Origin: Rhizobium sp. PDO1-076
Lineage (GTDB): Bacteria > Pseudomonadota > Alphaproteobacteria > Rhizobiales > Rhizobiaceae
Direction: 5' to 3'
NCBI RefSeq assembly: GCF_000247475.1
Contig: NZ_AHZC01000033.1
Location: 1-64,000 of the forward strand
DNA length: 64,000 nucleotides
In this document: piece by piece, positions 1-64,000 of the stretch
How positions within the stretch are numbered: position 1 is the first letter of the stretch
Layout: every line of letters begins with the position of its first letter
Notes under the pieces: model-generated
The model's database searches: none
The model's input: only the letters and a program-made list of their open reading frames with translations
Told to the model about the DNA's origin: nothing
Made by a program: the position numbers and the translations under genes

Positions 1-10
1 GGGACGTGCC

Positions 11-100
11 CCAAGCGCCAAAGGCGCTTGGCCGAACCGCTGCGGGTTTCGTCTTCTCCCCGCTTGCGGGGAGAAGGTGCCGGCAGGCGGATGAAGGGCA
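11..100. repeat. RIME-like palindromic intergenic repeat, copy 1
   Basis: Two adjacent hairpins lie upstream of hisZ. A 9-bp inverted repeat occupies 11-31, and an 11-bp perfect inverted repeat with a 2-base loop occupies 53-76. Bases 53-100 match 2087-2134 with a single mismatch, so this is a dispersed repeat and not a gene-specific structure. Form and genus context resemble the rhizobial RIME elements, but that name is an inference because no database was searched. Confidence 0.75.
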
Positions 101-127
101 ATCCAACGCAATTGCAGGAGCCATCCC

Positions 128-1312
128 ATGCCCCTGATCGACATGCCCGACTTTGCCGCCACCCTTCTCGACGAATTCTCCGCCCGTGCCACCACCCGCG
201 TCGACACGCCGGTGATCCAGCCGGCCGCTCCCTTTCTCGACATGGCCGGCGAGGACCTGCGTCGGCGTATCTTCCTGACCGAGAACGAGCGCGGCGAAAG
301 CCTGTGCCTGCGGCCGGAATTCACCATTCCCGTCTGCCTGCGCCATATCGAAACCGCGACCGGAACGCCGAAGCGTTATGCCTATCTCGGCGAGGTCTTC
401 CGCCAGCGCCGTGAAGGCGCGCAGGAATTCTACCAGGCCGGCATCGAGGATCTCGGCAATACCGGTGTGGCTGCCGCCGATGCAAGGGCTGTCGCCGACA
501 GCGTCCAGATCCTCACACGCCTGCTGCCCGGCAAGCGCCTGTCGGTGATGCTCGGCGACCAGTCGGTCTTCGAGGCGGTGGTCCAGGCGCTCGGCCTGCC
601 GGCGGGCTGGCAGAAGCGCTTGATCCAGGCTTTCGGCAATCCGGCCCAGATCGACCAATTGTTGCGCCGTCTCGCCACGCCGTCGCCGGTGCCGGGTCTC
701 GCCGCGGAAGTGTCCGACCTGCTGTCGAAGGGCAATGAGGCGGCCCTTGTCGCCCATATCGACGAGACCATGCAGGCGACCGGTTATCTGACCAATGCCA
801 GCCGTACGCCGGTCGAAATCGCCCGCCGGCTGAAGGAAAAGCTGGCGCTGGCCGAAACCCGCCTCGACGGCGCGGCTTTGCTGCTGCTGCGCGAATTCCT
901 CTCGCTCGAGCTGCCGCTGGCGGAAGCCTCCGCCGCACTGGCCGGCTTCGCCGATGCCGCCGGCCTGAAGCTGGGCGCTGCCGTCTCGCGCTTCGATGAA
1001 CGGGTGGCCGCCCTTGCCGATACCGGCATCGATCTGTCGGCGATCACCTACCGCGCCGCCTTCGGTCGTCCGCTCGATTATTATACTGGCCTCGTTTTCG
1101 AGGTGGTGGCCGAGAACCGCCCGGCGGTGCTTGCCGGTGGCGGCCGTTTCGACCGGCTGCTGACGCTGCTCGGCGCCGAAACCCATATCCCGGCCGTCGG
1201 CTTCTCGCTCTGGCTGGATCGCATCGAAACCGAGAGGGGCGACGCGGCGATCCGAGAAGTGGATGCCGATTTTCGGGCGGAATCGCCGCGCCAGCAAGCG
1301 AGAAAGCCATGA
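128..1312 (+). CDS. hisZ: ATP phosphoribosyltransferase regulatory subunit HisZ
   Basis: This is a class II aminoacyl-tRNA-synthetase-like protein (HisS paralogue) that serves as the regulatory partner of short-form HisG in the first step of histidine biosynthesis in the cytoplasm. The 394-residue protein has the family features [15 protein letters not shown] (motif 2 region, near residue 60), the [16 protein letters not shown] segment, and a C-terminal [10 protein letters not shown] block. The start ATG is preceded by AGGAG at 115-119. The stop overlaps the hisG start as ATGA, which implies translational coupling. The gene for HisS often lies just upstream in rhizobia but falls outside this window. 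The pairing with a short HisG directly downstream supports HisZ over HisS. Confidence 0.95.
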
Positions 1313-2004
1313 CGATTACCATCGGACTTCCCTCCAAGGGCCGGATGAAGGACGATTCGTCCGCCGTCTTCGAGCGCGCCGGCATGAAGATCGTCGCCGT
1401 CGGTAATGACCGCTCCTATCGCGGCCGCGTCGAGGGCTTTGACGATGTCGAGATCGCCTATCTGTCGGCTTCCGAGATCTCCCGCGAGATCGGCAATGGC
1501 ACGGTTGATTTCGGCGTGACCGGCGAAGACCTGATCCGCGAAGGCCTGGCGGACGCAGACAGCCGCGTCGAGATCGCCGCCCGTCTCGGTTTCGGCCATG
1601 CCGACGTGATCGTCGCCGTGCCGGAGATCTGGCTCGATGTCGATACCATGGCCGACCTTGGTGATGTCGCTGCCGAATTTCGCGCCCGCCACGGCCGGCG
1701 TCTGGCGATCGCCACGAAATACTGGCGCCTGACCCAGCAGCATTTCTCCGGCAGTCACGGAATCCAGCTCTATCGCATCGTCGAAAGCCTCGGCGCGACC
1801 GAAGGCGCGCCCGCTGCCGGCCAGGCCGATATCATCGTCGATATCACCTCGACCGGCTCGACGCTGAAGGCCAACCACCTGAAGATCCTCTCTGATGGCG
1901 TCATCCTCAAATCGCAAGCCTGCCTGGTGCGGGCGCGCAAAGCCGAGCATGATGGCAACCCGACCGTGGCAAGGATTATCGAGGCTGTGCGCGGGGTGCT
2001 TTAG
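1309..2004 (+). CDS. hisG: ATP phosphoribosyltransferase, short form HisG
   Basis: Catalyses condensation of ATP with PRPP to N1-(5-phosphoribosyl)-ATP, the committed step of histidine synthesis. The protein is 231 residues, the short form that lacks the C-terminal regulatory ACT-like domain and needs HisZ. It opens with the typical [12 protein letters not shown] segment, and the PRPP-binding region [18 protein letters not shown] is visible near residues 175-192. The ATG overlaps the hisZ stop by 4 bp, so both are read from one mRNA. A repeat cluster and a two-way terminator follow. Confidence 0.97.
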
Positions 2005-2019
2005 CCAGCTGCAATCGTC

Positions 2020-2134
2020 TTTGCCCCTCACCCTGACCCTCTCCCCGCAAGCGGGGCGAGGGGACGGAGACGCTGCGGCCCTCTTCCTTCTCCCCGCTTG
2101 CGGGGAGAAGGTGCCGGCAGGCGGATGAGGGGCA
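2020..2134. repeat. RIME-like mosaic repeat, copy 2
   Basis: Two palindromic modules sit behind hisG. The first, around 2038-2063, is centred on CCCCGCAAGCGGGG. The second, 2087-2134, is the near-identical partner of 53-100 and contains the same 24-bp hairpin. The left module resembles an inverted, diverged copy of the right one (both carry a GCCCCTCA-type end), so the cluster looks composite. It lies between hisG and the terminator. Confidence 0.75.
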
Positions 2135-2150
2135 GTAACAAGCTCAAACG

Positions 2151-2184
2151 AAAAAGCCCGCCGGATCGCTCTGGCGGGCTTTTC
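2151..2184. terminator. bidirectional Rho-independent terminator
   Basis: An 11-bp stem, AAAAGCCCGCC (2152-2162) paired with GGCGGGCTTTT (2173-2183), has an A run on the left and a T run on the right. It can therefore end transcripts from both sides. It separates hisG on the plus strand from the convergent DoxX-type gene. Confidence 0.9.
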
Positions 2185-2204
2185 TGTAACCGATAAGGTC
2201 AGTC

Positions 2205-2651
2205 TCAGGCGGCGACGGCAGCCGAACCGCGGCGGGCGTCGATCGAGTAGGCGCCTGCACCGATGATGGCGAGCAGGATGTAGCCGCCGGCCAGCGTGAT
2301 GTTCTTCATCAGCATGATCTGGTTCAGCGTGTTGATCCAGCCGAGTGCGCCTTCCGGCCAGCCTTCGATGGCAACGGTGCCGCTGTGGAAGACGAGACCG
2401 GTGAATACGCAGAACAGAGCGAGTGCCCAGGCGGTCAGCTTGGTCTGGAAGCCGACGAGAACGAAGAGGCCGGCGACCAGTTCGAACAGGCCGGCGGCAT
2501 AGGCGAGCAGGGTCGCAGCCGGCAGGCCGGCGCCGGTGATCATGCCGGCAGTGCCAGACGGATCGGTCAGCTTGCCGAAGCCGGACAGGATGAAGATGAA
2601 GGACAGAAGGATGCGGGCGACAACAAGAAGGGTGTTGTTGGTGCTGGACAT
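2205..2651 (-). CDS. DoxX family membrane protein
   Basis: A 148-residue integral membrane protein with about four hydrophobic segments (roughly residues 5-22, 45-65, 72-90 and 112-135). It carries the DoxX-type opening VARILLSFIFILSGFGKL and the segment GLFELVAGLFVLVGF. DoxX/YphA-type proteins are inner-membrane proteins, some linked to redox or sulfur chemistry, and a specific role cannot be assigned here. The ATG at 2651 is preceded by a GGAG-type ribosome site. The promoter region holds a perfect inverted repeat at 2731-2756, so it is probably regulated on its own and not with the gene upstream. Confidence 0.85.
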   Translation of the reverse strand: MSSTNNTLLVVARILLSFIFILSGFGKLTDPSGTAGMITGAGLPAATLLAYAAGLFELVAGLFVLVGFQTKLTAWALALFCVFTGLVFHSGTVAIEGWPEGALGWINTLNQIMLMKNITLAGGYILLAIIGAGAYSIDARRGSAAVAA

Positions 2652-2730
2652 GAGGGAACTCCTTTGAATGGATGATGCTGAAACCCGGGCGAGGTGGGCT
2701 TCAGAAAGCTGTCCTCTAGATGCCTGTTTT

Positions 2731-2756
2731 TATCGTCATGCGATAGGTTGACGATA
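2731..2756. promoter_or_regulatory. palindromic operator candidate upstream of the DoxX gene
   Basis: TATCGTCA (2731-2738) and TGACGATA (2749-2756) form an 8-bp perfect inverted repeat with a 10-bp spacer, about 80 bp upstream of the DoxX-type start codon. The 18-bp centre-to-centre spacing fits a dimeric helix-turn-helix regulator. No regulator gene adjoins it. Confidence 0.5.
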
Positions 2757-2900
2757 ATTGACTGATCGTTCACAAAAACGAAACGATTGGCCTGTGCGTC
2801 CGCCCTTTGGGCGCTCTTCGCCTCCCGACCATACACCAGAAATGACGCAGTTGCCGTGCGGATGACGGGCGCAGCCGATCAGGCTGGGAACGGATCTGCT

Positions 2901-3335
2901 TCAGGCGCTGTTTGCCGCTGACAGTCGGAAACGGGGAAAAATGAACAGGCCGACGATTGTGCCGCCGTCATTGCCGTCGAAGCCGCCGGACTCACCGATA
3001 CAGAACACCGGTTGACGCTGGGCGCTGCCGGACAGGATGGTGGTGGAGTAGCAGAACCGCGACGGCGCGGTGGCGGCCTGTTCGAACAGGCGCAGGATAT
3101 GCCCACGATCGCTCTGGTCGTAGCAGCGCATCATGGTCAGCAGGCCGCATTCAGCGCCTTCCAGCCCGTGTAGCTGGGCCGCCTTTTCGCCGAGCTTCAA
3201 CAGCCCGTTGGTCAGGTCACCTGTCCAGTCTTCCGATACACCGAAACGGGACGCATGTTCGCCCAGAGGGCTTTCGCCCTCGAGCAGGGGTGACGAGAAA
3301 TTTGCGGCGAGATCTGCGTTTGCAATCTTAAACAA
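2901..3335 (-). CDS. hypothetical protein, possibly PAS-like fold
   Basis: The product is not recognised with confidence. It is soluble, about 144 residues, with no signal peptide or membrane segment. The C-terminal part has alternating strands ending in DGGTIVGLFIFPRF, which resembles the last strands of a PAS domain, but this is only an impression. The start is ambiguous: TTG at 3335 has GGGGA six bases upstream and is preferred, while a longer reading from TTG at 3347 has no ribosome site. The next gene on this strand (DoxX-type) begins about 250 bp downstream behind its own operator-like site. A long non-coding stretch lies upstream. Confidence 0.55.
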   Translation of the reverse strand: MFKIANADLAANFSSPLLEGESPLGEHASRFGVSEDWTGDLTNGLLKLGEKAAQLHGLEGAECGLLTMMRCYDQSDRGHILRLFEQAATAPSRFCYSTTILSGSAQRQPVFCIGESGGFDGNDGGTIVGLFIFPRFRLSAANSA

Positions 3336-3347
3336 GGTAGTCCCCAA

Positions 3348-4158
3348 GTCGAAAGCCGGTACATGGCCCTATAAGTCTCGGATCAAATGTCTGTTCCAGA
3401 GCCAAACTTCCCCGTAAGGCCCTTCCGGCTATATGGCCGGACCCGACAAGCATGATGCTTGCCGATCTTCATTCCCCAGCGTTCCGGTTGAAACGCATTT
3501 CACCTCGACGCGCTACGCGCCATGCAACTCGCCCTCAGGTTACAATTCCGATCCTCACCTGCGTCATCCCGATTTCACATGCGAATGATCCGGTGAAGCG
3601 CGCCGAGTGATCGATTTCTTGCAATAACGCAAGAGTTGTAACTGAAGCTGCGTCCGCTAAACCAAGGCGGACTTCTTCTTATCTGCCTCTTCCCCTGCCG
3701 GCCGCAGCCGATCCTCGTATGTCTCATTTTGGGACAGGAGGAATAGGCTGGTGGATATCATGTTTCACAGCACATGAAAACGCCTCATGTTCTTCCCAAA
3801 GGAGAAATCATCTCCCTTTTCGGCTGATTTTCAGATATGCAATATTAGGATAATATAATTTAATGACCGCAGAAAATCGACGAGACGGCTTTAGTTGAAA
3901 ACCGAAAATGTAATCTTGGATTTAGTAAGCTATCTTTTATATTCGGATAAGCTTTGTCAATTCCAGCTCCGAAAAGTTGTGTGCTTATTTTGGGTTTGTT
4001 CCCCGATCGTGCAAAACATGTAACGGCGCGCCCGCGGAATTAAAGGGGAAATGGTTAACGGATCAAGGTCTGATCCGGCAAGATCCCTTTTTGGTTTTCT
4101 AAACCAGCAAGAATCGTCATTCTGGGGAGTGTCGCAGTTATGCGACGCTAGGTAACGA
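3348..4158. other. long non-coding stretch with several hairpins
   Basis: About 0.8 kb without a supportable gene on either strand. It holds several short perfect hairpins: TCCGGC/GCCGGA (3424-3441), CAAGCAT-G-ATGCTTG (3447-3461), CTTGC/GCAAG (3618-3633), GGATCA/TGATCC (4060-4076), TGGTTT/AAACCA (4092-4106) and GTCGCA/TGCGAC (4131-4146). Bases 3835-3975 are visibly richer in A and T than the surroundings. The right end adjoins the groESL terminator. One or more small RNAs are possible but none can be delimited. Confidence 0.5.
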
Positions 4159-4159
4159 A

Positions 4160-4185
4160 AAAGGGCGATCCGAAGACCGCCCTTT
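4160..4185 (-). terminator. groESL Rho-independent terminator
   Basis: AAAGGGCG (4160-4167) pairs with CGCCCTTT (4178-4185). Read on the minus strand, the stem is followed by TTTTTCG, as expected for a terminator of the groES-groEL transcript. It lies about 140 bp past the groEL stop. Confidence 0.8.
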
Positions 4186-4229
4186 CCGTATTCTGACCGG
4201 TTGGCACCGATGTGAAGGCTTTTCGCCTG

Positions 4230-5986
<1,757 letters not shown>

Positions 5987-6032
5987 TCAGCCCATTGGTG
6001 AATTGTTTAGAAGGGAAGGGTGAAACGGCTGA

Positions 6033-6329
6033 TCAGCCGATAACGCCCATGATGTCGGCTTCCTTCATGATCAGAAGGTCTACGCCGTCGAGCTTGACTT
6101 CGGTGCCCGACCACTTGCCGAACAGGACGCGGTCACCAACCTTGACGTCGAGCGCGACCAGGTTGCCCTTGTCGTCGCGAACGCCGGAGCCGATAGCGAT
6201 GATTTCGCCTTCAGCCGGCTTTTCCTTGGCAGTGTCAGGAATGATGATGCCGCCCTTGGTCTTTTCTTCAGATTCAACGCGCTTGACTACAACGCGGTCG
6301 TGAAGCGGACGGAAAGTTGTGCTTGCCAT
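6033..6329 (-). CDS. groES: 10 kDa co-chaperonin GroES
   Basis: Forms the heptameric lid of the GroEL chamber. The 98-residue protein has the family features [12 protein letters not shown] at the N-terminus, [13 protein letters not shown] (mobile loop, about residues 26-38) and [20 protein letters not shown]. It is the first gene of the groESL operon. The leader contains a CIRCE element and, upstream of that, a sigma-32-like promoter, so it should respond both to HrcA and to RpoH. The ATG follows GAGGG by about nine bases. Confidence 0.98.
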
Positions 6330-6389
6330 TGTCTAATCCCTCGATCAAATGACATTCGCGGACCGCAGAACGGGTCCGCATCGATACTG

Positions 6390-6416
6390 TTAGCACTCGC
6401 TCTTGGTGAGTGCCAG
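6390..6416 (-). promoter_or_regulatory. CIRCE element (HrcA operator) of groESL
   Basis: TTAGCACTC (6390-6398), a 9-base spacer, then GAGTGCCAG (6408-6416). The left arm is perfect and the right arm differs from the consensus GAGTGCTAA in its last three positions. It lies between the groES start and the promoter, as is usual for CIRCE repression by HrcA. Confidence 0.92.
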
Positions 6417-6424
6417 CGAGGTTG

Positions 6425-6453
6425 AGATAAGGAGAGGCCCCTGATGAGTCAAG
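6425..6453 (-). promoter_or_regulatory. sigma-32 (RpoH)-type promoter of groESL
   Basis: On the minus strand CTTGAC (6453-6448) is followed, with 18 bases after CTTG, by CTTATCT (6431-6425). This fits the alphaproteobacterial heat-shock consensus CTTG-N17/18-CYTATNT. The CIRCE element lies immediately downstream, so activation and repression sites are stacked. Confidence 0.75.
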
Positions 6454-6564
6454 CACGGGGCCAAAAAATTGTTGCCGTGACCGGCATGTTCCCGCTTGAC
6501 TATTCTGCACGCGAATGTGGCGGCAGTGCCGGCGCCGATCCGCCTTTTTCGCGGCAATCCTTTG

Positions 6565-6963
6565 TCAGAGCGTCAACGCGTCATAGGTGCCGAACGTGCC
6601 CTTGATGCTGTGCCCGGCCATGAACGCGGCCGGATCGAACCCCAGCTTTTCGTAGAAACGGTTAACGGCGGCCTTGGCCTCAACAAGGGCCTCGCGGTCA
6701 CGCCATTCGGCGACGGCGACGGTGACGATTGTCGCATTGCCATCGGCGTGGCTGACGCCGACCCGGCTGTAGAGGCAGCCTTCCAGCGTTTCCAGATAGC
6801 CGTGAATGATGGCCAGCCTCTCGGTGAACACGGAGAGATGGGCAACCGGGCAGGTGAAGTGATCGATGCGCATCACGCCGGATGGGCGCGCTGCTTGTGC
6901 AGCGCTGTCACCAGCGGCGACTGCGGCCGGCGTGGTGTCCTGAAGCAGAGTCTTTGCGTTCAT
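6565..6963 (-). CDS. antibiotic-biosynthesis-monooxygenase-like protein, SoxR target
   Basis: A 132-residue protein whose C-terminal two thirds (from about residue 40, MRIDHFTCPVAHL) look like a dimeric alpha/beta barrel of the ABM/quinol-monooxygenase group: a beta strand, a helix with FTERLAIIHGYLETLEGC, then a strand-rich segment with TIVTVAVAEWRDREAL. Such enzymes oxidise quinones or polycyclic compounds without cofactors. The start at 6963 has GGAAG seven bases upstream. The gene is divergent from soxR and its promoter holds a SoxR site in a 19-bp spacer, so induction by redox-cycling agents is the best inference. The substrate is unknown. Confidence 0.75.
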   Translation of the reverse strand: MNAKTLLQDTTPAAVAAGDSAAQAARPSGVMRIDHFTCPVAHLSVFTERLAIIHGYLETLEGCLYSRVGVSHADGNATIVTVAVAEWRDREALVEAKAAVNRFYEKLGFDPAAFMAGHSIKGTFGTYDALTL

Positions 6964-7000
6964 CGGGTCTTCCTTTGCTGATTGCCCCTGCACGCCCGCT

Positions 7001-7031
7001 ACGCTAAAACCTCAACCATGGTTGAGATCAA
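7001..7031 (-). promoter_or_regulatory. SoxR-controlled promoter with SoxR box
   Basis: CCTCAACCATGGTTGAGA (7010-7027) contains a perfect 16-bp palindrome of the SoxR-box type. On the minus strand it lies between TTGATC (-35, 7031-7026) and TAGCGT (-10, 7006-7001), with a 19-bp spacer (7007-7025). This overlong spacer is typical of promoters activated by MerR-family regulators. The palindrome centre coincides with the probable soxR start codon, so SoxR binding may also limit its own expression. Confidence 0.85.
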
Positions 7032-7521
7032 GCGAAATAATCGAAGGCCTGCCGAAGCGGCGCAAACCGCCCCGAAAGCCACTTCGAATGTGCCCCAGTC
7101 GCTCAGCGTCGGCGAGGTGGCCGAACGCGCAGGCGTGGCCGTGTCTGCGCTTCATTTCTACGAACGCGAGGGCCTGATCCAGAGCTGGCGCAATGGTGGC
7201 AACCAGAGGCGCTATCCGCGCGGAATCCTGCGCCGGGCGGCGTTGATCAAGACCGCGCAGCGCCTGGGACTGCCTCTGTCGCAGATCGCCGAAGCGCTGA
7301 GGCATTTGCCTTCCGACCGCCCGCCGACCGCTGCAGATTGGCGTAGGCTATCAGCCTCCTGGCGCGCCGATCTTGATAGTCGCATTGCTACGATGACCGC
7401 TCTGCGCGACCAGCTCGATGGCTGCATCGGCTGCGGTTGCCTGTCGCTCGATGCTTGTCCGCTGCGCAATCCGGATGATCGGCTCGGCCGATCCGGAGCC
7501 GGACCGCAGCTGTTGCGATAA
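7018..7521 (+). CDS. soxR: redox-sensitive transcriptional activator SoxR
   Basis: A MerR-family sensor of redox-active compounds and superoxide. In the 167-residue protein the winged-helix motif spans about residues 30-70 ([25 protein letters not shown]), a dimerisation helix follows, and the [2Fe-2S] ligands sit at C136, C139, C141 and C147 in [12 protein letters not shown]. This cysteine pattern sets SoxR apart from other MerR proteins. The start is uncertain: ATG 7018 gives a typical length but lies inside the SoxR box without a clear ribosome site, while TTG 6982 would add 12 residues. It is divergent from the monooxygenase-like gene. The chromate genes follow about 170 bp downstream. 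Confidence 0.93.
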
Positions 7522-7691
7522 TGGTGAGCCCCCTCGCGATGCCCCTCGGCTTGCGATGTCGGGATGCCGCATCAGTGTGTTTGACAGCGTCCTGCAAATT
7601 TGAGAGGTTTCAGCCGTGGAGTGCGCGAAAGCTCCATGAGGCGCCATGCCGCAATTTCGCATCCGTCCGGATCAAAATTACGGAGCAAATC

Positions 7692-8525
7692 ATGGCACCC
7701 TATGGCGCAATTTCCGCCGACAAGCTCTTTCGCTTGCTCGGTTCATCCCAGTCTCCTCTGATTGTCGACGTCCGCATTGCCGACGATGTCGCGGCGCATC
7801 CCTTCCTCATTCCCGGCGCCTTCCGCCGTGATCACCGGCAGATCGGTGAATGGGCGGCGCAAGTCGCCTCCACTCCCACATCCGTTGTCGTCGTCTGTCA
7901 CCAGGGGCGCAAGCTGAGCGAAGGCGTCGCGGCCCATTTGCGCCTTCTCGGCATATCGGCCGAAGTTCTGGAAGGCGGCAATTCTGCCTGGGCCGCGGCT
8001 GGCCTGCCGCAGGTGCCAATCGACCGGCTCGGTGATGGCCAGGGCGCCGGCTCGTCACTCTGGGTCACGCGCAACCGGCCGAAGATCGACCGCATTGCCT
8101 GTCCCTGGCTTATCCGGCGTTTCATCGATCCCTTCGCCCGCTTCCTCTTCGTGGCCTCATCCGAGGTCGAAGGCGTTGCCGACAGGTTCAATGCCGTGCC
8201 CTTTGACATGGAAGGCGTCTTCTGGAGTCATCGCGGCGATCTCTGCACCTTCGACACCATGCTGTCGGAATTCCAGCTGGAAACGCCGGCATTGCTGACC
8301 CTGGCGGAGATCGTGCGCGGTGCCGATACCAACCGGCTCGATCTTGCGCCGCAGGTCGCCGGTCTGCTGGCGGTGTCGCTCGGCCTGTCGCGGCTCTATT
8401 CCTCGGATCTCCAGCAACTGGAGCAGGGCTTGCTTCTCTATGACGCCTATTACAGATGGGCGCGCGATGCGATGGATGAAAAACACGATTGGGTGACGCG
8501 CGGTGGGCGCGATGGAGTGAAATGA
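7692..8525 (+). CDS. chrB: rhodanese-ChrB fusion, chromate resistance protein
   Basis: A 277-residue two-domain protein. Residues about 5-110 are a rhodanese domain with a candidate active-site cysteine C69 in VVVVCHQGRKLS. Residues about 125-265 match the C-terminal ChrB domain, with WVTRNRPKIDRIACPWLIRRF. ChrB proteins are known as chromate-responsive regulators or accessory proteins of the ChrA exporter. Here the usual ChrB N-terminal domain is replaced by rhodanese, which may bring sulfur or thiol redox chemistry (inference). ATG 7692 follows GGAG. The stop overlaps the chrA start as ATGA. A TTGACA -35-like hexamer lies at 7581-7586, without a clear -10. Confidence 0.85.
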   Translation: MAPYGAISADKLFRLLGSSQSPLIVDVRIADDVAAHPFLIPGAFRRDHRQIGEWAAQVASTPTSVVVVCHQGRKLSEGVAAHLRLLGISAEVLEGGNSAWAAAGLPQVPIDRLGDGQGAGSSLWVTRNRPKIDRIACPWLIRRFIDPFARFLFVASSEVEGVADRFNAVPFDMEGVFWSHRGDLCTFDTMLSEFQLETPALLTLAEIVRGADTNRLDLAPQVAGLLAVSLGLSRLYSSDLQQLEQGLLLYDAYYRWARDAMDEKHDWVTRGGRDGVK

Positions 8526-9877
8526 CAAACGCTGCCGCTGGACACCTAGCGCTGCCTGCCGGGCAGCCGCCGAGCTTTGCCGAACTGACCGCCGCCTTTG
8601 CCCGCATCGGCGTCCTCAGCTTCGGCGGTCCTGCCGCCCAGATCGCGCTGATGCATCGCGTCTGTGTCGACGAGAAGCGCTGGATCGACGAGGATCGTTA
8701 TCTGCATGCGTTGAATTATTGCATGCTTTTGCCTGGGCCGGAGGCGCAGCAGCTTGCCACCTATATCGGTTGGCTTCTGCATGGCGTGCGCGGCGGCATC
8801 GTTGCCGGCCTGCTCTTCGTCCTGCCGGGGCTCGCCGTCATCATGGGCCTCTCAACGCTATATGCGCTCTATCAGCAGGCCGATCTCGTTGCAGGCCTCT
8901 TCTTCGGTCTGAAGGCGGCCGTGCTCGCCGTCGTCATCGAAGCGGTGATCCGCATCGGCAAGCGGGCGTTGAAAACTCGGTTTCACCGGATCCTCGCAGC
9001 ACTCGCCTTTCTCGCCCTGTTTGCCCTGTCGCTGCCGTTTCCGCTGGTCATCCTGCTGGCGGCGGTCGCGGGCCTCGTTCGCGCCCGGATCACCCCGACA
9101 GAAGATGTTCCTGCCCCCACGAACCTGAAGGCCCGCCCGCCGGCGCTGCGTCAGCTGCTGACGCTGCTGTTCTGGGTTGCCGTCTGGCTGGCGCCTCTGC
9201 CGATCCTTTGGCTGCTGGCGGCCGATACCGCCTTGCCGGATCTCTACGCCTTCTTTTCCAAGATGGCGCTGGTCACCTTCGGCGGCGCCTATGCCGTTTT
9301 GGCCTATGTCGCACAGGTGGCAGTCGAGCAGTATCAATGGTTGAAGCCCGGCGAGATGCTCGATGGTCTGGCGCTTGCCGAAACCACGCCGGGTCCGCTG
9401 GTCTTGGTACTCTCCTATGTCGGTTTCCTTGCCGGTTTCCGCCATGGCGGTGGGCTGGATCCGCTGTTGGCCGGCCTGCTTGGCGCACTGCTCACCGCCT
9501 GGGCCACTTTCATTCCGAGCTTCATCTGGATCTTCGCTGGCGCGCCCTATATCGAGCGCCTGCGCGGCAATCGCCTGATGAATGCCGCCCTGTCGGCGAT
9601 CACCGCCGCGGTTGTCGGCGTCATCCTCAACCTGGCCATCTGGTTTGCCCTGCATGTCGTCTTCGCCCGCGTCGGCGTCTTCGAACGACCATTGGTCGGT
9701 CCTCTCGCCCCATGGCTGAATGTGTCGCTGCCCGTGCCGGACTGGACCTCGCTCGATCTGGCGGCCCTGGCCGTGGCCGTCATCGCGGCCGTGATGATCT
9801 TCCGCTTCCATCAGGGCATAGGACGGACGCTGGTCCTTGCGGCGCTGCTCGGCCTGGCGCTGCGCATGCTCGCCTGA
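8522..9877 (+). CDS. chrA: chromate transporter ChrA, two-domain form
   Basis: An inner-membrane exporter of chromate (CHR superfamily). The 451 residues form two homologous halves. The first carries FARIGVLSFGGPAAQIALM and LLPGPEAQQLATYIGW, and the second MALVTFGGAYAVLAYVAQ and ETTPGPLVLVLSYVGF. Each half begins with the conserved FGG-type motif and has about five to six membrane segments. The ATG overlaps the chrB stop, so the two proteins are made from one mRNA. A terminator follows at 9911. The nearby soxR suggests linked control of oxidative and chromate stress, but no SoxR box was seen in front of chrB. Confidence 0.95.
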   Translation: MTNAAAGHLALPAGQPPSFAELTAAFARIGVLSFGGPAAQIALMHRVCVDEKRWIDEDRYLHALNYCMLLPGPEAQQLATYIGWLLHGVRGGIVAGLLFVLPGLAVIMGLSTLYALYQQADLVAGLFFGLKAAVLAVVIEAVIRIGKRALKTRFHRILAALAFLALFALSLPFPLVILLAAVAGLVRARITPTEDVPAPTNLKARPPALRQLLTLLFWVAVWLAPLPILWLLAADTALPDLYAFFSKMALVTFGGAYAVLAYVAQVAVEQYQWLKPGEMLDGLALAETTPGPLVLVLSYVGFLAGFRHGGGLDPLLAGLLGALLTAWATFIPSFIWIFAGAPYIERLRGNRLMNAALSAITAAVVGVILNLAIWFALHVVFARVGVFERPLVGPLAPWLNVSLPVPDWTSLDLAALAVAVIAAVMIFRFHQGIGRTLVLAALLGLALRMLA

Positions 9878-9910
9878 GCCGCGATGCGGGCAGTCATTTT
9901 CTCGAAGAAA

Positions 9911-9940
9911 CCGGCAAGGCTCTTGCCTTGCCGGCTTTCC
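9911..9940 (+). terminator. Rho-independent terminator after chrA
   Basis: CCGGCAAG (9911-9918) pairs with CTTGCCGG (9927-9934), followed by CTTTCCTTT. It lies 34 bp past the chrA stop. Confidence 0.75.
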
Positions 9941-9982
9941 TTTGCCATGTCAGCCCACACGATCTTGAAGTCAGGAATGAAC

Positions 9983-10834
9983 ATGGCACTCGGCATTTCC
10001 ACCCTAGGCGACGTCACCGCGAACTATGATGTCATCCTCTGCGATGTCTGGGGCGTGCTGCATAACGGCATCGATGCCTTTCCGGCCGCCTCGGAAGCCC
10101 TGACGGCAGCCCGTAAGGTGGGTGTCACGGTTGTCCTGATCACCAATTCACCGCGTCCGGCGCCGGGCGTCATCACCCAGCTCCGCGCCATCGGTGTCGC
10201 CGATACCGCCTATGACAGGATCATCACCTCCGGCGACGTCACGCGCACGTTGATCGCGGCCGGTCCGAAGAAGGTCTTCCTGCTGGGTCCCGAGCGCGAC
10301 ATGCCGCTGCTCGAAGGGCTGGATGTCGAGGCCGTTGCCGCCGATCAGGCCGATTGCATCGTCTGCACCGGCTTCTTCGATGACGAGACCGAGGTGCCGG
10401 AAGACTATACCGCGATGCTGACCGAATTCGCCGCCCGCAAGGTTCCGTTGATCTGCGCCAATCCCGATCTGGTCGTCGAGCGCGGCCATCGGCTGATCCC
10501 CTGCGCCGGTGCCGTAGCTGCCTATTACAACACGCTCGGCGGCGAGACCCGCATTGCCGGCAAGCCGCATGCGCCGATCTATGCGGCAACGCTTGCCGCA
10601 GCCGGCGAGGCGCGCGGCAGCGCGATCGACACGGCCCGCGTTCTGGCGATCGGCGACGGCATGCCGACCGATGTGCGCGGTGCCATCGATGCCGGCCTCG
10701 ACCTTCTCTATATCTCGGGCGGCATCCATGCGGCCGAGTATTCGCCGACCGGCACCACGGATGAACCGGCGCTGCACGATTTCCTCAAGCGCGAGAACGC
10801 CGCGCCGAAATTCTGGATGCAGCGGTTGGCATAA
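9983..10834 (+). CDS. HAD superfamily class IIA phosphatase (TIGR01459-like)
   Basis: A 283-residue HAD phosphatase of the NagD/PGP-like class IIA type. Motif I is DVILCDVWGVLHNG (residues about 12-25), motif II is VVLITNSPR, and motif III/IV is VLAIGDGMPTDVRGAIDAG near the C-terminus. The substrate is unknown; relatives act on sugar phosphates, pyridoxal phosphate or nucleotides. ATG 9983 is preferred over the ATG two codons earlier because AGGA lies seven bases upstream. It stands 11 bp before ribF and is probably co-transcribed, so a role near flavin nucleotides is conceivable but not shown. Confidence 0.85.
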   Translation: MALGISTLGDVTANYDVILCDVWGVLHNGIDAFPAASEALTAARKVGVTVVLITNSPRPAPGVITQLRAIGVADTAYDRIITSGDVTRTLIAAGPKKVFLLGPERDMPLLEGLDVEAVAADQADCIVCTGFFDDETEVPEDYTAMLTEFAARKVPLICANPDLVVERGHRLIPCAGAVAAYYNTLGGETRIAGKPHAPIYAATLAAAGEARGSAIDTARVLAIGDGMPTDVRGAIDAGLDLLYISGGIHAAEYSPTGTTDEPALHDFLKRENAAPKFWMQRLA

Positions 10835-10845
10835 GGCAGACAGGC

Positions 10846-11826
10846 ATGACCGTATTCCATCGCAACGAGAAGAAAGAAGCGCTGCCTTCGCTCCTGACCG
10901 GCGGTGTCGTGGCGATCGGCAATTTTGATGGCGTGCATCGCGGCCATCAGGCGGTGCTCAGTCGTGCATTGGAACGCGCCGAAGCCTTGGGCGTCCCGGC
11001 CCTTGTCCTGACCTTCGAGCCCCATCCGCGCTCGGTCTTCAATCCGCAAAAACCGGTTTTTCGCCTGACACCGGCCCCGCTGCGCGCCCGCATCCTCGAG
11101 GCCATGGGTTTCCAGTCGGTCATCGAATATCCGTTCGACGTCGATTTTTCCCAGCGCTCGGCCGAGGATTTCGTCCGCTCCATCCTGGTCGAATGGCTCG
11201 GCGCCCGCGAGGTTGTCACCGGTTTCGATTTCCATTTCGGCAAGGGCCGCGAGGGCGGTCCGGCCTTCCTGATGGAAGCAGGCAGCCGCCATGGCTTTGG
11301 CGTGACGCTGGTCGATGCCTTCCGTGACGAAGGCGCCGACGTGGTGTCGTCCAGCCGCATCCGCAATCTTCTCGCCGATGGCAATGTGTCCGAGGCGGCC
11401 GGCCTGCTCGGCTACCGCTTCACCGTCGAGGCGGAAGTGGTCAAGGGCAACCAACTTGGCCGCACGCTCGGCTTTCCGACCGCCAACATGAAGCTTGCGC
11501 CGGAAGCGACGTTGCGCGCCGGCATCTACGCCGTGCGCTTTCGCCGGGCGGATGGCGTGATCCGCGATGGCGTTGCAAGCTTCGGCTATCGCCCGACCGT
11601 TACCGACAACGGCGCCGCCTGGCTGGAAACCTTCGTTTTTGATTTTTCCGGCGATCTCTATGGCGAGACCTGTTCGGTCTCCTTCTTCGGTCACCTGCGC
11701 GACGAATGGAAGTTCGATGGCCTCGATCCGCTGGTCGCCCAGATCAGGAAGGACGAGCAGGAGGCGAGGGCGCTGCTCGCGGGCGTCCGGCCGATCGGCG
11801 AACTGGATGAAAAGATCAGCTTCTGA
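10846..11826 (+). CDS. ribF: bifunctional riboflavin kinase/FAD synthetase RibF
   Basis: Converts riboflavin to FMN and FMN to FAD. In 326 residues, the N-terminal FAD synthetase domain (about 1-185) shows the nucleotidyltransferase motif GNFDGVHRGHQAVL and later SSSRIRNLLADGNV. The C-terminal riboflavin kinase domain (about 190-310) shows GRTLGFPTANMKL and the GIYAVRF strand. Length and domain order are those of standard RibF. It follows a HAD phosphatase gene by 11 bp. No FMN riboswitch fold was noticed upstream. Confidence 0.97.
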   Translation: MTVFHRNEKKEALPSLLTGGVVAIGNFDGVHRGHQAVLSRALERAEALGVPALVLTFEPHPRSVFNPQKPVFRLTPAPLRARILEAMGFQSVIEYPFDVDFSQRSAEDFVRSILVEWLGAREVVTGFDFHFGKGREGGPAFLMEAGSRHGFGVTLVDAFRDEGADVVSSSRIRNLLADGNVSEAAGLLGYRFTVEAEVVKGNQLGRTLGFPTANMKLAPEATLRAGIYAVRFRRADGVIRDGVASFGYRPTVTDNGAAWLETFVFDFSGDLYGETCSVSFFGHLRDEWKFDGLDPLVAQIRKDEQEARALLAGVRPIGELDEKISF

Positions 11827-12011
11827 GATGCTTTCGGCGCATCCTTGACCATGCGTGCTGGCGCTGGATCTCTTGCCGGCAGGCGGCGCACCGCGCGCTG
11901 TTCCTTATGATTTCTTTACGTCCGCCCCCCAATTTCCAAATCGAGACTTTATCTCCATCGCCTTAAATTCTCATTGGCCGTCGATGACGGCGGTTGATGA
12001 GGAACGAAGCG

Positions 12012-12596
12012 ATGAGAGTAGCAGGCGGAAACGGTGCATGGTCGGGCCTGGAGTTTCTGGCCCCGTTGCGCAGCATGCGTGATGATCGTGATGGCAAAAC
12101 TCTTGAAGGCAAGGCTGACGAACCTTTAAAATCGCCATCTTCGGGTGCGGTCCGCACAGCAGCCAACACGGACCACCCCGGACCCGGCGGATACGAACCG
12201 CTGCACAATGTCGGCGGGCTGGACGATCTCGCCAAGCGCATCTCGGTGTCGCCGGTCCTGCGCGAGCACCTGATCTGGGCAGCAGTTCCGCTGCTGGAGC
12301 CGATGACCGGCCTGCGCGATGCCCCGTCTGATTTTCGTGCCTTTAGCGGGCTGATGGAGCGGGAGGCTCATGTCGAGGCGCTGCTGCTTCTGGCAAGCCG
12401 ACTGGCGCCGAATATCGCCTTGTCCAGGCTTGTCCGGTCGCACGGCGTCTGGCTGTGCCGGGCCCAGGTGGTCTGCAAGGGCACGACGGGCGAACGGACC
12501 CAGCGGTGCTTCCGCGCTGTGCATTCCGATGCGCCTGCCGCCATGCTTCTGGCAATCCTCATTGCCGCAAGTCCCGCCTGGAGCACGGCCCGATGA
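12012..12596 (+). CDS. hypothetical protein coupled to a DapA-like gene
   Basis: Not recognised. It has 194 residues. The first 60 or so are polar and low in order (KTLEGKADEPLKSPSSGA). From about residue 75 it looks helical, with LREHLIWAAVPLLEPMTGL and ERQAHVEALLLLAS-like amphipathic stretches (the sequence reads EREAHVEALLLLAS), then AMLLAILIAASPAWS near the end. No signal peptide or clear metal-binding motif. The start ATG at 12012 is chosen because AGGAACGAAG precedes it; earlier TTG/ATG codons at 11994-11999 lack spacing. Its stop overlaps the next start as ATGA, which points to a joint function with the DapA-like protein. Confidence 0.6.
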   Translation: MRVAGGNGAWSGLEFLAPLRSMRDDRDGKTLEGKADEPLKSPSSGAVRTAANTDHPGPGGYEPLHNVGGLDDLAKRISVSPVLREHLIWAAVPLLEPMTGLRDAPSDFRAFSGLMEREAHVEALLLLASRLAPNIALSRLVRSHGVWLCRAQVVCKGTTGERTQRCFRAVHSDAPAAMLLAILIAASPAWSTAR

Positions 12597-13558
12597 CACT
12601 GGCGCCCCAACGCATGACCGGGGTCTTCACCGATCTCGTCACGCCTTTCCGTCACGGAGCGCTCGATCTCATCGGTTTGAAGACGCTGGTGGAATGGCAG
12701 GTTCGCTCCGGTGTGTCCGGACTTGTCGTGTGCGGCGAGGGCGGTGAGGCACCTGTTCTGAATGATGCCGAGCGCGTTGCCGTGATTTCGACCACGCTCG
12801 AGGTTACGGCCGGAACGGTCCCGGTGCTGGTTGGCACCGGCACCAATGCGACGGAACGTACCATCGCGCTGACCCGCGAGGCGCGGGCATTGGGTGCAGA
12901 TGCGGCCGTGGTGGTTGTGCCCTACTACAGCAAGCCGACCCAGGAGGGGCTGTTTCGCCATGTCGAGGCCGTGGCCAGCGCGGTAGACCTGCCACTGATC
13001 ATCGTCAACCGGCCACGCCATACGGCGATTGACGTCTCGCCGGCCTTGCTCGAGCGGTTCGCCGGTCTGTCCGGCATCGTCGGCTTTGCCGACTACGCCG
13101 GCGACATCAGTCGGCCCTTGGTGCTGCGTGAGCAGGACCGGCGTCGCATACCCCGCAATGGTATGCCCCATGGCGGCCTGCCGGTGTATTCGGGGGATGA
13201 TCGCACCGCGCTTGCGCTCGGCCTGATGGGTGCGCAAGGCACTTTTTCGCTGGCCGCCAACGTCGCGCCGCGCCTGGTCGTCGCGATGCATCATGCCTTC
13301 CATGGCGGAAACGTCAGCGCCGCCCGCACGCTGCAGCAGACGCTCTATCCGCTTTTCATCGCGATCGATGCCGAACAGGCGGTTGCCGCCACCAAGCAGG
13401 CGCTGGCCTTCGTGCTCGGCCTTGCTCCCGATGTCCGCCTGCCGCTCACCGAAGTCGAGCAGCCGGTGGTCGCCGAAATCAGGCAGGCTCTGTCCTTGCT
13501 GGCAGTCCCGGCCAAAGGCTTGGTCAGCGGCGATCCAAGCCTGCACAGACCGGCCTGA
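12593..13558 (+). CDS. DapA-like (DHDPS/NAL family) protein lacking the Schiff-base lysine
   Basis: A 321-residue TIM-barrel protein of the dihydrodipicolinate synthase/N-acetylneuraminate lyase family. The motif VVPYYSKPTQEGLFRHV (Y112 aligned with the catalytic Tyr133 of E. coli DapA) is present. In the strand that normally holds the Schiff-base lysine (GIKEATG in E. coli) the sequence is GFADYAG, with A166 at the lysine position. The GTTGES motif is also altered to CGEGGEAP. Class I aldolase chemistry therefore seems impossible, and the protein may be a binding or regulatory paralogue. It overlaps the upstream hypothetical gene by 4 bp. A bona fide dapA is expected elsewhere in the genome. 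Confidence 0.85.
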   Translation: MTLAPQRMTGVFTDLVTPFRHGALDLIGLKTLVEWQVRSGVSGLVVCGEGGEAPVLNDAERVAVISTTLEVTAGTVPVLVGTGTNATERTIALTREARALGADAAVVVVPYYSKPTQEGLFRHVEAVASAVDLPLIIVNRPRHTAIDVSPALLERFAGLSGIVGFADYAGDISRPLVLREQDRRRIPRNGMPHGGLPVYSGDDRTALALGLMGAQGTFSLAANVAPRLVVAMHHAFHGGNVSAARTLQQTLYPLFIAIDAEQAVAATKQALAFVLGLAPDVRLPLTEVEQPVVAEIRQALSLLAVPAKGLVSGDPSLHRPA

Positions 13559-13581
13559 AACGCAATCACCACGCCGATATC

Positions 13582-13878
13582 ATGAAACAACAGGAATTCA
13601 CTGTCATGGGTTACTTCGATCATCAAACCTGGAACGCCAAGTCCGCCCCGCGCTTTACCGTCGGCCGCGATCACCATGGCTGGTGGGTCGTGCATGATCG
13701 TGAAGGCAGGGTCGGCGGACTGTTTGCCAGCGAGGATGCTGCCCTGCATTTTGCCGCCATCGAATGCGACAGGAAACCGGGCGCGATCTGCCGGGCGCCC
13801 GAAAGCGACGTCGTCGAACTGGGTTCCTTCACCAGCGATCGCTGGAGCGCTGGGGACGGCGGCGCGCCACGCCACTGA
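13582..13878 (+). CDS. small hypothetical protein
   Basis: 98 residues, not assigned to a family. The central part reads like a small beta-rich domain, with RFTVGRDHHGWWVVHDREGR followed by GGLFASEDAALHFAAIE, a pattern seen in short DUF2188-type proteins (weak resemblance). Start uncertain: ATG 13582, or ATG 13606 with AGGAATTC about 11 bases upstream. It stands 23 bp behind the DapA-like gene on the same strand and could be the third member of that unit. Confidence 0.55.
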   Translation: MKQQEFTVMGYFDHQTWNAKSAPRFTVGRDHHGWWVVHDREGRVGGLFASEDAALHFAAIECDRKPGAICRAPESDVVELGSFTSDRWSAGDGGAPRH

Positions 13879-14207
13879 TCCTCGGCCGTTGGCTGCCTGC
13901 AGAGCCGGCGCCGACCAAGCGACGACGCCGGGGCCTGTATATTGCCACGGCATCGATCACGTCCCGTGCCGGCCCCGTATATTCCTCTGCCGGCCCCCTT
14001 TCATTTTCCCGCAAAAACACATAGACAAACGCCCGATGACCAGGGCACGGACGCAGATATCCCTCCGAATTATAGGCCCGGCCTTCCGCGCGCTTTGAGC
14101 TGCCGGAGGGTCCGGGTTTTCAGCGCTTGCACAGCGCTTCTCCGTCCTAAACGACAGTTCCCGATTTTTTAGCGCTGCCCTCCCGGCGCGCATTCAATGG
14201 CTAGATC
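13879..14207. other. intergenic region before ileS
   Basis: About 330 bp without a gene. A short repeated block, GTATATT followed by a GC-rich tract, occurs at about 13937 and 13977. CACGG/CCGTG around 13946-13968 could form a weak hairpin. It presumably carries the ileS promoter, but no convincing -35/-10 pair or T-box-like leader was seen. Confidence 0.4.
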
Positions 14208-17168
14208 ATGACCGATACCCCTGAAAAGCTCGATTATTCCAAGACCCTCTATCTGCCGGAAACCGAATTCCCGATGCGCGCAGGCCTGCCGCAGAAGGAA
14301 CCGGAAATGGCCGCCAAATGGCGCCAGATGGACCTCTACAAGAAGCTGCGCTCGTCGGCTGCCGGCCGCGAAAAGTTCGTCCTGCATGACGGCCCGCCCT
14401 ATGCCAACGGCAACATCCATATCGGACACGCGCTGAACAAGGTGCTGAAGGACGTCATCACCCGCTCGTTCCAGATGCGTGGCTATGATGCCAACTATGT
14501 GCCGGGCTGGGATTGCCACGGCCTGCCGATCGAGTGGAAGATCGAGGAAAAGTATCGCGAAAAGGGCAAGGACAAGAACGAGGTCCCGGTCAACGAATTC
14601 CGCAAGGAATGCCGCGAATTTGCGCAGGGCTGGATCGACATCCAGTCGGAAGAATTCCGCCGCCTCGGCATCGAGGGTGATTTCGACCGTCCTTATACGA
14701 CGATGAATTTCCACGCCGAAAGCCGCATCGCCGGCGAACTGCTGAAGATCGCCATGTCCGGCCAGCTTTACCGTGGGTCGAAGCCGATCATGTGGTCGGT
14801 GGTCGAGCGCACGGCACTGGCGGAAGCGGAAGTGGAATATCACGAGGTCGAGAGCGATACGATCTGGGTGAAGTTCCCGGTGGTTGGTAAGTCGCCAATC
14901 GTTGGAAAAGGTGAAGATGGACGGTTTGAAGCGGGCCGCACGGAAGCTGAATATCAGCTTGGGAAAGCCTCGGTCGTCATCTGGACCACCACCCCGTGGA
15001 CCATCCCGGGCAACCGCGCTATCTCCTACTCCTCGAAGATCGAATACGGCCTCTACGAGATCACCGAAGCCACGAACGATTTTGGCCCGCAGCCGGGCGA
15101 GAAGCTGATCTTTGCCAAGCGTCTGGCCGAAGATGCCGCCGCCAAGGCGAAGGTTGCGTTCAAGCTGGTTCGCGATGTGACCGCCGCAGAACTCGGTGCG
15201 ATCACCTGCGACCATCCGCTGAAGGATCTCGGTTACGACTTCGCCGTTCCCCTCATCGATGGTGATCACGTCACCGATGATGCCGGTACCGGTTTCGTCC
15301 ACACCGCCCCGTCGCACGGCCGCGAGGACTTTGAGGCCTGGACGGGTCACGCCAAGATGCTCGCCGAGCGCGGCATCGACACAAAGATCCCGTTCCCGGT
15401 TGATGATGCCGGCTTCTACACCGACGAAGCCCCCGGTTTCGGCCCGTCTGCCGAAGGCGGCGCTGCCCGCGTCATGGATGACAACGGCAAGAAGGGCGAC
15501 GCCAACAAGCGGGTCATGGATTCGCTGATCGCTGCCGGAAACCTGTTTGCCCGTGGCCGCATCAAGCATGAATACCCGCATTCCTGGCGCTCGAAGAAGC
15601 CGATCATCTTCCGCAACACGCCGCAATGGTTCGTCTATATGGACAAGGAACTCGGCGACGGCACGACGCTGCGTTCGCGTGCCTTATCGGCCATCGACGA
15701 CACTCGCTTCGTGCCATCAGCCGGCCAGAACCGCCTGCGCGCCATGATCGAGGGCCGACCGGACTGGGTGCTGTCGCGCCAGCGCGCCTGGGGCGTGCCG
15801 ATCTGCGTCTTCGCCGATGCCGAAGGCAATGTGTTGAAGGATGAAGAGGTCAATGCCCGCATTCTCGAAGCCTTCGAGAAGGAAGGTGCGGACGCCTGGT
15901 TTGCCGAGGGCGCAAAGGAGCGCTTCCTCGGCAATGGGCACGACGGCGAAAAGTGGCAGATGGTCACCGACATCCTCGATGTCTGGTTCGATTCAGGCTC
16001 GACCCATACCTTTACGCTGGAAGACCGCCCGGACCTGAAATGGCCGGCGGATGTCTATCTCGAAGGCTCAGACCAGCATCGTGGCTGGTTCCATTCGTCG
16101 CTGCTCGAAAGCTGCGCGACGCGCGGCCGCGCGCCCTACAACGCCGTCGTCACCCATGGTTTCATCATGGATGAGAAGGGCGAGAAGATGTCGAAGTCGA
16201 AGGGCAATGTCACCGCCCCGCAGAGCATCATGAAGGACGCGGGCGCCGATATCCTGCGCCTCTGGGTCATGTCGTCCGACTATGCCGAGGACCTGCGCGT
16301 CGGCAAGACGATCATCCAGACCAATATCGACGCCTATCGCAAGATCCGCAATACGATCCGCTGGATGCTCGGCACGCTCGCCCACGACAAGGGCGAGGAG
16401 ATTTCCTATGCCGACCTGCCGGAACTCGAAAAGCTGATGTTGCATCGCCTGGCCGAGCTCGACCAGCTGGTCCGCAAGGCTTACGACGAATTCGACTTCA
16501 AGCGCATCACCCGTGCGCTCACCGATTTCGCCAATGTCGAGCTGTCGGCCTTCTATTTCGACATCCGCAAGGATACGCTCTACTGCGATGCGCCATCGAG
16601 CCTGAAGCGCCGCTCGGCCCTGTTCGTCATCCGCAAGCTGTTCGATAGCCTCGTGCTGTGGTTTGCGCCGATGATGCCGTTCACTACGGAAGAGGCCTGG
16701 CTGTCGCGCGATCCGAATGCCGTTTCGGTGCATCTGGAACAGTTCCCGGTGATCCCGGCCGAATGGTCGAACGAGCCCGTGGCAGAGAAGTGGAAGAAGG
16801 TTCGCACCGTCCGCCGTGCCGTCACCGGCGCGCTGGAACTCGAGCGCAAGGACAAGCGCATCGGTTCGTCGCTGGAGGCAGCCCCGGTCGTGCATGTCGC
16901 CGATCCGGACCTGCTGGCGGCGCTCGAAGGCCTCGACTTTGCCGAGATCTGCATCACGTCGGATATCACCGTTGTCGGTGGCGAAGGCCCGCAGGACGCT
17001 TTCCGTCTGGACGACGGCACCAGGGTCTCGGTCGAGCCGAAGCTTGCCGAGGGCGTGAAATGCGCCCGCTCGTGGAGGATCACCAAGGACGTCGGCAGCG
17101 ACGCCGACTATCCCGATGTCTCGGCCCGCGATGCCAAGGCCCTGCGCGAGCTGGCGGCAGCGCTCTGA
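14208..17168 (+). CDS. ileS: isoleucyl-tRNA synthetase
   Basis: Charges tRNA-Ile with isoleucine and edits misactivated valine. The class I signature HIGH is at residues 71-74 and KMSKS at about residue 661 ([10 protein letters not shown]). The editing domain (CP1, about residues 190-430) includes [12 protein letters not shown] and the [12 protein letters not shown] motif. At 986 residues it is in the normal bacterial range. The C-terminal zinc-finger cysteines of some IleS forms are not evident. The next gene downstream is a lipoprotein rather than lspA. Confidence 0.98.
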
Positions 17169-17305
17169 CGAAATATTGCCGGATGGTTTGCGCTTTGGCG
17201 GGTCATCCGGTAAAACTGCCTGAAAATGGCCGAAATTTACTGTCAGCGGACACGCTGGGAATTTCGACAAGACAGAACGAAATGCGGCGAGGCTGGTAGG
17301 CATTC

Positions 17306-17935
17306 ATGAAATCGGCATATCTGTTCAGAGTTGGCTTTGGTGTAGCGGGCCTTCTCGGCGCGACGCTCGGCCTGACCGGCTGCCTCGGCAGCCCGACCTA
17401 TGGCACCGACAAGACTGCGATCGAGCAGCTGGCCGATGACGTCGGCTCTGCCGTCTCGATCGCTGGCAAGGAACCCGCTAACAAGGGCACCAAATACAAT
17501 CCGCGTCCGGAGCTGGTCATGCCGCCGTCTGTCGCCCAGGCCACGCTGGTCGCACCGCAGCAGTCGCTGGCCAGCAAGGAAAACCCGGAATGGGTCGAAG
17601 CCCCCGAACAGACGCGTGAGCGCCTTGTCGCCGAGGCCGATGCCAATGCGGACAACCCGAATTACCGTTCTCCGCTGCTCGCCGGTTACGGCACCGCCGG
17701 CACGATGACGGAAACCCAGAAATGGCAGGCCTTCCGCGAAGCCCGCAAGCTGCAGAAGGGTGCCTATCTCGACCAGCGCCGCCTGCTGTCGGATCCGCCG
17801 ACGGAGTATCGCAAGACCGAGGAAACCGAGCTGGCCGATCTCGGCGAGCCGGAATTGAAGAAGCAGAAGCGCCGCAAGAAGGAAGCCAAGGCCGCCCAGC
17901 AGAGCAACAGCTCCTGGTGGATGCCCTTCCAATAA
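17306..17935 (+). CDS. lipoprotein of unknown function
   Basis: A 209-residue protein with a type II signal peptide. A positively charged start and hydrophobic core are followed by the lipobox LTGC with the lipidated C26. The mature part is polar, and the C-terminus is rich in lysine, arginine and glutamine (residues about 180-205). No catalytic motif. The aspect is that of a Rhizobiales-specific envelope lipoprotein. It follows ileS after 137 bp, in which CCGGATG (17179-17185) and CATCCGG (17204-17210) form a hairpin. A strong terminator follows. Confidence 0.8.
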   Translation: MKSAYLFRVGFGVAGLLGATLGLTGCLGSPTYGTDKTAIEQLADDVGSAVSIAGKEPANKGTKYNPRPELVMPPSVAQATLVAPQQSLASKENPEWVEAPEQTRERLVAEADANADNPNYRSPLLAGYGTAGTMTETQKWQAFREARKLQKGAYLDQRRLLSDPPTEYRKTEETELADLGEPELKKQKRRKKEAKAAQQSNSSWWMPFQ

Positions 17936-17960
17936 GATTTACAAAGATGACTTCGATCAG

Positions 17961-17988
17961 GGCAGGGCGGCAACGCCCTGCCTTTTTC
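17961..17988 (+). terminator. Rho-independent terminator after the lipoprotein gene
   Basis: GGCAGGGCG (17961-17969), a GCAA tetraloop, CGCCCTGCC (17974-17982), then TTTTT. A classic intrinsic terminator. Confidence 0.92.
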
Positions 17989-18022
17989 GTATGGCCCGCC
18001 CTTTTCTTATGGATAGAGCACA

Positions 18023-18502
18023 ATGACATTCACCATCCGCCCGGCAACGCCTGACGACGCTGCAACCATTCTAGGCTTCATCACCGAACTCGCCGTCTAT
18101 GAAAAGGCCGGCCACGAAGTGGCCGCGACCGAAGACAGTATTCGCCAGTCGATCTTTGGCCAAGGTTCTGTCACCGAAGCCGCCATCCTCGAGGCGGATG
18201 GCAAGCCGGCCGGCTTTGCCGTCTGGTTTTACAGCTATTCGACTTGGCTGGCGCGCAACGGCCTCTATCTCGAAGACCTCTATGTCTCGCCGGACCATCG
18301 CGGCGGCGGTGCCGGCAAGCTGTTGTTGCGGCATCTTGCGCAGATCGCGGTCGACAAGGGCTGTGGCCGTTTCGAATGGAGCGTGCTTGACTGGAACGAG
18401 CCGGCAATCCGCGTCTATGATGCGATCGGCGCCGAGCCGCAGACCGAGTGGATCCGCTACCGCCTGTCCGGTGACGAGTTGAAGGCTTTCGCCGCCGGTT
18501 GA
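18023..18502 (+). CDS. GNAT family N-acetyltransferase
   Basis: A 159-residue acetyl-CoA-dependent acetyltransferase. Visible are the N-terminal TIRPATPDDAATILGFI, the core strand YLEDLYVSPDHRGGGAGKLLL that carries the acetyl-CoA pyrophosphate-binding motif (R/Q-x-x-G-x-G/A type, about residues 90-105), and the late WNEPAIRVYDAIGA motif common in spermidine/diamine-type GNATs. It resembles diamine N-acetyltransferase-like proteins, but the substrate is open. It converges with tadA with 7 bp between the stops. Confidence 0.88.
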   Translation: MTFTIRPATPDDAATILGFITELAVYEKAGHEVAATEDSIRQSIFGQGSVTEAAILEADGKPAGFAVWFYSYSTWLARNGLYLEDLYVSPDHRGGGAGKLLLRHLAQIAVDKGCGRFEWSVLDWNEPAIRVYDAIGAEPQTEWIRYRLSGDELKAFAAG

Positions 18503-18509
18503 GCGGCGC

Positions 18510-18965
18510 CTAGCTCTCACGCTTCTCCTGGAAGAATGTCCTGAGCATGTCCGCAGCTTCGGTTTCGCGAAAGCCGGAATAGACCTCCGGCTGGTGGTGG
18601 CAGGTGGTCTGCGCATAAAACCGCACGCCATTGTCGACCGCGCCACCCTTAGGGTCGGCGGCAGCATAATAAAGCCGCCGGATGCGGGCAAAGGATATGG
18701 CTGCCGCACACATCGTGCACGGTTCCAGCGTCACATACAGATCGGCATCGACCAGGCGTTCGTCGCAGATGAATGCCCCGGCCCGACGGATCGCCAGGAT
18801 TTCGGCATGCGCGCTGACATCGTTCTGCGCCCGCGTCTCGTTGCCGGCCCGCCCGATGATCTCTCCGTCATGCACGACGACGGCACCGATCGGCACCTCG
18901 CCACGCGCTCCGGCAGCACGCGCCTCGGCAAAAGCCGCCTCCATGAAGCCGTTTGTCTTAGTCAT
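18510..18965 (-). CDS. tadA: tRNA-specific adenosine deaminase TadA
   Basis: Deaminates A34 to inosine in the wobble position of tRNA-Arg(ACG). It has 151 residues with the zinc-dependent deaminase motifs H53-A-E55 (SAHAEILAIR) and PCTMC (C83 and C86). The GEVPIGAVVV segment near residue 22 is typical of TadA rather than of guanine or cytosine deaminases. ATG 18965 is chosen, with GGAAAG nearby; GTG 18980 is an alternative. It is divergent from the pseudouridine synthase gene. Confidence 0.93.
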   Translation of the reverse strand: MTKTNGFMEAAFAEARAAGARGEVPIGAVVVHDGEIIGRAGNETRAQNDVSAHAEILAIRRAGAFICDERLVDADLYVTLEPCTMCAAAISFARIRRLYYAAADPKGGAVDNGVRFYAQTTCHHQPEVYSGFRETEAADMLRTFFQEKRES

Positions 18966-19034
18966 GCGTGAACTTTCCACTTAACCAGAGCCGCGCGACC
19001 TGATACGACAGCCCAAACCACAGGCAAATAGCAA

Positions 19035-21074
19035 ATGACATTCAAAGACAAGTCCAAGCGACCGGCGGGCAAGCCCTCTGATCGCGGCGCAAAGCCGCTC
19101 TCTCGCAAGCCGGCCGCCAAAACCGAAATCAACCCCGCACGCGCAGCCCGGTCAGGCGCACCGGCCGGCGACGACGGGATGAAGCCCGAGCGCATCTCCA
19201 AGCTGCTTGCGCGCGTTGGCGTGGCCTCGCGCCGCGACATCGAGCGCATGATCATGGAAGGCCGGGTCAAGCTGAACGGCACCGTGCTCGACACGCCCGT
19301 CGTCAACGTGACGCTGTCTGACAAGATCGAGGTCGATGACCAGCCGATCCGCGGCATCGAGCGCACAAGGCTCTGGCTCTACCACAAGCCGGCCGGCCTT
19401 GTGACCACCAATTCCGATCCGGAAGGTCGCTCGACCGTGTTCGACAATCTGCCGGAAGAGCTTCCGCGCGTCATGTCGATCGGCCGTCTCGACATCAATA
19501 CCGAGGGCCTGCTGCTGCTCACCAATGATGGTGGCCTGGCGCGCGTTCTCGAACTGCCGACCACCGGCTGGCTGCGCCGCTACCGCGTCCGCGCCTTTGG
19601 CGAGGTCGATCAGCCGGCACTCGACAAGCTCAAGGAAGGCATGGCCGTCGATGGCGTGCTCTATGGTGCGATCGACGCAACGCTCGACCGCAAGCAGGGC
19701 CATAACGTCTGGATCACCATGGGGCTTCGCGAAGGCAAGAACCGCGAAATCAAGAACGTGCTCGGCGCGCTCGGTCTCGAGGTCAACCGCCTGATCCGCA
19801 TTTCCTACGGTCCGTTCCAGCTCGGCGACCTGCCGGAAGGCGATGTCCAGGAAGTCCGCGGCCGCATGCTGCGTGACCAGCTGGGTCCGCGCCTGATCGA
19901 AGACGCCAAGGCGAATTTTGATGCGCCGATCTTCGCCCATGGCGGTGCAGTTGACGATGAAGACGAGGATGCTCCGGCCAAGGCCAAGCCCGCCAAGGCG
20001 GAATGGGCGCGCGAAGAGCGTCGCGAAGAACGTCCCGCCAAGTCGCGCTTCAGCGAGAAGCCCGGCGACAAGCGCGAACGTGCGCTCGACCGCCTGGACA
20101 CCCGTCGCGACGACAGCCGCACCAAGCCGGCCGGCAAGCGTGACGGCGACAAGCGTGGCTTTGGTGCCCGTGACGAAGGCAGCCGTTTCGGTGACAAGCC
20201 GAAGCGTGCGCCGATGGCGCCGAAAAGCCGCACCGCCAATGTCTGGATGGCCCCTGGCGCCCGTCCGGTGGCCGAAAAGAAGGCCGCCGTCGAGGGCGAA
20301 GAGGCCAAGGCACCGCGCGCCCGCCGCGAAGGTCTGCCGGAAAGCAAGCGTTACGGCCGTGGCAAGGATGGCAAGCCGACCAAGGGTTCGACACGCTTCA
20401 ACCCGGACAGCAAAGGCCGCAATGATTTCGCCGACCGTGACACCGGTCCACGCGTTGTCGTGAGCCGTGCCCGCGACGAGGAAGGCGACTGGATCCGCGC
20501 CGATGGCCCGGACACCAAGCCCGGTGGTCGCGATGGTGGTCGTGGTGGCAGCCGCGACGGCGACAAGCGTGGTGGTTTCGGTGACCGCGGCCCGCGCCGC
20601 GAAACGGGCGACCGTGGACCCCGCAGCGATGCAGGCCCGCGCCGTGATTTCGGCGACCGGCCCGATCGTGGCGACCGTCCGGCCCGTACCGATCGTCCCC
20701 GCGGCGACAGCGCACGCAGCGATGCGCCACGTGGTGAACGTTTCGGCGCAGATCGCCCGCGCGGCGATCGTCCGGCTGGTGACCGTCCTCGTTCGGACCG
20801 CCCGGGCTCGGATCGTCCCCGTGATGACAGACCGCGCGGCGACAAGCCGTTCGGCGCAAAACCCTTTGGTGACAAGCCACGAGGTGCAAAACCGTTTGGC
20901 GACAAGCCGGCCGGTAAATCCTTCGGCGGCAAGCCGGGTGGAAAGCCCGCTGGCAAGTCGTTTGGCAAGCCCGGCGGACGCCCGGCAAGCACACGGGCCG
21001 ACGGTGGCCCGCGCGGCGCAGGCGGCAAGCCTTCCGGCGCTGGCCGTGGTGGCCCGCCGAAGGGCAAGAGGTAA
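19035..21074 (+). CDS. RluB/RsuA-family pseudouridine synthase with long disordered tail
   Basis: Residues about 50-110 form an S4 RNA-binding domain (RISKLLARVGVASRRDIERM), and 115-290 the RsuA-type catalytic domain with GRLDINTEGLLLLTNDGG holding the catalytic aspartate. This part should modify 23S rRNA. The remaining residues, about 295-679, are of very low complexity, rich in Arg, Gly, Asp, Lys and Pro, with many GDRP-, GDKP- and RSD-type units resembling RGG-box tails. The N-terminal 45 residues are also basic and disordered. Rhizobial homologues are known to carry extended tails. The family E. coli RluB is about 290 residues, so more than half of this protein is extra. Confidence 0.92.
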   Translation: MTFKDKSKRPAGKPSDRGAKPLSRKPAAKTEINPARAARSGAPAGDDGMKPERISKLLARVGVASRRDIERMIMEGRVKLNGTVLDTPVVNVTLSDKIEVDDQPIRGIERTRLWLYHKPAGLVTTNSDPEGRSTVFDNLPEELPRVMSIGRLDINTEGLLLLTNDGGLARVLELPTTGWLRRYRVRAFGEVDQPALDKLKEGMAVDGVLYGAIDATLDRKQGHNVWITMGLREGKNREIKNVLGALGLEVNRLIRISYGPFQLGDLPEGDVQEVRGRMLRDQLGPRLIEDAKANFDAPIFAHGGAVDDEDEDAPAKAKPAKAEWAREERREERPAKSRFSEKPGDKRERALDRLDTRRDDSRTKPAGKRDGDKRGFGARDEGSRFGDKPKRAPMAPKSRTANVWMAPGARPVAEKKAAVEGEEAKAPRARREGLPESKRYGRGKDGKPTKGSTRFNPDSKGRNDFADRDTGPRVVVSRARDEEGDWIRADGPDTKPGGRDGGRGGSRDGDKRGGFGDRGPRRETGDRGPRSDAGPRRDFGDRPDRGDRPARTDRPRGDSARSDAPRGERFGADRPRGDRPAGDRPRSDRPGSDRPRDDRPRGDKPFGAKPFGDKPRGAKPFGDKPAGKSFGGKPGGKPAGKSFGKPGGRPASTRADGGPRGAGGKPSGAGRGGPPKGKR

Positions 21075-21080
21075 GCCGGC

Positions 21081-21641
21081 ATGCGGGTTGTCGGTGGGGA
21101 ATTCCGTGGCCGTGCTTTGGCCACGCCCAAGTCCAATGATATCCGGCCGACCATCGACCGGACGCGCGAGAGCCTGTTCAACATTCTCGCCCATGCCCAT
21201 CCGGGTCTCCTGGACGGAACGCGCGTTCTGGATCTCTTTGCCGGCACCGGTGCTGTCGGCATCGAGGCCCTGTCGCGCGGCTGCAAATCGGCGCTGTTTG
21301 TCGAAAACAGCGTCGAAGGCCGCAGCCTGCTATGGGAAAATATCGACGCATTCGGACTGCATGGTCGCGCGCGGATCCTGCGCCGTGATGCGACGGATCT
21401 CGGTCCCTCCAACAACATAGAGCCGTTCGACCTGCTGTTTGCCGATCCGCCCTATGGCAAGGGCCTGGGCGAAAAGGCGATGCTCTCGGCCCACAAGGGC
21501 GGCTGGCTGGCACCCGGCGCGCTGGTCATTCTCGAGGAGCGCGGCGATGTCCAGGTGACGGTGGACCCGGTTTTTGCGTTCACCGAGGAACGCACCTTCG
21601 GTGACACGAAAATGTACTTCTTTTCCTATAGGCCTGCCTGA
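21081..21641 (+). CDS. rsmD: 16S rRNA (guanine(966)-N(2))-methyltransferase RsmD
   Basis: Methylates G966 of 16S rRNA. In the 186 residues, the N-terminal MRVVGGEFRGR and PTIDRTRESLFNIL segments, the SAM-binding VLDLFAGTGAVGIEALSRG and the catalytic FADPPYGKG (NPPY-type) are all present. It begins 7 bp after the pseudouridine synthase stop, so two rRNA-modifying enzymes form an operon. Confidence 0.96.
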   Translation: MRVVGGEFRGRALATPKSNDIRPTIDRTRESLFNILAHAHPGLLDGTRVLDLFAGTGAVGIEALSRGCKSALFVENSVEGRSLLWENIDAFGLHGRARILRRDATDLGPSNNIEPFDLLFADPPYGKGLGEKAMLSAHKGGWLAPGALVILEERGDVQVTVDPVFAFTEERTFGDTKMYFFSYRPA

Positions 21642-21664
21642 TATCGTTCACGAGAAAAGGTGCC

Positions 21665-22543
21665 ATGGATAGCATTGTCGAAACCGCGCTTCCGTCCCTG
21701 GGCTCCCATTCTCAACCCACCATAGGCCTGGCGCTTGGCGCCGGCGGTGCGCGTGGCTTTGCCCATGTGCCCGTGCTGGAAGTCTTTGACGAACTCGGCC
21801 TGAAGCCGTCGATCATTGCCGGGTCTTCCATGGGTGCCTTGATCGGCGCGGCCTATGCCGCGGGCATGAGCGGCCGCGACATCCGCGACTATGCACTGCA
21901 TCTGGCCGACAATCGCGCCCAGGTTCTGAACCGTCTCTGGGGCCTGCGCCCGGCCAGCATGCGCGATGCGCTCGGCGGTTTTCGCCTCGGCCAGTTCAAC
22001 CTGCAGCGTGTGCTGCAAGCCTTCCTACCGCCGGAAATCCCGACGCATTTTGCCGGCCTTGGCATTCCCCTGAAGGTGATGGCGACGGATTATTACGGCC
22101 AGTGCGAGCAGATCTGCGACCATGGCGATCTCTATGAGGCGCTCGCCGCCTCGGCCGCCATTCCGGCGCTGTTTGCGCCGGTCACCATCAAGGGCCGGCT
22201 GATGATCGATGGCGGCATCTTCAATCCGGTGCCGTATGACCTGCTGATCGGTGAGGCCGATATCACCATCGGCGTCGATGTCGTCGGCGCGCCGGAAGGC
22301 GACGGCTCGCTGATGCCCAACCGCATCGACAGCCTCTTTGGGGCCTCACAACTGATGATGCAGTCGAATGTCGCGCTGAAGATGAAGATCTGCCAGCCCG
22401 ACATTTATCTGCGCCCGGAGGTCAATTCCTTCCGCGTGCTCGATTTTCTGAAAGCCCGCCAGATCTTCGAGGCCTCGGAAGGCCTGAAGGAGGGATTGAA
22501 GCGCGAGATTTCCGCCCGCATGGAAGACTTCGTCCGCCGCTGA
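21665..22543 (+). CDS. patatin-like phospholipase (RssA type)
   Basis: A 292-residue serine hydrolase of the patatin family. The oxyanion loop is GLALGAGGARGFAHV (about residues 21-35), the nucleophile elbow GSSMG (about residue 58), and the catalytic aspartate lies in MIDGGIFNPVP (about residue 180). No signal peptide, so it is cytoplasmic or membrane-peripheral. The likely activity is lipid acyl hydrolysis; the natural substrate is unknown. It lies 24 bp after rsmD and converges with the kefB-like gene. Confidence 0.92.
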   Translation: MDSIVETALPSLGSHSQPTIGLALGAGGARGFAHVPVLEVFDELGLKPSIIAGSSMGALIGAAYAAGMSGRDIRDYALHLADNRAQVLNRLWGLRPASMRDALGGFRLGQFNLQRVLQAFLPPEIPTHFAGLGIPLKVMATDYYGQCEQICDHGDLYEALAASAAIPALFAPVTIKGRLMIDGGIFNPVPYDLLIGEADITIGVDVVGAPEGDGSLMPNRIDSLFGASQLMMQSNVALKMKICQPDIYLRPEVNSFRVLDFLKARQIFEASEGLKEGLKREISARMEDFVRR

Positions 22544-22560
22544 TCGGCCCCAATGGCTGT

Positions 22561-24369
22561 TCAGCTGTGCGGACCGGCCTCTTCTCCGACCATTGGCGCC
22601 ACCGGGCGCTTCGGCTTGATCAGCGGTTCCGGCTTGACCGGCCGGTTGTGCAGCATGTCGCGCCCGGCCTGGATGCCTTCCTGTGCCTGGATCCGCAGCC
22701 GCTCCTCGTCGCGGCGGCGGATATCCTCGCCGATATCATAGGCTTCGTCTTCCGAGACGCCGAGACCTTCGAGCGTCCGGCGTCCGAACAGCAGGCCGGA
22801 TTCCAGCGTTTCGCGCAGCTCGTAATCGACGTCGCGGGCGCGAAGCGACAGGCTGTGAATGCGGTCATAGGAGCGCACATACAGGCGGACATCGGGGTAC
22901 TCGGCGCGGATCAGGTCAACGATTGCGTCAGTCACTTCTTTTTTCTGCGTGCAGACCGCGACGATCTTGGCCTTCTCGATGCCGGCGGCGCGCAGCACGT
23001 CGAGCCGTTTGCCATCGCCGAAATAGATACGGAAACCGAATTGCGCTGCCTGGCGGACGCGGTCGGCACTGTCGTCGATGATCGTCACGTCGCGGCCGCT
23101 GGCGAGCAGGATCTGCGCGGCGATCTGGCCGAAACGGGAGAAGCCGACCATCAGCACATCGGCGCCCGCGCCTTCAAAATCCTCTTCCATCTGTTCGCGT
23201 TCGCCACTGTCTTCGGAGACAAGCCTCTTGGCCAACAAGGTGGCAAGCGGGGTGAGCGCCATCGACAGGGTGACGGTCGAGATCAGCAGCGACGACGTCG
23301 CGCCGGACAGAATGCCGCTGGCGGCTGCCGTGGTGAACAGCACGAAGCCGAATTCGCCGCCCTGCGGCAGAAGCATGGCGATGCGGATGGCGTCATTGTG
23401 CGGCGATCCCGCGATCCGGCAGATGCTGTAAAGCACCGCCGCCTTCACCATCATCAGCACCGGCACGGCGAGCGTGATCAGCAGCAGGTTGTCGACGATC
23501 ACCTGGATGTCCATCGACAGACCGACGGCCATGAAGAACAGCGCCAGCAGCAATCCACGAAACGGCTCGATATCGGCTTCCAGTTCGTGGCGGTAGGAGG
23601 ATTCGGCCAGCATCACGCCGGCGAGAAAGGCACCCATCGCCATGGAGAGACCGCTGACCTGCATCAGATAGGCAGAACCGAGCACGACGAACAGGGCAGC
23701 CGCGATCATCACCTCGCGCGCACCCGTCCTTGCAATCACCTGGAACAGCGGCGTCAGGAGATAGCGTCCGGCCAGAATCATGGCGACGACCGCACCGACA
23801 GCCATGGCGATCTCGGTGAAGGCTGAAGAGCCCTGTTCGCCACCATTGCCGTCAAGGATCGAGATCATCGCCAGAAGCGGCACGATGGCGAGGTCCTGGA
23901 ACAGCAGGATCGAGAACGAGCGCTGCCCGTGACGGCTGTTCAGTTCGCCATTGTCATTGAGGATCTGCAGGGCGAATGCCGTCGATGACAGTGCCAGGCC
24001 GAAACCCGCGACTACGGCGGCGCGCCAGTCGAGCAAATCCGTAAGCAGGATTATCCCGGTCATGGCGAGGCCGGTCAGGACGACCTGTGCGGCCCCCAGG
24101 CCGAAAATGTCGCGGCGCATGTGCCAGAGCCGGCTGGGTTTGAGTTCGAGACCGATGACGAACAGCAGCAAGACGACGCCAAGCTCCGCCACGGCCAGAA
24201 TGTCGCCCGATCCGGCGATCATATGTAGCACGGGTCCGATCACCACGCCGGCGGCCAGATAGCCGAGAACCGTTCCCAGCCCGAGTTTTCGAAACAGCGG
24301 GGCAGCGACAACGGCACCGCCGAGCAACAGCAGGGGTTGGGTGAAAAGCGCTTCGGTTGCAGTGGACAA
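22561..24369 (-). CDS. KefB/KefC-type monovalent cation:proton antiporter (CPA2)
   Basis: An inner-membrane K+/H+ antiporter of about 602 residues. The N-terminal domain (about 1-390) has 11-12 membrane segments and family motifs such as VIGPVLHMIAG, GLELKPSRLW and GFGLALSSTAFALQIL. The TrkA-N (KTN) nucleotide-binding domain follows with MVGFSRFGQIAAQIL, and a charged tail ends the protein. KefB/C proteins protect against electrophiles and are gated by glutathione adducts. The start is taken as TTG 24369 because AGGAG lies eight bases upstream; ATG 24390 would add seven residues and lacks a site. It is divergent from pmbA. Confidence 0.92.
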   Translation of the reverse strand: MSTATEALFTQPLLLLGGAVVAAPLFRKLGLGTVLGYLAAGVVIGPVLHMIAGSGDILAVAELGVVLLLFVIGLELKPSRLWHMRRDIFGLGAAQVVLTGLAMTGIILLTDLLDWRAAVVAGFGLALSSTAFALQILNDNGELNSRHGQRSFSILLFQDLAIVPLLAMISILDGNGGEQGSSAFTEIAMAVGAVVAMILAGRYLLTPLFQVIARTGAREVMIAAALFVVLGSAYLMQVSGLSMAMGAFLAGVMLAESSYRHELEADIEPFRGLLLALFFMAVGLSMDIQVIVDNLLLITLAVPVLMMVKAAVLYSICRIAGSPHNDAIRIAMLLPQGGEFGFVLFTTAAASGILSGATSSLLISTVTLSMALTPLATLLAKRLVSEDSGEREQMEEDFEGAGADVLMVGFSRFGQIAAQILLASGRDVTIIDDSADRVRQAAQFGFRIYFGDGKRLDVLRAAGIEKAKIVAVCTQKKEVTDAIVDLIRAEYPDVRLYVRSYDRIHSLSLRARDVDYELRETLESGLLFGRRTLEGLGVSEDEAYDIGEDIRRRDEERLRIQAQEGIQAGRDMLHNRPVKPEPLIKPKRPVAPMVGEEAGPHS

Positions 24370-24477
24370 ACACGGTCTCCTTTGTGGCATGCCGGGCTCG
24401 TGAACGGGAAAAGCCCGAACCGCCCTTGATGCCCTCTGGAATGCACAATAAATGGAGCGGGAAGGAAAGGCCAAGCC

Positions 24478-25824
24478 ATGCCCAATGAAATTGATTCCGT
24501 CAATCTTCTCCAACGCGCCGAACAGCTCGTCGATCTGGCCCGCAAGGCCGGAGCGGACCGCGCCGATGCGGTCGTCGTGCGATCTCGCTCCAAGAGTGTC
24601 AGCGTTCGCATGGGCAAGGTCGAATCGACCGAAGCCTCCGAGAGCGATGATTTCTCCCTGCGTGTTTTCATCGGCAACCAGGTCGCCAGCGTTTCCGCCA
24701 ATCCCGGCTTCGACCTGACGGCGCTTGCCGAGCGTGCGGTCGCCATGGCCAGGGTTTCGCCGGAAGATCCCTATTCGGGTCTTGCCGATGAACAGGATCT
24801 GGCCCGGAATATAGCCGATCTGGAGCTGTACGATCCGACGGAAGTCTCCAGCGACAGCCTGCGCGAGAGCGCGCTCGCCATGGAAGAGGTCGCCCGTAGC
24901 GTCAGTGGCGTCAGCAATTCGCTTGGCGCCGGCGCCTCTGCCGGCATGGGTGGCCTGGTTCTGGTCACCTCGCATGGTTTCTCCGGCAGCTATGCCGCCT
25001 CGCGTTTTTCCCGTTCCGTTGGCGTCATTGCCGGCGAGGGGACCAAGATGGAGCGCGACCACGATTTTGACAGCCGCCTCTATTACGCCGATCTCGATGA
25101 CGCCGAAGTGATCGGCCGACGTGCCGCAGAACGGGCGATCAAGCGCCTGAACCCACGCCAGGTCCCAACCGCCTCCAATCTGACAGTCATTTTCGACCCG
25201 CGTGTCGCGCGCGGCTTCGTCGGCACGATTGCCGGCGCCATCAATGGCGCATCCGTTGCCCGCAAGACCTCGTTCCTGCGCGACAAGATGGGCCAGCAGG
25301 TCCTGAAGGCCGGTCTCAACGTAACCGACGACCCCTTGAAGGTTCGCGGTTCGTCCTCGCGCCCCTTCGATGGCGAAGGCGTCAGTGGCGAGCGCCTGAC
25401 GATGATCGAGGACGGTGTTTTGCAGCACTGGTTCCTGTCGTCGTCGGCAGCGCGCGAACTGGGCCTGCGCACCAATGGCCGCGGCGCCCGCGGCGGCACG
25501 GCCGTTTCGCCGTCGTCGACCAATCTGGCGCTGGAGCCGGGCGATATCTCGCCCGAAGACCTGATCCGCAATGTCGGCACCGGCCTCTATATCACCGACA
25601 TGATCGGCCAGGGTGTCGACATGATCACCGGCGAATACAGCCGCGGCGCTTCCGGCTTCTGGATCGAGAATGGCGAGCTGACCTATCCGGTGTCCGAGGT
25701 GACCATTGCCTCGAACCTCAAGGATATGTTCATGCGCGTCACCCCTGCCAATGACATCGATCGCAAATACGGTGTCGCGGCTCCCACGCTTGCAATCGAG
25801 GGCATGACCCTTGCCGGGCTCTGA
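24478..25824 (+). CDS. pmbA: metalloprotease-related protein PmbA/TldE
   Basis: A partner of TldD in a heterodimeric protease that matures peptides such as microcin B17 and degrades CcdA in E. coli. The 448-residue protein shows the TldD/PmbA fold segments: RADAVVVRSRSKSVSVRMGKVES near the N-terminus, GGTAVSPSSTNLALEPG and the GEYSRGASGFWIENGE block near the C-terminus. No HExxxH is seen, as expected for TldE (the metal site is in TldD). It overlaps the next gene by about 14 bp. Confidence 0.94.
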   Translation: MPNEIDSVNLLQRAEQLVDLARKAGADRADAVVVRSRSKSVSVRMGKVESTEASESDDFSLRVFIGNQVASVSANPGFDLTALAERAVAMARVSPEDPYSGLADEQDLARNIADLELYDPTEVSSDSLRESALAMEEVARSVSGVSNSLGAGASAGMGGLVLVTSHGFSGSYAASRFSRSVGVIAGEGTKMERDHDFDSRLYYADLDDAEVIGRRAAERAIKRLNPRQVPTASNLTVIFDPRVARGFVGTIAGAINGASVARKTSFLRDKMGQQVLKAGLNVTDDPLKVRGSSSRPFDGEGVSGERLTMIEDGVLQHWFLSSSAARELGLRTNGRGARGGTAVSPSSTNLALEPGDISPEDLIRNVGTGLYITDMIGQGVDMITGEYSRGASGFWIENGELTYPVSEVTIASNLKDMFMRVTPANDIDRKYGVAAPTLAIEGMTLAGL

Positions 25825-26653
25825 CAACAGCAAAGCGCCAATTCCAACGGCTTTGGTCGGTTTCGACTGGCAGGCCGATCTGGAGTTGATCACCACAGCC
25901 GCCCGCGAGGCCGGCCGTGTGGCGCTGTCCTTCTTCGGCCAGTCGCCGGAAGTCTGGTGGAAGAACGAAGGTCAGTCGCCGGTCAGCGCTGCCGACTACG
26001 CCGCCAATCTGTCGCTCGAGACCGTGCTGCGGAGGGCTCGCCCGAGTTATGGCTGGCTGTCGGAGGAGACCGACGATGATCCGTCGCGCCTCGACTGCGA
26101 CACGCTGTTTGTCATCGATCCGATCGACGGCACCCGCGCCTTCATCGCCGGCAAGAACACCTGGTGTGTCAGCGTCGCTGTCGTCCACAAGGGACGTCCT
26201 GTTGCCGGAGTTCTCGTCGCGCCGGCACTGGATGAGGAATTTGCAGCGGTCCTGGATGGGCAAGCCTCACGAAATGGCGCGGCGATCCGCGTCTCACTGG
26301 CTCCAAGCGACGGGCCTTTGAAGATCGCCTGCGCGCAGGACATGATCGCAGGTTTTCAACCGGCAATCCGGTCGCGCATCGAACGCGTCGAGCATGTGCC
26401 GTCGCTCGCCTATCGTCTGGCGCTGGTCGCCGATGGCCGGATCGACGCGACGCTGGTCAAACGCAATTCGCATGACTGGGACCTCGCCGCGGCCGATCTG
26501 ATCCTGTCATGTGCCGGTGGAAGCCTGACCGATCTGGCCGGCGAGCCGCTGGTCTACAACAGGCCGGATGTCACCCATTCTGTGCTTCTTGCTGCCACCA
26601 ATCAGGTCTTGCCGGCGCTTTTGCAAAGCCTTACCCCAATTGCCCGGAGTTGA
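25811..26653 (+). CDS. inositol-monophosphatase-family protein, CysQ-like
   Basis: A Mg2+-dependent sugar or nucleotide phosphatase of about 280 residues. The metal-binding motif is LFVIDPIDGTRAFIAG (about residues 98-113), with the upstream E in WLSEET and the late motif WDLAAADLILSCAGG. Best reading: 3'(2'),5'-bisphosphate nucleotidase (CysQ, recycling PAP from sulfate assimilation) or a related inositol phosphatase; the two cannot be told apart here. The TTG start at 25811 overlaps the pmbA end. The following genes (DUF4170, waaA, lpxK) belong to lipid A/LPS assembly, so this phosphatase may travel with them. Confidence 0.85.
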   Translation: MPGSDNSKAPIPTALVGFDWQADLELITTAAREAGRVALSFFGQSPEVWWKNEGQSPVSAADYAANLSLETVLRRARPSYGWLSEETDDDPSRLDCDTLFVIDPIDGTRAFIAGKNTWCVSVAVVHKGRPVAGVLVAPALDEEFAAVLDGQASRNGAAIRVSLAPSDGPLKIACAQDMIAGFQPAIRSRIERVEHVPSLAYRLALVADGRIDATLVKRNSHDWDLAAADLILSCAGGSLTDLAGEPLVYNRPDVTHSVLLAATNQVLPALLQSLTPIARS

Positions 26654-26716
26654 CCTTTCAAATGAAATCGCGCAGATGAAATGTCTGCAGAAATTCTATG
26701 GGATGAAACGGATAAA

Positions 26717-26950
26717 ATGACAGAGTCCAGCGACAAGAAGCAGCTTCTCCATCTCGTTTTTGGCGGTGAGTTGTCGAACCTCGAACAGGTTCAGTTTCGG
26801 AATCTGAACGACCTCGATATCGTCGGCATCTTTCCGGACTACGCCAGCGCTCTGGTGGCATGGAAGTCCAAGGCACAGGCGACCGTCGACAACGCACATA
26901 TGCGCTATTTCATTGTCCACATGCATCGTCTGTTGAATCCGTCCGAGTAA
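26717..26950 (+). CDS. DUF4170 family small protein
   Basis: A 77-residue cytoplasmic protein of a small family common in Rhizobiales and placed next to KDO transferase genes. It has the features LLHLVFGGEL, DIVGIFPDYASALVAWKSKA and MRYFIVHMHRLL. Function unknown, and proximity suggests a link to LPS core assembly. ATG 26717 is preferred by family length. ATG 26681 is a longer option, and neither has a strong ribosome site. Confidence 0.8.
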   Translation: MTESSDKKQLLHLVFGGELSNLEQVQFRNLNDLDIVGIFPDYASALVAWKSKAQATVDNAHMRYFIVHMHRLLNPSE

Positions 26951-26998
26951 GTGAATTTCAGCGTAGCGAACGTGCTCCCAGCCTTCGCCGCTTTGATC

Positions 26999-27023
26999 GA
27001 CCCGCATCGAGGGTCACGTTTTT
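26999..27023 (+). terminator. weak terminator candidate after the DUF4170 gene
   Basis: GACCC (26999-27003) pairs with GGGTC (27011-27015) and is followed by ACGTTTTT. The stem is short, so it may only attenuate read-through into waaA. Confidence 0.35.
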
Positions 27024-27115
27024 AACTCAGTCTTTGTGCATCTGTTGCTTTTTGCATGGCCCACCTTTTGAAAGGGCATATTGGCATTGTCGATGAAGAT
27101 GAGCAGGTTTGGTCC

Positions 27116-28441
27116 ATGGCGCTAAGCGACGGTTTGGCAAAGATCGCTGTCGCCTCCTACGGTTGGCTGGGGCTGGTTGCCTATCCGCTGTCGCGGCCTC
27201 TGCTCGCCTATCGCGCAGCCAAGGGCAAGGAAGATCGTGCGCGCCGCAACGAGCGTTTCGGCTACGCCAGTCTGGATCGCCCGGCAGGACCCATGGTGTG
27301 GATTCATGCCGCAAGTGTGGGCGAGACCGTTGCCGTCGTCCCCCTGATGCGCGAGCTTCGCCGTCGCGATGTCCATGTGTTGCTGACCACTGGTACAGTC
27401 ACATCGGCGGAAGTGGCCCGCAATCGCTTGGGCGATACGGTGCTGCATCAATATGTGCCGCTCGATCTCCTGCCGGCCGTACGCCGCTTTCTCGACTACT
27501 GGCAGCCGGACGTAGCGATTGGCGTCGAATCCGAAATCTGGCCAGCGACGCTGATGGAGCTTCACCGCCGCCAGATCCCGCAGATCCTCGTCAACGCCCG
27601 CATGTCTGACCGTTCCATCGACCGCTGGCTGCGCTACAAGTCGGTCGCCGAAGCGCTGTTCGGCAAGCTCGCACTGGTCATCGCCCAGTCCGACGTCGAT
27701 GCCGAGCGTTTCCGCGATCTTGGTGCCTGGCCGGTCGGGATTTCCGGCAATATCAAGGTCGATAGTGACGCCCCGCCCTGCGATGAGGCGGTGCTGGCGC
27801 GCTATATGCAGCAGATCGGCACCCGCAAGACATGGGCTTCCATCTCCACATTCGAGGGCGAGGAAAAGATAGCTGCCATGGTGCATCGCGCCCTGAAAGC
27901 GCATACCGGCCTCCTGTCGATCATTGTGCCCCGCCATCCCGAACGCTCCGATGAGATCGAGGCGATGCTGGTGGAAAAGGGCCTGAAGGTCGCACGCCGC
28001 ACGCGCGGCGACGTGATCACGCCGGAAACCGATGTCTTTCTCGGCGATACGATCGGCGAAATGGGCCTCTATCTGCGCATGACCGATATCGCCTTCGTTG
28101 GCCGCTCCCTGTCTGCCGATGGTGGCCAGAACCCGCTGGAGCCGGCCATGCTCGGCTGTGCGGTTCTGTCCGGTCCGCAGGTCAGCAATTTCCGCGAGAG
28201 TTACCAGCGCCTGGTGCGCAACGGTTCCGCCCGGATCGTCCGCGACGCCGAAATGCTGGCCAAGGCTGTGCATTTCCTTATGACCAATGATCTCGCCCGC
28301 ACCAAGATGATGGAAGCCGGCACCGAGAGCATGCAGGAAATGCGCGGCGCGCTGACCGCGACGCTGAAGGCGCTGGAACCCTATATCAGCCCGCTTTCGG
28401 TCAAGGCAAAGCTTGAGCCTCGCACTGCCAGCCAGAGCTGA
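27116..28441 (+). CDS. waaA: 3-deoxy-D-manno-octulosonic acid (KDO) transferase
   Basis: Transfers KDO from CMP-KDO to lipid IVA at the inner membrane. The 441-residue GT30 enzyme begins with a hydrophobic anchor. It shows the family motifs WIHAASVGE (catalytic Glu region, about residue 65), AIGVESEIWP, IVPRHPERSDEIEAML, and GQNPLEPAMLGCAVLSGP near the C-terminus. ATG 27116 gives the usual N-terminus. It sits in the order cysQ-like, DUF4170, waaA, HAD, lpxK. Confidence 0.96.
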   Translation: MALSDGLAKIAVASYGWLGLVAYPLSRPLLAYRAAKGKEDRARRNERFGYASLDRPAGPMVWIHAASVGETVAVVPLMRELRRRDVHVLLTTGTVTSAEVARNRLGDTVLHQYVPLDLLPAVRRFLDYWQPDVAIGVESEIWPATLMELHRRQIPQILVNARMSDRSIDRWLRYKSVAEALFGKLALVIAQSDVDAERFRDLGAWPVGISGNIKVDSDAPPCDEAVLARYMQQIGTRKTWASISTFEGEEKIAAMVHRALKAHTGLLSIIVPRHPERSDEIEAMLVEKGLKVARRTRGDVITPETDVFLGDTIGEMGLYLRMTDIAFVGRSLSADGGQNPLEPAMLGCAVLSGPQVSNFRESYQRLVRNGSARIVRDAEMLAKAVHFLMTNDLARTKMMEAGTESMQEMRGALTATLKALEPYISPLSVKAKLEPRTASQS

Positions 28442-28468
28442 TCACCACTGCCTTTGAGGGATGCCGAC

Positions 28469-29176
28469 ATGAACACCAAGCCAGAGATTGCCGGTATCCT
28501 TTTCGACAAGGACGGCACGTTGCTCGATTTCGACGCGAGCTGGGGTCCGGTCAATCGCATGGTGGCGCTGATGGCGGCCGATGGCGATCAGGCCTTGGCC
28601 GATCGGCTTCTGGCAGCCTGCGGCATGCATCCCGTTTCGGGCGATATCGTGCCCGACAGCCTGTTTGCCTCCGGCAACACCCGCGAGATCGCCGAGGGCA
28701 TGATTGTCGCCGGTTCACCGCTGGCGCTGTCGGATCTCGTGCCGCGCATCGATGACTGCTTTGCCGAAGCGGCCCAGCTTTCGGTGCCGATCACCGAGCT
28801 TCAGCCGCTGTTTGCCCGGCTGCACGGGCGCGGTCTGCGCCTCGGCATTGCCTCGAGCGACAACGAACGCTCGATCCGGGTGGCTGCAGACCGATTTGGC
28901 ATAACTCAGTATGTCGATTTTGTTGCCGGTTACGACAGCGGCCATGGCGCCAAGCCGGAAGCCGGCATGGTGCTCGGCTTTTGCGCCGCAACCGGTCTGT
29001 CTCCCGCGCAGGTCGCCGTGGTCGGGGACAACAATCACGATCTGCACATGGGCCAGAATGCCGGCGCGGGCCTGAAGATCGGCGTCCTGTCCGGCACGGG
29101 GTCGCGCGAGACGCTGACGCCAGCCTCCGACATGGTTCTGTCCGACATCACCGAACTCGAAGCGGTGCTCGGCTGA
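28469..29176 (+). CDS. HAD superfamily hydrolase, phosphoglycolate-phosphatase-like
   Basis: A 235-residue HAD phosphatase. Motif I is LFDKDGTLLDFD (about residues 11-22), motif II is LGIASSDNERS, and motif IV is VAVVGDNNHDLHMGQNAGA. The cap is of helical type (C1), as in Gph. The substrate is unknown. ATG 28469 has TTGAGGG eight bases upstream. It lies between waaA and lpxK, where it could remove a phosphate from an LPS precursor, although a housekeeping role is equally possible. Confidence 0.85.
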   Translation: MNTKPEIAGILFDKDGTLLDFDASWGPVNRMVALMAADGDQALADRLLAACGMHPVSGDIVPDSLFASGNTREIAEGMIVAGSPLALSDLVPRIDDCFAEAAQLSVPITELQPLFARLHGRGLRLGIASSDNERSIRVAADRFGITQYVDFVAGYDSGHGAKPEAGMVLGFCAATGLSPAQVAVVGDNNHDLHMGQNAGAGLKIGVLSGTGSRETLTPASDMVLSDITELEAVLG

Positions 29177-29305
29177 CCCGTTTTGTTTCCATTTGATACA
29201 CCGATGCTTGACCTTCTGACGCGCTCAGGGCTTCTTGTTGCTCGCTGGAGTGGCGGGAGGAGCCGTGCATCCCGGCTGGGGAACCGCGTCGGGGGCAAGG
29301 GCAGC

Positions 29306-30340
29306 ATGGTTTCGGAAGCACCGCCTTTCTGGTGGACCAAGATGGACTGGCGAGCGCGCTGCCTGCGGCCGGTCGGCTTCGTTTATGGGCGGATTGTAGC
29401 AAGCCTGATGAACCGTCGCCGTCGTCATGCGCTGGCCGTGCCGGTCATCTGCGTCGGCAATTTCACCGTCGGCGGCGCCGGCAAGACCCCGACAGCGATT
29501 GCCATCGCCCGTGCCGCCAAGACAAAAGGGCTGAAGCCGGGTTTTCTCAGCCGCGGATATGGCGGCTCGCTCGACGTGACGACCGTGGTCGATCCGCAGC
29601 ATCACCGCTCGTCGGCCGTGGGTGATGAACCCCTGCTGCTCGCCCGCGAGGCGCTCACCGTGATTTCCCGTCGCCGCGTGGCGGGTGCCGAACGCCTGGT
29701 GGCGGAGGGCGTCGATCTGATCATCATGGATGACGGCTTCCAGAGTGCGCGGTTGAAGGTCGATTTTGCCCTTATTGTCATCGACACTGTCCGCGGCATC
29801 GGCAATGGCTGCACCGTTCCGGCCGGGCCCGTGCGCGCGCCCATCCGCACCCAGATGCGCCATCTCGATGCCATTTTGAAGGTCGGATCAGGCAGTGCGG
29901 CCGACGCGCTGGTGCGCCAGGCGTCGCGCGCGGGAAAGCCGGTTCTGGTCGCCAATGTGAAACCGCGCGATGCGCATGACCTGAAGGGCAAGCCCGTCCT
30001 CGCCTACGCCGGCATTGCCGATCCGGGCAAGTTCTATCGCACGCTGGAGGAGGTCGGGGCCGTGATCGCCGATCGCCAGGGTTTCCCCGACCATCATCAT
30101 CTCGCCGATGACGAAATCGCCGATCTTCTTGAGCGTGCGGACAAGCAGGGATTGCGGCTCGTGACCACGGCCAAGGACCAGGTGCGCCTCGTCGGCGGCC
30201 ATGGCCAGGCAGCAATGCTTGCCGAAAGATCGGTCGTGGTCGAAATCGACATGGCCTTTGACGATCCTAAAGCCCCGGATCAGATTATCGACAAGGCATT
30301 CGTCGCCTGCCGGGCGCGCAGGCTTGCTGCGAAAGCCTGA
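29306..30340 (+). CDS. lpxK: tetraacyldisaccharide 4'-kinase LpxK
   Basis: Phosphorylates the 4' position of the lipid A disaccharide at the inner membrane. The 344-residue protein has a hydrophobic N-terminal part ([18 protein letters not shown]), the P-loop [13 protein letters not shown] (about residues 49-61), SRGYGGS and the metal-binding [13 protein letters not shown] 29306 is chosen because an AAGGGCAGC site precedes it and the length matches the family. It converges with the DUF2093 gene, with only 3 bp between the stop codons. Confidence 0.96.
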
Positions 30341-30343
30341 CGA

Positions 30344-30574
30344 TCAGCGAGACTGGTTCGGCAGTGCGCCGGCGCGTTTTTCCGCATCAAGCGAAGCCGC
30401 TGCATCCACATAGGCTTCCTGCCGCGCCACGCTCCAGTATTTCAGTTCGTCGATCAGGATCGGCCGGCCGGTCATGGCGCAGACCACATGGCTGCCGGGT
30501 GTCAGAATCTGGAAGTCCGCGTCGAGATAGCGGATCTTGGCCTCGCGGTTGCCGCTGCCTTCGAAACGGTTCAT
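30344..30574 (-). CDS. DUF2093 family small protein
   Basis: A 76-residue protein of a small Rhizobiales family that is usually found beside lpxK. The core reads IRYLDADFQILTPGSHVVCA, then TGRPILIDELKYWSVARQEAY. It is probably a small beta-rich protein of unknown function. The start ATG at 30574 has AGGAGA seven bases upstream. Too short and too embedded to be noticed by length alone, but the ribosome site and family sequence are clear. Confidence 0.82.
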   Translation of the reverse strand: MNRFEGSGNREAKIRYLDADFQILTPGSHVVCAMTGRPILIDELKYWSVARQEAYVDAAASLDAEKRAGALPNQSR

Positions 30575-30717
30575 CTGTTGTCTCCTGCGCCTGTCACGGT
30601 ACTGCAATACAGCGCCCTCCGGACGATTTCTAGAGCCGTCGGCGGAAAACAGCGCGCCTGCTTTTCCACGGCAAATACGGGTGCAGAGACGCGCCAGCCA
30701 CGCTGCAATGACCATTC

Positions 30718-32553
30718 TCAACTGCGGCCAAACAAGCGTTCGATATCCGACAGCTTGAGCTCGACATAGGTTGGCCGGCCGTGATTGCATTGACCAGAGC
30801 CGGGCGTCTGCTCCATCTGGCGCAGCAGCGCGTTCATTTCCTCGACGCGGAGTTGCCGGCCGGAACGTACCGAGCCATGGCAGGCCATGGTCGCCGCCAC
30901 ATGTTCGAGCCGGGCCGAGAGCCTGTCGGCCGTATCCCACTCGGCAATCTCGTCGGCCAGATCCTTGATCAGTCCGGTCACATCCATTTCGCCCAGCATC
31001 GCCGGCGTCTCGCGCACCGCAATGGCGCCCGGCCCGAAGCGCTCGACGGCAAGCCCCAATTGCTCCAGCGCTTGCGCATGCATCATCAGCCGGTCGCAGT
31101 CCTCCTCTGGCAGGTCGATGATCTCCGGGATCAGCAGCCCTTGCGAGGGAAGGCGCCGCCCGGTCAGCGCCTTGCGCATCTGCTCGAACACCAGGCGCTC
31201 ATGCGCGGCATGCTGGTCGACGATCACCAGGCCGTCTCCGGTCTGGGCCACGATGTAATTGGCATGGACCTGCGCCCTGGCGGCGCCGAGCGGAAAATGA
31301 CCGGCGGGCTCCGCCGCCGACACAATTGCCGGCGCCTCGCTGCGTGCCGTCGGCTGGCTCAGGGCTTCGAATGCCGCCTGTCCCGCTTCGGCAAATGCAA
31401 AGCCCGAGCTGCTACTCGACGAAGGGTAGGTGGCGGGCATCGGAATTGCGTCATCACTGATCGGGCGATAGGGCGATGTCCCGGCTGACCAGTTTGCGGA
31501 TGGCTGCGGGCTGAAGCCGGGGCGAAACGCCCGCAACATACCGCCGGCACCGGTGGTCGAGGACCGGTCGCCCTCGCGCTGCAGCGCCTGGCGCACCGCG
31601 CCGACAATCAGCCCGCGGACGAGGCCTGGATCGCGGAAGCGCACATCCGATTTCGCCGGATGCACATTGACGTCGACAAGGGCCGGATCAAGCGTCAGGG
31701 ACAGAACGGCAACCGGATAGCGCCCATGCGGAATGGTCTCGGCATAGGCGCCGCGAATAGCCGACAGGATCTGCTTGTCCTGCACCGGACGACCGTTGAC
31801 GAAGGCGTATTGATGGGCCGAGTTGCCGCGATTGAAGGTCGGAACGCCGGCAAATCCGGTCAGGCGCACATCCTCGCGCTCTGCGTCGAGCGCAATCGCG
31901 TTGTCGCGGAAGTCGGAGCCGAGGATCTGGGCGATCCGGGCCAGATGATCGTCGCCGGTGGAGGGAAACTCCAGCGTCGACCGGTCGGTGCCTGACAATA
32001 CAAAGCGGATGGCGGGAAAGGCGATCGCCATGCGCTTGACGATTTCGGTGATCGCGCCGGCCTCCGCCTTTTCCGTCTTCAGGAATTTCAGCCGGGCAGG
32101 GGTGGCAAAGAACAGGTCGCGGACCTCGACCGTCGTGCCGGGATTGGCCGCGGCTGGCCGGACCGCGCCGACCTTGCCGCCCTGCACCGAGATTTCGGCA
32201 CCCGCAGAGGCCCCGGCCGGCCGGCTGGTGATCGTCAGCTTGGCAACCGAGCCGATCGAAGGCAGGGCCTCGCCGCGAAAGCCCAGCGAGCGGATGTCGA
32301 ACAGGGTCTGGCTGATCTTCGAGGTGCAGTGCCGGCGGATCGACAGTTCGAGATCCTCCGGCCCCATGCCGCAGCCATTGTCGACGATGCGCAGCAAGGT
32401 CTTGCCGCCACCGGCCGTCGCCACTTCGATCCGGGTCGCCCCCGCATCGATCGCGTTTTCGATCAGCTCCTTGGCAGCACTGGCGGGTCGTTCGATGACC
32501 TCGCCAGCGGCAATCTGGTTGATCAGGGTTTCGGAGAGTTGCTTGATCATCAT
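30718..32553 (-). CDS. mutL: DNA mismatch repair protein MutL
   Basis: The mismatch repair matchmaker. The 611-residue protein has a GHKL ATPase domain with [22 protein letters not shown] and [14 protein letters not shown] linker follows, then the C-terminal dimerisation domain with the metal-binding endonuclease motif [14 protein letters not shown]. That motif shows it to be a nicking MutL, as expected in bacteria without MutH. ATG 32553 and ATG 32550 are adjacent alternatives. Confidence 0.97.
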
Positions 32554-32713
32554 GCCGTCATTTTCCGGGATTCGGGCTGCCGGGGAAAGGTCTAAATGCA
32601 GCGCCCTGATTTCGCTTGCATCATTAAGCGCGCCTTAACGGAAAGGCTCTAGTTTTCGAGACAACTTGAAATGTTTTCCACGGTGGGCTTGCGAGCCGAT
32701 GGAGGAAGAGCGG

Positions 32714-32839
32714 ATGGCCGGATCGCTCTTCACATACTCCCACCCGCCTCAAGTGATTGCCGGAATGTTCATTGCAGGCACGATTCCGATTCCAAACCTG
32801 TTGCGTTCAGTGATCAGGTTCTTTGAGGCAGCATTGTGA
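32714..32839 (+). CDS. 41-residue ORF coupled to the PAS-receiver gene
   Basis: A short ORF not matching any family known to me. ATG 32714 is preceded by GGAGGA with a 7-base spacing, the best ribosome site in this region. Its TGA overlaps the downstream GTG start as GTGA, so the PAS-receiver gene is probably translated by re-initiation. The peptide has a polar start (about 14 residues) and a hydrophobic middle (VIAGMFIAGTIPIPNLL), ending in a short amphipathic segment with two arginines. It could be a membrane-associated or partner-binding micropeptide, or simply a leader. Confidence 0.55.
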   Translation: MAGSLFTYSHPPQVIAGMFIAGTIPIPNLLRSVIRFFEAAL

Positions 32840-34521
32840 GCGAGTTTCCACCGGTCCCCGGCGAAAACAGGGGACATAACGGAATATCGGGCGAGACGTC
32901 AGACAGCTTTCTCCAGGCTGCGATGCTCGACGCCGTGTCGGAAGCGCTGTCGGCTGCCTTTCTCGTCTACGATCGCAATGACCAGCTGATCTTCGCCAGT
33001 CGCGCCGTGCGCAACTTTGTGCCCGCACCGTCGAGTTTCTTTGAGCCCGGGACGCGCCTGCGCGATTTCCTCGCCGCCGCCTACGACAACGGTTGGCGCG
33101 ACCAGGGGGAAAACGCCGCCCAGAGCCGCGATGAATGGCTGAGCCGGCAGATATCCGCCCACTGGAAGGAGCGCTCCGAACAGCAGCTCTGCGACGATTC
33201 CAGGCGCTGGACCCGCTATTCCAAGCGTCGTCTGCCCTCCGGCTACGGCATTTGCGTCATTACCGATATCACCGAGCAGAAGAAGCGCGAAGACCAGTGG
33301 CGCGCCGACCTGGAACGGGTGCAATTGACAGAGGAAATCCTCGATAACCTGGCGCATCCGGTCTTCGTCCAGGACCGCAGTCTCCAGCTCGTCGCCGTCA
33401 ACAAGGTCTTCTGCGCGGCAATGGCGGTCGGAGCGGACAATGCACTCGGTGGCAGCCTGAACGCTATTTTCGAGGCAGAGCTCGCCACGACGCTGACCAG
33501 CGTCAGCCGGCATGTGTTGGACACCGGCATAAGCTCGTCAGTCACGCTGAACATGCGACTTTATGGCGACCCGTCCCGGCCGATACTGACCCATGTCCAG
33601 CGTGTCGGGAAACCCGGCCGCTACTTCGTTGTCGCCAGCCTGGGCGAGATTGGCTCGATGACAACGACCGTCGATATCGACGTCGGCCAGACTGGTGGAG
33701 CGTCGAGCAATCTGTCGCCGGTTGTGGATCCAAAGCTCGATCAGCGGCTTCGCGGCCGCAAGGCGCTGCTTGTCACAAGCGACCGGGAGTTCGAGGCCGC
33801 CGCGCTTTTCACGCTTGAGGTTCTTGGCCTCGACAGCTGCTGCGTGCGCAATGAGGACGAGCTGGATGCCTTTCTCAATGTCGCCCTGTCCGTCGGCGTC
33901 TCCATCGATCTTGCCATCGTCGACGTTCAGATGGATGTCCGTTGCCTTGAGCTGATCCAGTCCGTGGATGTCGACTACATCACCATGGACGGCTATCAGC
34001 TATCGACCGAACTGACGTTTACGGTCCTCGATCGCCTGACGGCCCTGCAGGCGGCGCCGTCCCCGGTCGATGATTGGGAGATCAGCACCGAAGACAGCGT
34101 CGAGACGGCCAGGCCTCCAATATCGCCGTCGCTGGTTCTGGTGGCGGAAGACAATGAGATCAATCAGATCGTATTCGCCCAGATCCTCGAAGGACTGGGC
34201 TATGCCTATCGCATTGCCGCAACCGGCGAAGAAGTGGTGCGGCTTTGGCAGGAACTCGCTCCGGCAATCATCCTGATGGATGTCACCCTGCCTGATATCA
34301 ACGGCTTCGACGCCGCCCGCCGTATCCGCCAGCTGGAGAATACGGCCCTGATCACGACACCGATCATCGGCGTGCTGAGCCAGGCTTTCGAGCGTGATCG
34401 TGAAGGCTGCTATTCGGCCGGCATGAATGACGTGATCCTGAAGCCCCTAAGCCCCGATATTATCGATGCGGCGCTGACACGTCTGGCGCCGAGTATAGCG
34501 AAGATCGCCTCTCTGGCTTGA
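32836..34521 (+). CDS. PAS-PAS-receiver protein without kinase domain
   Basis: 561 residues. Two PAS domains are visible (about 28-150, ending CVITDITEQKKRED, and about 165-270). Next comes a degenerate receiver-like segment (about 300-400, with KALLVTSDREFEAAALF and LAIVDVQMD). A C-terminal receiver domain (about 430-555) has the acidic ED pair, phospho-acceptor D482 (LMDVTLPD) and K536. The conserved Ser/Thr position holds L514 followed by S515. No H-box or ATPase domain is present, so it cannot be a kinase and must be phosphorylated by a partner or act through PAS signalling. GTG 32836 overlaps the upstream 41-codon ORF. A c-di-GMP-type gene follows. Confidence 0.85.
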   Translation: MSEFPPVPGENRGHNGISGETSDSFLQAAMLDAVSEALSAAFLVYDRNDQLIFASRAVRNFVPAPSSFFEPGTRLRDFLAAAYDNGWRDQGENAAQSRDEWLSRQISAHWKERSEQQLCDDSRRWTRYSKRRLPSGYGICVITDITEQKKREDQWRADLERVQLTEEILDNLAHPVFVQDRSLQLVAVNKVFCAAMAVGADNALGGSLNAIFEAELATTLTSVSRHVLDTGISSSVTLNMRLYGDPSRPILTHVQRVGKPGRYFVVASLGEIGSMTTTVDIDVGQTGGASSNLSPVVDPKLDQRLRGRKALLVTSDREFEAAALFTLEVLGLDSCCVRNEDELDAFLNVALSVGVSIDLAIVDVQMDVRCLELIQSVDVDYITMDGYQLSTELTFTVLDRLTALQAAPSPVDDWEISTEDSVETARPPISPSLVLVAEDNEINQIVFAQILEGLGYAYRIAATGEEVVRLWQELAPAIILMDVTLPDINGFDAARRIRQLENTALITTPIIGVLSQAFERDREGCYSAGMNDVILKPLSPDIIDAALTRLAPSIAKIASLA

Positions 34522-34644
34522 TCAATGTCAACCCCCCAAATAAGGGGTCACGCGGGCCTGTCCGGCAAGCGATATCGATATGATTATTTTAATGTTTCCG
34601 GCTCATTCTCGCTGTCGTGGAAGGAACTGAATCAGGAATCGTGA

Positions 34645-36006
34645 ATGGGCCCCGCTGGATCTGCCAACGAGCAGTTTAACCAGAACGAATTGCACGCAAT
34701 GGCCTACACCGATCATCTGACCGGTCTGGGCAATCGCCACCGGCTGCGTGACAAGGCTCGTCAACTGGCCGCCGATCGGGCTTCTGATCCCGCCCCATTC
34801 ACTGTCTGTATCGTTAATCTCGATGGTTTCAAGCCGATCAATGACCTCTTCGGCCAGGCGGCCGGCGACGAAATCCTCTGCCAGGTCGCCCATCGACTGA
34901 AGGCCTGCGCGCCCGACGGTGCCACGGTCACTCGCCACGACGGCGACGAATTTGCCATCGTCCTGCCTCTGGTCTTCGAACGCGCTGGCGCCGAACGGGC
35001 CGGCCAGATGATCAAGGACGTGCTCTCGGCGCCCTATGATCTCGGCGACCGCAACGTGCGCCTCTCCGCCTCGCTCGGTTTTGCGATCTATCCGTTTGCA
35101 GGCAATGATTTCGAGGAGCTGATGAAGAGCGCCGAGACGGCGCTCTATCGCTCGAAGCGCCGTGGCCGTGGCCAGATCACCGTCTATTCCCGTGAGATCG
35201 CCCAGGAAATGAAGCGCGCCACCCAGCTGGAGCAGGCCCTTCGCAACGCCATCATCAACGATACCGTCGACGTGCATTTCCAGCCGATCGTGCGCCTGCG
35301 CGACAACCGTGTCGTCGGTTTCGAAGCGCTTGCCCGCTGGATCGATCCCGATCTCGGTTTTGTCTCCCCCGCCGTATTCGTGCCGTTGGCCGAAGAGCGC
35401 GGTTTCATCGATACCCTGTCTGAAACTCTGCTGCGCAAGGCGGCCGAAGCAACGCTCGCGTGGCCGCGCGACCTGTTCCTGTCGTTTAACCTGTCTTCAT
35501 GCCAGTTGATGGATCCGCGCACCTCATTCAGCACTTTGGCTATCCTCAACAGCGTCGGCTTCGACCCGCGCCGGCTGGAACTGGAAATCACCGAGACTGC
35601 GGTGATGACTTCGGCCGATACAGCGCGCCGGATCATCAAGGATCTGAAGGATGCCGGCATCCGCATTTCATTGGATGATTTCGGCACCGGCCAGTCGAGC
35701 CTCGGCCGCCTGCGCGAATTCACCTTCGACAAGGTCAAGATCGACCGCGCCTTCGTCTCGGCCATCACCACCGACCGCACGTCCGAGCACATCATCAAGG
35801 CGATCGTCACGATGTGCGAGGGACTGGATCTCGAAGTGGTCGCCGAAGGCATCGAGACAGAGGCCGAAGCCGACAAGCTGCGTGCACTCGGCTGCGGCAT
35901 GGGCCAGGGCTATTTTTTCGGCAAGCCGGTCGATACCGCAGCCACCTTGCGGTATCTCAGCGAACATCACCACGAATTCGCCCTCGTCGAGCGCGCTTCG
36001 GCCTAA
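34645..36006 (+). CDS. GGDEF-EAL protein with degenerate GGDEF motif
   Basis: 453 residues, cytoplasmic, no membrane segment. The GGDEF domain (about 20-185) has the signature DGDEF at 99-103 in place of GGDEF, and no RxxD inhibitory site is seen just before it. The EAL domain (about 195-445) keeps E227-A-L, DDFGTG, KIDRAF, EGIETE and the GQGYFFGKP motif, so phosphodiesterase activity is likely. The GGDEF part may bind GTP and tune the EAL part. ATG 34645 follows AGGAATCGTGA. It probably works with the PAS-receiver protein encoded 120 bp upstream. It converges with the LysR gene, with 12 bp between them. Confidence 0.9.
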   Translation: MGPAGSANEQFNQNELHAMAYTDHLTGLGNRHRLRDKARQLAADRASDPAPFTVCIVNLDGFKPINDLFGQAAGDEILCQVAHRLKACAPDGATVTRHDGDEFAIVLPLVFERAGAERAGQMIKDVLSAPYDLGDRNVRLSASLGFAIYPFAGNDFEELMKSAETALYRSKRRGRGQITVYSREIAQEMKRATQLEQALRNAIINDTVDVHFQPIVRLRDNRVVGFEALARWIDPDLGFVSPAVFVPLAEERGFIDTLSETLLRKAAEATLAWPRDLFLSFNLSSCQLMDPRTSFSTLAILNSVGFDPRRLELEITETAVMTSADTARRIIKDLKDAGIRISLDDFGTGQSSLGRLREFTFDKVKIDRAFVSAITTDRTSEHIIKAIVTMCEGLDLEVVAEGIETEAEADKLRALGCGMGQGYFFGKPVDTAATLRYLSEHHHEFALVERASA

Positions 36007-36018
36007 ACGCTGAACGCT

Positions 36019-36921
36019 TCAGGTCTGCGCCAGCAGCCAGTCGCGCACCCGCGTCGCTGCGCCATTGAGCTCGCGGGACCGCGGCCAGACCACGTAGAAG
36101 GCGTTGCCCGTCAGCAATGCGTGACCTCCGACCTCGACAAGTTGCCCCTGTTTCAGCAGGCGATCGACCAGATGTGTCCAGCCGAGTGCGATGCCTTCGC
36201 CGGCAAGCACGGCCTGGACCACCAGGACATAGTCGTTGATAGCCAGACGCCGTCCCGTCGGCTTGTAGTCGATCCCAGCCGATGCGAACCATTCGGGCCA
36301 GTTGCAGGCCTGCCGCACGGGCTCCTCCAGCCAGATCAGCCGATGCTGCGCCAGAGCAAGCGGCGTGTCGGGCCGGCCATGTGCCTCGACAAAGGCGGGG
36401 CTTGCCACCGCCGTGATCACTTCGGGCGCAAGCTGAGCCGCGTGATAATGCGGCCAGTCCTTCGGATCGCCACCACGCACTCCGAGCGGGATTGCCTCAT
36501 CCTCCAGGTCGAGATCGCGCACGCTGGTCTGGATACGCAGATCGATATCGGCCAGATCCGCACGCAGTGCGGTCAGCCGGGGCAGCATCCACATCGAGGC
36601 AAACGCCGTCGATGCGGCGAGCGTGACGTTGACTTCGCGACCCTTGCTGCGGATGTCTTCTGCCGCCCGGCCAATCCGTGAAAGTCCGGCCGAGACATCG
36701 GCATGGAAGCGTTCGCCGACCTCGGTCAATTTGGCGGCCCTGTGCTGGCGTTCGAACAGCTGGGCGCCGAGCTGCTGCTCCAAGCCGCGGATGGCATAGG
36801 AGACCGCCACCTGTGACATGCCGAGTTCTTCCGCGGCGCGGGTGAAATTCTCATGCCGGCCGGCCACTTCGAAAATCACCAGCGCATTCGCCGAAGGGAT
36901 CAAGCTGCGAAAATTTGTCAT
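36019..36921 (-). CDS. LysR-family transcriptional regulator (GcvA-like)
   Basis: A 300-residue LysR regulator. The N-terminal helix-turn-helix is FEVAGRHENFTRAAEELGMSQ and onward (about residues 17-60), with a C-terminal substrate-binding domain that includes FASMWMLPRL, typical of the GcvA subgroup. It is divergent from the MttB-like gene, so it probably controls it in response to a methylated amine or related ligand (inference). The 89-bp shared intergenic region includes CTTATTGCATATCAAG (36930-36945), a partial dyad of the LysR-box type (T-N11-A). Confidence 0.92.
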   Translation of the reverse strand: MTNFRSLIPSANALVIFEVAGRHENFTRAAEELGMSQVAVSYAIRGLEQQLGAQLFERQHRAAKLTEVGERFHADVSAGLSRIGRAAEDIRSKGREVNVTLAASTAFASMWMLPRLTALRADLADIDLRIQTSVRDLDLEDEAIPLGVRGGDPKDWPHYHAAQLAPEVITAVASPAFVEAHGRPDTPLALAQHRLIWLEEPVRQACNWPEWFASAGIDYKPTGRRLAINDYVLVVQAVLAGEGIALGWTHLVDRLLKQGQLVEVGGHALLTGNAFYVVWPRSRELNGAATRVRDWLLAQT

Positions 36922-37010
36922 AAGGTCAGCTTATTGCATATCAAGACTTTTTCCAGCGTCACAGCCTCGTTTCCCAAGGCTAGCCTTCAGAAAAATCAGG
37001 GGAAAGCACT

Positions 37011-38552
37011 ATGGATGGTGATCTGGTGGAAACTGGCCGGCCCCGCCGAACGCGACCGGCGCGGCGCGAGGCATCAGCCGCACCGCATCTGAAGGTGCCG
37101 TTCATCAGGCGCAATATCCCGACCTACGACATTTTGTCGGAAGAAAACCTCCAGCGGATCGAAAAGACGGCAGACCGCATCCTTGCCGAAATTGGCATCG
37201 AATTTCGCGATGACCCCGCGACGCTCGACCTGTGGCGCGGCGCCGGAGCCGAGATGGATGGGGTGAGAGTACGTTTTCCCCCCGGCATGTTGCGCGAAAT
37301 CGTGGCTTCTGCGCCGCAGCGCTTTGTCCAGCATGCCCGCAACCCGGCCAACAATGTCGAGATCGGCGGCAGTGCCGTGGTCTTTTCGCCAGCCTATGGC
37401 TCGCCTTTCGTCATGGATCTCGACAAAGGCCGCCGCTACGGCACGATCGAGGATTTCCGCAATCTCATCATGCTCGCCCAGTCGAGCCCCTGGTTGCACC
37501 ATTCCGGCGGCACGATCTGCGAGCCTGTCGATCTGCCGGTCAACAAGCGCCACCTGGAAATGGTCTACAGCCATATCAAATATTCCGACCGCGCCTTCAT
37601 GGGCTCGGTGACGGCCGAAGAGCGGGCCGAGGAATCGATCGAAATGGCCCGCATCCTGTTCGGCGCCGATTTCGTCAATGAGAACTGCGTCATCCTCGGC
37701 AATGTCAATGTCAACTCGCCACTGGTCTGGGACGGTACCATGACCAAGGCACTGAGGGCCTATGCACGTGCCAACCAGGCAGCCGTCATCGTGCCATTCA
37801 TCCTTGGCGGTGCCATGGGGCCGGTCACCAATGCTGGCGCGATTGCCCAATCCTTTGCCGAGACGCTTGCCGGCTGCGCGCTGACCCAGTTGGAGCGAAA
37901 AGGCGCGCCGGTGATCTTCGGCAACTTCCTCTCCTCAATGTCGCTGCGCTCGGGCTCGCCCACCTTCGGCACGCCGGAGCCGGCGATCGGCTCGATGGTG
38001 ATCGGCCAGCTTGCCCGCAGGCTGAAGCTGCCGCTGCGCTGTGCCGGCAACTTCTCCAATTCCAAATTGCCGGATGCCCAGGCTATGCAGGAAGGCGTCA
38101 TGTCGATGTTGTCGGCCGTGCATTGCGGCGCCAATTTCATCCTGCATTCCGCGGGCTTCGTCGATGGCCTGCTTGCCATGTCCTATGAGAAGTTCATGAT
38201 GGACAGCGATTTCTGTGGTGCCTTGCATTCCTATCTCGCGGGCGTCGTCGTCGATGACAACACCCTGGCGATGGATGCCTTCCTCGAAGTTGGCCCCGGC
38301 AGCCACTTCCTCGGCTCGGCCCATACGATGCGCAACTACCAGACGGCTTTCTGGGATAGTGCTGTTTCCGACAACGAGCCGTTCGAGAAATGGTCGGAAG
38401 CCGGCTCGACCGACATGGCCAGCCGGGCCAATCTGCGGTGGAAAAAGACGCTGGCCGACTACTCCGCGCCGCCGCTGGACATCGCCATCAACGACGCCTT
38501 GCGCGACTATATCGATCGCACGAACCGCGCGCGACCCGACGCCTGGTACTGA
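37011..38552 (+). CDS. MttB-family trimethylamine methyltransferase-like protein
   Basis: A 513-residue TIM-barrel protein of the MttB superfamily, non-pyrrolysine branch. There is no in-frame amber codon. Recognisable parts are RRNIPTYDILSEENLQRIEKTADRILAEIGIEF-like N-terminal sequence (residues about 32-64), AYGSPFVMDLDKGRRYGT and the C-terminal DDNTLAMDAFLEVGPGSHFLGSAHTM. Relatives demethylate glycine betaine or other quaternary amines by transferring methyl to a corrinoid protein. No corrinoid protein or reactivase gene lies in this window. It is divergent from a LysR gene and followed 17 bp later by a flavoprotein demethylase-like gene, so catabolism of a methylated amine is the best inference. 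Confidence 0.88.
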   Translation: MDGDLVETGRPRRTRPARREASAAPHLKVPFIRRNIPTYDILSEENLQRIEKTADRILAEIGIEFRDDPATLDLWRGAGAEMDGVRVRFPPGMLREIVASAPQRFVQHARNPANNVEIGGSAVVFSPAYGSPFVMDLDKGRRYGTIEDFRNLIMLAQSSPWLHHSGGTICEPVDLPVNKRHLEMVYSHIKYSDRAFMGSVTAEERAEESIEMARILFGADFVNENCVILGNVNVNSPLVWDGTMTKALRAYARANQAAVIVPFILGGAMGPVTNAGAIAQSFAETLAGCALTQLERKGAPVIFGNFLSSMSLRSGSPTFGTPEPAIGSMVIGQLARRLKLPLRCAGNFSNSKLPDAQAMQEGVMSMLSAVHCGANFILHSAGFVDGLLAMSYEKFMMDSDFCGALHSYLAGVVVDDNTLAMDAFLEVGPGSHFLGSAHTMRNYQTAFWDSAVSDNEPFEKWSEAGSTDMASRANLRWKKTLADYSAPPLDIAINDALRDYIDRTNRARPDAWY

Positions 38553-38569
38553 ACTGGAACCCATCACGC

Positions 38570-40612
38570 ATGACAGCAAGCAAGGACCCGCTTCTTCAGC
38601 CGTATCGGTTGAAGCATCTCACGCTGAAGAACCGTATCATGTCGACTGCCCACGAGCCGGCCTATTCGGAAGCCGGCATGCCGACGGAGCGCTACAGGCT
38701 CTATCATGTGGAGAAGGCCAAGGGCGGCATTGCGCTGACCATGACGGCCGGATCGGCCAGCGTCAGTCGCGACAGCCCGCCGGCTTTCGGCAACCTGCTC
38801 GCCTACAAGGACGAGATCGTCCCGCATCTGAAGCGGCTTGCCGACGACTGTCACGAGCACGGTTGCGCCGTGATGATCCAGCTGACCCATCTCGGCCGCC
38901 GCACCAACTGGAACAAGGGTGACTGGCTGCCGGTGCTGGCGCCATCAGCGATAAGAGAGCCGGCCCACAGGCATTTCCCCAAGGAAATCGAGGACTGGGA
39001 TATCGAGCGCATCGTCGCCGATTATGCCAGTGCGGCCGAGCGCATGCAGGCCGCCGGTCTTGATGGCATCGAGTTCGAAGCCTATGGCCACCTGATGGAC
39101 AGCTTCTGGTCACCGGCGACCAACCGGCGCGACGACGCGTTCGGTGGCAGTCTGGAAAACCGCATGCGCTTCTCCGATATAGTGACCGAGGCGGTCCGCA
39201 AGGCCGTCGGCCCCGATTTCATCGTCGGCATCCGCATGGTCGCGGACGAGGACTGGGACAAAGGGCTGTCAAGGGAAGAGGGGATCGAGATCGCCCGCCG
39301 CTTTGCCCTCTCCGGCAAGGTCGATTTCCTCAACATCATCCGTGGTCATATCGAACATGATGCTGCCCTCAACAACGTCATTCCGATCCAGGGCATGGCG
39401 GCATCGCCGCATCTGGATTTCGCCGGGGAAGTGAGGGCGGCGACGAAATTTCCGGTCTTCCATGCTGCCCGCATCGCCGATGTCGCAACGGCCCGCCATG
39501 CGATCGCCGAGGGCAAGCTCGACATGGTCGGCATGACCCGCGCCCATATCGCCGATCCTCATATCGTCAGAAAGATCATCGCGGGGCGCGAGGCTGAGAT
39601 CAGGCCTTGCGTCGGCGCCACCTACTGTCTCGACAGGATCTACGAAGGGGGCGAGGCGCTCTGTATTCACAATGCGGCGACCAGCCGCGAGGCATTGATC
39701 CCGCACGAGCTTCCGAAGGCCGGCATGACCCGCAAGGCTGTCGTCGTCGGCGCCGGACCGGCAGGCCTGGAGGCGGCCCGCGTACTGGCCGAGCGCGGCC
39801 ATGCCGTCGAGGTGCTGGAGGCGATGGGCGAGCCCGGCGGGCAGGTCAATCTGCTGGTCCGCAATCCGCGCCGCAAGGAGATGGTCGGCATCGTCGATTG
39901 GCGTCTGGCGGAACTTGAACGGCTCGGCGTGCCGATCCACTACAACACCTATGCCTCTGTTGAGGATGTGCTGGAACGCAGCCCCGACCTCGTCGTAATC
40001 GCAACCGGCGGCATCGGCCAGTCGCCGGAGCTTGAGGCAGGCGACGATCTCGTGGTGTCGAGCTGGGATATTCTCGCCGGTACAACCAGACCCGAGGCCT
40101 CGGTCCTGCTGTTCGACGACAACGGTGGCCATCCGGGCATGAGCGCTGCCGAGGTGATCGCCAATGCCGGCGCCGAGCTGGAACTGGTGTCGCCCGAGCG
40201 TTTCTTCGCCCCCGAAATGGGTGGCATGAACCATGTGCCCTATGCCAAGGCTTTCGCCGAGAAAAATGTGCGCGTGACGATCAATACGCGCCTGTTCGCG
40301 GTCCGCCGCGATGGAAACGGCCTCGTCGCTACGCTCGGGTCGGACTTTTCCGATGCCCGCACGGAGCGCCGCGTGGCCCAGGTCGTGGTCGAGCACGGAA
40401 CGATGGCCAATGCCGATCTTTATCTCGAATTGAAGCCGCTCTCGCGCAACAGGGGCGCGGTCGATTATGGCGAACTCATTGCACGCCGCGCGCCGCTGCC
40501 GCAAATCGATCAAGCGGCGGCATTCGATGTCATCCGCATCGGCGATGCGATCGAGAGCCGCAACATTCACGCAGCGGTCTACGATGCCTTGCGCTACTGC
40601 AGCCTGTTGTAG
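38570..40612 (+). CDS. TMADH/dimethylglycine-dehydrogenase-like flavin oxidoreductase
   Basis: A 680-residue enzyme of the trimethylamine dehydrogenase/2,4-dienoyl-CoA reductase group. The N-terminal old-yellow-enzyme barrel (about 10-340) binds FMN. An iron-sulfur segment follows, then a Rossmann domain with GAGPAG at 394-399 for ADP/NAD. The usual four cysteines of the 4Fe-4S motif (C-x2-C-x2-C-x11/12-C) read C347, A350, C353 and C365, so the second ligand is missing. Probable function: oxidative N-demethylation of a methylated amino acid or amine, acting after the MttB-like protein of the same operon. DgcA-like dimethylglycine demethylases are the closest guess. Confidence 0.88.
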   Translation: MTASKDPLLQPYRLKHLTLKNRIMSTAHEPAYSEAGMPTERYRLYHVEKAKGGIALTMTAGSASVSRDSPPAFGNLLAYKDEIVPHLKRLADDCHEHGCAVMIQLTHLGRRTNWNKGDWLPVLAPSAIREPAHRHFPKEIEDWDIERIVADYASAAERMQAAGLDGIEFEAYGHLMDSFWSPATNRRDDAFGGSLENRMRFSDIVTEAVRKAVGPDFIVGIRMVADEDWDKGLSREEGIEIARRFALSGKVDFLNIIRGHIEHDAALNNVIPIQGMAASPHLDFAGEVRAATKFPVFHAARIADVATARHAIAEGKLDMVGMTRAHIADPHIVRKIIAGREAEIRPCVGATYCLDRIYEGGEALCIHNAATSREALIPHELPKAGMTRKAVVVGAGPAGLEAARVLAERGHAVEVLEAMGEPGGQVNLLVRNPRRKEMVGIVDWRLAELERLGVPIHYNTYASVEDVLERSPDLVVIATGGIGQSPELEAGDDLVVSSWDILAGTTRPEASVLLFDDNGGHPGMSAAEVIANAGAELELVSPERFFAPEMGGMNHVPYAKAFAEKNVRVTINTRLFAVRRDGNGLVATLGSDFSDARTERRVAQVVVEHGTMANADLYLELKPLSRNRGAVDYGELIARRAPLPQIDQAAAFDVIRIGDAIESRNIHAAVYDALRYCSLL

Positions 40613-40616
40613 GGAC

Positions 40617-40645
40617 AAAGAAAAGGCGGCGCTGGAAGCGCCGCC
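40617..40645 (-). terminator. terminator of the PRC-barrel gene
   Basis: GGCGGCGC (40625-40632) pairs with GCGCCGCC (40638-40645). On the minus strand the stem is followed by TTTTCTTT. It may also stop plus-strand transcripts from the flavoprotein gene, though without a T run on that side. Confidence 0.75.
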
Positions 40646-40678
40646 CGTTGAAACGTCAACACGTCCCTCGTTCCGGAA

Positions 40679-41296
40679 TTAGTTCTTCGTCGACGAGGTA
40701 GTTGTGTTGTCGGCCGGCATGGTTGCCGGAGCCGTTGCGCTTGCATCTGCGGCCTGATCGTCAAGCGTCTTGAATTCAGGCGCATTACGCAGGCTTTCCG
40801 CAGTCTCCGTGGTGGTCAGGCGTACGTCGCCTTCGGCACCGTTTTCACCGGCTTCGCGGGTCAGCGTGATCTTGCTGAACGGTACGGCCACGTTCTTTTC
40901 ACCGATGCCCAGGAAGCCGCCGACGCCAACAACGGCTGCGACGATGCCGCCATCCTTTTCGACCAGGAGATCGTTGATGTCACCGATGCTCTGGTTGTCG
41001 CCGGTGTAGATCGCCTGACCCATGAAGTCGTTGGCGCTCATCTGCGATTCGCTCTGGGCGGTGAGGTAGCTGTCGCTGGCGGCAGCGCCTGTGGTGGTCT
41101 GGGCCGTGGTGCCCATCGTGCTGCTGGCATCGGTACCAGTGGTCGCATCAGGAACTGCCGGGGTGGCAGCTGGCGCGCCCGTCGTGCTTTCGGTGCCGGC
41201 TGCAGGCGCAGTGGCGTCCTGTGCAACGGCGAAAGGTGCGATGGCTGTGGAACCCAGCAGCAGGGCTGCGGCGAATGTTTTAAAGGACTTGTTCAT
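40679..41296 (-). CDS. PRC-barrel domain envelope protein
   Basis: A 205-residue exported protein. A Sec signal peptide of about 26 residues (cleavage near AVAQD) is followed by an Ala/Thr/Pro-rich linker of about 55 residues. A PRC-barrel domain then starts near residue 85 (ANDFMGQAIYTGDNQSIGDINDLL), with GIVAAVVGVGGFLGIGEKNVAVPF. A threonine- and alanine-rich tail ends the protein. PRC-barrel proteins of this type are abundant in Rhizobiales periplasm, sometimes stress-induced, and their function is not settled. It stands alone between terminators. Confidence 0.87.
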   Translation of the reverse strand: MNKSFKTFAAALLLGSTAIAPFAVAQDATAPAAGTESTTGAPAATPAVPDATTGTDASSTMGTTAQTTTGAAASDSYLTAQSESQMSANDFMGQAIYTGDNQSIGDINDLLVEKDGGIVAAVVGVGGFLGIGEKNVAVPFSKITLTREAGENGAEGDVRLTTTETAESLRNAPEFKTLDDQAADASATAPATMPADNTTTSSTKN

Positions 41297-41512
41297 GATG
41301 GACTACCTTTCCTCTGAGATCGTCTTTCGACTGACGCCACCGTCCCGTTCGGGTTATTCAGGTTGCGTCGGTTCGAGAGGAAAATGCCTGGCAGGCCCTA
41401 TCGTTCCCATTTTTTCACCGGTTTATTTTTGCCGGATCAAGGGAACATTCAGGACGCTGGTTGGTTTGCGGCGCCCCGCAGAAGGCGCCGCAAGTCATTG
41501 TAACACTTGAAG

Positions 41513-42394
41513 TCAGAGCTTGAAGCGCGGTTCCGCACGCCCCTGGACGGCAATGCCGAGCTCGAAGGTCGCACCCGCCAACGGGTCGGTTTTCAACGCC
41601 TCGGCCGACAGTCCCTCGAAGCAGGACGTGACCGCGAGGCGATCGAATTTCGCACCGAAAAACGCCGGGCAGGTAACGCGGCGCGCCGGCATTTCATAGC
41701 GCGCGATCTGGCGGCCATCCGGCGCATAGCGGTCGACGGCGCCGCCGTCCCAGTTCGCGTTCCAGATCGTCCCTTCGGCATCCACCACCGATCCGTCGAT
41801 GACGCCCGTCGTGCGTGCCGACTGGTCGATCAGAACGCTCGGCTCCCCGGTCGGCAGGCCTGTCGCCGGATCGACGCTGACGCGCATCAGATGGTTGACC
41901 TTGGAATCGTTGAAATAGCCGATCGTCCCGTCCGGCGAGAAGCAGATCGAGTTCGGGATGCTGACGGCGTTGAAGAGTTTGGTCACGGTCGTGCCGGCCA
42001 CGTGATAGATGGAGCCGGCGCCGGTTTCGGCCGTTCGGCTCATCGTGCCGATCCACAGCGCGCCACTGGGATGCATGCGCCCGTCATTCGAGCGGTTCTC
42101 CGCCTTGCCGGGTTCGATCTCGACATAGGGGCGCAGCGTACCCGATACTGCGTCACGCAGGAAAAGCCCCTTGTCGGATGCGAGCAGGTGCTGCTTGTCG
42201 TCAACGACAGCAAATACGCTGCCGAGGAACGGCAACTCGTGCTTGGTGAAGTTTCCAGACGCAATATGGAGCTGGCAAAGGGTCTTGCCGAGAATGTCGA
42301 ACCACCAGAGGCAATCGGTCAGCGCATCATAGCTTGGGCCTTCGCCCAATTCTAGCCGCTCTTCCGTGAGAACTTTACCTGTGAATGGTACCAT
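41513..42394 (-). CDS. SMP-30/gluconolactonase family protein
   Basis: A six-bladed beta-propeller lactonase of about 293 residues. Family motifs are LGEGPSYDALTDCLWWFDI near the N-terminus (metal-binding Glu), SICFSPDGTIGYFNDS, and GSVVDAEGTIWNANWDGGAV. It probably hydrolyses a sugar-acid lactone in the cytoplasm; the substrate is unknown. The start is taken as ATG 42394. GTG 42403, just after GGAGAGTAGA, is a good alternative that adds three residues. It is divergent from the LuxR-type gene. Confidence 0.9.
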   Translation of the reverse strand: MVPFTGKVLTEERLELGEGPSYDALTDCLWWFDILGKTLCQLHIASGNFTKHELPFLGSVFAVVDDKQHLLASDKGLFLRDAVSGTLRPYVEIEPGKAENRSNDGRMHPSGALWIGTMSRTAETGAGSIYHVAGTTVTKLFNAVSIPNSICFSPDGTIGYFNDSKVNHLMRVSVDPATGLPTGEPSVLIDQSARTTGVIDGSVVDAEGTIWNANWDGGAVDRYAPDGRQIARYEMPARRVTCPAFFGAKFDRLAVTSCFEGLSAEALKTDPLAGATFELGIAVQGRAEPRFKL

Positions 42395-42778
42395 TGAAAT
42401 CACTCTACTCTCCTGCATTGGCCGCCGCGACCTTTGCCGCTGCACCCCTTTGTTTGACAGGGGTTTACGGTAAAATAAAGAGGTTGCTGGACGCGGAGTG
42501 GTTTACAAGTCTATTGTGTGACAACTTGGGGAACGGATTCGTTGGTGCTGGATATCAGACCCGACATGAGGTCGCGTTCTCGATAAATCCCGCGATCGCG
42601 TACCAGACAAAAAACCTGAAAAGATGGTTTCGTGTGGCGTTGTTTGGGATTCGGAGTTGATGACATTTTGCCGCGCCAATGGTTGTAAGACAGACTGGCA
42701 CTGCCATGGATTGGGAATACCGCCTTGGAAAATGTGGATCGTCATGATGGCCGAACATATCGTGCAGAAAATGATGCC
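42395..42778. other. divergent intergenic region between the SMP-30 and LuxR-type genes
   Basis: About 380 bp. A TTGACA hexamer lies near 42456 on the plus strand, with AT-rich sequence after it but no good -10 at normal spacing. A 16-codon ORF (42732-42782) overlaps the LuxR-type start as ATGA, but it lacks a good ribosome site and is not called as a gene. Confidence 0.4.
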
Positions 42779-43516
42779 ATGACCACGAACGATACCCCCG
42801 ACTCCAGTCGTATCGAGGCGCTGGTGATCGAGGTGAAAAGCTTCAAGACACAGTTCGACGTGTTTCGCTTCATGAAGCGGGCAACCGAGCAATACGGTTC
42901 GCGTGCGTTCATGGTGCTGAACATGCCAGGTGCGACTTCGCTGGATCTGTCCAGCAGTTCGATCATCACCAACTGGCCCTCCGACCTGCTGTCCGAATTC
43001 GATCAGGGGGCTCTTCTGTCCGGAAGCCCGGTCTTGGCCGTCCTGCGCCGTGCCTCCATCCCCTTTACCTACGATATCGATGAGGTCGCAGCACTGCGCG
43101 ATCCGCGCAGTGCCGAGCTTTCAAAGACGCTGTTTCATCGCTTTCGCATGAACCGCGGCGCCTATTTCCCGGTGCATGATGCGACCGGCGCGCGCGGAGC
43201 CGTATCGTTCAGCGGCGAGCGCAAGCCGTTCACAGTGCGTGAGATGATGGAACTGAGCTATCTGTCTGCCCACGTTTTCAACCGGTTGGCGGAAATCCGG
43301 GACATGGACAGCCGCAACAGCGACATGCTGACCGAGCGCGAACTGGATTGCCTCAACTGGACGGCAGCCGGCAAGACCAGCGTCGAGATCGCCGAAATCC
43401 TGACATTGTCCGAGCACACCATCAATCACTACCTGAACCGCGCCACCAAGAAGCTCGACGCCGTCAACCGCACGCAGGCGGTCGCCAAGGCGCTTCGTCT
43501 CGGCTTGATCAAGTAA
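42779..43516 (+). CDS. LuxR-family regulator, orphan (solo) with autoinducer-binding-like domain
   Basis: 245 residues. The N-terminal part (about 10-165) aligns with the acyl-homoserine-lactone binding domain, and the C-terminal part (about 180-243) is a GerE helix-turn-helix (LTERELDCLNWTAAGKTSVEIAEIL). In the ligand region NWPSDLLSEFDQGALLSGSP, residues that in TraR/LuxR contact the lactone appear replaced: the Asp of the usual DP pair is Ser, and the Trp and Tyr positions are Leu and Phe. No luxI-type synthase is nearby. It may sense another ligand. The start is uncertain; ATG 42779 gives a typical length. Confidence 0.87.
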   Translation: MTTNDTPDSSRIEALVIEVKSFKTQFDVFRFMKRATEQYGSRAFMVLNMPGATSLDLSSSSIITNWPSDLLSEFDQGALLSGSPVLAVLRRASIPFTYDIDEVAALRDPRSAELSKTLFHRFRMNRGAYFPVHDATGARGAVSFSGERKPFTVREMMELSYLSAHVFNRLAEIRDMDSRNSDMLTERELDCLNWTAAGKTSVEIAEILTLSEHTINHYLNRATKKLDAVNRTQAVAKALRLGLIK

Positions 43517-43568
43517 GTCCTATCTCTGGTGCTTTTTTGTGCGGCAAGCAGCGCGGCCGCCTAGATTG

Positions 43569-43604
43569 GCGGCAGGCGGATCCCTCGTAAGGGGTTTCTG
43601 CCGC
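43569..43604. other. large hairpin upstream of the sigma-54 promoter
   Basis: GCGGCAG (43569-43575) pairs with CTGCCGC (43598-43604), with an inner CCCT/AGGG pair (43582-43585 and 43590-43593). It lies about 45-80 bp upstream of the sigma-54 promoter, where an enhancer-binding protein could act, but it matches no known enhancer motif. Confidence 0.35.
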
Positions 43605-43646
43605 AAAAACGGCTCGAAAAAGCCGATTCGCCTGCAATTTCCGGTC

Positions 43647-43662
43647 TGGCACGCTTCCTGCT
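43647..43662 (+). promoter_or_regulatory. sigma-54 (RpoN) promoter
   Basis: TGGCACGCTTCCTGCT matches the -24/-12 consensus TGGCACG-N4-TTGCW with one mismatch. The invariant GG (43648-43649) and GC (43660-43661) have the exact 12-bp phasing required. The expected transcription start is near 43673. No gene of normal size starts directly behind it; a probable small RNA does. Confidence 0.75.
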
Positions 43663-43672
43663 TCCTGAATGT

Positions 43673-43770
43673 CAGTCCAGAGGGGACGCTGCATGGCACC
43701 CAGCCAAGGGTGCTGCAAGGACAAGCCGCCGCGGTGAACATCGGTTCCTGCTGGCGGCTTTCCTGTTTTA
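43673..43770 (+). ncRNA. candidate sigma-54-dependent small RNA
   Basis: From the predicted start near 43673, about 97 bases run to a terminator-like hairpin: AAGCCGCC (43723-43730) pairs with GGCGGCTT (43753-43760). An inner GAAC/GTTC stem extends it, and TCCTGTTTT follows. A second hairpin GCACCC/GGGTGC lies at 43696-43713. The RNA also contains a 14-codon ORF with a good ribosome site, so it could be a small mRNA, a dual-function RNA or a leader. mrp downstream appears to have its own promoter at 43894. Confidence 0.5.
43693..43737 (+). CDS. 14-residue ORF with tandem cysteines
   Basis: The ORF encodes MAPSQGCCKDKPPR. ATG 43693 has GAGGGG seven bases upstream, a strong ribosome site. The last codons form the left arm of the terminator-like hairpin, and the two adjacent Cys codons (43711-43716) complete the right arm of the preceding hairpin. 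Translation would therefore alter the fold of the RNA, as in attenuators. Either a true micropeptide or a cysteine-sensing leader; no homologue is known to me. Confidence 0.4.
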   Translation: MAPSQGCCKDKPPR

Positions 43771-43893
43771 ACAGCCGGCGTATTTCTCCAGTCGGCCTGT
43801 ATTTCGGGACCTGCCGAGTTTTTCGCGCAAGCCTGGCTTCACCCGCTTTATCCACTCCTGTCGCCGTGGGGCGTTTTGTCTCCGCATTTGCGG

Positions 43894-43922
43894 TTGGCGA
43901 AGCCGCTCGCCTCCATTATCTA
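43894..43922 (+). promoter_or_regulatory. sigma-70-type promoter candidate of mrp
   Basis: TTGGCG (43894-43899), a 17-bp spacer, then TATCTA (43917-43922), about 65 bp before the mrp start. Confidence 0.5.
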
Positions 43923-43986
43923 CGCTGTCACGACACTCTATGCTTTGACGCCAGAGCCTAGATAATCAGCCAGGAAAGAGGATGTC

Positions 43987-45153
43987 ATGACCGAGTTGAC
44001 CCGCGAGCAGGTTCTGGACGCACTTGGACGCGTCCGCGGTCCCGATCTCGATCGCAGCATCGTCGAGTTGAAGATGGTTTCGGATGTCTTCATTTCCGAT
44101 GGCAAGGTCTATTTTTCGATCACCGTGCCGGCCGAACAGGCCGAGGCGCTGGAACCCTTGCGCCAGGCGGCAGAACGCACGGTCAAGGCCATTCCGGGCG
44201 TCAAGTCGGTTTTGGCCAGCCTGACGGCAGAGCGCAAGCAGGGTTCGGCGCCATCATCCCGTCCGCAGCCGGCGGCGGCCCCAACCCAGGGCCAGGGCCA
44301 CAGTCATGGTCACGGCCATAGCCACGCTCAGCTGCAGCAGCCGCGTACCAAGGCCGGCGTGCCGGGCATCGATGCGATCATCGCCGTTGCCTCCGGCAAG
44401 GGCGGCGTCGGCAAGTCGACCACAGCGGTCAATCTGGCACTGGGTCTCAAGGCCAACGGATTGCGCGTCGGCATTCTCGACGCCGACGTCTATGGCCCGT
44501 CCATGCCGCGTCTGCTCGGCATTACGGGTCGTCCACAGCAGATCGAAAACCGCATCATCGTGCCCATGGAGAATTACGGTATCAAGGTCATGTCGATGGG
44601 TTTCCTCGTTGACGAAGGCACGGCGATGATCTGGCGTGGGCCGATGGTGCAATCGGCGCTGATGCAGATGTTGCGGGAAGTCGCCTGGGGTGACCTTGAT
44701 GTTCTGGTCGTCGACATGCCGCCGGGCACGGGCGATGCGCAGTTGACCATGGCCCAGCAGGTCCCGCTGTCCGGTGCCGTCATCGTTTCGACACCGCAGG
44801 ACCTTGCCCTGATCGATGCCCGCAAGGGGCTGAACATGTTCAACAAGGTCGAGGTTCCCGTACTCGGCATCGTCGAGAACATGAGCTATTTCATCGCGCC
44901 CGATACCGGCAATCGCTACGATATCTTCGGTCATGGCGGCGCCCGTGCCGAGGCCGAGAAGATCGGCGTGCCCTTCCTGGGCGAAGTGCCGCTGACGATC
45001 TCGATCCGCGAGACCTCGGATGCCGGAACACCGGTGGTCGTTTCCGATCCGGACGGGCCACAGGCTGCCGTCTATCGCCAGATCGCCGAAAAGGTTTGGA
45101 GCGAGGTCAAGGCCCATTCGGGTCGGACGGCGCCGGCCATCGTCTTCGAATAA
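43987..45153 (+). CDS. mrp: Mrp/ApbC-family P-loop ATPase, cysteine-free, His-rich linker
   Basis: 388 residues. An N-terminal MIP18/DUF59 domain (about 1-82) is joined by a linker (about 83-125) to an ATPase domain. The linker contains a histidine cluster GHSHGHGHSHAQ at about 104-115. The P-loop is VASGKGGVGKSTT (about 134-146), followed by DADVYGPSMPRLLG and DMPPGTGDAQL. In characterised Mrp/ApbC/NBP35 proteins a CxxC after ENMSYF binds an Fe-S cluster. Here that place reads ENMSYFIAPDTG, and the whole protein contains no cysteine. It is still probably an Fe-S or metal carrier by family, but cluster binding must differ or be absent. GGAAAGAGG precedes the ATG. Confidence 0.93.
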   Translation: MTELTREQVLDALGRVRGPDLDRSIVELKMVSDVFISDGKVYFSITVPAEQAEALEPLRQAAERTVKAIPGVKSVLASLTAERKQGSAPSSRPQPAAAPTQGQGHSHGHGHSHAQLQQPRTKAGVPGIDAIIAVASGKGGVGKSTTAVNLALGLKANGLRVGILDADVYGPSMPRLLGITGRPQQIENRIIVPMENYGIKVMSMGFLVDEGTAMIWRGPMVQSALMQMLREVAWGDLDVLVVDMPPGTGDAQLTMAQQVPLSGAVIVSTPQDLALIDARKGLNMFNKVEVPVLGIVENMSYFIAPDTGNRYDIFGHGGARAEAEKIGVPFLGEVPLTISIRETSDAGTPVVVSDPDGPQAAVYRQIAEKVWSEVKAHSGRTAPAIVFE

Positions 45154-45386
45154 TCGCACCCACGGGGACGCGTTCAGCGCGTCCGCCTGGTTCTGCAGGT
45201 GCCTGTTTTCGCTGGATTGTGAGCCGATCGCGGGCCTCTGTTGGCTGCGGTTAGGGCGCATTGCAATAAAGAGCAGTGTCTCCGGCACAATACTGCAGTG
45301 CAAAATTCGACTTGCCTTTTTCTAGCCATTTGTGTTTGGGTCCGGCCAATTTGCCGCTCGTTGGCAGCCATGAAGGTAACCTTGTC

Positions 45387-46364
45387 TTGATCCGGGCCTA
45401 TAGAACTGACGGCAGCGCAGAGGTGATCGGTCCCGATGACGCCACAGGTGATTTCGATGCGTCGATCATCTGGCTGGATCTGGTCTGCCCGACGAAGGAA
45501 GAAGAGCAGCAGGTCGAGAACCGGCTCGGAATTCCCCTGCCGACCCCTGAGGAATTGAAGGATATCGAACCTTCAAGCCGCCTCTATGTCGAGAATGGCG
45601 GGGTCTACATGACCGCCTCGCTGATCTACAAGGTCGAGACGGATCTGCCGCGGTTGACCGATGTGGCATTCATCCTGCATGGCAAGCGTCTCGTCACCAT
45701 CCGCTATGCCGAGCCGAAATCCTTCGCGCTCTTCAGCGCCAGCCTGCTGCGCGCCAGCGAAAAGTGCCAGACCGGGACCATCTTGCTCGGGCGCCTGCTC
45801 GAAACTGTGGTTGACCGGACGGCCGAAGTGCTGGAAATTCTGGCGACCCGCCTGGATGCACTGTCCGTTTCCGTCTTTGTCGATCGCAAGGCGGCCAGAC
45901 GCCGCCCGCCGCGCTTTCTGGAAGACAAGCTGCTCGATATCGCCAGCCACCACCAGCTGGTCAGCAAGACACGCGACAGTCTTATCTCGCTGTCGCGCCT
46001 GGTCACCTTCCTGCAGTCTCAGCAGGTTGTGCGGCACGAGGAGGAGGCGGTCGAGCTCTGTCTGGTCGTGGCGCGCGACGTCCAGTCGCTGGCCGAGCAT
46101 GCAGCTTTTGTCAGCAACAACATCACCTTCATGCTGGATGCTTCGCTCGGCCTGATCAATGTCGAACAGAATGCGATCATCAAGATCTTCTCGATTGCTT
46201 CGGTGGTCTTCCTGCCGCCGACCCTGGTTGCCTCGATATACGGCATGAATTTTCATGTCATGCCGGAACTGGACTGGAACTACGGCTACGCATTGGCGCT
46301 TGTTGGCATGTTGATCTCTGCCGTCATTCCGTTTCTTTTCTTCCGCTGGAAAGGCTGGCTCTGA
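45387..46364 (+). CDS. corA: CorA-family magnesium/divalent cation transporter
   Basis: An inner-membrane Mg2+ channel of about 325 residues. The large N-terminal cytoplasmic domain includes the long helix region (LLETVVDRTAEVLEILATRL). Two C-terminal membrane segments follow, with the pore signature YGMNF after the first (FSIASVVFLPPTLVASIYGMNF). The start is not certain: TTG 45387 with GAAGGTAA about 11 bases upstream gives family length, while a longer frame from 45276 would add an unlikely extension. It is followed after 15 bp by kup, so two cation transporters are probably co-transcribed. Confidence 0.93.
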   Translation: MIRAYRTDGSAEVIGPDDATGDFDASIIWLDLVCPTKEEEQQVENRLGIPLPTPEELKDIEPSSRLYVENGGVYMTASLIYKVETDLPRLTDVAFILHGKRLVTIRYAEPKSFALFSASLLRASEKCQTGTILLGRLLETVVDRTAEVLEILATRLDALSVSVFVDRKAARRRPPRFLEDKLLDIASHHQLVSKTRDSLISLSRLVTFLQSQQVVRHEEEAVELCLVVARDVQSLAEHAAFVSNNITFMLDASLGLINVEQNAIIKIFSIASVVFLPPTLVASIYGMNFHVMPELDWNYGYALALVGMLISAVIPFLFFRWKGWL

Positions 46365-46379
46365 AGAGCCTGACATCTT

Positions 46380-48281
46380 ATGGAACAAGACAAGACCCAT
46401 TCTTCGGAAGGTCACAAGGGCGCGCGCGGAATGTTTTTCCTCGCGCTCGGCTCGGTCGGCGTCGTCTATGGCGATATCGGCACCAGCCCGCTCTATGCGT
46501 TTCGTGAAGCGCTGAAGCCGATCAGCGAAGGCGGCGTGACCCGTTTGGAAATCATCGGGCTGATCTCGCTGATGATCTGGGCGCTGACCATCATCGTCAC
46601 GCTCAAATATGTGCTGTTCCTGCTACGCGCCGACAATGACGGCGAGGGCGGAACCCTGTCCCTGCTCGCCTTGCTGTCGAAGACCGCCAATGGCCACGGC
46701 CCGATCCTGATGGTGCTCGGTCTGATCGGCGCGGCGCTGTTCCTCGGCGATTCGATGATTACCCCGGCGCTTTCGGTACTGTCGGCGGTCGAGGGGCTCA
46801 AGCTCGTGGCGCCGGACCTGTCCGACTACATCGTGCCGATATCGGTGGCGATCCTGATCGGCGTCTTTGCCGTGCAATCGCATGGCACCGCGGCCGTTGC
46901 CCGTTTCTTCGGCCCGATCACGGCACTCTGGTTCCTGGTCATGGCGGCCGGCGGCGTCAATCACATCTTCGATGACCTCGGCATTCTCTCGGCCTTCAAC
47001 CCCTGGCATGCGGCCAATTTCATGCTGCGCGAAGGTTTCCTCGGCATTGTCGTGCTCGGCGCCGTTTTCCTCACTGTCACCGGTGCGGAAGCGCTATATG
47101 CCGACCTCGGCCATTTTGGCCGCAAGCCCATTCAGTGGGCCTGGTTCGTGCTGGTCTTCCCGTCGCTGGTCCTCAACTATCTCGGCCAGGGCGCGCTGGT
47201 GCTGCACAATCCCGACGCCATGGAAAACCCGTTTTATCTGATGTTTCCGCAATGGGCGCTGTTGCCGGTCGTCATTCTGGCGACCTTCGCCACCATCATC
47301 GCCAGCCAGGCCGTGATCACCGGCGCCTTCTCGCTGGTGCGCCAGGCGATCCATCTCGGCTTCCTGCCGCGCATGCAGATCCTGTTCACCTCGGAAACCC
47401 ATACCGGCCAGATCTATCTGCCCTCGGTCAACGCGCTGCTGCTGGTCGGCGTTCTGGCGCTGGTACTGCTGTTTGAAAGCTCCGAGGCACTGGCCACCGC
47501 CTATGGCATCTCGGTCACCGGCGCCATGGTGGTCACCACGATCATGGCCTTCGAATTTGTCCGCAAGCGCTGGAACTGGAGCGTGACGACGGCCGTGGCC
47601 GCGCTGTTGCCGCTTCTTGCGCTGGAACTGGTCTTCCTGGGTGCAAACCTCCTGAAGATCCATGACGGCGGCTATATCCCGGTTCTGTTTGCCGCCGTCT
47701 TCACCGTCATCATGTGGACATGGCGTCGCGGCAACGGCATCCTGTTTGCCAAGACCCGCCACACCGATGTGCCCCTGGCGCCGTTCATCGCCTCGATCGA
47801 GCGCAAGAGCGATCATGCACCGGCGAATGTTCCGGGCACCGCGATCTTCCTGACCAGCGATGCCGAAACCGCGCCGGCCGCACTGTTGCACAATCTCAAG
47901 CACAATCATGTTTTGCACGAGCGCAACATCATCCTGACGATCAAGACGATCGGCCGGCCGCGCGCCACCGCCGACGAGCGGTTTGTCATCGAGCAATTGT
48001 CGGAGCGCTTTTCCCGCGTCGAAATCCGCTTCGGCTTCATGGAAAACCAGAATGTCTCGAAGGCCCTGGCCAACCTGCGCCGCTGCGGATTGAAGTTCGA
48101 CATCATGTCGACCTCTTTCTATCTCGGCCGGCGCAAGCTGGTGCCGGATGCAAAATCCGGCATGCCCTATTGGCAGGACCGGCTTTATATCTCGCTTGCC
48201 AATGCGGCAGCCGACCCGTCGGACTATTTCCGCCTGCCAGCCAACCGCGTGGTCGAACTGGGCTCGCACGTCATCATCTGA
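46380..48281 (+). CDS. kup: low-affinity potassium uptake protein Kup
   Basis: A K+/H+ symporter of the KUP/HAK/KT family in the inner membrane. The 633-residue protein shows the conserved [18 protein letters not shown] (about 27-44), [33 protein letters not shown] and [15 protein letters not shown] segments. It has about 12 membrane spans and a cytoplasmic C-terminal domain ending in the typical [15 protein letters not shown]. Full length. It follows corA and is ended by a strong terminator. Confidence 0.97.
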
Positions 48282-48304
48282 TCCCGTTGCGCGATGACGC
48301 ATTC

Positions 48305-48336
48305 AAAGGCCACCGGATGATCCCGGTGGCCTTTTT
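48305..48336 (+). terminator. Rho-independent terminator after kup
   Basis: AAAGGCCACCGG (48305-48316) pairs with CCGGTGGCCTTT (48323-48334), and the T run extends to 48336. A strong 12-bp stem. Confidence 0.93.
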
Positions 48337-48448
48337 GCGTTCCTGCAGCCGGGGTTTCATCGCCCATTGCAGTCGGCGTTAACCATGCATCAAGGTTAAT
48401 GAGAGATGTTTTTCTAATGTATCTCGCGTCCTTGTGCTGGAGTTCGGT

Positions 48449-49630
48449 TTGCGTTCCTCATTTCGCCCTTCCAAGAAGGTCTTCTCCCGGCTGGAGACCT
48501 GGACCTCGCCTCTGCTCTTCGGCCTTGTCTCCTGGCTCGCTTTCCCGACAATTGCCGCCCAGGCGGATATGGCCGGCCTTCTGGCCGGCAGCGATCGCGG
48601 CGCCAGCAACTGGCGCATGGTGCTGACTTCGTCGCCGGCAGGTTCCATCCACCAGGCCGAACTGGCATTTTCTGCCGATGAAACATCGTCTGCTCTGTCC
48701 AATGACACCGGCCTAGTGCTGCCCGATGGCCGTCGTATCGCCTTTGACGGCGGCAAGCAGACCGCCGATCCGCTGCCGGACGAAATGCGCGTCACCCGCG
48801 ACCTGAAGAAGGGCAGGGTGATTGCCGTCGAGCAGATGCTGCCCCCACGCGCCTTTTCGGCGGGTTCCATATTGAAGCGCACCAGTTCGCTCTTCGACCC
48901 CAGGGACCGCGCGACCGAGCGCACCGCCTTTGCCCGCGAAAAAACCGAGGCCAAGCCTGTCGAACTCGCAAGCTTCTATTTCAAGCGCAAGGAGCAGCCG
49001 GTCGACCCGGCACTGCCGTCCATGCTGGCCGGACTGGTCACCAACCGCAATCCGGATGTCCTGGCGACCGCCTATGCATCGCCGGCGCCCGACTATGCCA
49101 GCGTTTCGCCATTCGATGCGATCCTGACGGAAAAGCAGATGGCGCGTGGTCGCTTCACGCCCGAGATCGGCCCGCAGGATCACGCATGGGCCGCAACCGC
49201 ATTGCCGGCCGGGGTGTTTTCCGACAAGGAGCAGAAATGCCTCGCCGAAGGCATCTATTTCGAAGCCCGTGGCGAATCGGTCAAGGGCCAGGCGGCCGTC
49301 GCTCAGGTCATCCTTAACCGCGTCCGCAATCCGCACTATCCCGCGACGATCTGCGGTGTCGTCTATCAGAACGAGGATTGGCGCAACCGCTGCCAGTTTT
49401 CCTTTGCCTGCGACCGCATTCCCGACCGGGTGAACTCGCCTTCCCATTGGCGCACGGCCAAGGAAATCGCCATGGCGGTCACCGCTGGCAAGATCTGGTT
49501 CAAGGAGGTCGGATCGGCCACCCACTACCACGCCACCTATGTAAAGCCGGACTGGGGCCCGACGATGAAGCGGGTCGATACGATCGGCAAGCATATCTTC
49601 TACCGCACCTATGGCGGTGGCTGGAGCTGA
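48449..49630 (+). CDS. cell wall hydrolase, SleB family
   Basis: An exported protein of about 393 residues. An N-terminal signal sequence (hydrophobic LLFGLVSWLAFPTIAAQA) is followed by a linker domain of about 230 residues without known motif. The C-terminal SleB-type hydrolase domain (about residues 260-390) has CLAEGIYFEARGE, AAVAQVILNRVRNPHYP, NRCQFSFACD and ATHYHATYVKPDW. SleB-type enzymes cleave peptidoglycan glycan strands. TTG 48449 is preferred because GGAG lies six bases upstream; GTG 48434 is another option. The gene has its own region after the kup terminator. Confidence 0.9.
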   Translation: MRSSFRPSKKVFSRLETWTSPLLFGLVSWLAFPTIAAQADMAGLLAGSDRGASNWRMVLTSSPAGSIHQAELAFSADETSSALSNDTGLVLPDGRRIAFDGGKQTADPLPDEMRVTRDLKKGRVIAVEQMLPPRAFSAGSILKRTSSLFDPRDRATERTAFAREKTEAKPVELASFYFKRKEQPVDPALPSMLAGLVTNRNPDVLATAYASPAPDYASVSPFDAILTEKQMARGRFTPEIGPQDHAWAATALPAGVFSDKEQKCLAEGIYFEARGESVKGQAAVAQVILNRVRNPHYPATICGVVYQNEDWRNRCQFSFACDRIPDRVNSPSHWRTAKEIAMAVTAGKIWFKEVGSATHYHATYVKPDWGPTMKRVDTIGKHIFYRTYGGGWS

Positions 49631-49847
49631 CACGCCCAGGATATCAGCACCGGCAGGTGCTGGACTGGGATTGCGGCAGAGGTTCGCGGACTTTGGCGCG
49701 GACCGCACACAATTTCGATTTTCGCTGACTTGCTTGTGCCGCAATGTGGCATGGCGGAGCATCGATTATGGCAGATTCTCTCCACACATCGCGACCAAGT
49801 GACACGATTTGGTGTCTGTCATGTGAGTTGAATCGACAATATTTGAC

Positions 49848-49871
49848 TAACCTACTGAATTTTATAGGTTA
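49848..49871. promoter_or_regulatory. inverted repeat upstream of the atp operon
   Basis: TAACCTA (49848-49854) and TAGGTTA (49865-49871) form a perfect 7-bp inverted repeat with a 10-bp AT-rich spacer, about 30 bp upstream of the atp promoter candidate. It could be an operator; no regulator can be named. Confidence 0.4.
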
Positions 49872-49901
49872 ATTTGTCGTGAAACTTGACCCCCATATGC
49901 C

Positions 49902-49930
49902 TTGACTATGCAGGTCCTCAAAATTATGGT
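49902..49930 (+). promoter_or_regulatory. sigma-70-type promoter candidate of the atp operon
   Basis: TTGACT (49902-49907), a 17-bp spacer, TATGGT (49925-49930). The transcript would have a leader of about 100 bases before atpI. Confidence 0.5.
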
Positions 49931-50037
49931 GCGGCCGACTTCAAAGCGGGCCACAAGGGTTTCTATCCTGCCGTTTCTGCATTCAAATCGGGTGTAAAAT
50001 ATGCCCTGTGAGATACGGATAGGGACGGGAGGAAGCC

Positions 50038-50400
50038 ATGACGGATAATCGGGAAGAAGGTCTGGAAGAGCGTCGCCGGAGGCTGGCTGCCGAATTGGCT
50101 GTCCGGGACACCAAGGCGAAGAGCGAGGAAAGCGCGGAGATCAACGCAGAAGAAACCCGCAAGGGTTACGGAATGGCGATGAAGATCTCGAGCGAATTCA
50201 TCTCCGCCATCGTTGTTGGCGCATTTCTGGGCTATCTTTTTGACCGCTTTGTCGGTACGGCGCCCTGGGGCATGATTGTATTGCTGCTCATCGGGTTCTG
50301 TGCCGGCGTGTTGAACGTCATGCGTGTCGTTGGGATTGTGGCTTCGCCCCATCCGGCCGATCGCAAGATGGACCTGAAAGACAAAGGCGACGGTCGCTGA
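50038..50400 (+). CDS. atpI: ATP synthase protein I
   Basis: A 120-residue accessory protein that helps assemble the Fo c-ring. The N-terminus (about 1-45) is charged and probably helical. Two membrane segments follow (about 55-75, FISAIVVGAFLGYLFDRFVG, and 78-100, WGMIVLLLIGFCAGVLNVMR), with a polar tail. It is the first gene of the alphaproteobacterial Fo operon atpI-B-E-F'-F. GGGAGGAAG lies before the ATG. Confidence 0.92.
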   Translation: MTDNREEGLEERRRRLAAELAVRDTKAKSEESAEINAEETRKGYGMAMKISSEFISAIVVGAFLGYLFDRFVGTAPWGMIVLLLIGFCAGVLNVMRVVGIVASPHPADRKMDLKDKGDGR

Positions 50401-50460
50401 GGCGATCCGAGCACGACGATAAGATATCCGCTTCGGCGGCAAAACGCGAAAGAGCAGAAC

Positions 50461-51210
50461 GTGGCCAACGATCCTACTCATCAGTTTCTGATCCAGAAGA
50501 TTGTTCCGATCGAAGTGGGCGGGATTGATTTTTCGTTTACCAATGCCTCGCTGTTCATGGTTGCAACCGTCGCAACCGCTTCAAGCTTCCTCTATTTCTC
50601 GACATCGAACCGCGGTCTCATTCCGACCCGCATGCAGTCTGTCGCTGAAATGGCCTATGAATTCATCGCATCGATGCTGCGCGAAGGCGCCGGCAGCCAT
50701 GGCATGAAGTTCTTCCCGATGGTGTTTTCGCTGTTCATGTTCGTGCTGACGGCCAACCTGCTCGGCATGTTCCCGTACTTCTTCACCATCACCAGCCAGA
50801 TCATCGTCACCTTCGCTCTGGCGCTGTTCGTCATCCTGACCGTGCTGGTCTATGGTTTCTACAAGCATGGCCTGAAGTTCCTGGGCATCTTTGCGCCGTC
50901 CGGCGTGCCGATTGCTCTCCTGCCGCTGGTTTCCACGATCGAGGTTGTTTCCTTCCTCTCGCGTCCGATCAGCCTCTCCGTCCGTCTGTTCGCCAACATG
51001 CTCGCCGGTCACATCACGCTCAAGGTCTTTGCCGGCTTTGTCGCGTCGATGAGTGCCATGGGCGCGGTCGGTGTCGGCGGCGCAATTCTGCCCCTTTTGA
51101 TGACGGTCGCCATGACCGGTCTCGAATTTCTCGTTGCCTTCCTGCAGGCCTACGTCTTCGCGGTACTCACTTGCATGTACCTGAACGACGCAGTGCACGG
51201 CGGTCACTGA
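50461..51210 (+). CDS. atpB: ATP synthase subunit a
   Basis: The stationary Fo subunit holding the two proton half-channels. 249 residues, with five or six membrane spans. The essential arginine is in [14 protein letters not shown]. The N-terminal segment reads [22 protein letters not shown]. It starts with GTG and lies 60 bp after atpI. Confidence 0.97.
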
Positions 51211-51281
51211 GAATATAGTCGCTGGCCCTGGCGCAACCGGGGCCAAAACAGCCGCAACAACCATTTCGAAGGAGTATCCAT

Positions 51282-51509
51282 ATGGAAGCGGAAGCAGCAA
51301 AGTACATCGGCGCAGGTCTCGCATGCCTCGGCATGGCTGGTACGTCCCTCGCACTCGGCCGTATCTTCGGTGATTACCTCTCCGGCGCACTGCGCAACCC
51401 GTCTGCCGCTGACAGCCAGTTCGGCCGTCTGGTATTCGGCTTCGCCGTTACGGAAGCTCTGGGCATCTTCTCGCTGCTCATCGCTCTCCTCCTCCTGTTC
51501 GCTGTCTAA
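51282..51509 (+). CDS. atpE: ATP synthase subunit c
   Basis: The rotor ring subunit, 75 residues forming a helical hairpin. The first helix is KYIGAGLACLGMAGTSLALG and the polar loop contains RNP. The ion-binding carboxylate is the Glu in GFAVTEALGIFSLL (about residue 59). The glutamate without further sodium-site polar residues indicates proton coupling. GAAGGAG precedes the ATG. Confidence 0.97.
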   Translation: MEAEAAKYIGAGLACLGMAGTSLALGRIFGDYLSGALRNPSAADSQFGRLVFGFAVTEALGIFSLLIALLLLFAV

Positions 51510-51592
51510 TAGACGGTTGGAGATTGGGATCACGGCGTGCCTTTCGCGGCAGCCGTGATCTCGTGCATTTGTGAATACACCTGGAGGTGAGC

Positions 51593-52180
51593 ATGTTTGT
51601 GACCCCCGCCTATGCCGAGGAAGCGCCGGCAGAGGGCACTGTCCATACCGAGACCGGCGTTCCGAATACGGAACATGCCAGCGGTGTGTTCCCGCCGTTC
51701 GATTCGTCCACCTATGCCTCACAGCTGTTGTGGCTGGTGATCACGTTCGGCATCTTCTACATGCTCATGCAGAAGGTCATCGTGCCGCGCGTTGGCGGTA
51801 TCCTGGAAAACCGCCACGACCGCATTGCGCAGGATCTCGACGAGGCAGCCCGCTTCAAGTCGGAAGCCGACGCTGCGATTGAAACTTACGAACGCGAGCT
51901 GAGCGCGGCCAAGGCGAAAGCCGGTCAGATTGCATCAGCTGCGCGCGACGAAGCCAAGGTCAAGGCCGACGCGGAACGCGCCGCCATCGAAGCGGATCTC
52001 GCCGCCAAGATCGCCGCTGCCGAAGTCCGCATTGGCGAGATCAAGGCCAAGGCATTTGCCGAGGTCGACACGATTGCAATCGACACGGTCGGTTCGATCG
52101 TCGAACAGCTGATCGGTACCAAGGCGACCGCCGCTGACATCAAGGCTGCCGTTTCCGGCGCCGCCAAGCAGGGAGCGTGA
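51593..52180 (+). CDS. atpF': ATP synthase subunit b'
   Basis: One of the two peripheral stalk subunits of alphaproteobacterial and photosynthetic enzymes. 195 residues, with an N-terminal region of about 45 residues, one membrane span ([20 protein letters not shown]), then a long Ala/Lys/Glu-rich coiled coil. ATG 51593 is preferred because GGAGG lies five bases upstream; the GTG two codons earlier overlaps that site. It ends nine codons' distance or less from atpF and is closely coupled to it. Confidence 0.94.
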
Positions 52181-52185
52181 TCGCC

Positions 52186-52671
52186 ATGCATCTCGACGCA
52201 ACATTTTTTGCCCTGGTCGGTCTGGTTCTCTTCTTCGTCCTGCTCGCCTACCTGAAGGTTCCGGGCATGATGGCCAAGGGGCTTGACGAGCGCGCTGACA
52301 AGATCCGCGACGAACTGGCGGAAGCCAAGCGCCTGCGCGAAGAGGCCCAGCACCTGCTGGCCGAATACCAGCGCAAGCGCAAGGAAGCGGAAGCAGAGGC
52401 AGCCGGCATCGTTGCCGCCGCCGAACGCGAAGCCGCTGCCCTGACCGCCGAAGCCCGGCAGAAGACCGAGGAATTCATTGCACGCCGCAATGCGCTCTCG
52501 GAGCAGAAGATCAAGCAGGCCGAGACCGAAGCGGTCAACGCCGTGCGCGTGGCAGCCGTCGATCTGGCAATTGCTGCGGCTGAAAAGGTTCTGGCCAAGA
52601 AAACCGATGGCGCCGTTCAGGACAACCTGTTCAAGAACGCTGTCGGCGAGGTCAAGTCCCGCCTGAACTGA
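52186..52671 (+). CDS. atpF: ATP synthase subunit b
   Basis: The second peripheral stalk subunit. 161 residues: one N-terminal membrane span (ATFFALVGLVLFFVLLAYL) and a long coiled coil rich in Ala, Glu and Lys. ATG 52186 has GGGAG ten bases upstream; a GTG at 52177 overlaps the end of atpF' but is too close to that site. It is the last gene of the Fo operon. The F1 genes (atpH-A-G-D-C) are in a separate locus in this group and are absent here. Confidence 0.95.
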   Translation: MHLDATFFALVGLVLFFVLLAYLKVPGMMAKGLDERADKIRDELAEAKRLREEAQHLLAEYQRKRKEAEAEAAGIVAAAEREAAALTAEARQKTEEFIARRNALSEQKIKQAETEAVNAVRVAAVDLAIAAAEKVLAKKTDGAVQDNLFKNAVGEVKSRLN

Positions 52672-52694
52672 TCAGACGATCAGCGACAGAATTG

Positions 52695-52722
52695 AAAAAG
52701 CCGGGCATGTCCCGGCTTTTTT
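52695..52722 (+). terminator. Rho-independent terminator of the atp operon
   Basis: AAAAAGCCGGG (52695-52705), a CATGT loop, CCCGGCTTTTT (52711-52721) and one more T. An 11-bp stem with a T run on the plus strand and an A run on the left, so it could work in both directions. Confidence 0.93.
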
Positions 52723-52739
52723 GTTGCCTGCGCTATGGG

Positions 52740-52850
52740 TTGCTCCCGAGGCTGAGATGGGGCCGAGACGGCGCAAGGCGGATGGAACAAGAGGGATGGC
52801 GCCGGGCGGATGGGGCCAGATGGAAGGGGCGGGCCGATTGAGACACACTG
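52740..52850. other. G-rich intergenic tract with repeated GGATGG-type units
   Basis: Between the atp terminator and rnhB the plus strand is strongly G-rich, with GCGGATGG, GGGATGG, GCGGATGG and CAGATGG units in about 60 bases. No ORF with a ribosome site is present. It lies in the 3' region of rnhB on the minus strand. Confidence 0.5.
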
Positions 52851-52860
52851 GAGCGCCGTG

Positions 52861-53529
52861 TCAGTCGGTGGTGACGTCGACTTGCCGCAGCGGCCGAAAG
52901 CTCATCCGGTGCAGCGGGCAGGGGCCATGGATGACGATCGCGCCCCGATGCATGGCCGTGCCATAGCCGGCATGCTGTGCGAACCCGTAGTGAGGATAGA
53001 GCAGCCCGGCCCGTGCCATCATCCGGTCCCGCATGACCTTGGCAAGGATCGATGCTGCGGCGATCGACACAGAGCGTGCATCGCCCTTGACCACGGCCGT
53101 GCCGGAACAGGAAAGTCCCTCCGGAACGTCCTTGCCGTCGGCCAGCACATGCATGGCGCTCAATTCAAGCCCGGCAACGGCACGCCGCATGGCGTCGAGG
53201 CTCGCCTTGCGGATATCGCGTGCGTCGATATGGCGGGGTGACGAAGAGGCGATCGAGACAGTGGCAGTGGCAAGGATCTCGTCATACAGCCGCTCGCGCT
53301 GGGCCGCGGACAGTTTCTTCGAATCGTTCAGTCCGTCTGGGATGCGCTTCGGGTCGAGGATGACCGCCGCTGCCACCACAGGCCCCGCCAGCGGCCCGCG
53401 ACCGGCTTCGTCGGTTCCGGCAACAGGCCAGAGCCCGCGCCGCCTGGTGCGGCTCTCGATCGAAAAATCAGGAGCCAGCGGCGGATCGGGAAACAGGCTG
53501 GGAGAATCGGGTGGCGTGCGCGTTTTCAT
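52861..53529 (-). CDS. rnhB: ribonuclease HII
   Basis: Removes misincorporated ribonucleotides and RNA primers from DNA. The 222-residue protein has the family opening [19 protein letters not shown] (catalytic Asp and Glu), [11 protein letters not shown], a further aspartate in the [11 protein letters not shown] region, and [13 protein letters not shown]. The ATG at 53529 is chosen by family length; the frame stays open for another 74 codons upstream, but that extension is Arg/Pro-rich and has no family similarity. Confidence 0.95.
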
Positions 53530-53754
53530 GCGGCAGAAATCGCACGCGCACCCGATCTCCTGCAAGCCCCTGGTCCCTTCCTCTCGTTGGACGCGAGAAC
53601 AAGGGGCGGCTGACCAGGGACACATCCGGCGCGAGGCGGCGGATAACCGCGCCGGAAGACGAAACCCGGCCTGGACCGGGAGGCGCAATGTCGAGGCGGT
53701 GCCAGCCGCCCGGACATCACGATAGGGATCCTGCGCCTTGGTGCGGCGCAAGTT

Positions 53755-54912
53755 TCACAGCAGCGACAGCTGCACGCCATGGCTGTTCGGCGACAGGAAC
53801 AGATCCTCACGCAGATGCAGGCTGCGGCGGGTCAGGCCAAGACGCTTGGTTGCCATCTCGAAGCGGCGGCTGATCTGCCAGGCATAGGGACCGGCCCCCT
53901 TCATCCTTTTTCCGAATTCGGCATCGTAGTCCTTGCCGTCGCGCATCGAGCGGACCAGCGACATCACATGCCGATAGCGGTCCGGATAATGCTGCAGCAA
54001 CCAGTCGCGAAACAGCGGGCTGACCTCGAGCGGCAGGCGCAGCAGCACATAGCTGGCCTCCGTCGCGCCGGCCGCCTTGCCGCTGTCGAGAATGCGTTCG
54101 ATCTCATGGTCGTTCAGCGCCGGAATGACCGGCCCGAGCATCACGGCAACCGGGATGCCAGCCTCCGACAGCCCCTTAATCGTCTCCAGTCGCCGTGACG
54201 GCGTGGCCGCGCGCGGCTCCATCAGCCGGGCGAGCTTGCGATCGAGCGTCGTCACCGAAATGCCGACCTTGGCAAGACCGCGCTCCGCCATCGACTTCAG
54301 GATGTCCACGTCGCGCAGCACCAGCGCCGACTTGGTGACGATCACCACAGGATGATTGGCCTTGTCGAGCACTTCGAGGATCTGGCGCATGATCCGCCAT
54401 TCCCGCTCGATCGGCTGATAGGGATCGGTATTGGTGCCGATCGCGATCGGCCGTGGCTTGTAGCCCGGCTTCGACAATTCCCGTTCCAGAAGCTTCGGCG
54501 CATCCGGCTTGGCAAACAGCCTGGCCTCGAAGTCGAGACCGGCCGAAAGCCCCATATAGCTGTGTGTCGGGCGGGCGAAGCAGTAGATGCAGCCATGTTC
54601 GCAGCCACGGTAAGGATTGACCGAGCGGTCGAAGGGAATGTCCGGCGATTCGTTGCGGGTGATGATGGTTCGCGGCTTCTCGACCTGCACTTCCGTCTTG
54701 AACGGCGGCATGTCCTCGAGGCTCTGCCAGCCGTCGTCGAAGGCAACACGTTCGGTCGGCTCGAAACGTCCGCCCGGATTGAGCGTCGCGCCGCGACCAC
54801 GACGCCGGTCGATCTCGATCCGGAGCCCGGAAGAGGTCATCACCGCATCGGCAATATCTGCCGTATTGCCAGGCTGAAAGGCAGCCCGGCCCACAAGAGA
54901 CAGCTCGTTCAT
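53755..54912 (-). CDS. PA0069-family radical SAM protein
   Basis: A 385-residue radical SAM enzyme related to spore photoproduct lyase-like proteins. The cluster-binding motif is C104-x3-C108-x2-C111 in NPYRGCEHGCIYCFARP. A SAM-binding region follows with IAIGTNTDPYQPIEREW, then TKSALVLRDVDIL and GISVTTLD. Function is unknown in this widely conserved family. The ATG at 54912 has GAGGAG seven bases upstream. It stands alone, upstream of rnhB on the same strand with a 225-bp gap. Confidence 0.92.
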   Translation of the reverse strand: MNELSLVGRAAFQPGNTADIADAVMTSSGLRIEIDRRRGRGATLNPGGRFEPTERVAFDDGWQSLEDMPPFKTEVQVEKPRTIITRNESPDIPFDRSVNPYRGCEHGCIYCFARPTHSYMGLSAGLDFEARLFAKPDAPKLLERELSKPGYKPRPIAIGTNTDPYQPIEREWRIMRQILEVLDKANHPVVIVTKSALVLRDVDILKSMAERGLAKVGISVTTLDRKLARLMEPRAATPSRRLETIKGLSEAGIPVAVMLGPVIPALNDHEIERILDSGKAAGATEASYVLLRLPLEVSPLFRDWLLQHYPDRYRHVMSLVRSMRDGKDYDAEFGKRMKGAGPYAWQISRRFEMATKRLGLTRRSLHLREDLFLSPNSHGVQLSLL

Positions 54913-55055
54913 GTTTAGCTCCTCGCGGGGTCAATCAGTCCCGCCGAATGACTATATTCCTACCACCAACAATGAGAACAATGCAAGAACAAAATAGAAA
55001 ATTGGCCAATCGCAAAGCTGTGGCAAATCTTTGTGCAATGCGATAGAGATAGGCA

Positions 55056-55577
55056 ATGTTGACAGTGATCATGGAATGCCGCGATCAGGAGCCAGAGCTC
55101 GCTCAGACGCTGTCGGTTCTTGTAGCCGGCGCCGTGGAAGGGCTTGTGAGCGATGTTATTGTCCTGGACCATGGCTCCAAGGACGGCTCGTCCTTCGTGG
55201 CGGATGCCGCAGGCTGCCGCTTTTATCAGCAATGGGACATGAAAGAATTGCTCGGCTCGGTGCGCGGCGAGTGGCTGCTTCTGGTCGAGCCTGGCGCCCG
55301 GTTGACCCAGGGCTGGATCGACGAGGTCGCCGAATATGTCGCCCTCAACAAGGTGCCCGCTCGTTTTTCCGAATCGCGCGCCTATCGGCTACCGTTCTAT
55401 CGGCGTTTGACCCGGTCACGCCCGCCGCTCGAAAATGGCCTCCTGCTGCCCAAGCGCCACGCACAGTCACTGGTCCGCTCGGGCATGGATCTTCAGCATC
55501 TGGCCCATGGCCAAAAACCGCGCCGGCTGGCCTCCGAGATCATCCCGTCCTGGGTTGCTCGCGAAGCCAGGCGCTGA
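55056..55577 (+). CDS. short glycosyltransferase family 2-like protein
   Basis: 173 residues resembling the first half of a GT-A (GT2) fold. LTVIMECRDQEPELAQTLSVL occupies the N-terminus, then VIVLDHGSKDGSSFVADAAG where GT2 enzymes carry the nucleotide-binding D-x-S-x-D pattern, then WLLLVEPGARLTQGW near the place of the DxD motif. Here the DxD reads EPGA, so metal binding is doubtful. Shorter than typical GT2 proteins (about 230 or more). Possibly a degenerate or accessory transferase. It converges with moaB. Confidence 0.72.
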   Translation: MLTVIMECRDQEPELAQTLSVLVAGAVEGLVSDVIVLDHGSKDGSSFVADAAGCRFYQQWDMKELLGSVRGEWLLLVEPGARLTQGWIDEVAEYVALNKVPARFSESRAYRLPFYRRLTRSRPPLENGLLLPKRHAQSLVRSGMDLQHLAHGQKPRRLASEIIPSWVAREARR

Positions 55578-55593
55578 CAGCCGTCCGGCAACA

Positions 55594-56139
55594 CTATTTG
55601 CCGCGCGTGAGGTGCTCGTCGAGCCGTGGCATGATCTCGACGAAATTGCACGGCATGTGCCGGTAGTCGAGCTGCAGCTTCAGGATCCCGTCCCAGGCAT
55701 CCTTGCAGGCGCCGGGCGATCCCGGCAGCACGAAGATGAAGGTCGCATTGGCGACCCCGCCGGTTGCCCGCGACTGGATGGTCGAGGTGCCGATCTTGTC
55801 ATAGGAAATCCGGTGGAAGACCTCGGAAAAGCCGTCCATGCGTTTTTCGAACAAGGGTTCCAGCGCTTCGGGTGTCACGTCGCGACCGGTAAAGCCCGTA
55901 CCGCCGGTGGTGATCACCACATCGATGGCGTCATCTTTGGTCCAGGCCTGAACCTGGTCGAAGATCGCCGCCTTGTCGTCCTGGACGATGGCGCGGGCGA
56001 CGAGCGTGTGACCAGCCTCCGCGATCCGGGCGACCAGCGTGTCGCCGGAGCGGTCGTCTTCCAGGCGCCGTGTGTCCGAGACCGTGAGCACGGCAATGCC
56101 CACCGGAATGAAGGGGCGGCTTTCGTCGATCCGGCTCAT
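55594..56139 (-). CDS. moaB: molybdenum cofactor biosynthesis protein MoaB
   Basis: A 181-residue protein of the MoaB/Mog fold. Motifs are IAVLTVSDTRRLEDDRSGDTL near the N-terminus, then DVVITTGGTGFTGRDVTPEAL and LPGSPGACKDAWDGIL, which together form the molybdopterin-binding site. Some MoaB proteins adenylylate molybdopterin. The ATG overlaps the ispE stop by 4 bp, so both are on one transcript. Confidence 0.95.
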   Translation of the reverse strand: MSRIDESRPFIPVGIAVLTVSDTRRLEDDRSGDTLVARIAEAGHTLVARAIVQDDKAAIFDQVQAWTKDDAIDVVITTGGTGFTGRDVTPEALEPLFEKRMDGFSEVFHRISYDKIGTSTIQSRATGGVANATFIFVLPGSPGACKDAWDGILKLQLDYRHMPCNFVEIMPRLDEHLTRGK

Positions 56140-57065
56140 GCGTCTTCTCCTTGCTCGCGCTCATGGGCAACCGTGCGGGTCAGAAGCACATACCATTGCG
56201 GCCGATAGGTCGATAACGCCAGTGCCGCCTTCAGCGCCGCCGCCTCGCTTTCGTAGAGGCCGAAGCAGGTGGCACCCGATCCCGACATGCCGGCAAAGGC
56301 CGCAAGGCTCTCGCGCAACAGGCCACAGGCCTCGGCGATTTCGGGCACAAGCGTTTCGGCCGGTGGCTGCAGGTCGTTGCGAAGCTGTGCGAAGGCCGCG
56401 CGCCATGCTTCTGCATCGGGTGCTGTGGGCAGGTCCGCCATCGGCGCATTGTCGCGTCGCTCCAGCCGGCGAAAGATCTCCGGCGTCGAGACAGGCATCA
56501 GCGGATTGAGCAGCACCATGGGAAAGGAGGGGAGGGCGACCGGCGTGATCGCCTCGCCAATGCCCTGGGCCCTGAGGGGGGCCGAGCGAAGGCACATCGG
56601 CACATCGGCGCCGAGCGACAGCGCAAGCTCTGCGAGCGCGTCGGCGGGCAGGTCCGCCTGCCAGAGCCGCATCAGCCCGCGCAGCGTTGCCGCCGCATCG
56701 GCCGAGCCGCCGCCGATCCCGGCCGCAACTGGCAGGTTCTTTTCGAGCGTGATGGAGACGGGCGACCAGTGCTGCCCATGCTGATCAAGAACGGCGCGCA
56801 AACGGTCGCGTGCCTTGAGAACGAGATTGTCCTCGGGCTTAGCCGGGCCAAGCGAGAGGCTGCGGGCAAAGGGCCCAGCCAGTGTCAGGCTGTCGGCCTC
56901 CGCCGGCCGGAAGGTCAACTCGTCACCGTCTTCGGCAAAAGTCACCAGGCTGTCGAGCAGATGATAGCCATCCGCCCGGCGCCCGGTTACATGCAGCGCG
57001 AGATTGACCTTGGCGCGCGCGGTCTCCTCGACCGGGGCTCTCGCCTGATCGTCGAGACCATTCAT
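56136..57065 (-). CDS. ispE: 4-diphosphocytidyl-2-C-methyl-D-erythritol kinase IspE
   Basis: A GHMP kinase of the MEP pathway for isoprenoid precursors. 309 residues, with ARAKVNLALHVTGRRADGYHLL at the N-terminus, the ATP-binding LPVAAGIGGGSADAAATLRGL, and the late MSGSGATCFGLYE. ATG 57065 gives family length; the frame stays open upstream through the TPR gene in another frame, which is a shadow. It starts 4 bp after the TPR gene stop. An isoprenoid-chain synthase is encoded one gene further upstream. Confidence 0.96.
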   Translation of the reverse strand: MNGLDDQARAPVEETARAKVNLALHVTGRRADGYHLLDSLVTFAEDGDELTFRPAEADSLTLAGPFARSLSLGPAKPEDNLVLKARDRLRAVLDQHGQHWSPVSITLEKNLPVAAGIGGGSADAAATLRGLMRLWQADLPADALAELALSLGADVPMCLRSAPLRAQGIGEAITPVALPSFPMVLLNPLMPVSTPEIFRRLERRDNAPMADLPTAPDAEAWRAAFAQLRNDLQPPAETLVPEIAEACGLLRESLAAFAGMSGSGATCFGLYESEAAALKAALALSTYRPQWYVLLTRTVAHEREQGEDA

Positions 57066-57069
57066 CGGG

Positions 57070-58881
57070 TCAGGTCTTCTTGTCGTCTTTCTTCGGCGCG
57101 TCCACCGGCTTCGGATCGATCTTGGCGGCGTCGGCTTCGACCGGCGGCATGCCCTTGTCGATCTTCGCCTGGATCTTCGGCACTTCGGCCTCTTCCGGTT
57201 CGGAGGCAAGCGCGCGTTTCCACTGATAAGTGGCCTCGAGCTTGCGGCCGACACGCCAATAGGCGTCGCCCAGATGGTCGTTGATCGTTGCGTCGCCGGC
57301 GCGAAGCTCGGCTGCACGCTCCAGTTCGGCCACCGAGTCTTCGAAACGTCCGAGGCGGTAGTAAGCCCAGCCGAGCGAATCGACGATGTAGCCGTCATCG
57401 GGCCGCAGATCGACGGCCTTTTTGATCATCTCCAGGCCTTCCTGGAGATTGCGGTTCATATCGACCCACGAATAGCCGAGATAATTGAGAACTTGCGGCT
57501 GTTCCGGATTGAGTTCCAGCGCCTTGCGGAAGTCGGGCTCGGCTTTGTCCCACTTCTTCAGCCGCTCATTGGCAATGCCGCGCTGGAAGAAGATCGACCA
57601 GTGGTTCTTGGCTGGCGATTGACCGATAACTTCGACGGCCTTGTCATAATTGGTCGCCATGGCCGCATAGTCCTTGGCTTCCGACAGGACGCTGCCATAG
57701 GCCAGATAGCTGCGCACATCCTTCGGGTCGGAGGCAATCAGCCCTTGCAGGTGTGTGCGAGCGTCATCAACCTTGCCGGTCTCTGCCAGCGTCAGGCCGA
57801 GCTGCAATTCGGAAATCCGCCGCATCGGCGAAGTTTCCGGCACTTGGCGGTAGAATTCGATCGCCTTTTCCGGCTGCTTGGCGTTTTCGGCAATGCCGCC
57901 GAGCAGGACCAGCGTATCGGCCGCATCCTTGTCCAGCGCATGCGACAGCTGCAGATAAAGCATCACCGTGTCTTCGGCGCCTTCACGGTTGAGCGCGCCA
58001 CCGATGGAAAACAGCACGCCGGCTGCACCCTGCGCCGCAGTCTCGACCATCGGCTTCGGCTTGCCGCCGGCTTCGATCTCGTCGCGCAATGCTTTGAACG
58101 GTGCGTAATTGTTGATCAGCTCGTCACCGGCTGCCAGGGCATCCAGTGCCTTCTGCCTGTTGCCGGCATTGGCTTCGAGCGTCGCCAGCGCAATCACGGC
58201 CCGGGCAAAGGTATCCGGTGCGGTCGCGCCGCCGCTGCGGTCGATCAACGTATCCGTCAGCGCCTTGCGGGCTGCATCGTCATCGCCGGTCAGCGCGGCG
58301 ATGACGCCGACATTATAGTTGCGGAAGATCGCATACCAGCTGGGGCCTTTCAGACCCTTGACCAGATCGAGCGCTTCCTTGCCCTTGCCTTCGCCGACCT
58401 TGGTCCAGGCCACCAGCAATTCGTTCATCAGCCGGTCGAGGTCGTTCGGTCCCTCGTACTTGAAGGTCTTGAGCGCATCGTCGTAGCGTCCGTCACGGAT
58501 CGCCTGGAATCCAAGCGCGACAGAGGTCACCCGTTCGACGGCCGGATCGTTTTCCAGTTCCTTGGCGAGCGTGGCGCCTTCGTCGAAGTCGCCGTTCATG
58601 ATCAGGGCGATCATCAGCCGTTGCTGGATATCCAGCTCGTCGGGCGAAAGTTCGAGTGCCTTCTTGTAGAGGCGGATGGCATTGGCGTAGTCGCGGTCGG
58701 CTTCGGCAGTCCGGGCGGCCAGGAAGGCGCCGGCAAAGCTGTCCACGCTTTCAAGGTCGAAACTCTCAGTTTCTGCGGGCTTTTCGGGCGACGCCGCGGA
58801 AGCAATCGGGGCTTGGAAGACGCTGAGAAGCAGCGCCAGGGCAGTGCCGGCGAGAAAACGAGTGGCGGGACTTTGCCGCAT
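57070..58881 (-). CDS. exported tetratricopeptide repeat protein
   Basis: 603 residues. A signal peptide (FLAGTALALLLSVFQAPIASAAS) is followed by many TPR units along the whole length, for example DYANAIRLYKKALELSPDELD, and the clear pair KWDKAEPDFRKALELNPEQP and EGLEMIKKAVDLRPDDGYI, then DSVAELERAAELRAGDATI. The C-terminus is rich in Lys, Asp and Pro. It is probably a periplasmic or membrane-anchored scaffold, perhaps for envelope assembly; the partner is unknown. AGG precedes the ATG at 58881. It is immediately upstream of ispE. Confidence 0.9.
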   Translation of the reverse strand: MRQSPATRFLAGTALALLLSVFQAPIASAASPEKPAETESFDLESVDSFAGAFLAARTAEADRDYANAIRLYKKALELSPDELDIQQRLMIALIMNGDFDEGATLAKELENDPAVERVTSVALGFQAIRDGRYDDALKTFKYEGPNDLDRLMNELLVAWTKVGEGKGKEALDLVKGLKGPSWYAIFRNYNVGVIAALTGDDDAARKALTDTLIDRSGGATAPDTFARAVIALATLEANAGNRQKALDALAAGDELINNYAPFKALRDEIEAGGKPKPMVETAAQGAAGVLFSIGGALNREGAEDTVMLYLQLSHALDKDAADTLVLLGGIAENAKQPEKAIEFYRQVPETSPMRRISELQLGLTLAETGKVDDARTHLQGLIASDPKDVRSYLAYGSVLSEAKDYAAMATNYDKAVEVIGQSPAKNHWSIFFQRGIANERLKKWDKAEPDFRKALELNPEQPQVLNYLGYSWVDMNRNLQEGLEMIKKAVDLRPDDGYIVDSLGWAYYRLGRFEDSVAELERAAELRAGDATINDHLGDAYWRVGRKLEATYQWKRALASEPEEAEVPKIQAKIDKGMPPVEADAAKIDPKPVDAPKKDDKKT

Positions 58882-59016
58882 GAACGAGCCTTTCAAGAAC
58901 CGATAAAGTGCGCAGGTCGTTCTTATATGGGAACGAAGCGCGATGATTCACCCATAGAATGGCTTTTTTGAAGCAGGCCCGCAAGGCAATCGGGCTGTCC
59001 GCAACAATTGACTGCG

Positions 59017-60033
59017 TCAGTTCACCCGGGCGATGCAGAAGTCGATCACGTCGTTGAGCGCGTCTTTCCACGGCGTCTCCGGCAGGGGTGCCAGCGCATC
59101 GCGGGCGATCGTGCCGTAATGCTGTGCCCGCTGGATCGTTTCGCTCAGTGCACCATAGCGGCTGATCAGCCCCAGAGCCTTTTCGAGCCGGGTGTCGTCG
59201 TTCTGCCCACCTTCGATGGATTCGCGCCAGAAGTCGCGCTCGACCGCCGTTCCGCGCCGGTAGGACAGGATCACCGGCAGGGTGATCTTGCCTTCGCGGA
59301 AATCGTCGCCGACATTCTTGCCGAGATCGGCAGCCTTGCCGCCGTAATCCAGCGCGTCGTCGACCAGCTGAAAGGCGAGGCCCAAGTTCATACCGTAGGA
59401 TTTCAGCGCATTGCGTGTCGCCTTGTCGGTCTGGGCGACGATCGGCCCAACTTCGGCAGCCGCTGCAAACAGCGCAGCCGTCTTGGCCCGGATCACCGAC
59501 ATATAGTCGTCTTCGGTGGTCTCCATGTTCTTGGCGACGGACAGCTGCAGCACTTCGCCTTCGGCAATAACCGAGGCCGCGGTCGACAGCACGTCGAGCG
59601 CATCGAGCGAGCCGACATCAACCATCATCCGGAAAGCCTGGCCGAGCAGGAAATCGCCGACGAGAACGCTGGCCTGATTGCCCCAGATGGTGCGCGCCGT
59701 CGATTTGCCGCGCCTGAGATCGCTTTCGTCGACCACGTCGTCATGCAAAAGCGTCGCCGTGTGCATGAATTCGACGGCGGTCGCCAGCTTGATGTGGTGA
59801 TCGCCCTCGTAGCCGAACATCGATGCAGTCGCCAAAGTCAGCATCGGCCGCAGCCGCTTGCCGCCCGACGAAATCAGGTGGTTAGCGACTTCCGGGATCA
59901 TCTGGACATCCGAGCCCGCCTTCGACAGGATCAGCTGGTTCACCCGTTCCATGCCGCTTTTGGTCAGGTCCACCAAGGGCTTGATGGAAGCCTGTTTGTT
60001 TTTGTTTTCCTCAAGCGGTATGACTACGCCCAA
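59017..60033 (-). CDS. ispB: polyprenyl (octaprenyl/decaprenyl) diphosphate synthase
   Basis: Builds the long isoprenoid side chain of ubiquinone. The 338-residue trans-prenyltransferase has the two Asp-rich motifs LLHDDVVDES (about residues 87-96) and QLVDDALDYGG (about 213-223), plus GGKRLRPMLTLA and the GKSTARTIWGN segment. The start is taken as TTG 60033, which has AGGAG eight bases upstream; the longer open frame to 60168 has no comparable site. Chain length (C50 is usual in rhizobia) cannot be read from sequence. Divergent from the DUF2007 gene. Confidence 0.93.
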   Translation of the reverse strand: MGVVIPLEENKNKQASIKPLVDLTKSGMERVNQLILSKAGSDVQMIPEVANHLISSGGKRLRPMLTLATASMFGYEGDHHIKLATAVEFMHTATLLHDDVVDESDLRRGKSTARTIWGNQASVLVGDFLLGQAFRMMVDVGSLDALDVLSTAASVIAEGEVLQLSVAKNMETTEDDYMSVIRAKTAALFAAAAEVGPIVAQTDKATRNALKSYGMNLGLAFQLVDDALDYGGKAADLGKNVGDDFREGKITLPVILSYRRGTAVERDFWRESIEGGQNDDTRLEKALGLISRYGALSETIQRAQHYGTIARDALAPLPETPWKDALNDVIDFCIARVN

Positions 60034-60139
60034 CGCACCGGACTCCTGTTCAATTCTGCCTCGACAATAAAAAGCCGAGGCACCCACGGCAAGGGGCGAA
60101 TTGTCCCGGAACGGTAAAGAAGAAGGTTTTCTGGGTAAA

Positions 60140-60370
60140 ATGCACGAGATCATCCGTTCGAACGACATTGTCCTTCTCTCCTTTGCCGAAAGTCTGATGC
60201 GCGATGCCGGGATCTCCGTGATGATAGCCGATCAGCAGATGAGTATTCTTGAAGGGTCGCTGGGCATGCTGCAGCGCAGGCTGCTCGTCGATTCAGACGA
60301 GGTCGATCAGGCGCGCCGGATCCTCACCGATGCGGGCCTTGCGGCCGAATTGCGAGACGACGAGGCCTGA
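60140..60370 (+). CDS. DUF2007 family putative signal-transducing protein
   Basis: A 76-residue protein with the family features MHEIIRSNDIVLLSFAESLMRDAGI and a C-terminal DEVDQARRILTDAGL, a small ferredoxin-like fold related to PII-type and ACT-type folds. Function unknown. The ATG at 60140 is chosen by family length. The methyltransferase gene begins 6 bp downstream, so they are co-expressed. Confidence 0.82.
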   Translation: MHEIIRSNDIVLLSFAESLMRDAGISVMIADQQMSILEGSLGMLQRRLLVDSDEVDQARRILTDAGLAAELRDDEA

Positions 60371-60376
60371 AGCCCG

Positions 60377-61162
60377 ATGTCGCCCCAGCCGGTCGCCGAA
60401 ACCATCGATGCCTTTCACCGAGGCCGTTTCCATCTGGTCCAGCCGCACGGCCGTGGCCATCGCGCTGGCATGGATGCCATGCTGCTTGCATCCCTGGTGA
60501 TGCAGGACGGGGCGTTTCGTGTGGCGGATCTGGGAGCGGGGGCAGGCGCCGCCGGATTTGCCGTGGCCTCGCGCCTGCCGGATGCCGAGGTGGTGCTCGT
60601 CGAACGTTCGCCGGACATGGCGGAATTTGCACGCAAAAGTCTCGCGCTCGCTGAAAATGCGCCATTTTCCAGCCGCATCGCGGTTCTCGAAACGGACGTC
60701 ACTTTGACCGGCCGAGCCCGGTTTGCCGCTGGCCTTGGCGATTACAGCTTCCACCATGTGATCATGAACCCACCGTTCAACGATGCCAGCGATCGCCGCA
60801 CGCCGGACATCTTGAAGGCCGAGGCCCATGCGATGACCGAAAACCTTTTCGAAAGCTGGATACGAACCGCTGGCGCCATCGCCATGCCTGGGGGGCAATT
60901 GTCGCTGATTGCCAGACCCCAGTCGATCGCCGAGATTATTGCCGCCTGTGGCCGTCGCTTCGGCGGCGTCGAGATAACTGCCATCCATCCGCGGCCGGGC
61001 GAGAACGCGACGCGCATTCTGGTGACCGCGATCAAGGGATCGCGGGCGCGTCTGCAATTCCGGGCGCCGCTTTTGATGCACGACCGCGAAGACAGTCATG
61101 CTTTCGCTCCTCTGGTCGATGATCTGAACAACGGTCGTGTCGGCTACGCGCGCCTGCGCTGA
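60377..61162 (+). CDS. TrmN6-like tRNA(Val) adenine-N6 methyltransferase
   Basis: 261 residues of class I SAM methyltransferase. The N-terminal FHRGRFHLVQPHGRGHRAGMDAMLLASL is typical of TrmN6/YfiC. The SAM motif is VADLGAGAGAAGFAVASRLP, and the N6-adenine catalytic motif is NPPFND (about residue 130). The likely product is m6A37 in tRNA-Val, although other DNA/RNA adenine targets are possible. It follows the DUF2007 gene closely. Confidence 0.87.
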   Translation: MSPQPVAETIDAFHRGRFHLVQPHGRGHRAGMDAMLLASLVMQDGAFRVADLGAGAGAAGFAVASRLPDAEVVLVERSPDMAEFARKSLALAENAPFSSRIAVLETDVTLTGRARFAAGLGDYSFHHVIMNPPFNDASDRRTPDILKAEAHAMTENLFESWIRTAGAIAMPGGQLSLIARPQSIAEIIAACGRRFGGVEITAIHPRPGENATRILVTAIKGSRARLQFRAPLLMHDREDSHAFAPLVDDLNNGRVGYARLR

Positions 61163-61258
61163 TCGCGCATCGCCCGAATTTTGCATGCAGCCATTGCGTT
61201 TGGGGGCCGGCGTCTTACATCACGATAAGGTTTTGACACGTAGGAGGATAGTGCGTCC

Positions 61259-62122
61259 ATGGCAGATTTTTTGAAGCGGCTGGTGCCGAAACGCTTCCGC
61301 AAGCAGGGAACCGTTATTCCGGTCGTGCGTCTGCATGGTGCAATCATGAGCGGTGGCTCCAAGTTCCGGCCTGCGCTCAATCTTGCCAGTGTCGGGCCGC
61401 AGCTGGAAAAGGCCTTCGCCATGAAGGACAGTCCGGCCGTGGCCCTGTCGATCAATTCTCCCGGCGGTTCGCCGGTCCAGTCGCGCATGATCTTTGATCG
61501 TATCCGGGCCCTTGCCGAAGAGAAGAACAAGCGCGTGCTCGTCTTCGTCGAGGATGTGGCAGCGTCGGGCGGTTATATGCTCGCCATTGCCGGCGATGAG
61601 ATCATTGTCGATGCGACCTCGATTGTCGGCTCCATCGGTGTGGTGTCCGGCGGCTTCGGTTTCCCGGAGCTTTTGAAGAAGATCGGTGTCGAGCGCCGCG
61701 TCTATACCGCCGGCGAAAACAAGGCGATCCTCGATCCCTTCCAGCCGGAAAAGGAAGGCGACATCGAATATTTGAAGACCCTGCAGTTGGAGATCCACGA
61801 GGTCTTTATCGATATGGTCAAGGCCCGTCGCGGCGTGCTTCTCGCCGAGGATCCGACTTTGTTTTCCGGCCTGTTCTGGACAGGCCGTCGCGGCGTCGAA
61901 CTTGGCCTTGTCGATCGGCTCGGTAATATGCGCCAGGAAATCAAGACGCGGTATGGCAAGGATGCCAGGCTTGAATTGATCAGCGGCGCCAAGAGCCTGT
62001 TCGGCAAGCGTGTGACGGGCGTCGATGCCTTCGGTCCCATCGACCAGATTGCTGCACAAGCCGTGTCGGGACTTGCCGACACGCTGGAGGAAAAGGCATT
62101 GTGGTCGCGCTATGGTCTCTGA
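61259..62122 (+). CDS. S49 family serine peptidase (SppA/SohB-like)
   Basis: 287 residues. The ClpP-like S49 fold is seen in IPVVRLHGAIMSGG, LSINSPGGSPVQS (oxyanion region), VFVEDVAASGGYMLAIAGDEI (nucleophile Ser), and SIVGSIGVVSGGFGF. The catalytic lysine is probably in GLFWTGRRGVELGLVDRLG or nearby. No clear signal peptide; it begins with a short basic stretch, so it is probably membrane-peripheral or cytoplasmic. The likely role is degradation of signal peptides or membrane protein fragments. Confidence 0.92.
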   Translation: MADFLKRLVPKRFRKQGTVIPVVRLHGAIMSGGSKFRPALNLASVGPQLEKAFAMKDSPAVALSINSPGGSPVQSRMIFDRIRALAEEKNKRVLVFVEDVAASGGYMLAIAGDEIIVDATSIVGSIGVVSGGFGFPELLKKIGVERRVYTAGENKAILDPFQPEKEGDIEYLKTLQLEIHEVFIDMVKARRGVLLAEDPTLFSGLFWTGRRGVELGLVDRLGNMRQEIKTRYGKDARLELISGAKSLFGKRVTGVDAFGPIDQIAAQAVSGLADTLEEKALWSRYGL

Positions 62123-62163
62123 CCTCGGCACGGCATGGTTAGGACGCGACGGGGCGAGGGGAT

Positions 62164-62355
62164 ATGGCGCAACTGATATTTTTCGGCCTGCTGTTCGGCG
62201 GCGGCTGGCTGCTCTACCGCAAATTTGTCAGCGATGCGGAAAAGCTCGCAAACAAGTCTCGTGCGGCCGAGAAAGAGCGCGAGACCGGCGCCATCGGAAC
62301 GCTGATCCAGGACAAGGAAACCGGTGAATACCGGGTGCGGCGCGACGACGAATAG
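62164..62355 (+). CDS. small membrane protein
   Basis: A 63-residue protein with one N-terminal membrane span (LIFFGLLFGGGWLLYRKF) and a charged cytoplasmic tail ending in GTLIQDKETGEYRVRRDDE. The ATG follows GAGGGG. Function unknown. It lies 41 bp after the S49 peptidase gene and may act with it. Confidence 0.75.
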   Translation: MAQLIFFGLLFGGGWLLYRKFVSDAEKLANKSRAAEKERETGAIGTLIQDKETGEYRVRRDDE

Positions 62356-62408
62356 CCTTGCTCTGCGAGAGAGGTGCCTGCTTTCTACTTTGGTCTGGAG
62401 GAGTACCG

Positions 62409-63062
62409 ATGGCAGATGAAGCGCAATCCGATGATGTAGCCGTGCGTCAGGCACGTGATCATTGGAACAATGTCTATCATCACAAGGCTGAAAACGAAGT
62501 CAGTTGGTATGAGGAGCGTCCCGATCTTTCCCTGTCGCTGTTGCGCTCGGCTGGCATCGGGCTGGGTGCGGCCGTCGTTGATGTCGGCGGTGGCGCCTCT
62601 GCGCTGGTCGATGCCCTGATCGGTGCCGGACAGGCCCATGTCACGGTACTTGACCTGTCTACGGCCGCGCTCGCTCGCGCCCGACAGCGCCTGTCAGGTG
62701 CGAGCGGGGTCGACTGGGTCGTCGCCGACGTGCGTGCCTGGACACCTGCGCGCCAATTCGATGCCTGGCACGACAGGGCCGCATTCCATTTCCTGACCGA
62801 AATCAGCGATCAGAACGCCTATGTCGCCGTTTTGAAATCGGCACTGTCGGCCGGGGGCGTGGCGGTCATCGGTACCTTTGCGCCGGACGGGCCGGAAAAA
62901 TGCAGCGGTTTGCCGGTCGCCCGTCACGACTGCACCAGCTTGCAACGGTTGCTCGGTCCCGATTTTGATCTGCTCGGCAGTATCAGCCATGAGCATCATA
63001 CGCCCTGGGGATCGGTGCAGAGATTTCAGTTCAGTACATTCCATTGGCGTAGCGCGCTTTGA
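62409..63062 (+). CDS. class I SAM-dependent methyltransferase
   Basis: 217 residues. The SAM-binding motif is AAVVDVGGGASALVDALIGAG (about residues 54-74), with VTVLDLSTAAL as motif II and VVADVRAW as motif III. DAWHDRAAFHFLTE follows. The opening DHWNNVYHHKAENEVSWYEERP resembles trans-aconitate-type or thiopurine-type small-molecule methyltransferases. Substrate unknown. ATG 62409 has GGAGGAG six bases upstream. Confidence 0.85.
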   Translation: MADEAQSDDVAVRQARDHWNNVYHHKAENEVSWYEERPDLSLSLLRSAGIGLGAAVVDVGGGASALVDALIGAGQAHVTVLDLSTAALARARQRLSGASGVDWVVADVRAWTPARQFDAWHDRAAFHFLTEISDQNAYVAVLKSALSAGGVAVIGTFAPDGPEKCSGLPVARHDCTSLQRLLGPDFDLLGSISHEHHTPWGSVQRFQFSTFHWRSAL

Positions 63063-63205
63063 TGTCGCGCATTTCGCGTCTGCCCGGCGTCTTGAGTTGC
63101 CGTGTGTTTCGCCCTATTTTGAATATCGATTGATCAATAAGCCATGCGCGGAATTGAGGGGGTTGTTCTGCCGCCTGGTGACGATGGCCTCGAAGGGGTA
63201 GCATT

Positions 63206-64000
63206 ATTCGTACGCAGGATTTCCTCAACATTGGCGGAGAGGCTGCAATTGAAATTTGCGGTTTTGATTGGGCCTCGACCGAGTTGGGGCCGATCGAAAA
63301 TTGGCCACAGTCGCTGAAATCGACGCTCCGCCTGGTTCTCTCCTCGCGCCAGCCCATGTGCTTCTGGTGGGGCGACGACCTGCTGCAGTTTCACAATGAT
63401 GCCTATCTGCCAATGCTGGGCAAGGGTCAGCTCGCCATCGGCATGCCCTTCAAGGAGCTTTGGTCGGATGTCTGGGAAGACGTCCTTCCTTTTGTGCGCA
63501 GTGCGCTGGCTGGCAAGGGCACCTGGATGGAAAACCTGCCGCTGACCATGACCCGCAACGGTTATGAGGAGCAGACCTATTTTACCTTTTCCTACAGCCC
63601 GCTCTACGACGATACTGGCGATATCCGCGGCATCTTGAATGTCGTTACGGAAACGACACAGGCCATGCAGGATCGCGTAGCCCTCGAACGGGCCTATGCC
63701 GATGCGACGAGCTATATCCTCGAGCGCGAAAAGCACGAGGAGGAACTCAAGCTCCTCAATCGCGAGCTTGCGCACCGGATGAAGAACACCCTGGCTATGG
63801 TCCAGTCGATCGTCAGCCAGACCCTGCGCGGCGCCTCGTCCCTGTCGGACGCCGCCTCGACAATATCCGCCCGCATCCAGACGCTTGCCAAGGCGCAGGA
63901 TCTGCTTACCGGCATGAGTGTGACGGCAGCCGAGGTGTCGGCGATCGCCAATGCCGCCGTCGCGCCGCACAGCGACAGCGAGATACGCTTCCATATGCAG
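63206..64000 (+). CDS. HWE-family sensor histidine kinase, 5' part, possible ATT start
   Basis: Cut by the window end after 265 codons. A PAS domain (about 10-150, with WPQSLKSTLRLVLSSRQPMCFWWGDD-type sequence and FSYSPLYDDTGDIRGIL) is followed by the HWE/HisKA_2 phospho-acceptor helix AHRMKNTLAMVQSIVSQTLR. No ATG, GTG or TTG occurs in frame between the upstream stop (63179-63181) and the conserved N-terminal sequence. Two ATT codons at 63203 and 63206 follow AAGGGG by four to seven bases, and ATT 63206 is taken as the best start. The catalytic domain lies beyond the end. Confidence 0.8.
   Translation, partial: MRTQDFLNIGGEAAIEICGFDWASTELGPIENWPQSLKSTLRLVLSSRQPMCFWWGDDLLQFHNDAYLPMLGKGQLAIGMPFKELWSDVWEDVLPFVRSALAGKGTWMENLPLTMTRNGYEEQTYFTFSYSPLYDDTGDIRGILNVVTETTQAMQDRVALERAYADATSYILEREKHEEELKLLNRELAHRMKNTLAMVQSIVSQTLRGASSLSDAASTISARIQTLAKAQDLLTGMSVTAAEVSAIANAAVAPHSDSEIRFHMQ

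Follow-up and report, generated by a model that had tools for sequence, protein, structure and literature searches.

The locus described here lies in a 64,000-nucleotide stretch of Rhizobium sp. PDO1-076 DNA (the window), between a gene for a LuxR-type regulator and mrp. Its features, including those that relate it to nitrate-assimilation (nas) leaders, are as follows.

42776..43516, +, upstream neighbour, a LuxR-type regulator (Autoind_bind and GerE)
43530..43546, +, dyad with NtrC spacing, TGC-N11-GCA, 117 bp upstream of the -24 element
43647..43661, +, sigma-54 -24/-12 promoter TGGCACGCTTCCTGC, read from the sequence; 111 of 394 family genomes keep it together with hairpin H1
43673..43769, +, predicted small RNA of about 97 nt, with a start deduced from the -12 spacing and a U-rich end near 43769
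43675..43687, +, H1, the 5' hairpin GTCC-AGAGG-GGAC, with the conserved AGAGGGG segment
43693..43737, +, 14-codon ORF, judged a chance frame; its start is not conserved
43696..43713, +, H2, hairpin GCACCC-AGCCAA-GGGTGC, where nas leaders have the ANTAR hexaloop; its own loop has A at position 1 but C at position 4
43723..43769, +, H3, an intrinsic-terminator-like hairpin (43723-43760) with a U-rich tail
43894..43922, +, sigma-70-like promoter TTGGCG-N17-TATCTA, 65 bp before mrp
43987..45153, +, downstream neighbour mrp (NUBPL/ApbC-type P-loop NTPase)

Sigma-54 promoters follow the consensus TGGCACG-N4-TTGC. The element in the window reads TGGCACG-CTTC-CTGC, a single departure, and its GG (43648-49) and GC (43660-61) stand at the exact -24/-12 spacing and are conserved in the family, as expected of the promoter with exact phasing and one mismatch that the initial annotation had read there. 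The predicted transcript folds strongly: positions 43673-43780 (108 nt) reach -51.8 kcal/mol (z = -3.38), a value equalled by 1 of 200 shuffled sequences. The T tract that follows H3 is interrupted (TTTCCTGTTTT). When the organism's own genome was searched with a covariance model, the RNA was found at 43672-43766 (57.8 bits, E 1.4e-9) and the next match had an E value of 0.76. Rfam yielded no match in the window at gathering score, and among 20 loci searched up to E 1 it gave four matches, none on the RNA; no Rfam membership was thus found for the window or these loci. Comparative analysis confirmed positions 43647-43769 as encoding a conserved, predicted small RNA with a putative sigma-54 promoter, and the proposed transcript of about 97 bases ending in a terminator-like hairpin holds. 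Separately, an Rfam terC RNA (RF03067) was noted near two Agrobacterium-type copies (L005 39-100 and L010 2921-2982).

The transcript had also been credited with an ORF with a strong ribosome site, and hence with a possible role as a micropeptide gene or cysteine attenuator. The window does contain the ORF (43693-43737; M-A-P-S-Q-G-C-C-K-D-K-P-P-R) and, at a suitable distance before its ATG, the sequence GAGGGG; this much of the claim stands, but the frame is not conserved. None of the 13 close relatives compared has an ATG at this place, where the window reads GCTGCATGGC and close relatives read GCTGCAAGCT, GTTGCACGAC or GCTGCAACGC. More broadly, 62 of 79 non-redundant copies have no ATG, GTG or TTG 3-14 nt past the SD-like GAGGGG, and in those that do have a start codon its position and the frame length vary. 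Because the ORF is not conserved, the micropeptide and cysteine-attenuator readings fail, and we ruled them out; despite the well-spaced GAGGGG in the window, we give a next to negligible chance to the idea that the transcript is a short messenger for a 14-residue cysteine-containing peptide or acts as a cysteine attenuator.

Conservation of the RNA was assessed with a pattern of promoter and H1 that leaves the first loop unconstrained (TCCNNNNNGGA). Across 394 family genomes this pattern matched in 119, spread over 35 of 109 genera, and its reversed form matched in one genome. The H1 loop is AGAGG in 102 of the 119 pattern-positive genomes and GGAGG in nine, 111 in all; the other eight carry unrelated loops only, and the 111 were used for the ANTAR comparison below. 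At least 111 of the 394 genomes thus carry the RNA, a lower bound, since the pattern misses a clade with a 7-nt H1 loop. The pattern behind most of the named loci fixes TCCAGAGGGG, and we therefore argue loop conservation from the free-loop scan. The scan of named genomes with TCCAGAGGGG fixed returned at least 119 stretches, from Rhizobium, Agrobacterium, Sinorhizobium/Ensifer, Neorhizobium, Shinella, Hoeflea, Nitratireductor, Ciceribacter and other genera, with legume symbionts among the records carrying the RNA. By blastn, 23 of 199 family genomes (own genome included) gave a match; those in L019, L022 and L023 fall on other parts of the query and were excluded as copies. The set of loci comprises 195 sites; these reduce to 176 distinct sequences, of which six are truncated. 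One locus, L038, is titled Arenimonas sp. MAG and shows a rhizobial-looking luxR-RNA-mrp arrangement with an mrp 82% identical; it is probably a mislabelled or contaminated bin.

For structure comparison, 125 of 137 cores were kept and reduced to 79 non-redundant sequences, of which seven were dropped and 72 aligned. In this alignment, from which the structure itself was derived, three helices are supported: 90.6% of cells pair (81.2% after shuffling and 39-50% when the structure is slid), double changes affect 143 cells where shuffled alignments give 41, and both partners vary at 14 of the 17 pairs. In H3, each of the ten modelled pairs is altered on both sides in some sequences. The initial annotation had suggested looking across the Rhizobiaceae for conservation and covariation of its two hairpins, and the search came out in its favour, with covarying helices and widespread retention of promoter plus H1. 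Using the covariance model, we detected the RNA in 32 of the 33 genomes of genus g46, which we guess to be Sinorhizobium. In one Sinorhizobium-type clade the H1 loop has 7 nt instead of 5, while the 5' segment AGAGGGG, and likewise AGAGGGGAC, is retained. In L003, L017, L033 and L054 the RNA stretch is longer, with an apparent additional hairpin between H1 and H2.

The RNA keeps company with mrp. This gene lies downstream in 137 of 195 loci, usually with a luxR-type gene preceding, and the mrp match begins 203-542 bp downstream of the -24 element. Such an association may reflect a cis role, for instance an attenuator in which the sigma-54 transcript reads through H3 and raises Fe-S carrier supply under nitrogen stress. 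Besides the frequency of the arrangement, the interrupted T tract in the window and an attenuator as presumed ancestor (see below) speak for this. Against it, a relaxed form of the sigma-70-like motif before mrp (TTGGCG/TAYNT) occurs in 103 of 137 mrp-linked loci, a raw count with no chance control, and the ANTAR loop is not conserved. Furthermore, in 33 of 176 distinct copies 900 nt or more of downstream sequence is available and shows neither mrp nor a nas context, and 11 nas leaders come on top of these, so the RNA is not simply an mrp leader. We consider attenuation of mrp unlikely, and the earlier proposals that mrp has its own sigma-70-type promoter 65 bp upstream and that the RNA is a separate unit agree with the motif counts and with the copies that lack mrp. 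Sinorhizobium-type loci have tandem luxR-type genes upstream of the RNA, which are perhaps SMc00877 and SMc00878. The latter is said, in the available text of PMC5977203, to affect denitrification, a possible nitrate link of the RNA neighbourhood.

The initial annotation took the RNA to be new, which it probably is not. SmelC165 of S. meliloti is given at 910182-910297 on the + strand with an RpoN motif (PMC7143759, accessible portion), and the text available from PMC3927594 describes its Rhizobiaceae-wide conservation, complete microsynteny and atypical terminator. The RNA described here resembles it in strand, predicted RpoN promoter, family-wide occurrence and conserved gene neighbourhood, and in size: the reported SmelC165 measures 116 nt, and our model R1 matches 111-125 nt in the genus taken for Sinorhizobium. 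Their positions also agree. From the RNA to the 4.5S RNA gene we measured 630,272, 650,849, 654,738, 673,357 and 679,460 bp in the five usable genomes of 11 (in five others the interval crosses a contig end, and in one the two lie on different contigs), and the corresponding distance for SmelC165 as reported, 650,255 bp, is within 5% of these and on the same strand. Two differences stand out: the text at hand describes SmelC165 as absent from A. tumefaciens and A. radiobacter, yet Agrobacterium records have copies of the RNA at other loci, and the portion of its published description available to us makes no link to nas leaders. Matched by position, strand, size and promoter rather than letter by letter, the stand-alone RNA probably belongs to the SmelC165 family.

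Two other rhizobial sRNAs were compared on the basis of partial accounts. EcpR1 (SmelC291) shares a predicted sigma-54 motif but sits next to pleD/divK and rpmG, and was set aside for that reason. MmgR (alpha-r8) is likewise a rhizobial sRNA, with transcription reported to be induced by NtrC, but it is placed at S. meliloti position 3046712 with RpoD/RpoN motifs and has an anti-SD loop, whereas the RNA here has an SD-like one. Neither Rfam nor the available text of the open-licence PMC literature, searched for this RNA and not for leader exaptation as such, describes a function or a nas origin for it; the portions covered were those of PMC4414408, PMC3616915, PMC7143759, PMC3927594, PMC5977203, PMC6759348, PMC5424462, PMC3795266, PMC3369931, PMC5821096 and PMC10746234.

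Upstream of the promoter, the sequence points to nitrogen control. TGC-N11-GCA has the spacing of NtrC sites and belongs to their consensus. It occurs in 28 of 78 upstream regions, the window included, compared with 2-13 of 78 for eight other spacings. A consensus related to the NtrC dyad is also found in the literature available to us. The strict form TGCACC-N5-GGTGCA, with up to two mismatches, appeared in 2.6% of upstream regions and 1.0% of shuffles; this enrichment is not clear, so we dropped the strict consensus and claim only the shorter dyad. From the dyad we infer that NtrC binds and activates here and that the RNA is induced under nitrogen limitation. The nitrogen link raised by the initial annotation gains from this dyad and from a kinship with nitrate-assimilation leaders.

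That kinship emerged from an order-wide search with model R1, which matched in 25 of 297 genomes. R1 was trained on 72 sequences that include the nas leaders L025, L046 and L063, so its order-wide matches are not fully independent; the 12-nt H3 loop discussed below is independent. The search added 22 loci (L180-L201), of which L182 is mrp-linked and the 21 others all lie in a nas context. On re-testing by tblastn, 19 of these 21 have a NasS-like gene upstream and 20 a NarK-, NrtA- or NirB-like gene downstream, labels that we assigned from similarity among the loci and from general family features; 18 carry a sigma-54 motif. Within the core set, 17 of 195 loci have NasS upstream. With mrp downstream, five of these show the order nasS-RNA-mrp (one in the window's genus); the stretch of L037 ends before mrp, matches L074 and is counted as stand-alone; the 11 left bear the window's H1 with NasS upstream and no mrp, and narK is seen downstream in seven. 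L237, from the window's genus, reads luxR-nasS-RNA-mrp, its RNA without the A1-G4 loop described below.

The second tie is the terminator loop. In 1.34 Mb of locus sequence the 12-nt H3 loop CCGGATGTACGG has 62 occurrences, every one within the RNA family: 49 belong to listed copies, six to nas leaders from genus g74 (Mesorhizobium, at a guess) and seven to further Sinorhizobium-type copies, with some sites shared by two loci. Stand-alone copies such as L011, L117 and L006 have it in common with g74 nas leaders (L180, L186). In the available text of PMC3927594 a GGAUGUA loop is reported also for SmelB053 and for the 3' UTRs of cold-shock genes, so the terminator-loop motif may be a reusable module. 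Both forms can coexist: G128 (L178, L200) and G029 (L182, L201) each have a nas leader and an mrp-linked copy, and the window's own genome has a nasT-nasS-leader-nrt-nir locus with a sigma-54 leader on contig C431 (L236, minus strand, about 7900-8250). The stand-alone RNA thus resembles NasT-controlled nas leaders in sigma-54 motif, two hairpins, terminator and place after nasS, with the same H1 in some genera and the same 12-nt H3 loop in others; it differs in that none of the stand-alone copies has the operon and few have the A1-G4 hexaloop. What is new here is that leaders between nasS and nitrate-assimilation genes are, as judged from motif, structure and context, RNAs related to the stand-alone copies.

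A further distinction between the two forms is the loss of the hexaloop. ANTAR targets, according to the accessible part of PMC3369931, consist of two hairpins with hexanucleotide loops carrying A at position 1 and G at position 4. In the window the H1 loop has 5 nt (AGAGG) and that of H2 has C at position 4 (AGCCAA); nor does the RNA precede nitrate or other nitrogen genes, its neighbours being luxR and mrp and the genome's own nas leader lying on another contig. An A1-G4 hexaloop is present in H2 of all 11 leaders with the window's H1 and as a hairpin in 20 of the 21 non-mrp order-wide nas loci, the exception being L185, whose one match falls in the terminator arm. Scored with a permissive test (a best-hairpin picker gave noisy loops in stand-alone copies), the H2 region has such a loop in just 14 of 165 distinct stand-alone copies, which against 11 of 11 gives a Fisher p value of 5e-11. 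In stand-alone copies A1-G4 is not commoner than several other base combinations at the same positions; seven of the 14 positives have AACGAC and might be real alternative hairpins. Within G029 the nas leader L201 has the hexaloop AACGGC and the mrp-linked L182 has none. In the own-genome nas leader AACGGC sits in the first hairpin, the second having a 5-nt loop; H2 is thus not the only place where the canonical loop can occur. The window's H1 does retain A1 and G4, within its 5-nt loop.

The RNA was accordingly rejected as a working NasT target, since the defining loop is missing in the window and found in 14 of 165 stand-alone copies, yet a link to NasT may remain. A strong ANTAR protein is encoded in 95 of 111 RNA-bearing genomes and in 118 of 283 others, and this, with the kinship to nas leaders, could be explained if the RNA still bound the ANTAR protein NasT and titrated it, as EutX/Rli55 does for EutV. 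EutX/Rli55, as described in the accessible sources, resembles the RNA in being an independent transcript akin to ANTAR target hairpins, but its ANTAR site still works and is attached to a cobalamin riboswitch, whereas the RNA here is without a canonical site. The rarity of the hexaloop, the length of the H1 loop (5 nt, 7 nt in some) and the 16 RNA-bearing genomes with no ANTAR match at E 0.001 (nine) or only a weaker one (seven) all count against titration of NasT, and the last makes a function beyond NasT likely. We regard a NasT sponge as improbable, slightly more so than attenuation of mrp.

Instead, we think it reasonably probable that a NasT-type attenuator leader was exapted into a sigma-54-driven sRNA that probably acts in trans through its 5' AGAGGGG. 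The ancestor would have been the leader of a NasT-controlled nas operon, with promoter, two hairpins and terminator; we infer this direction of descent, from nas leader to stand-alone RNA, because the nas form is more widely spread. In the Rhizobiaceae the RNA would then have parted from the operon, to lie now mostly between luxR-type genes and mrp, and the ANTAR hexaloop of H2 would have been lost, so that NasT would not be expected to recognise the stand-alone RNA as a normal target any longer. Sigma-54 polymerase, in all likelihood together with NtrC, would transcribe its roughly 97 nt, and so under nitrogen limitation. The AGAGGGG segment may have become the working part; selection seems to have preserved H1, and that the segment survives the enlargement of the loop from 5 to 7 nt suggests a pairing segment more than a loop shape read by protein. 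From this conservation we hypothesize pairing in trans with other RNAs, for which AGAGGGGA is a candidate seed for targets.

One conceivable set of partners is the sRNAs with CCUCCUCCC anti-SD loops (NfeR1, AbcR and MmgR types), which the SD-like GAGGGG might pair with and so relieve their targets. The duplex predicted between AGAGGGGAC and CCUCCUCCC has 6 bp and -9.8 kcal/mol, a value given without a shuffled control. In the accessible literature NfeR1 acts as a repressor of ntrBC and is itself under repression by NtrC, a circuit into which an NtrC-driven antagonist would fit. Loop position 1, however, is A in 102 of 111 genomes and the better-pairing G in only nine, and part of the segment is inside the H1 stem; we hold a sponge of this kind to be quite improbable. 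The same low standing applies to the fuller version, in which an ANTAR leader freed of its protein loop is now a nitrogen-stress sRNA that sponges NfeR1, AbcR and MmgR, adding an antagonist layer to the NtrC network.

The exaptation that we favour bears on a wider matter, as the origin of new bacterial sRNAs has so far been mostly guesswork. Here, a single family keeps the presumed ancestor (the NasT leader), a contextual intermediate (nasS-RNA-mrp) and the stand-alone product, and the loss of a protein-recognition loop can be measured along that series. For an uncharacterised RpoN-linked sRNA carried by at least 111 of the 394 sampled family genomes, this would provide a candidate identity, a promoter logic and a putative working part.
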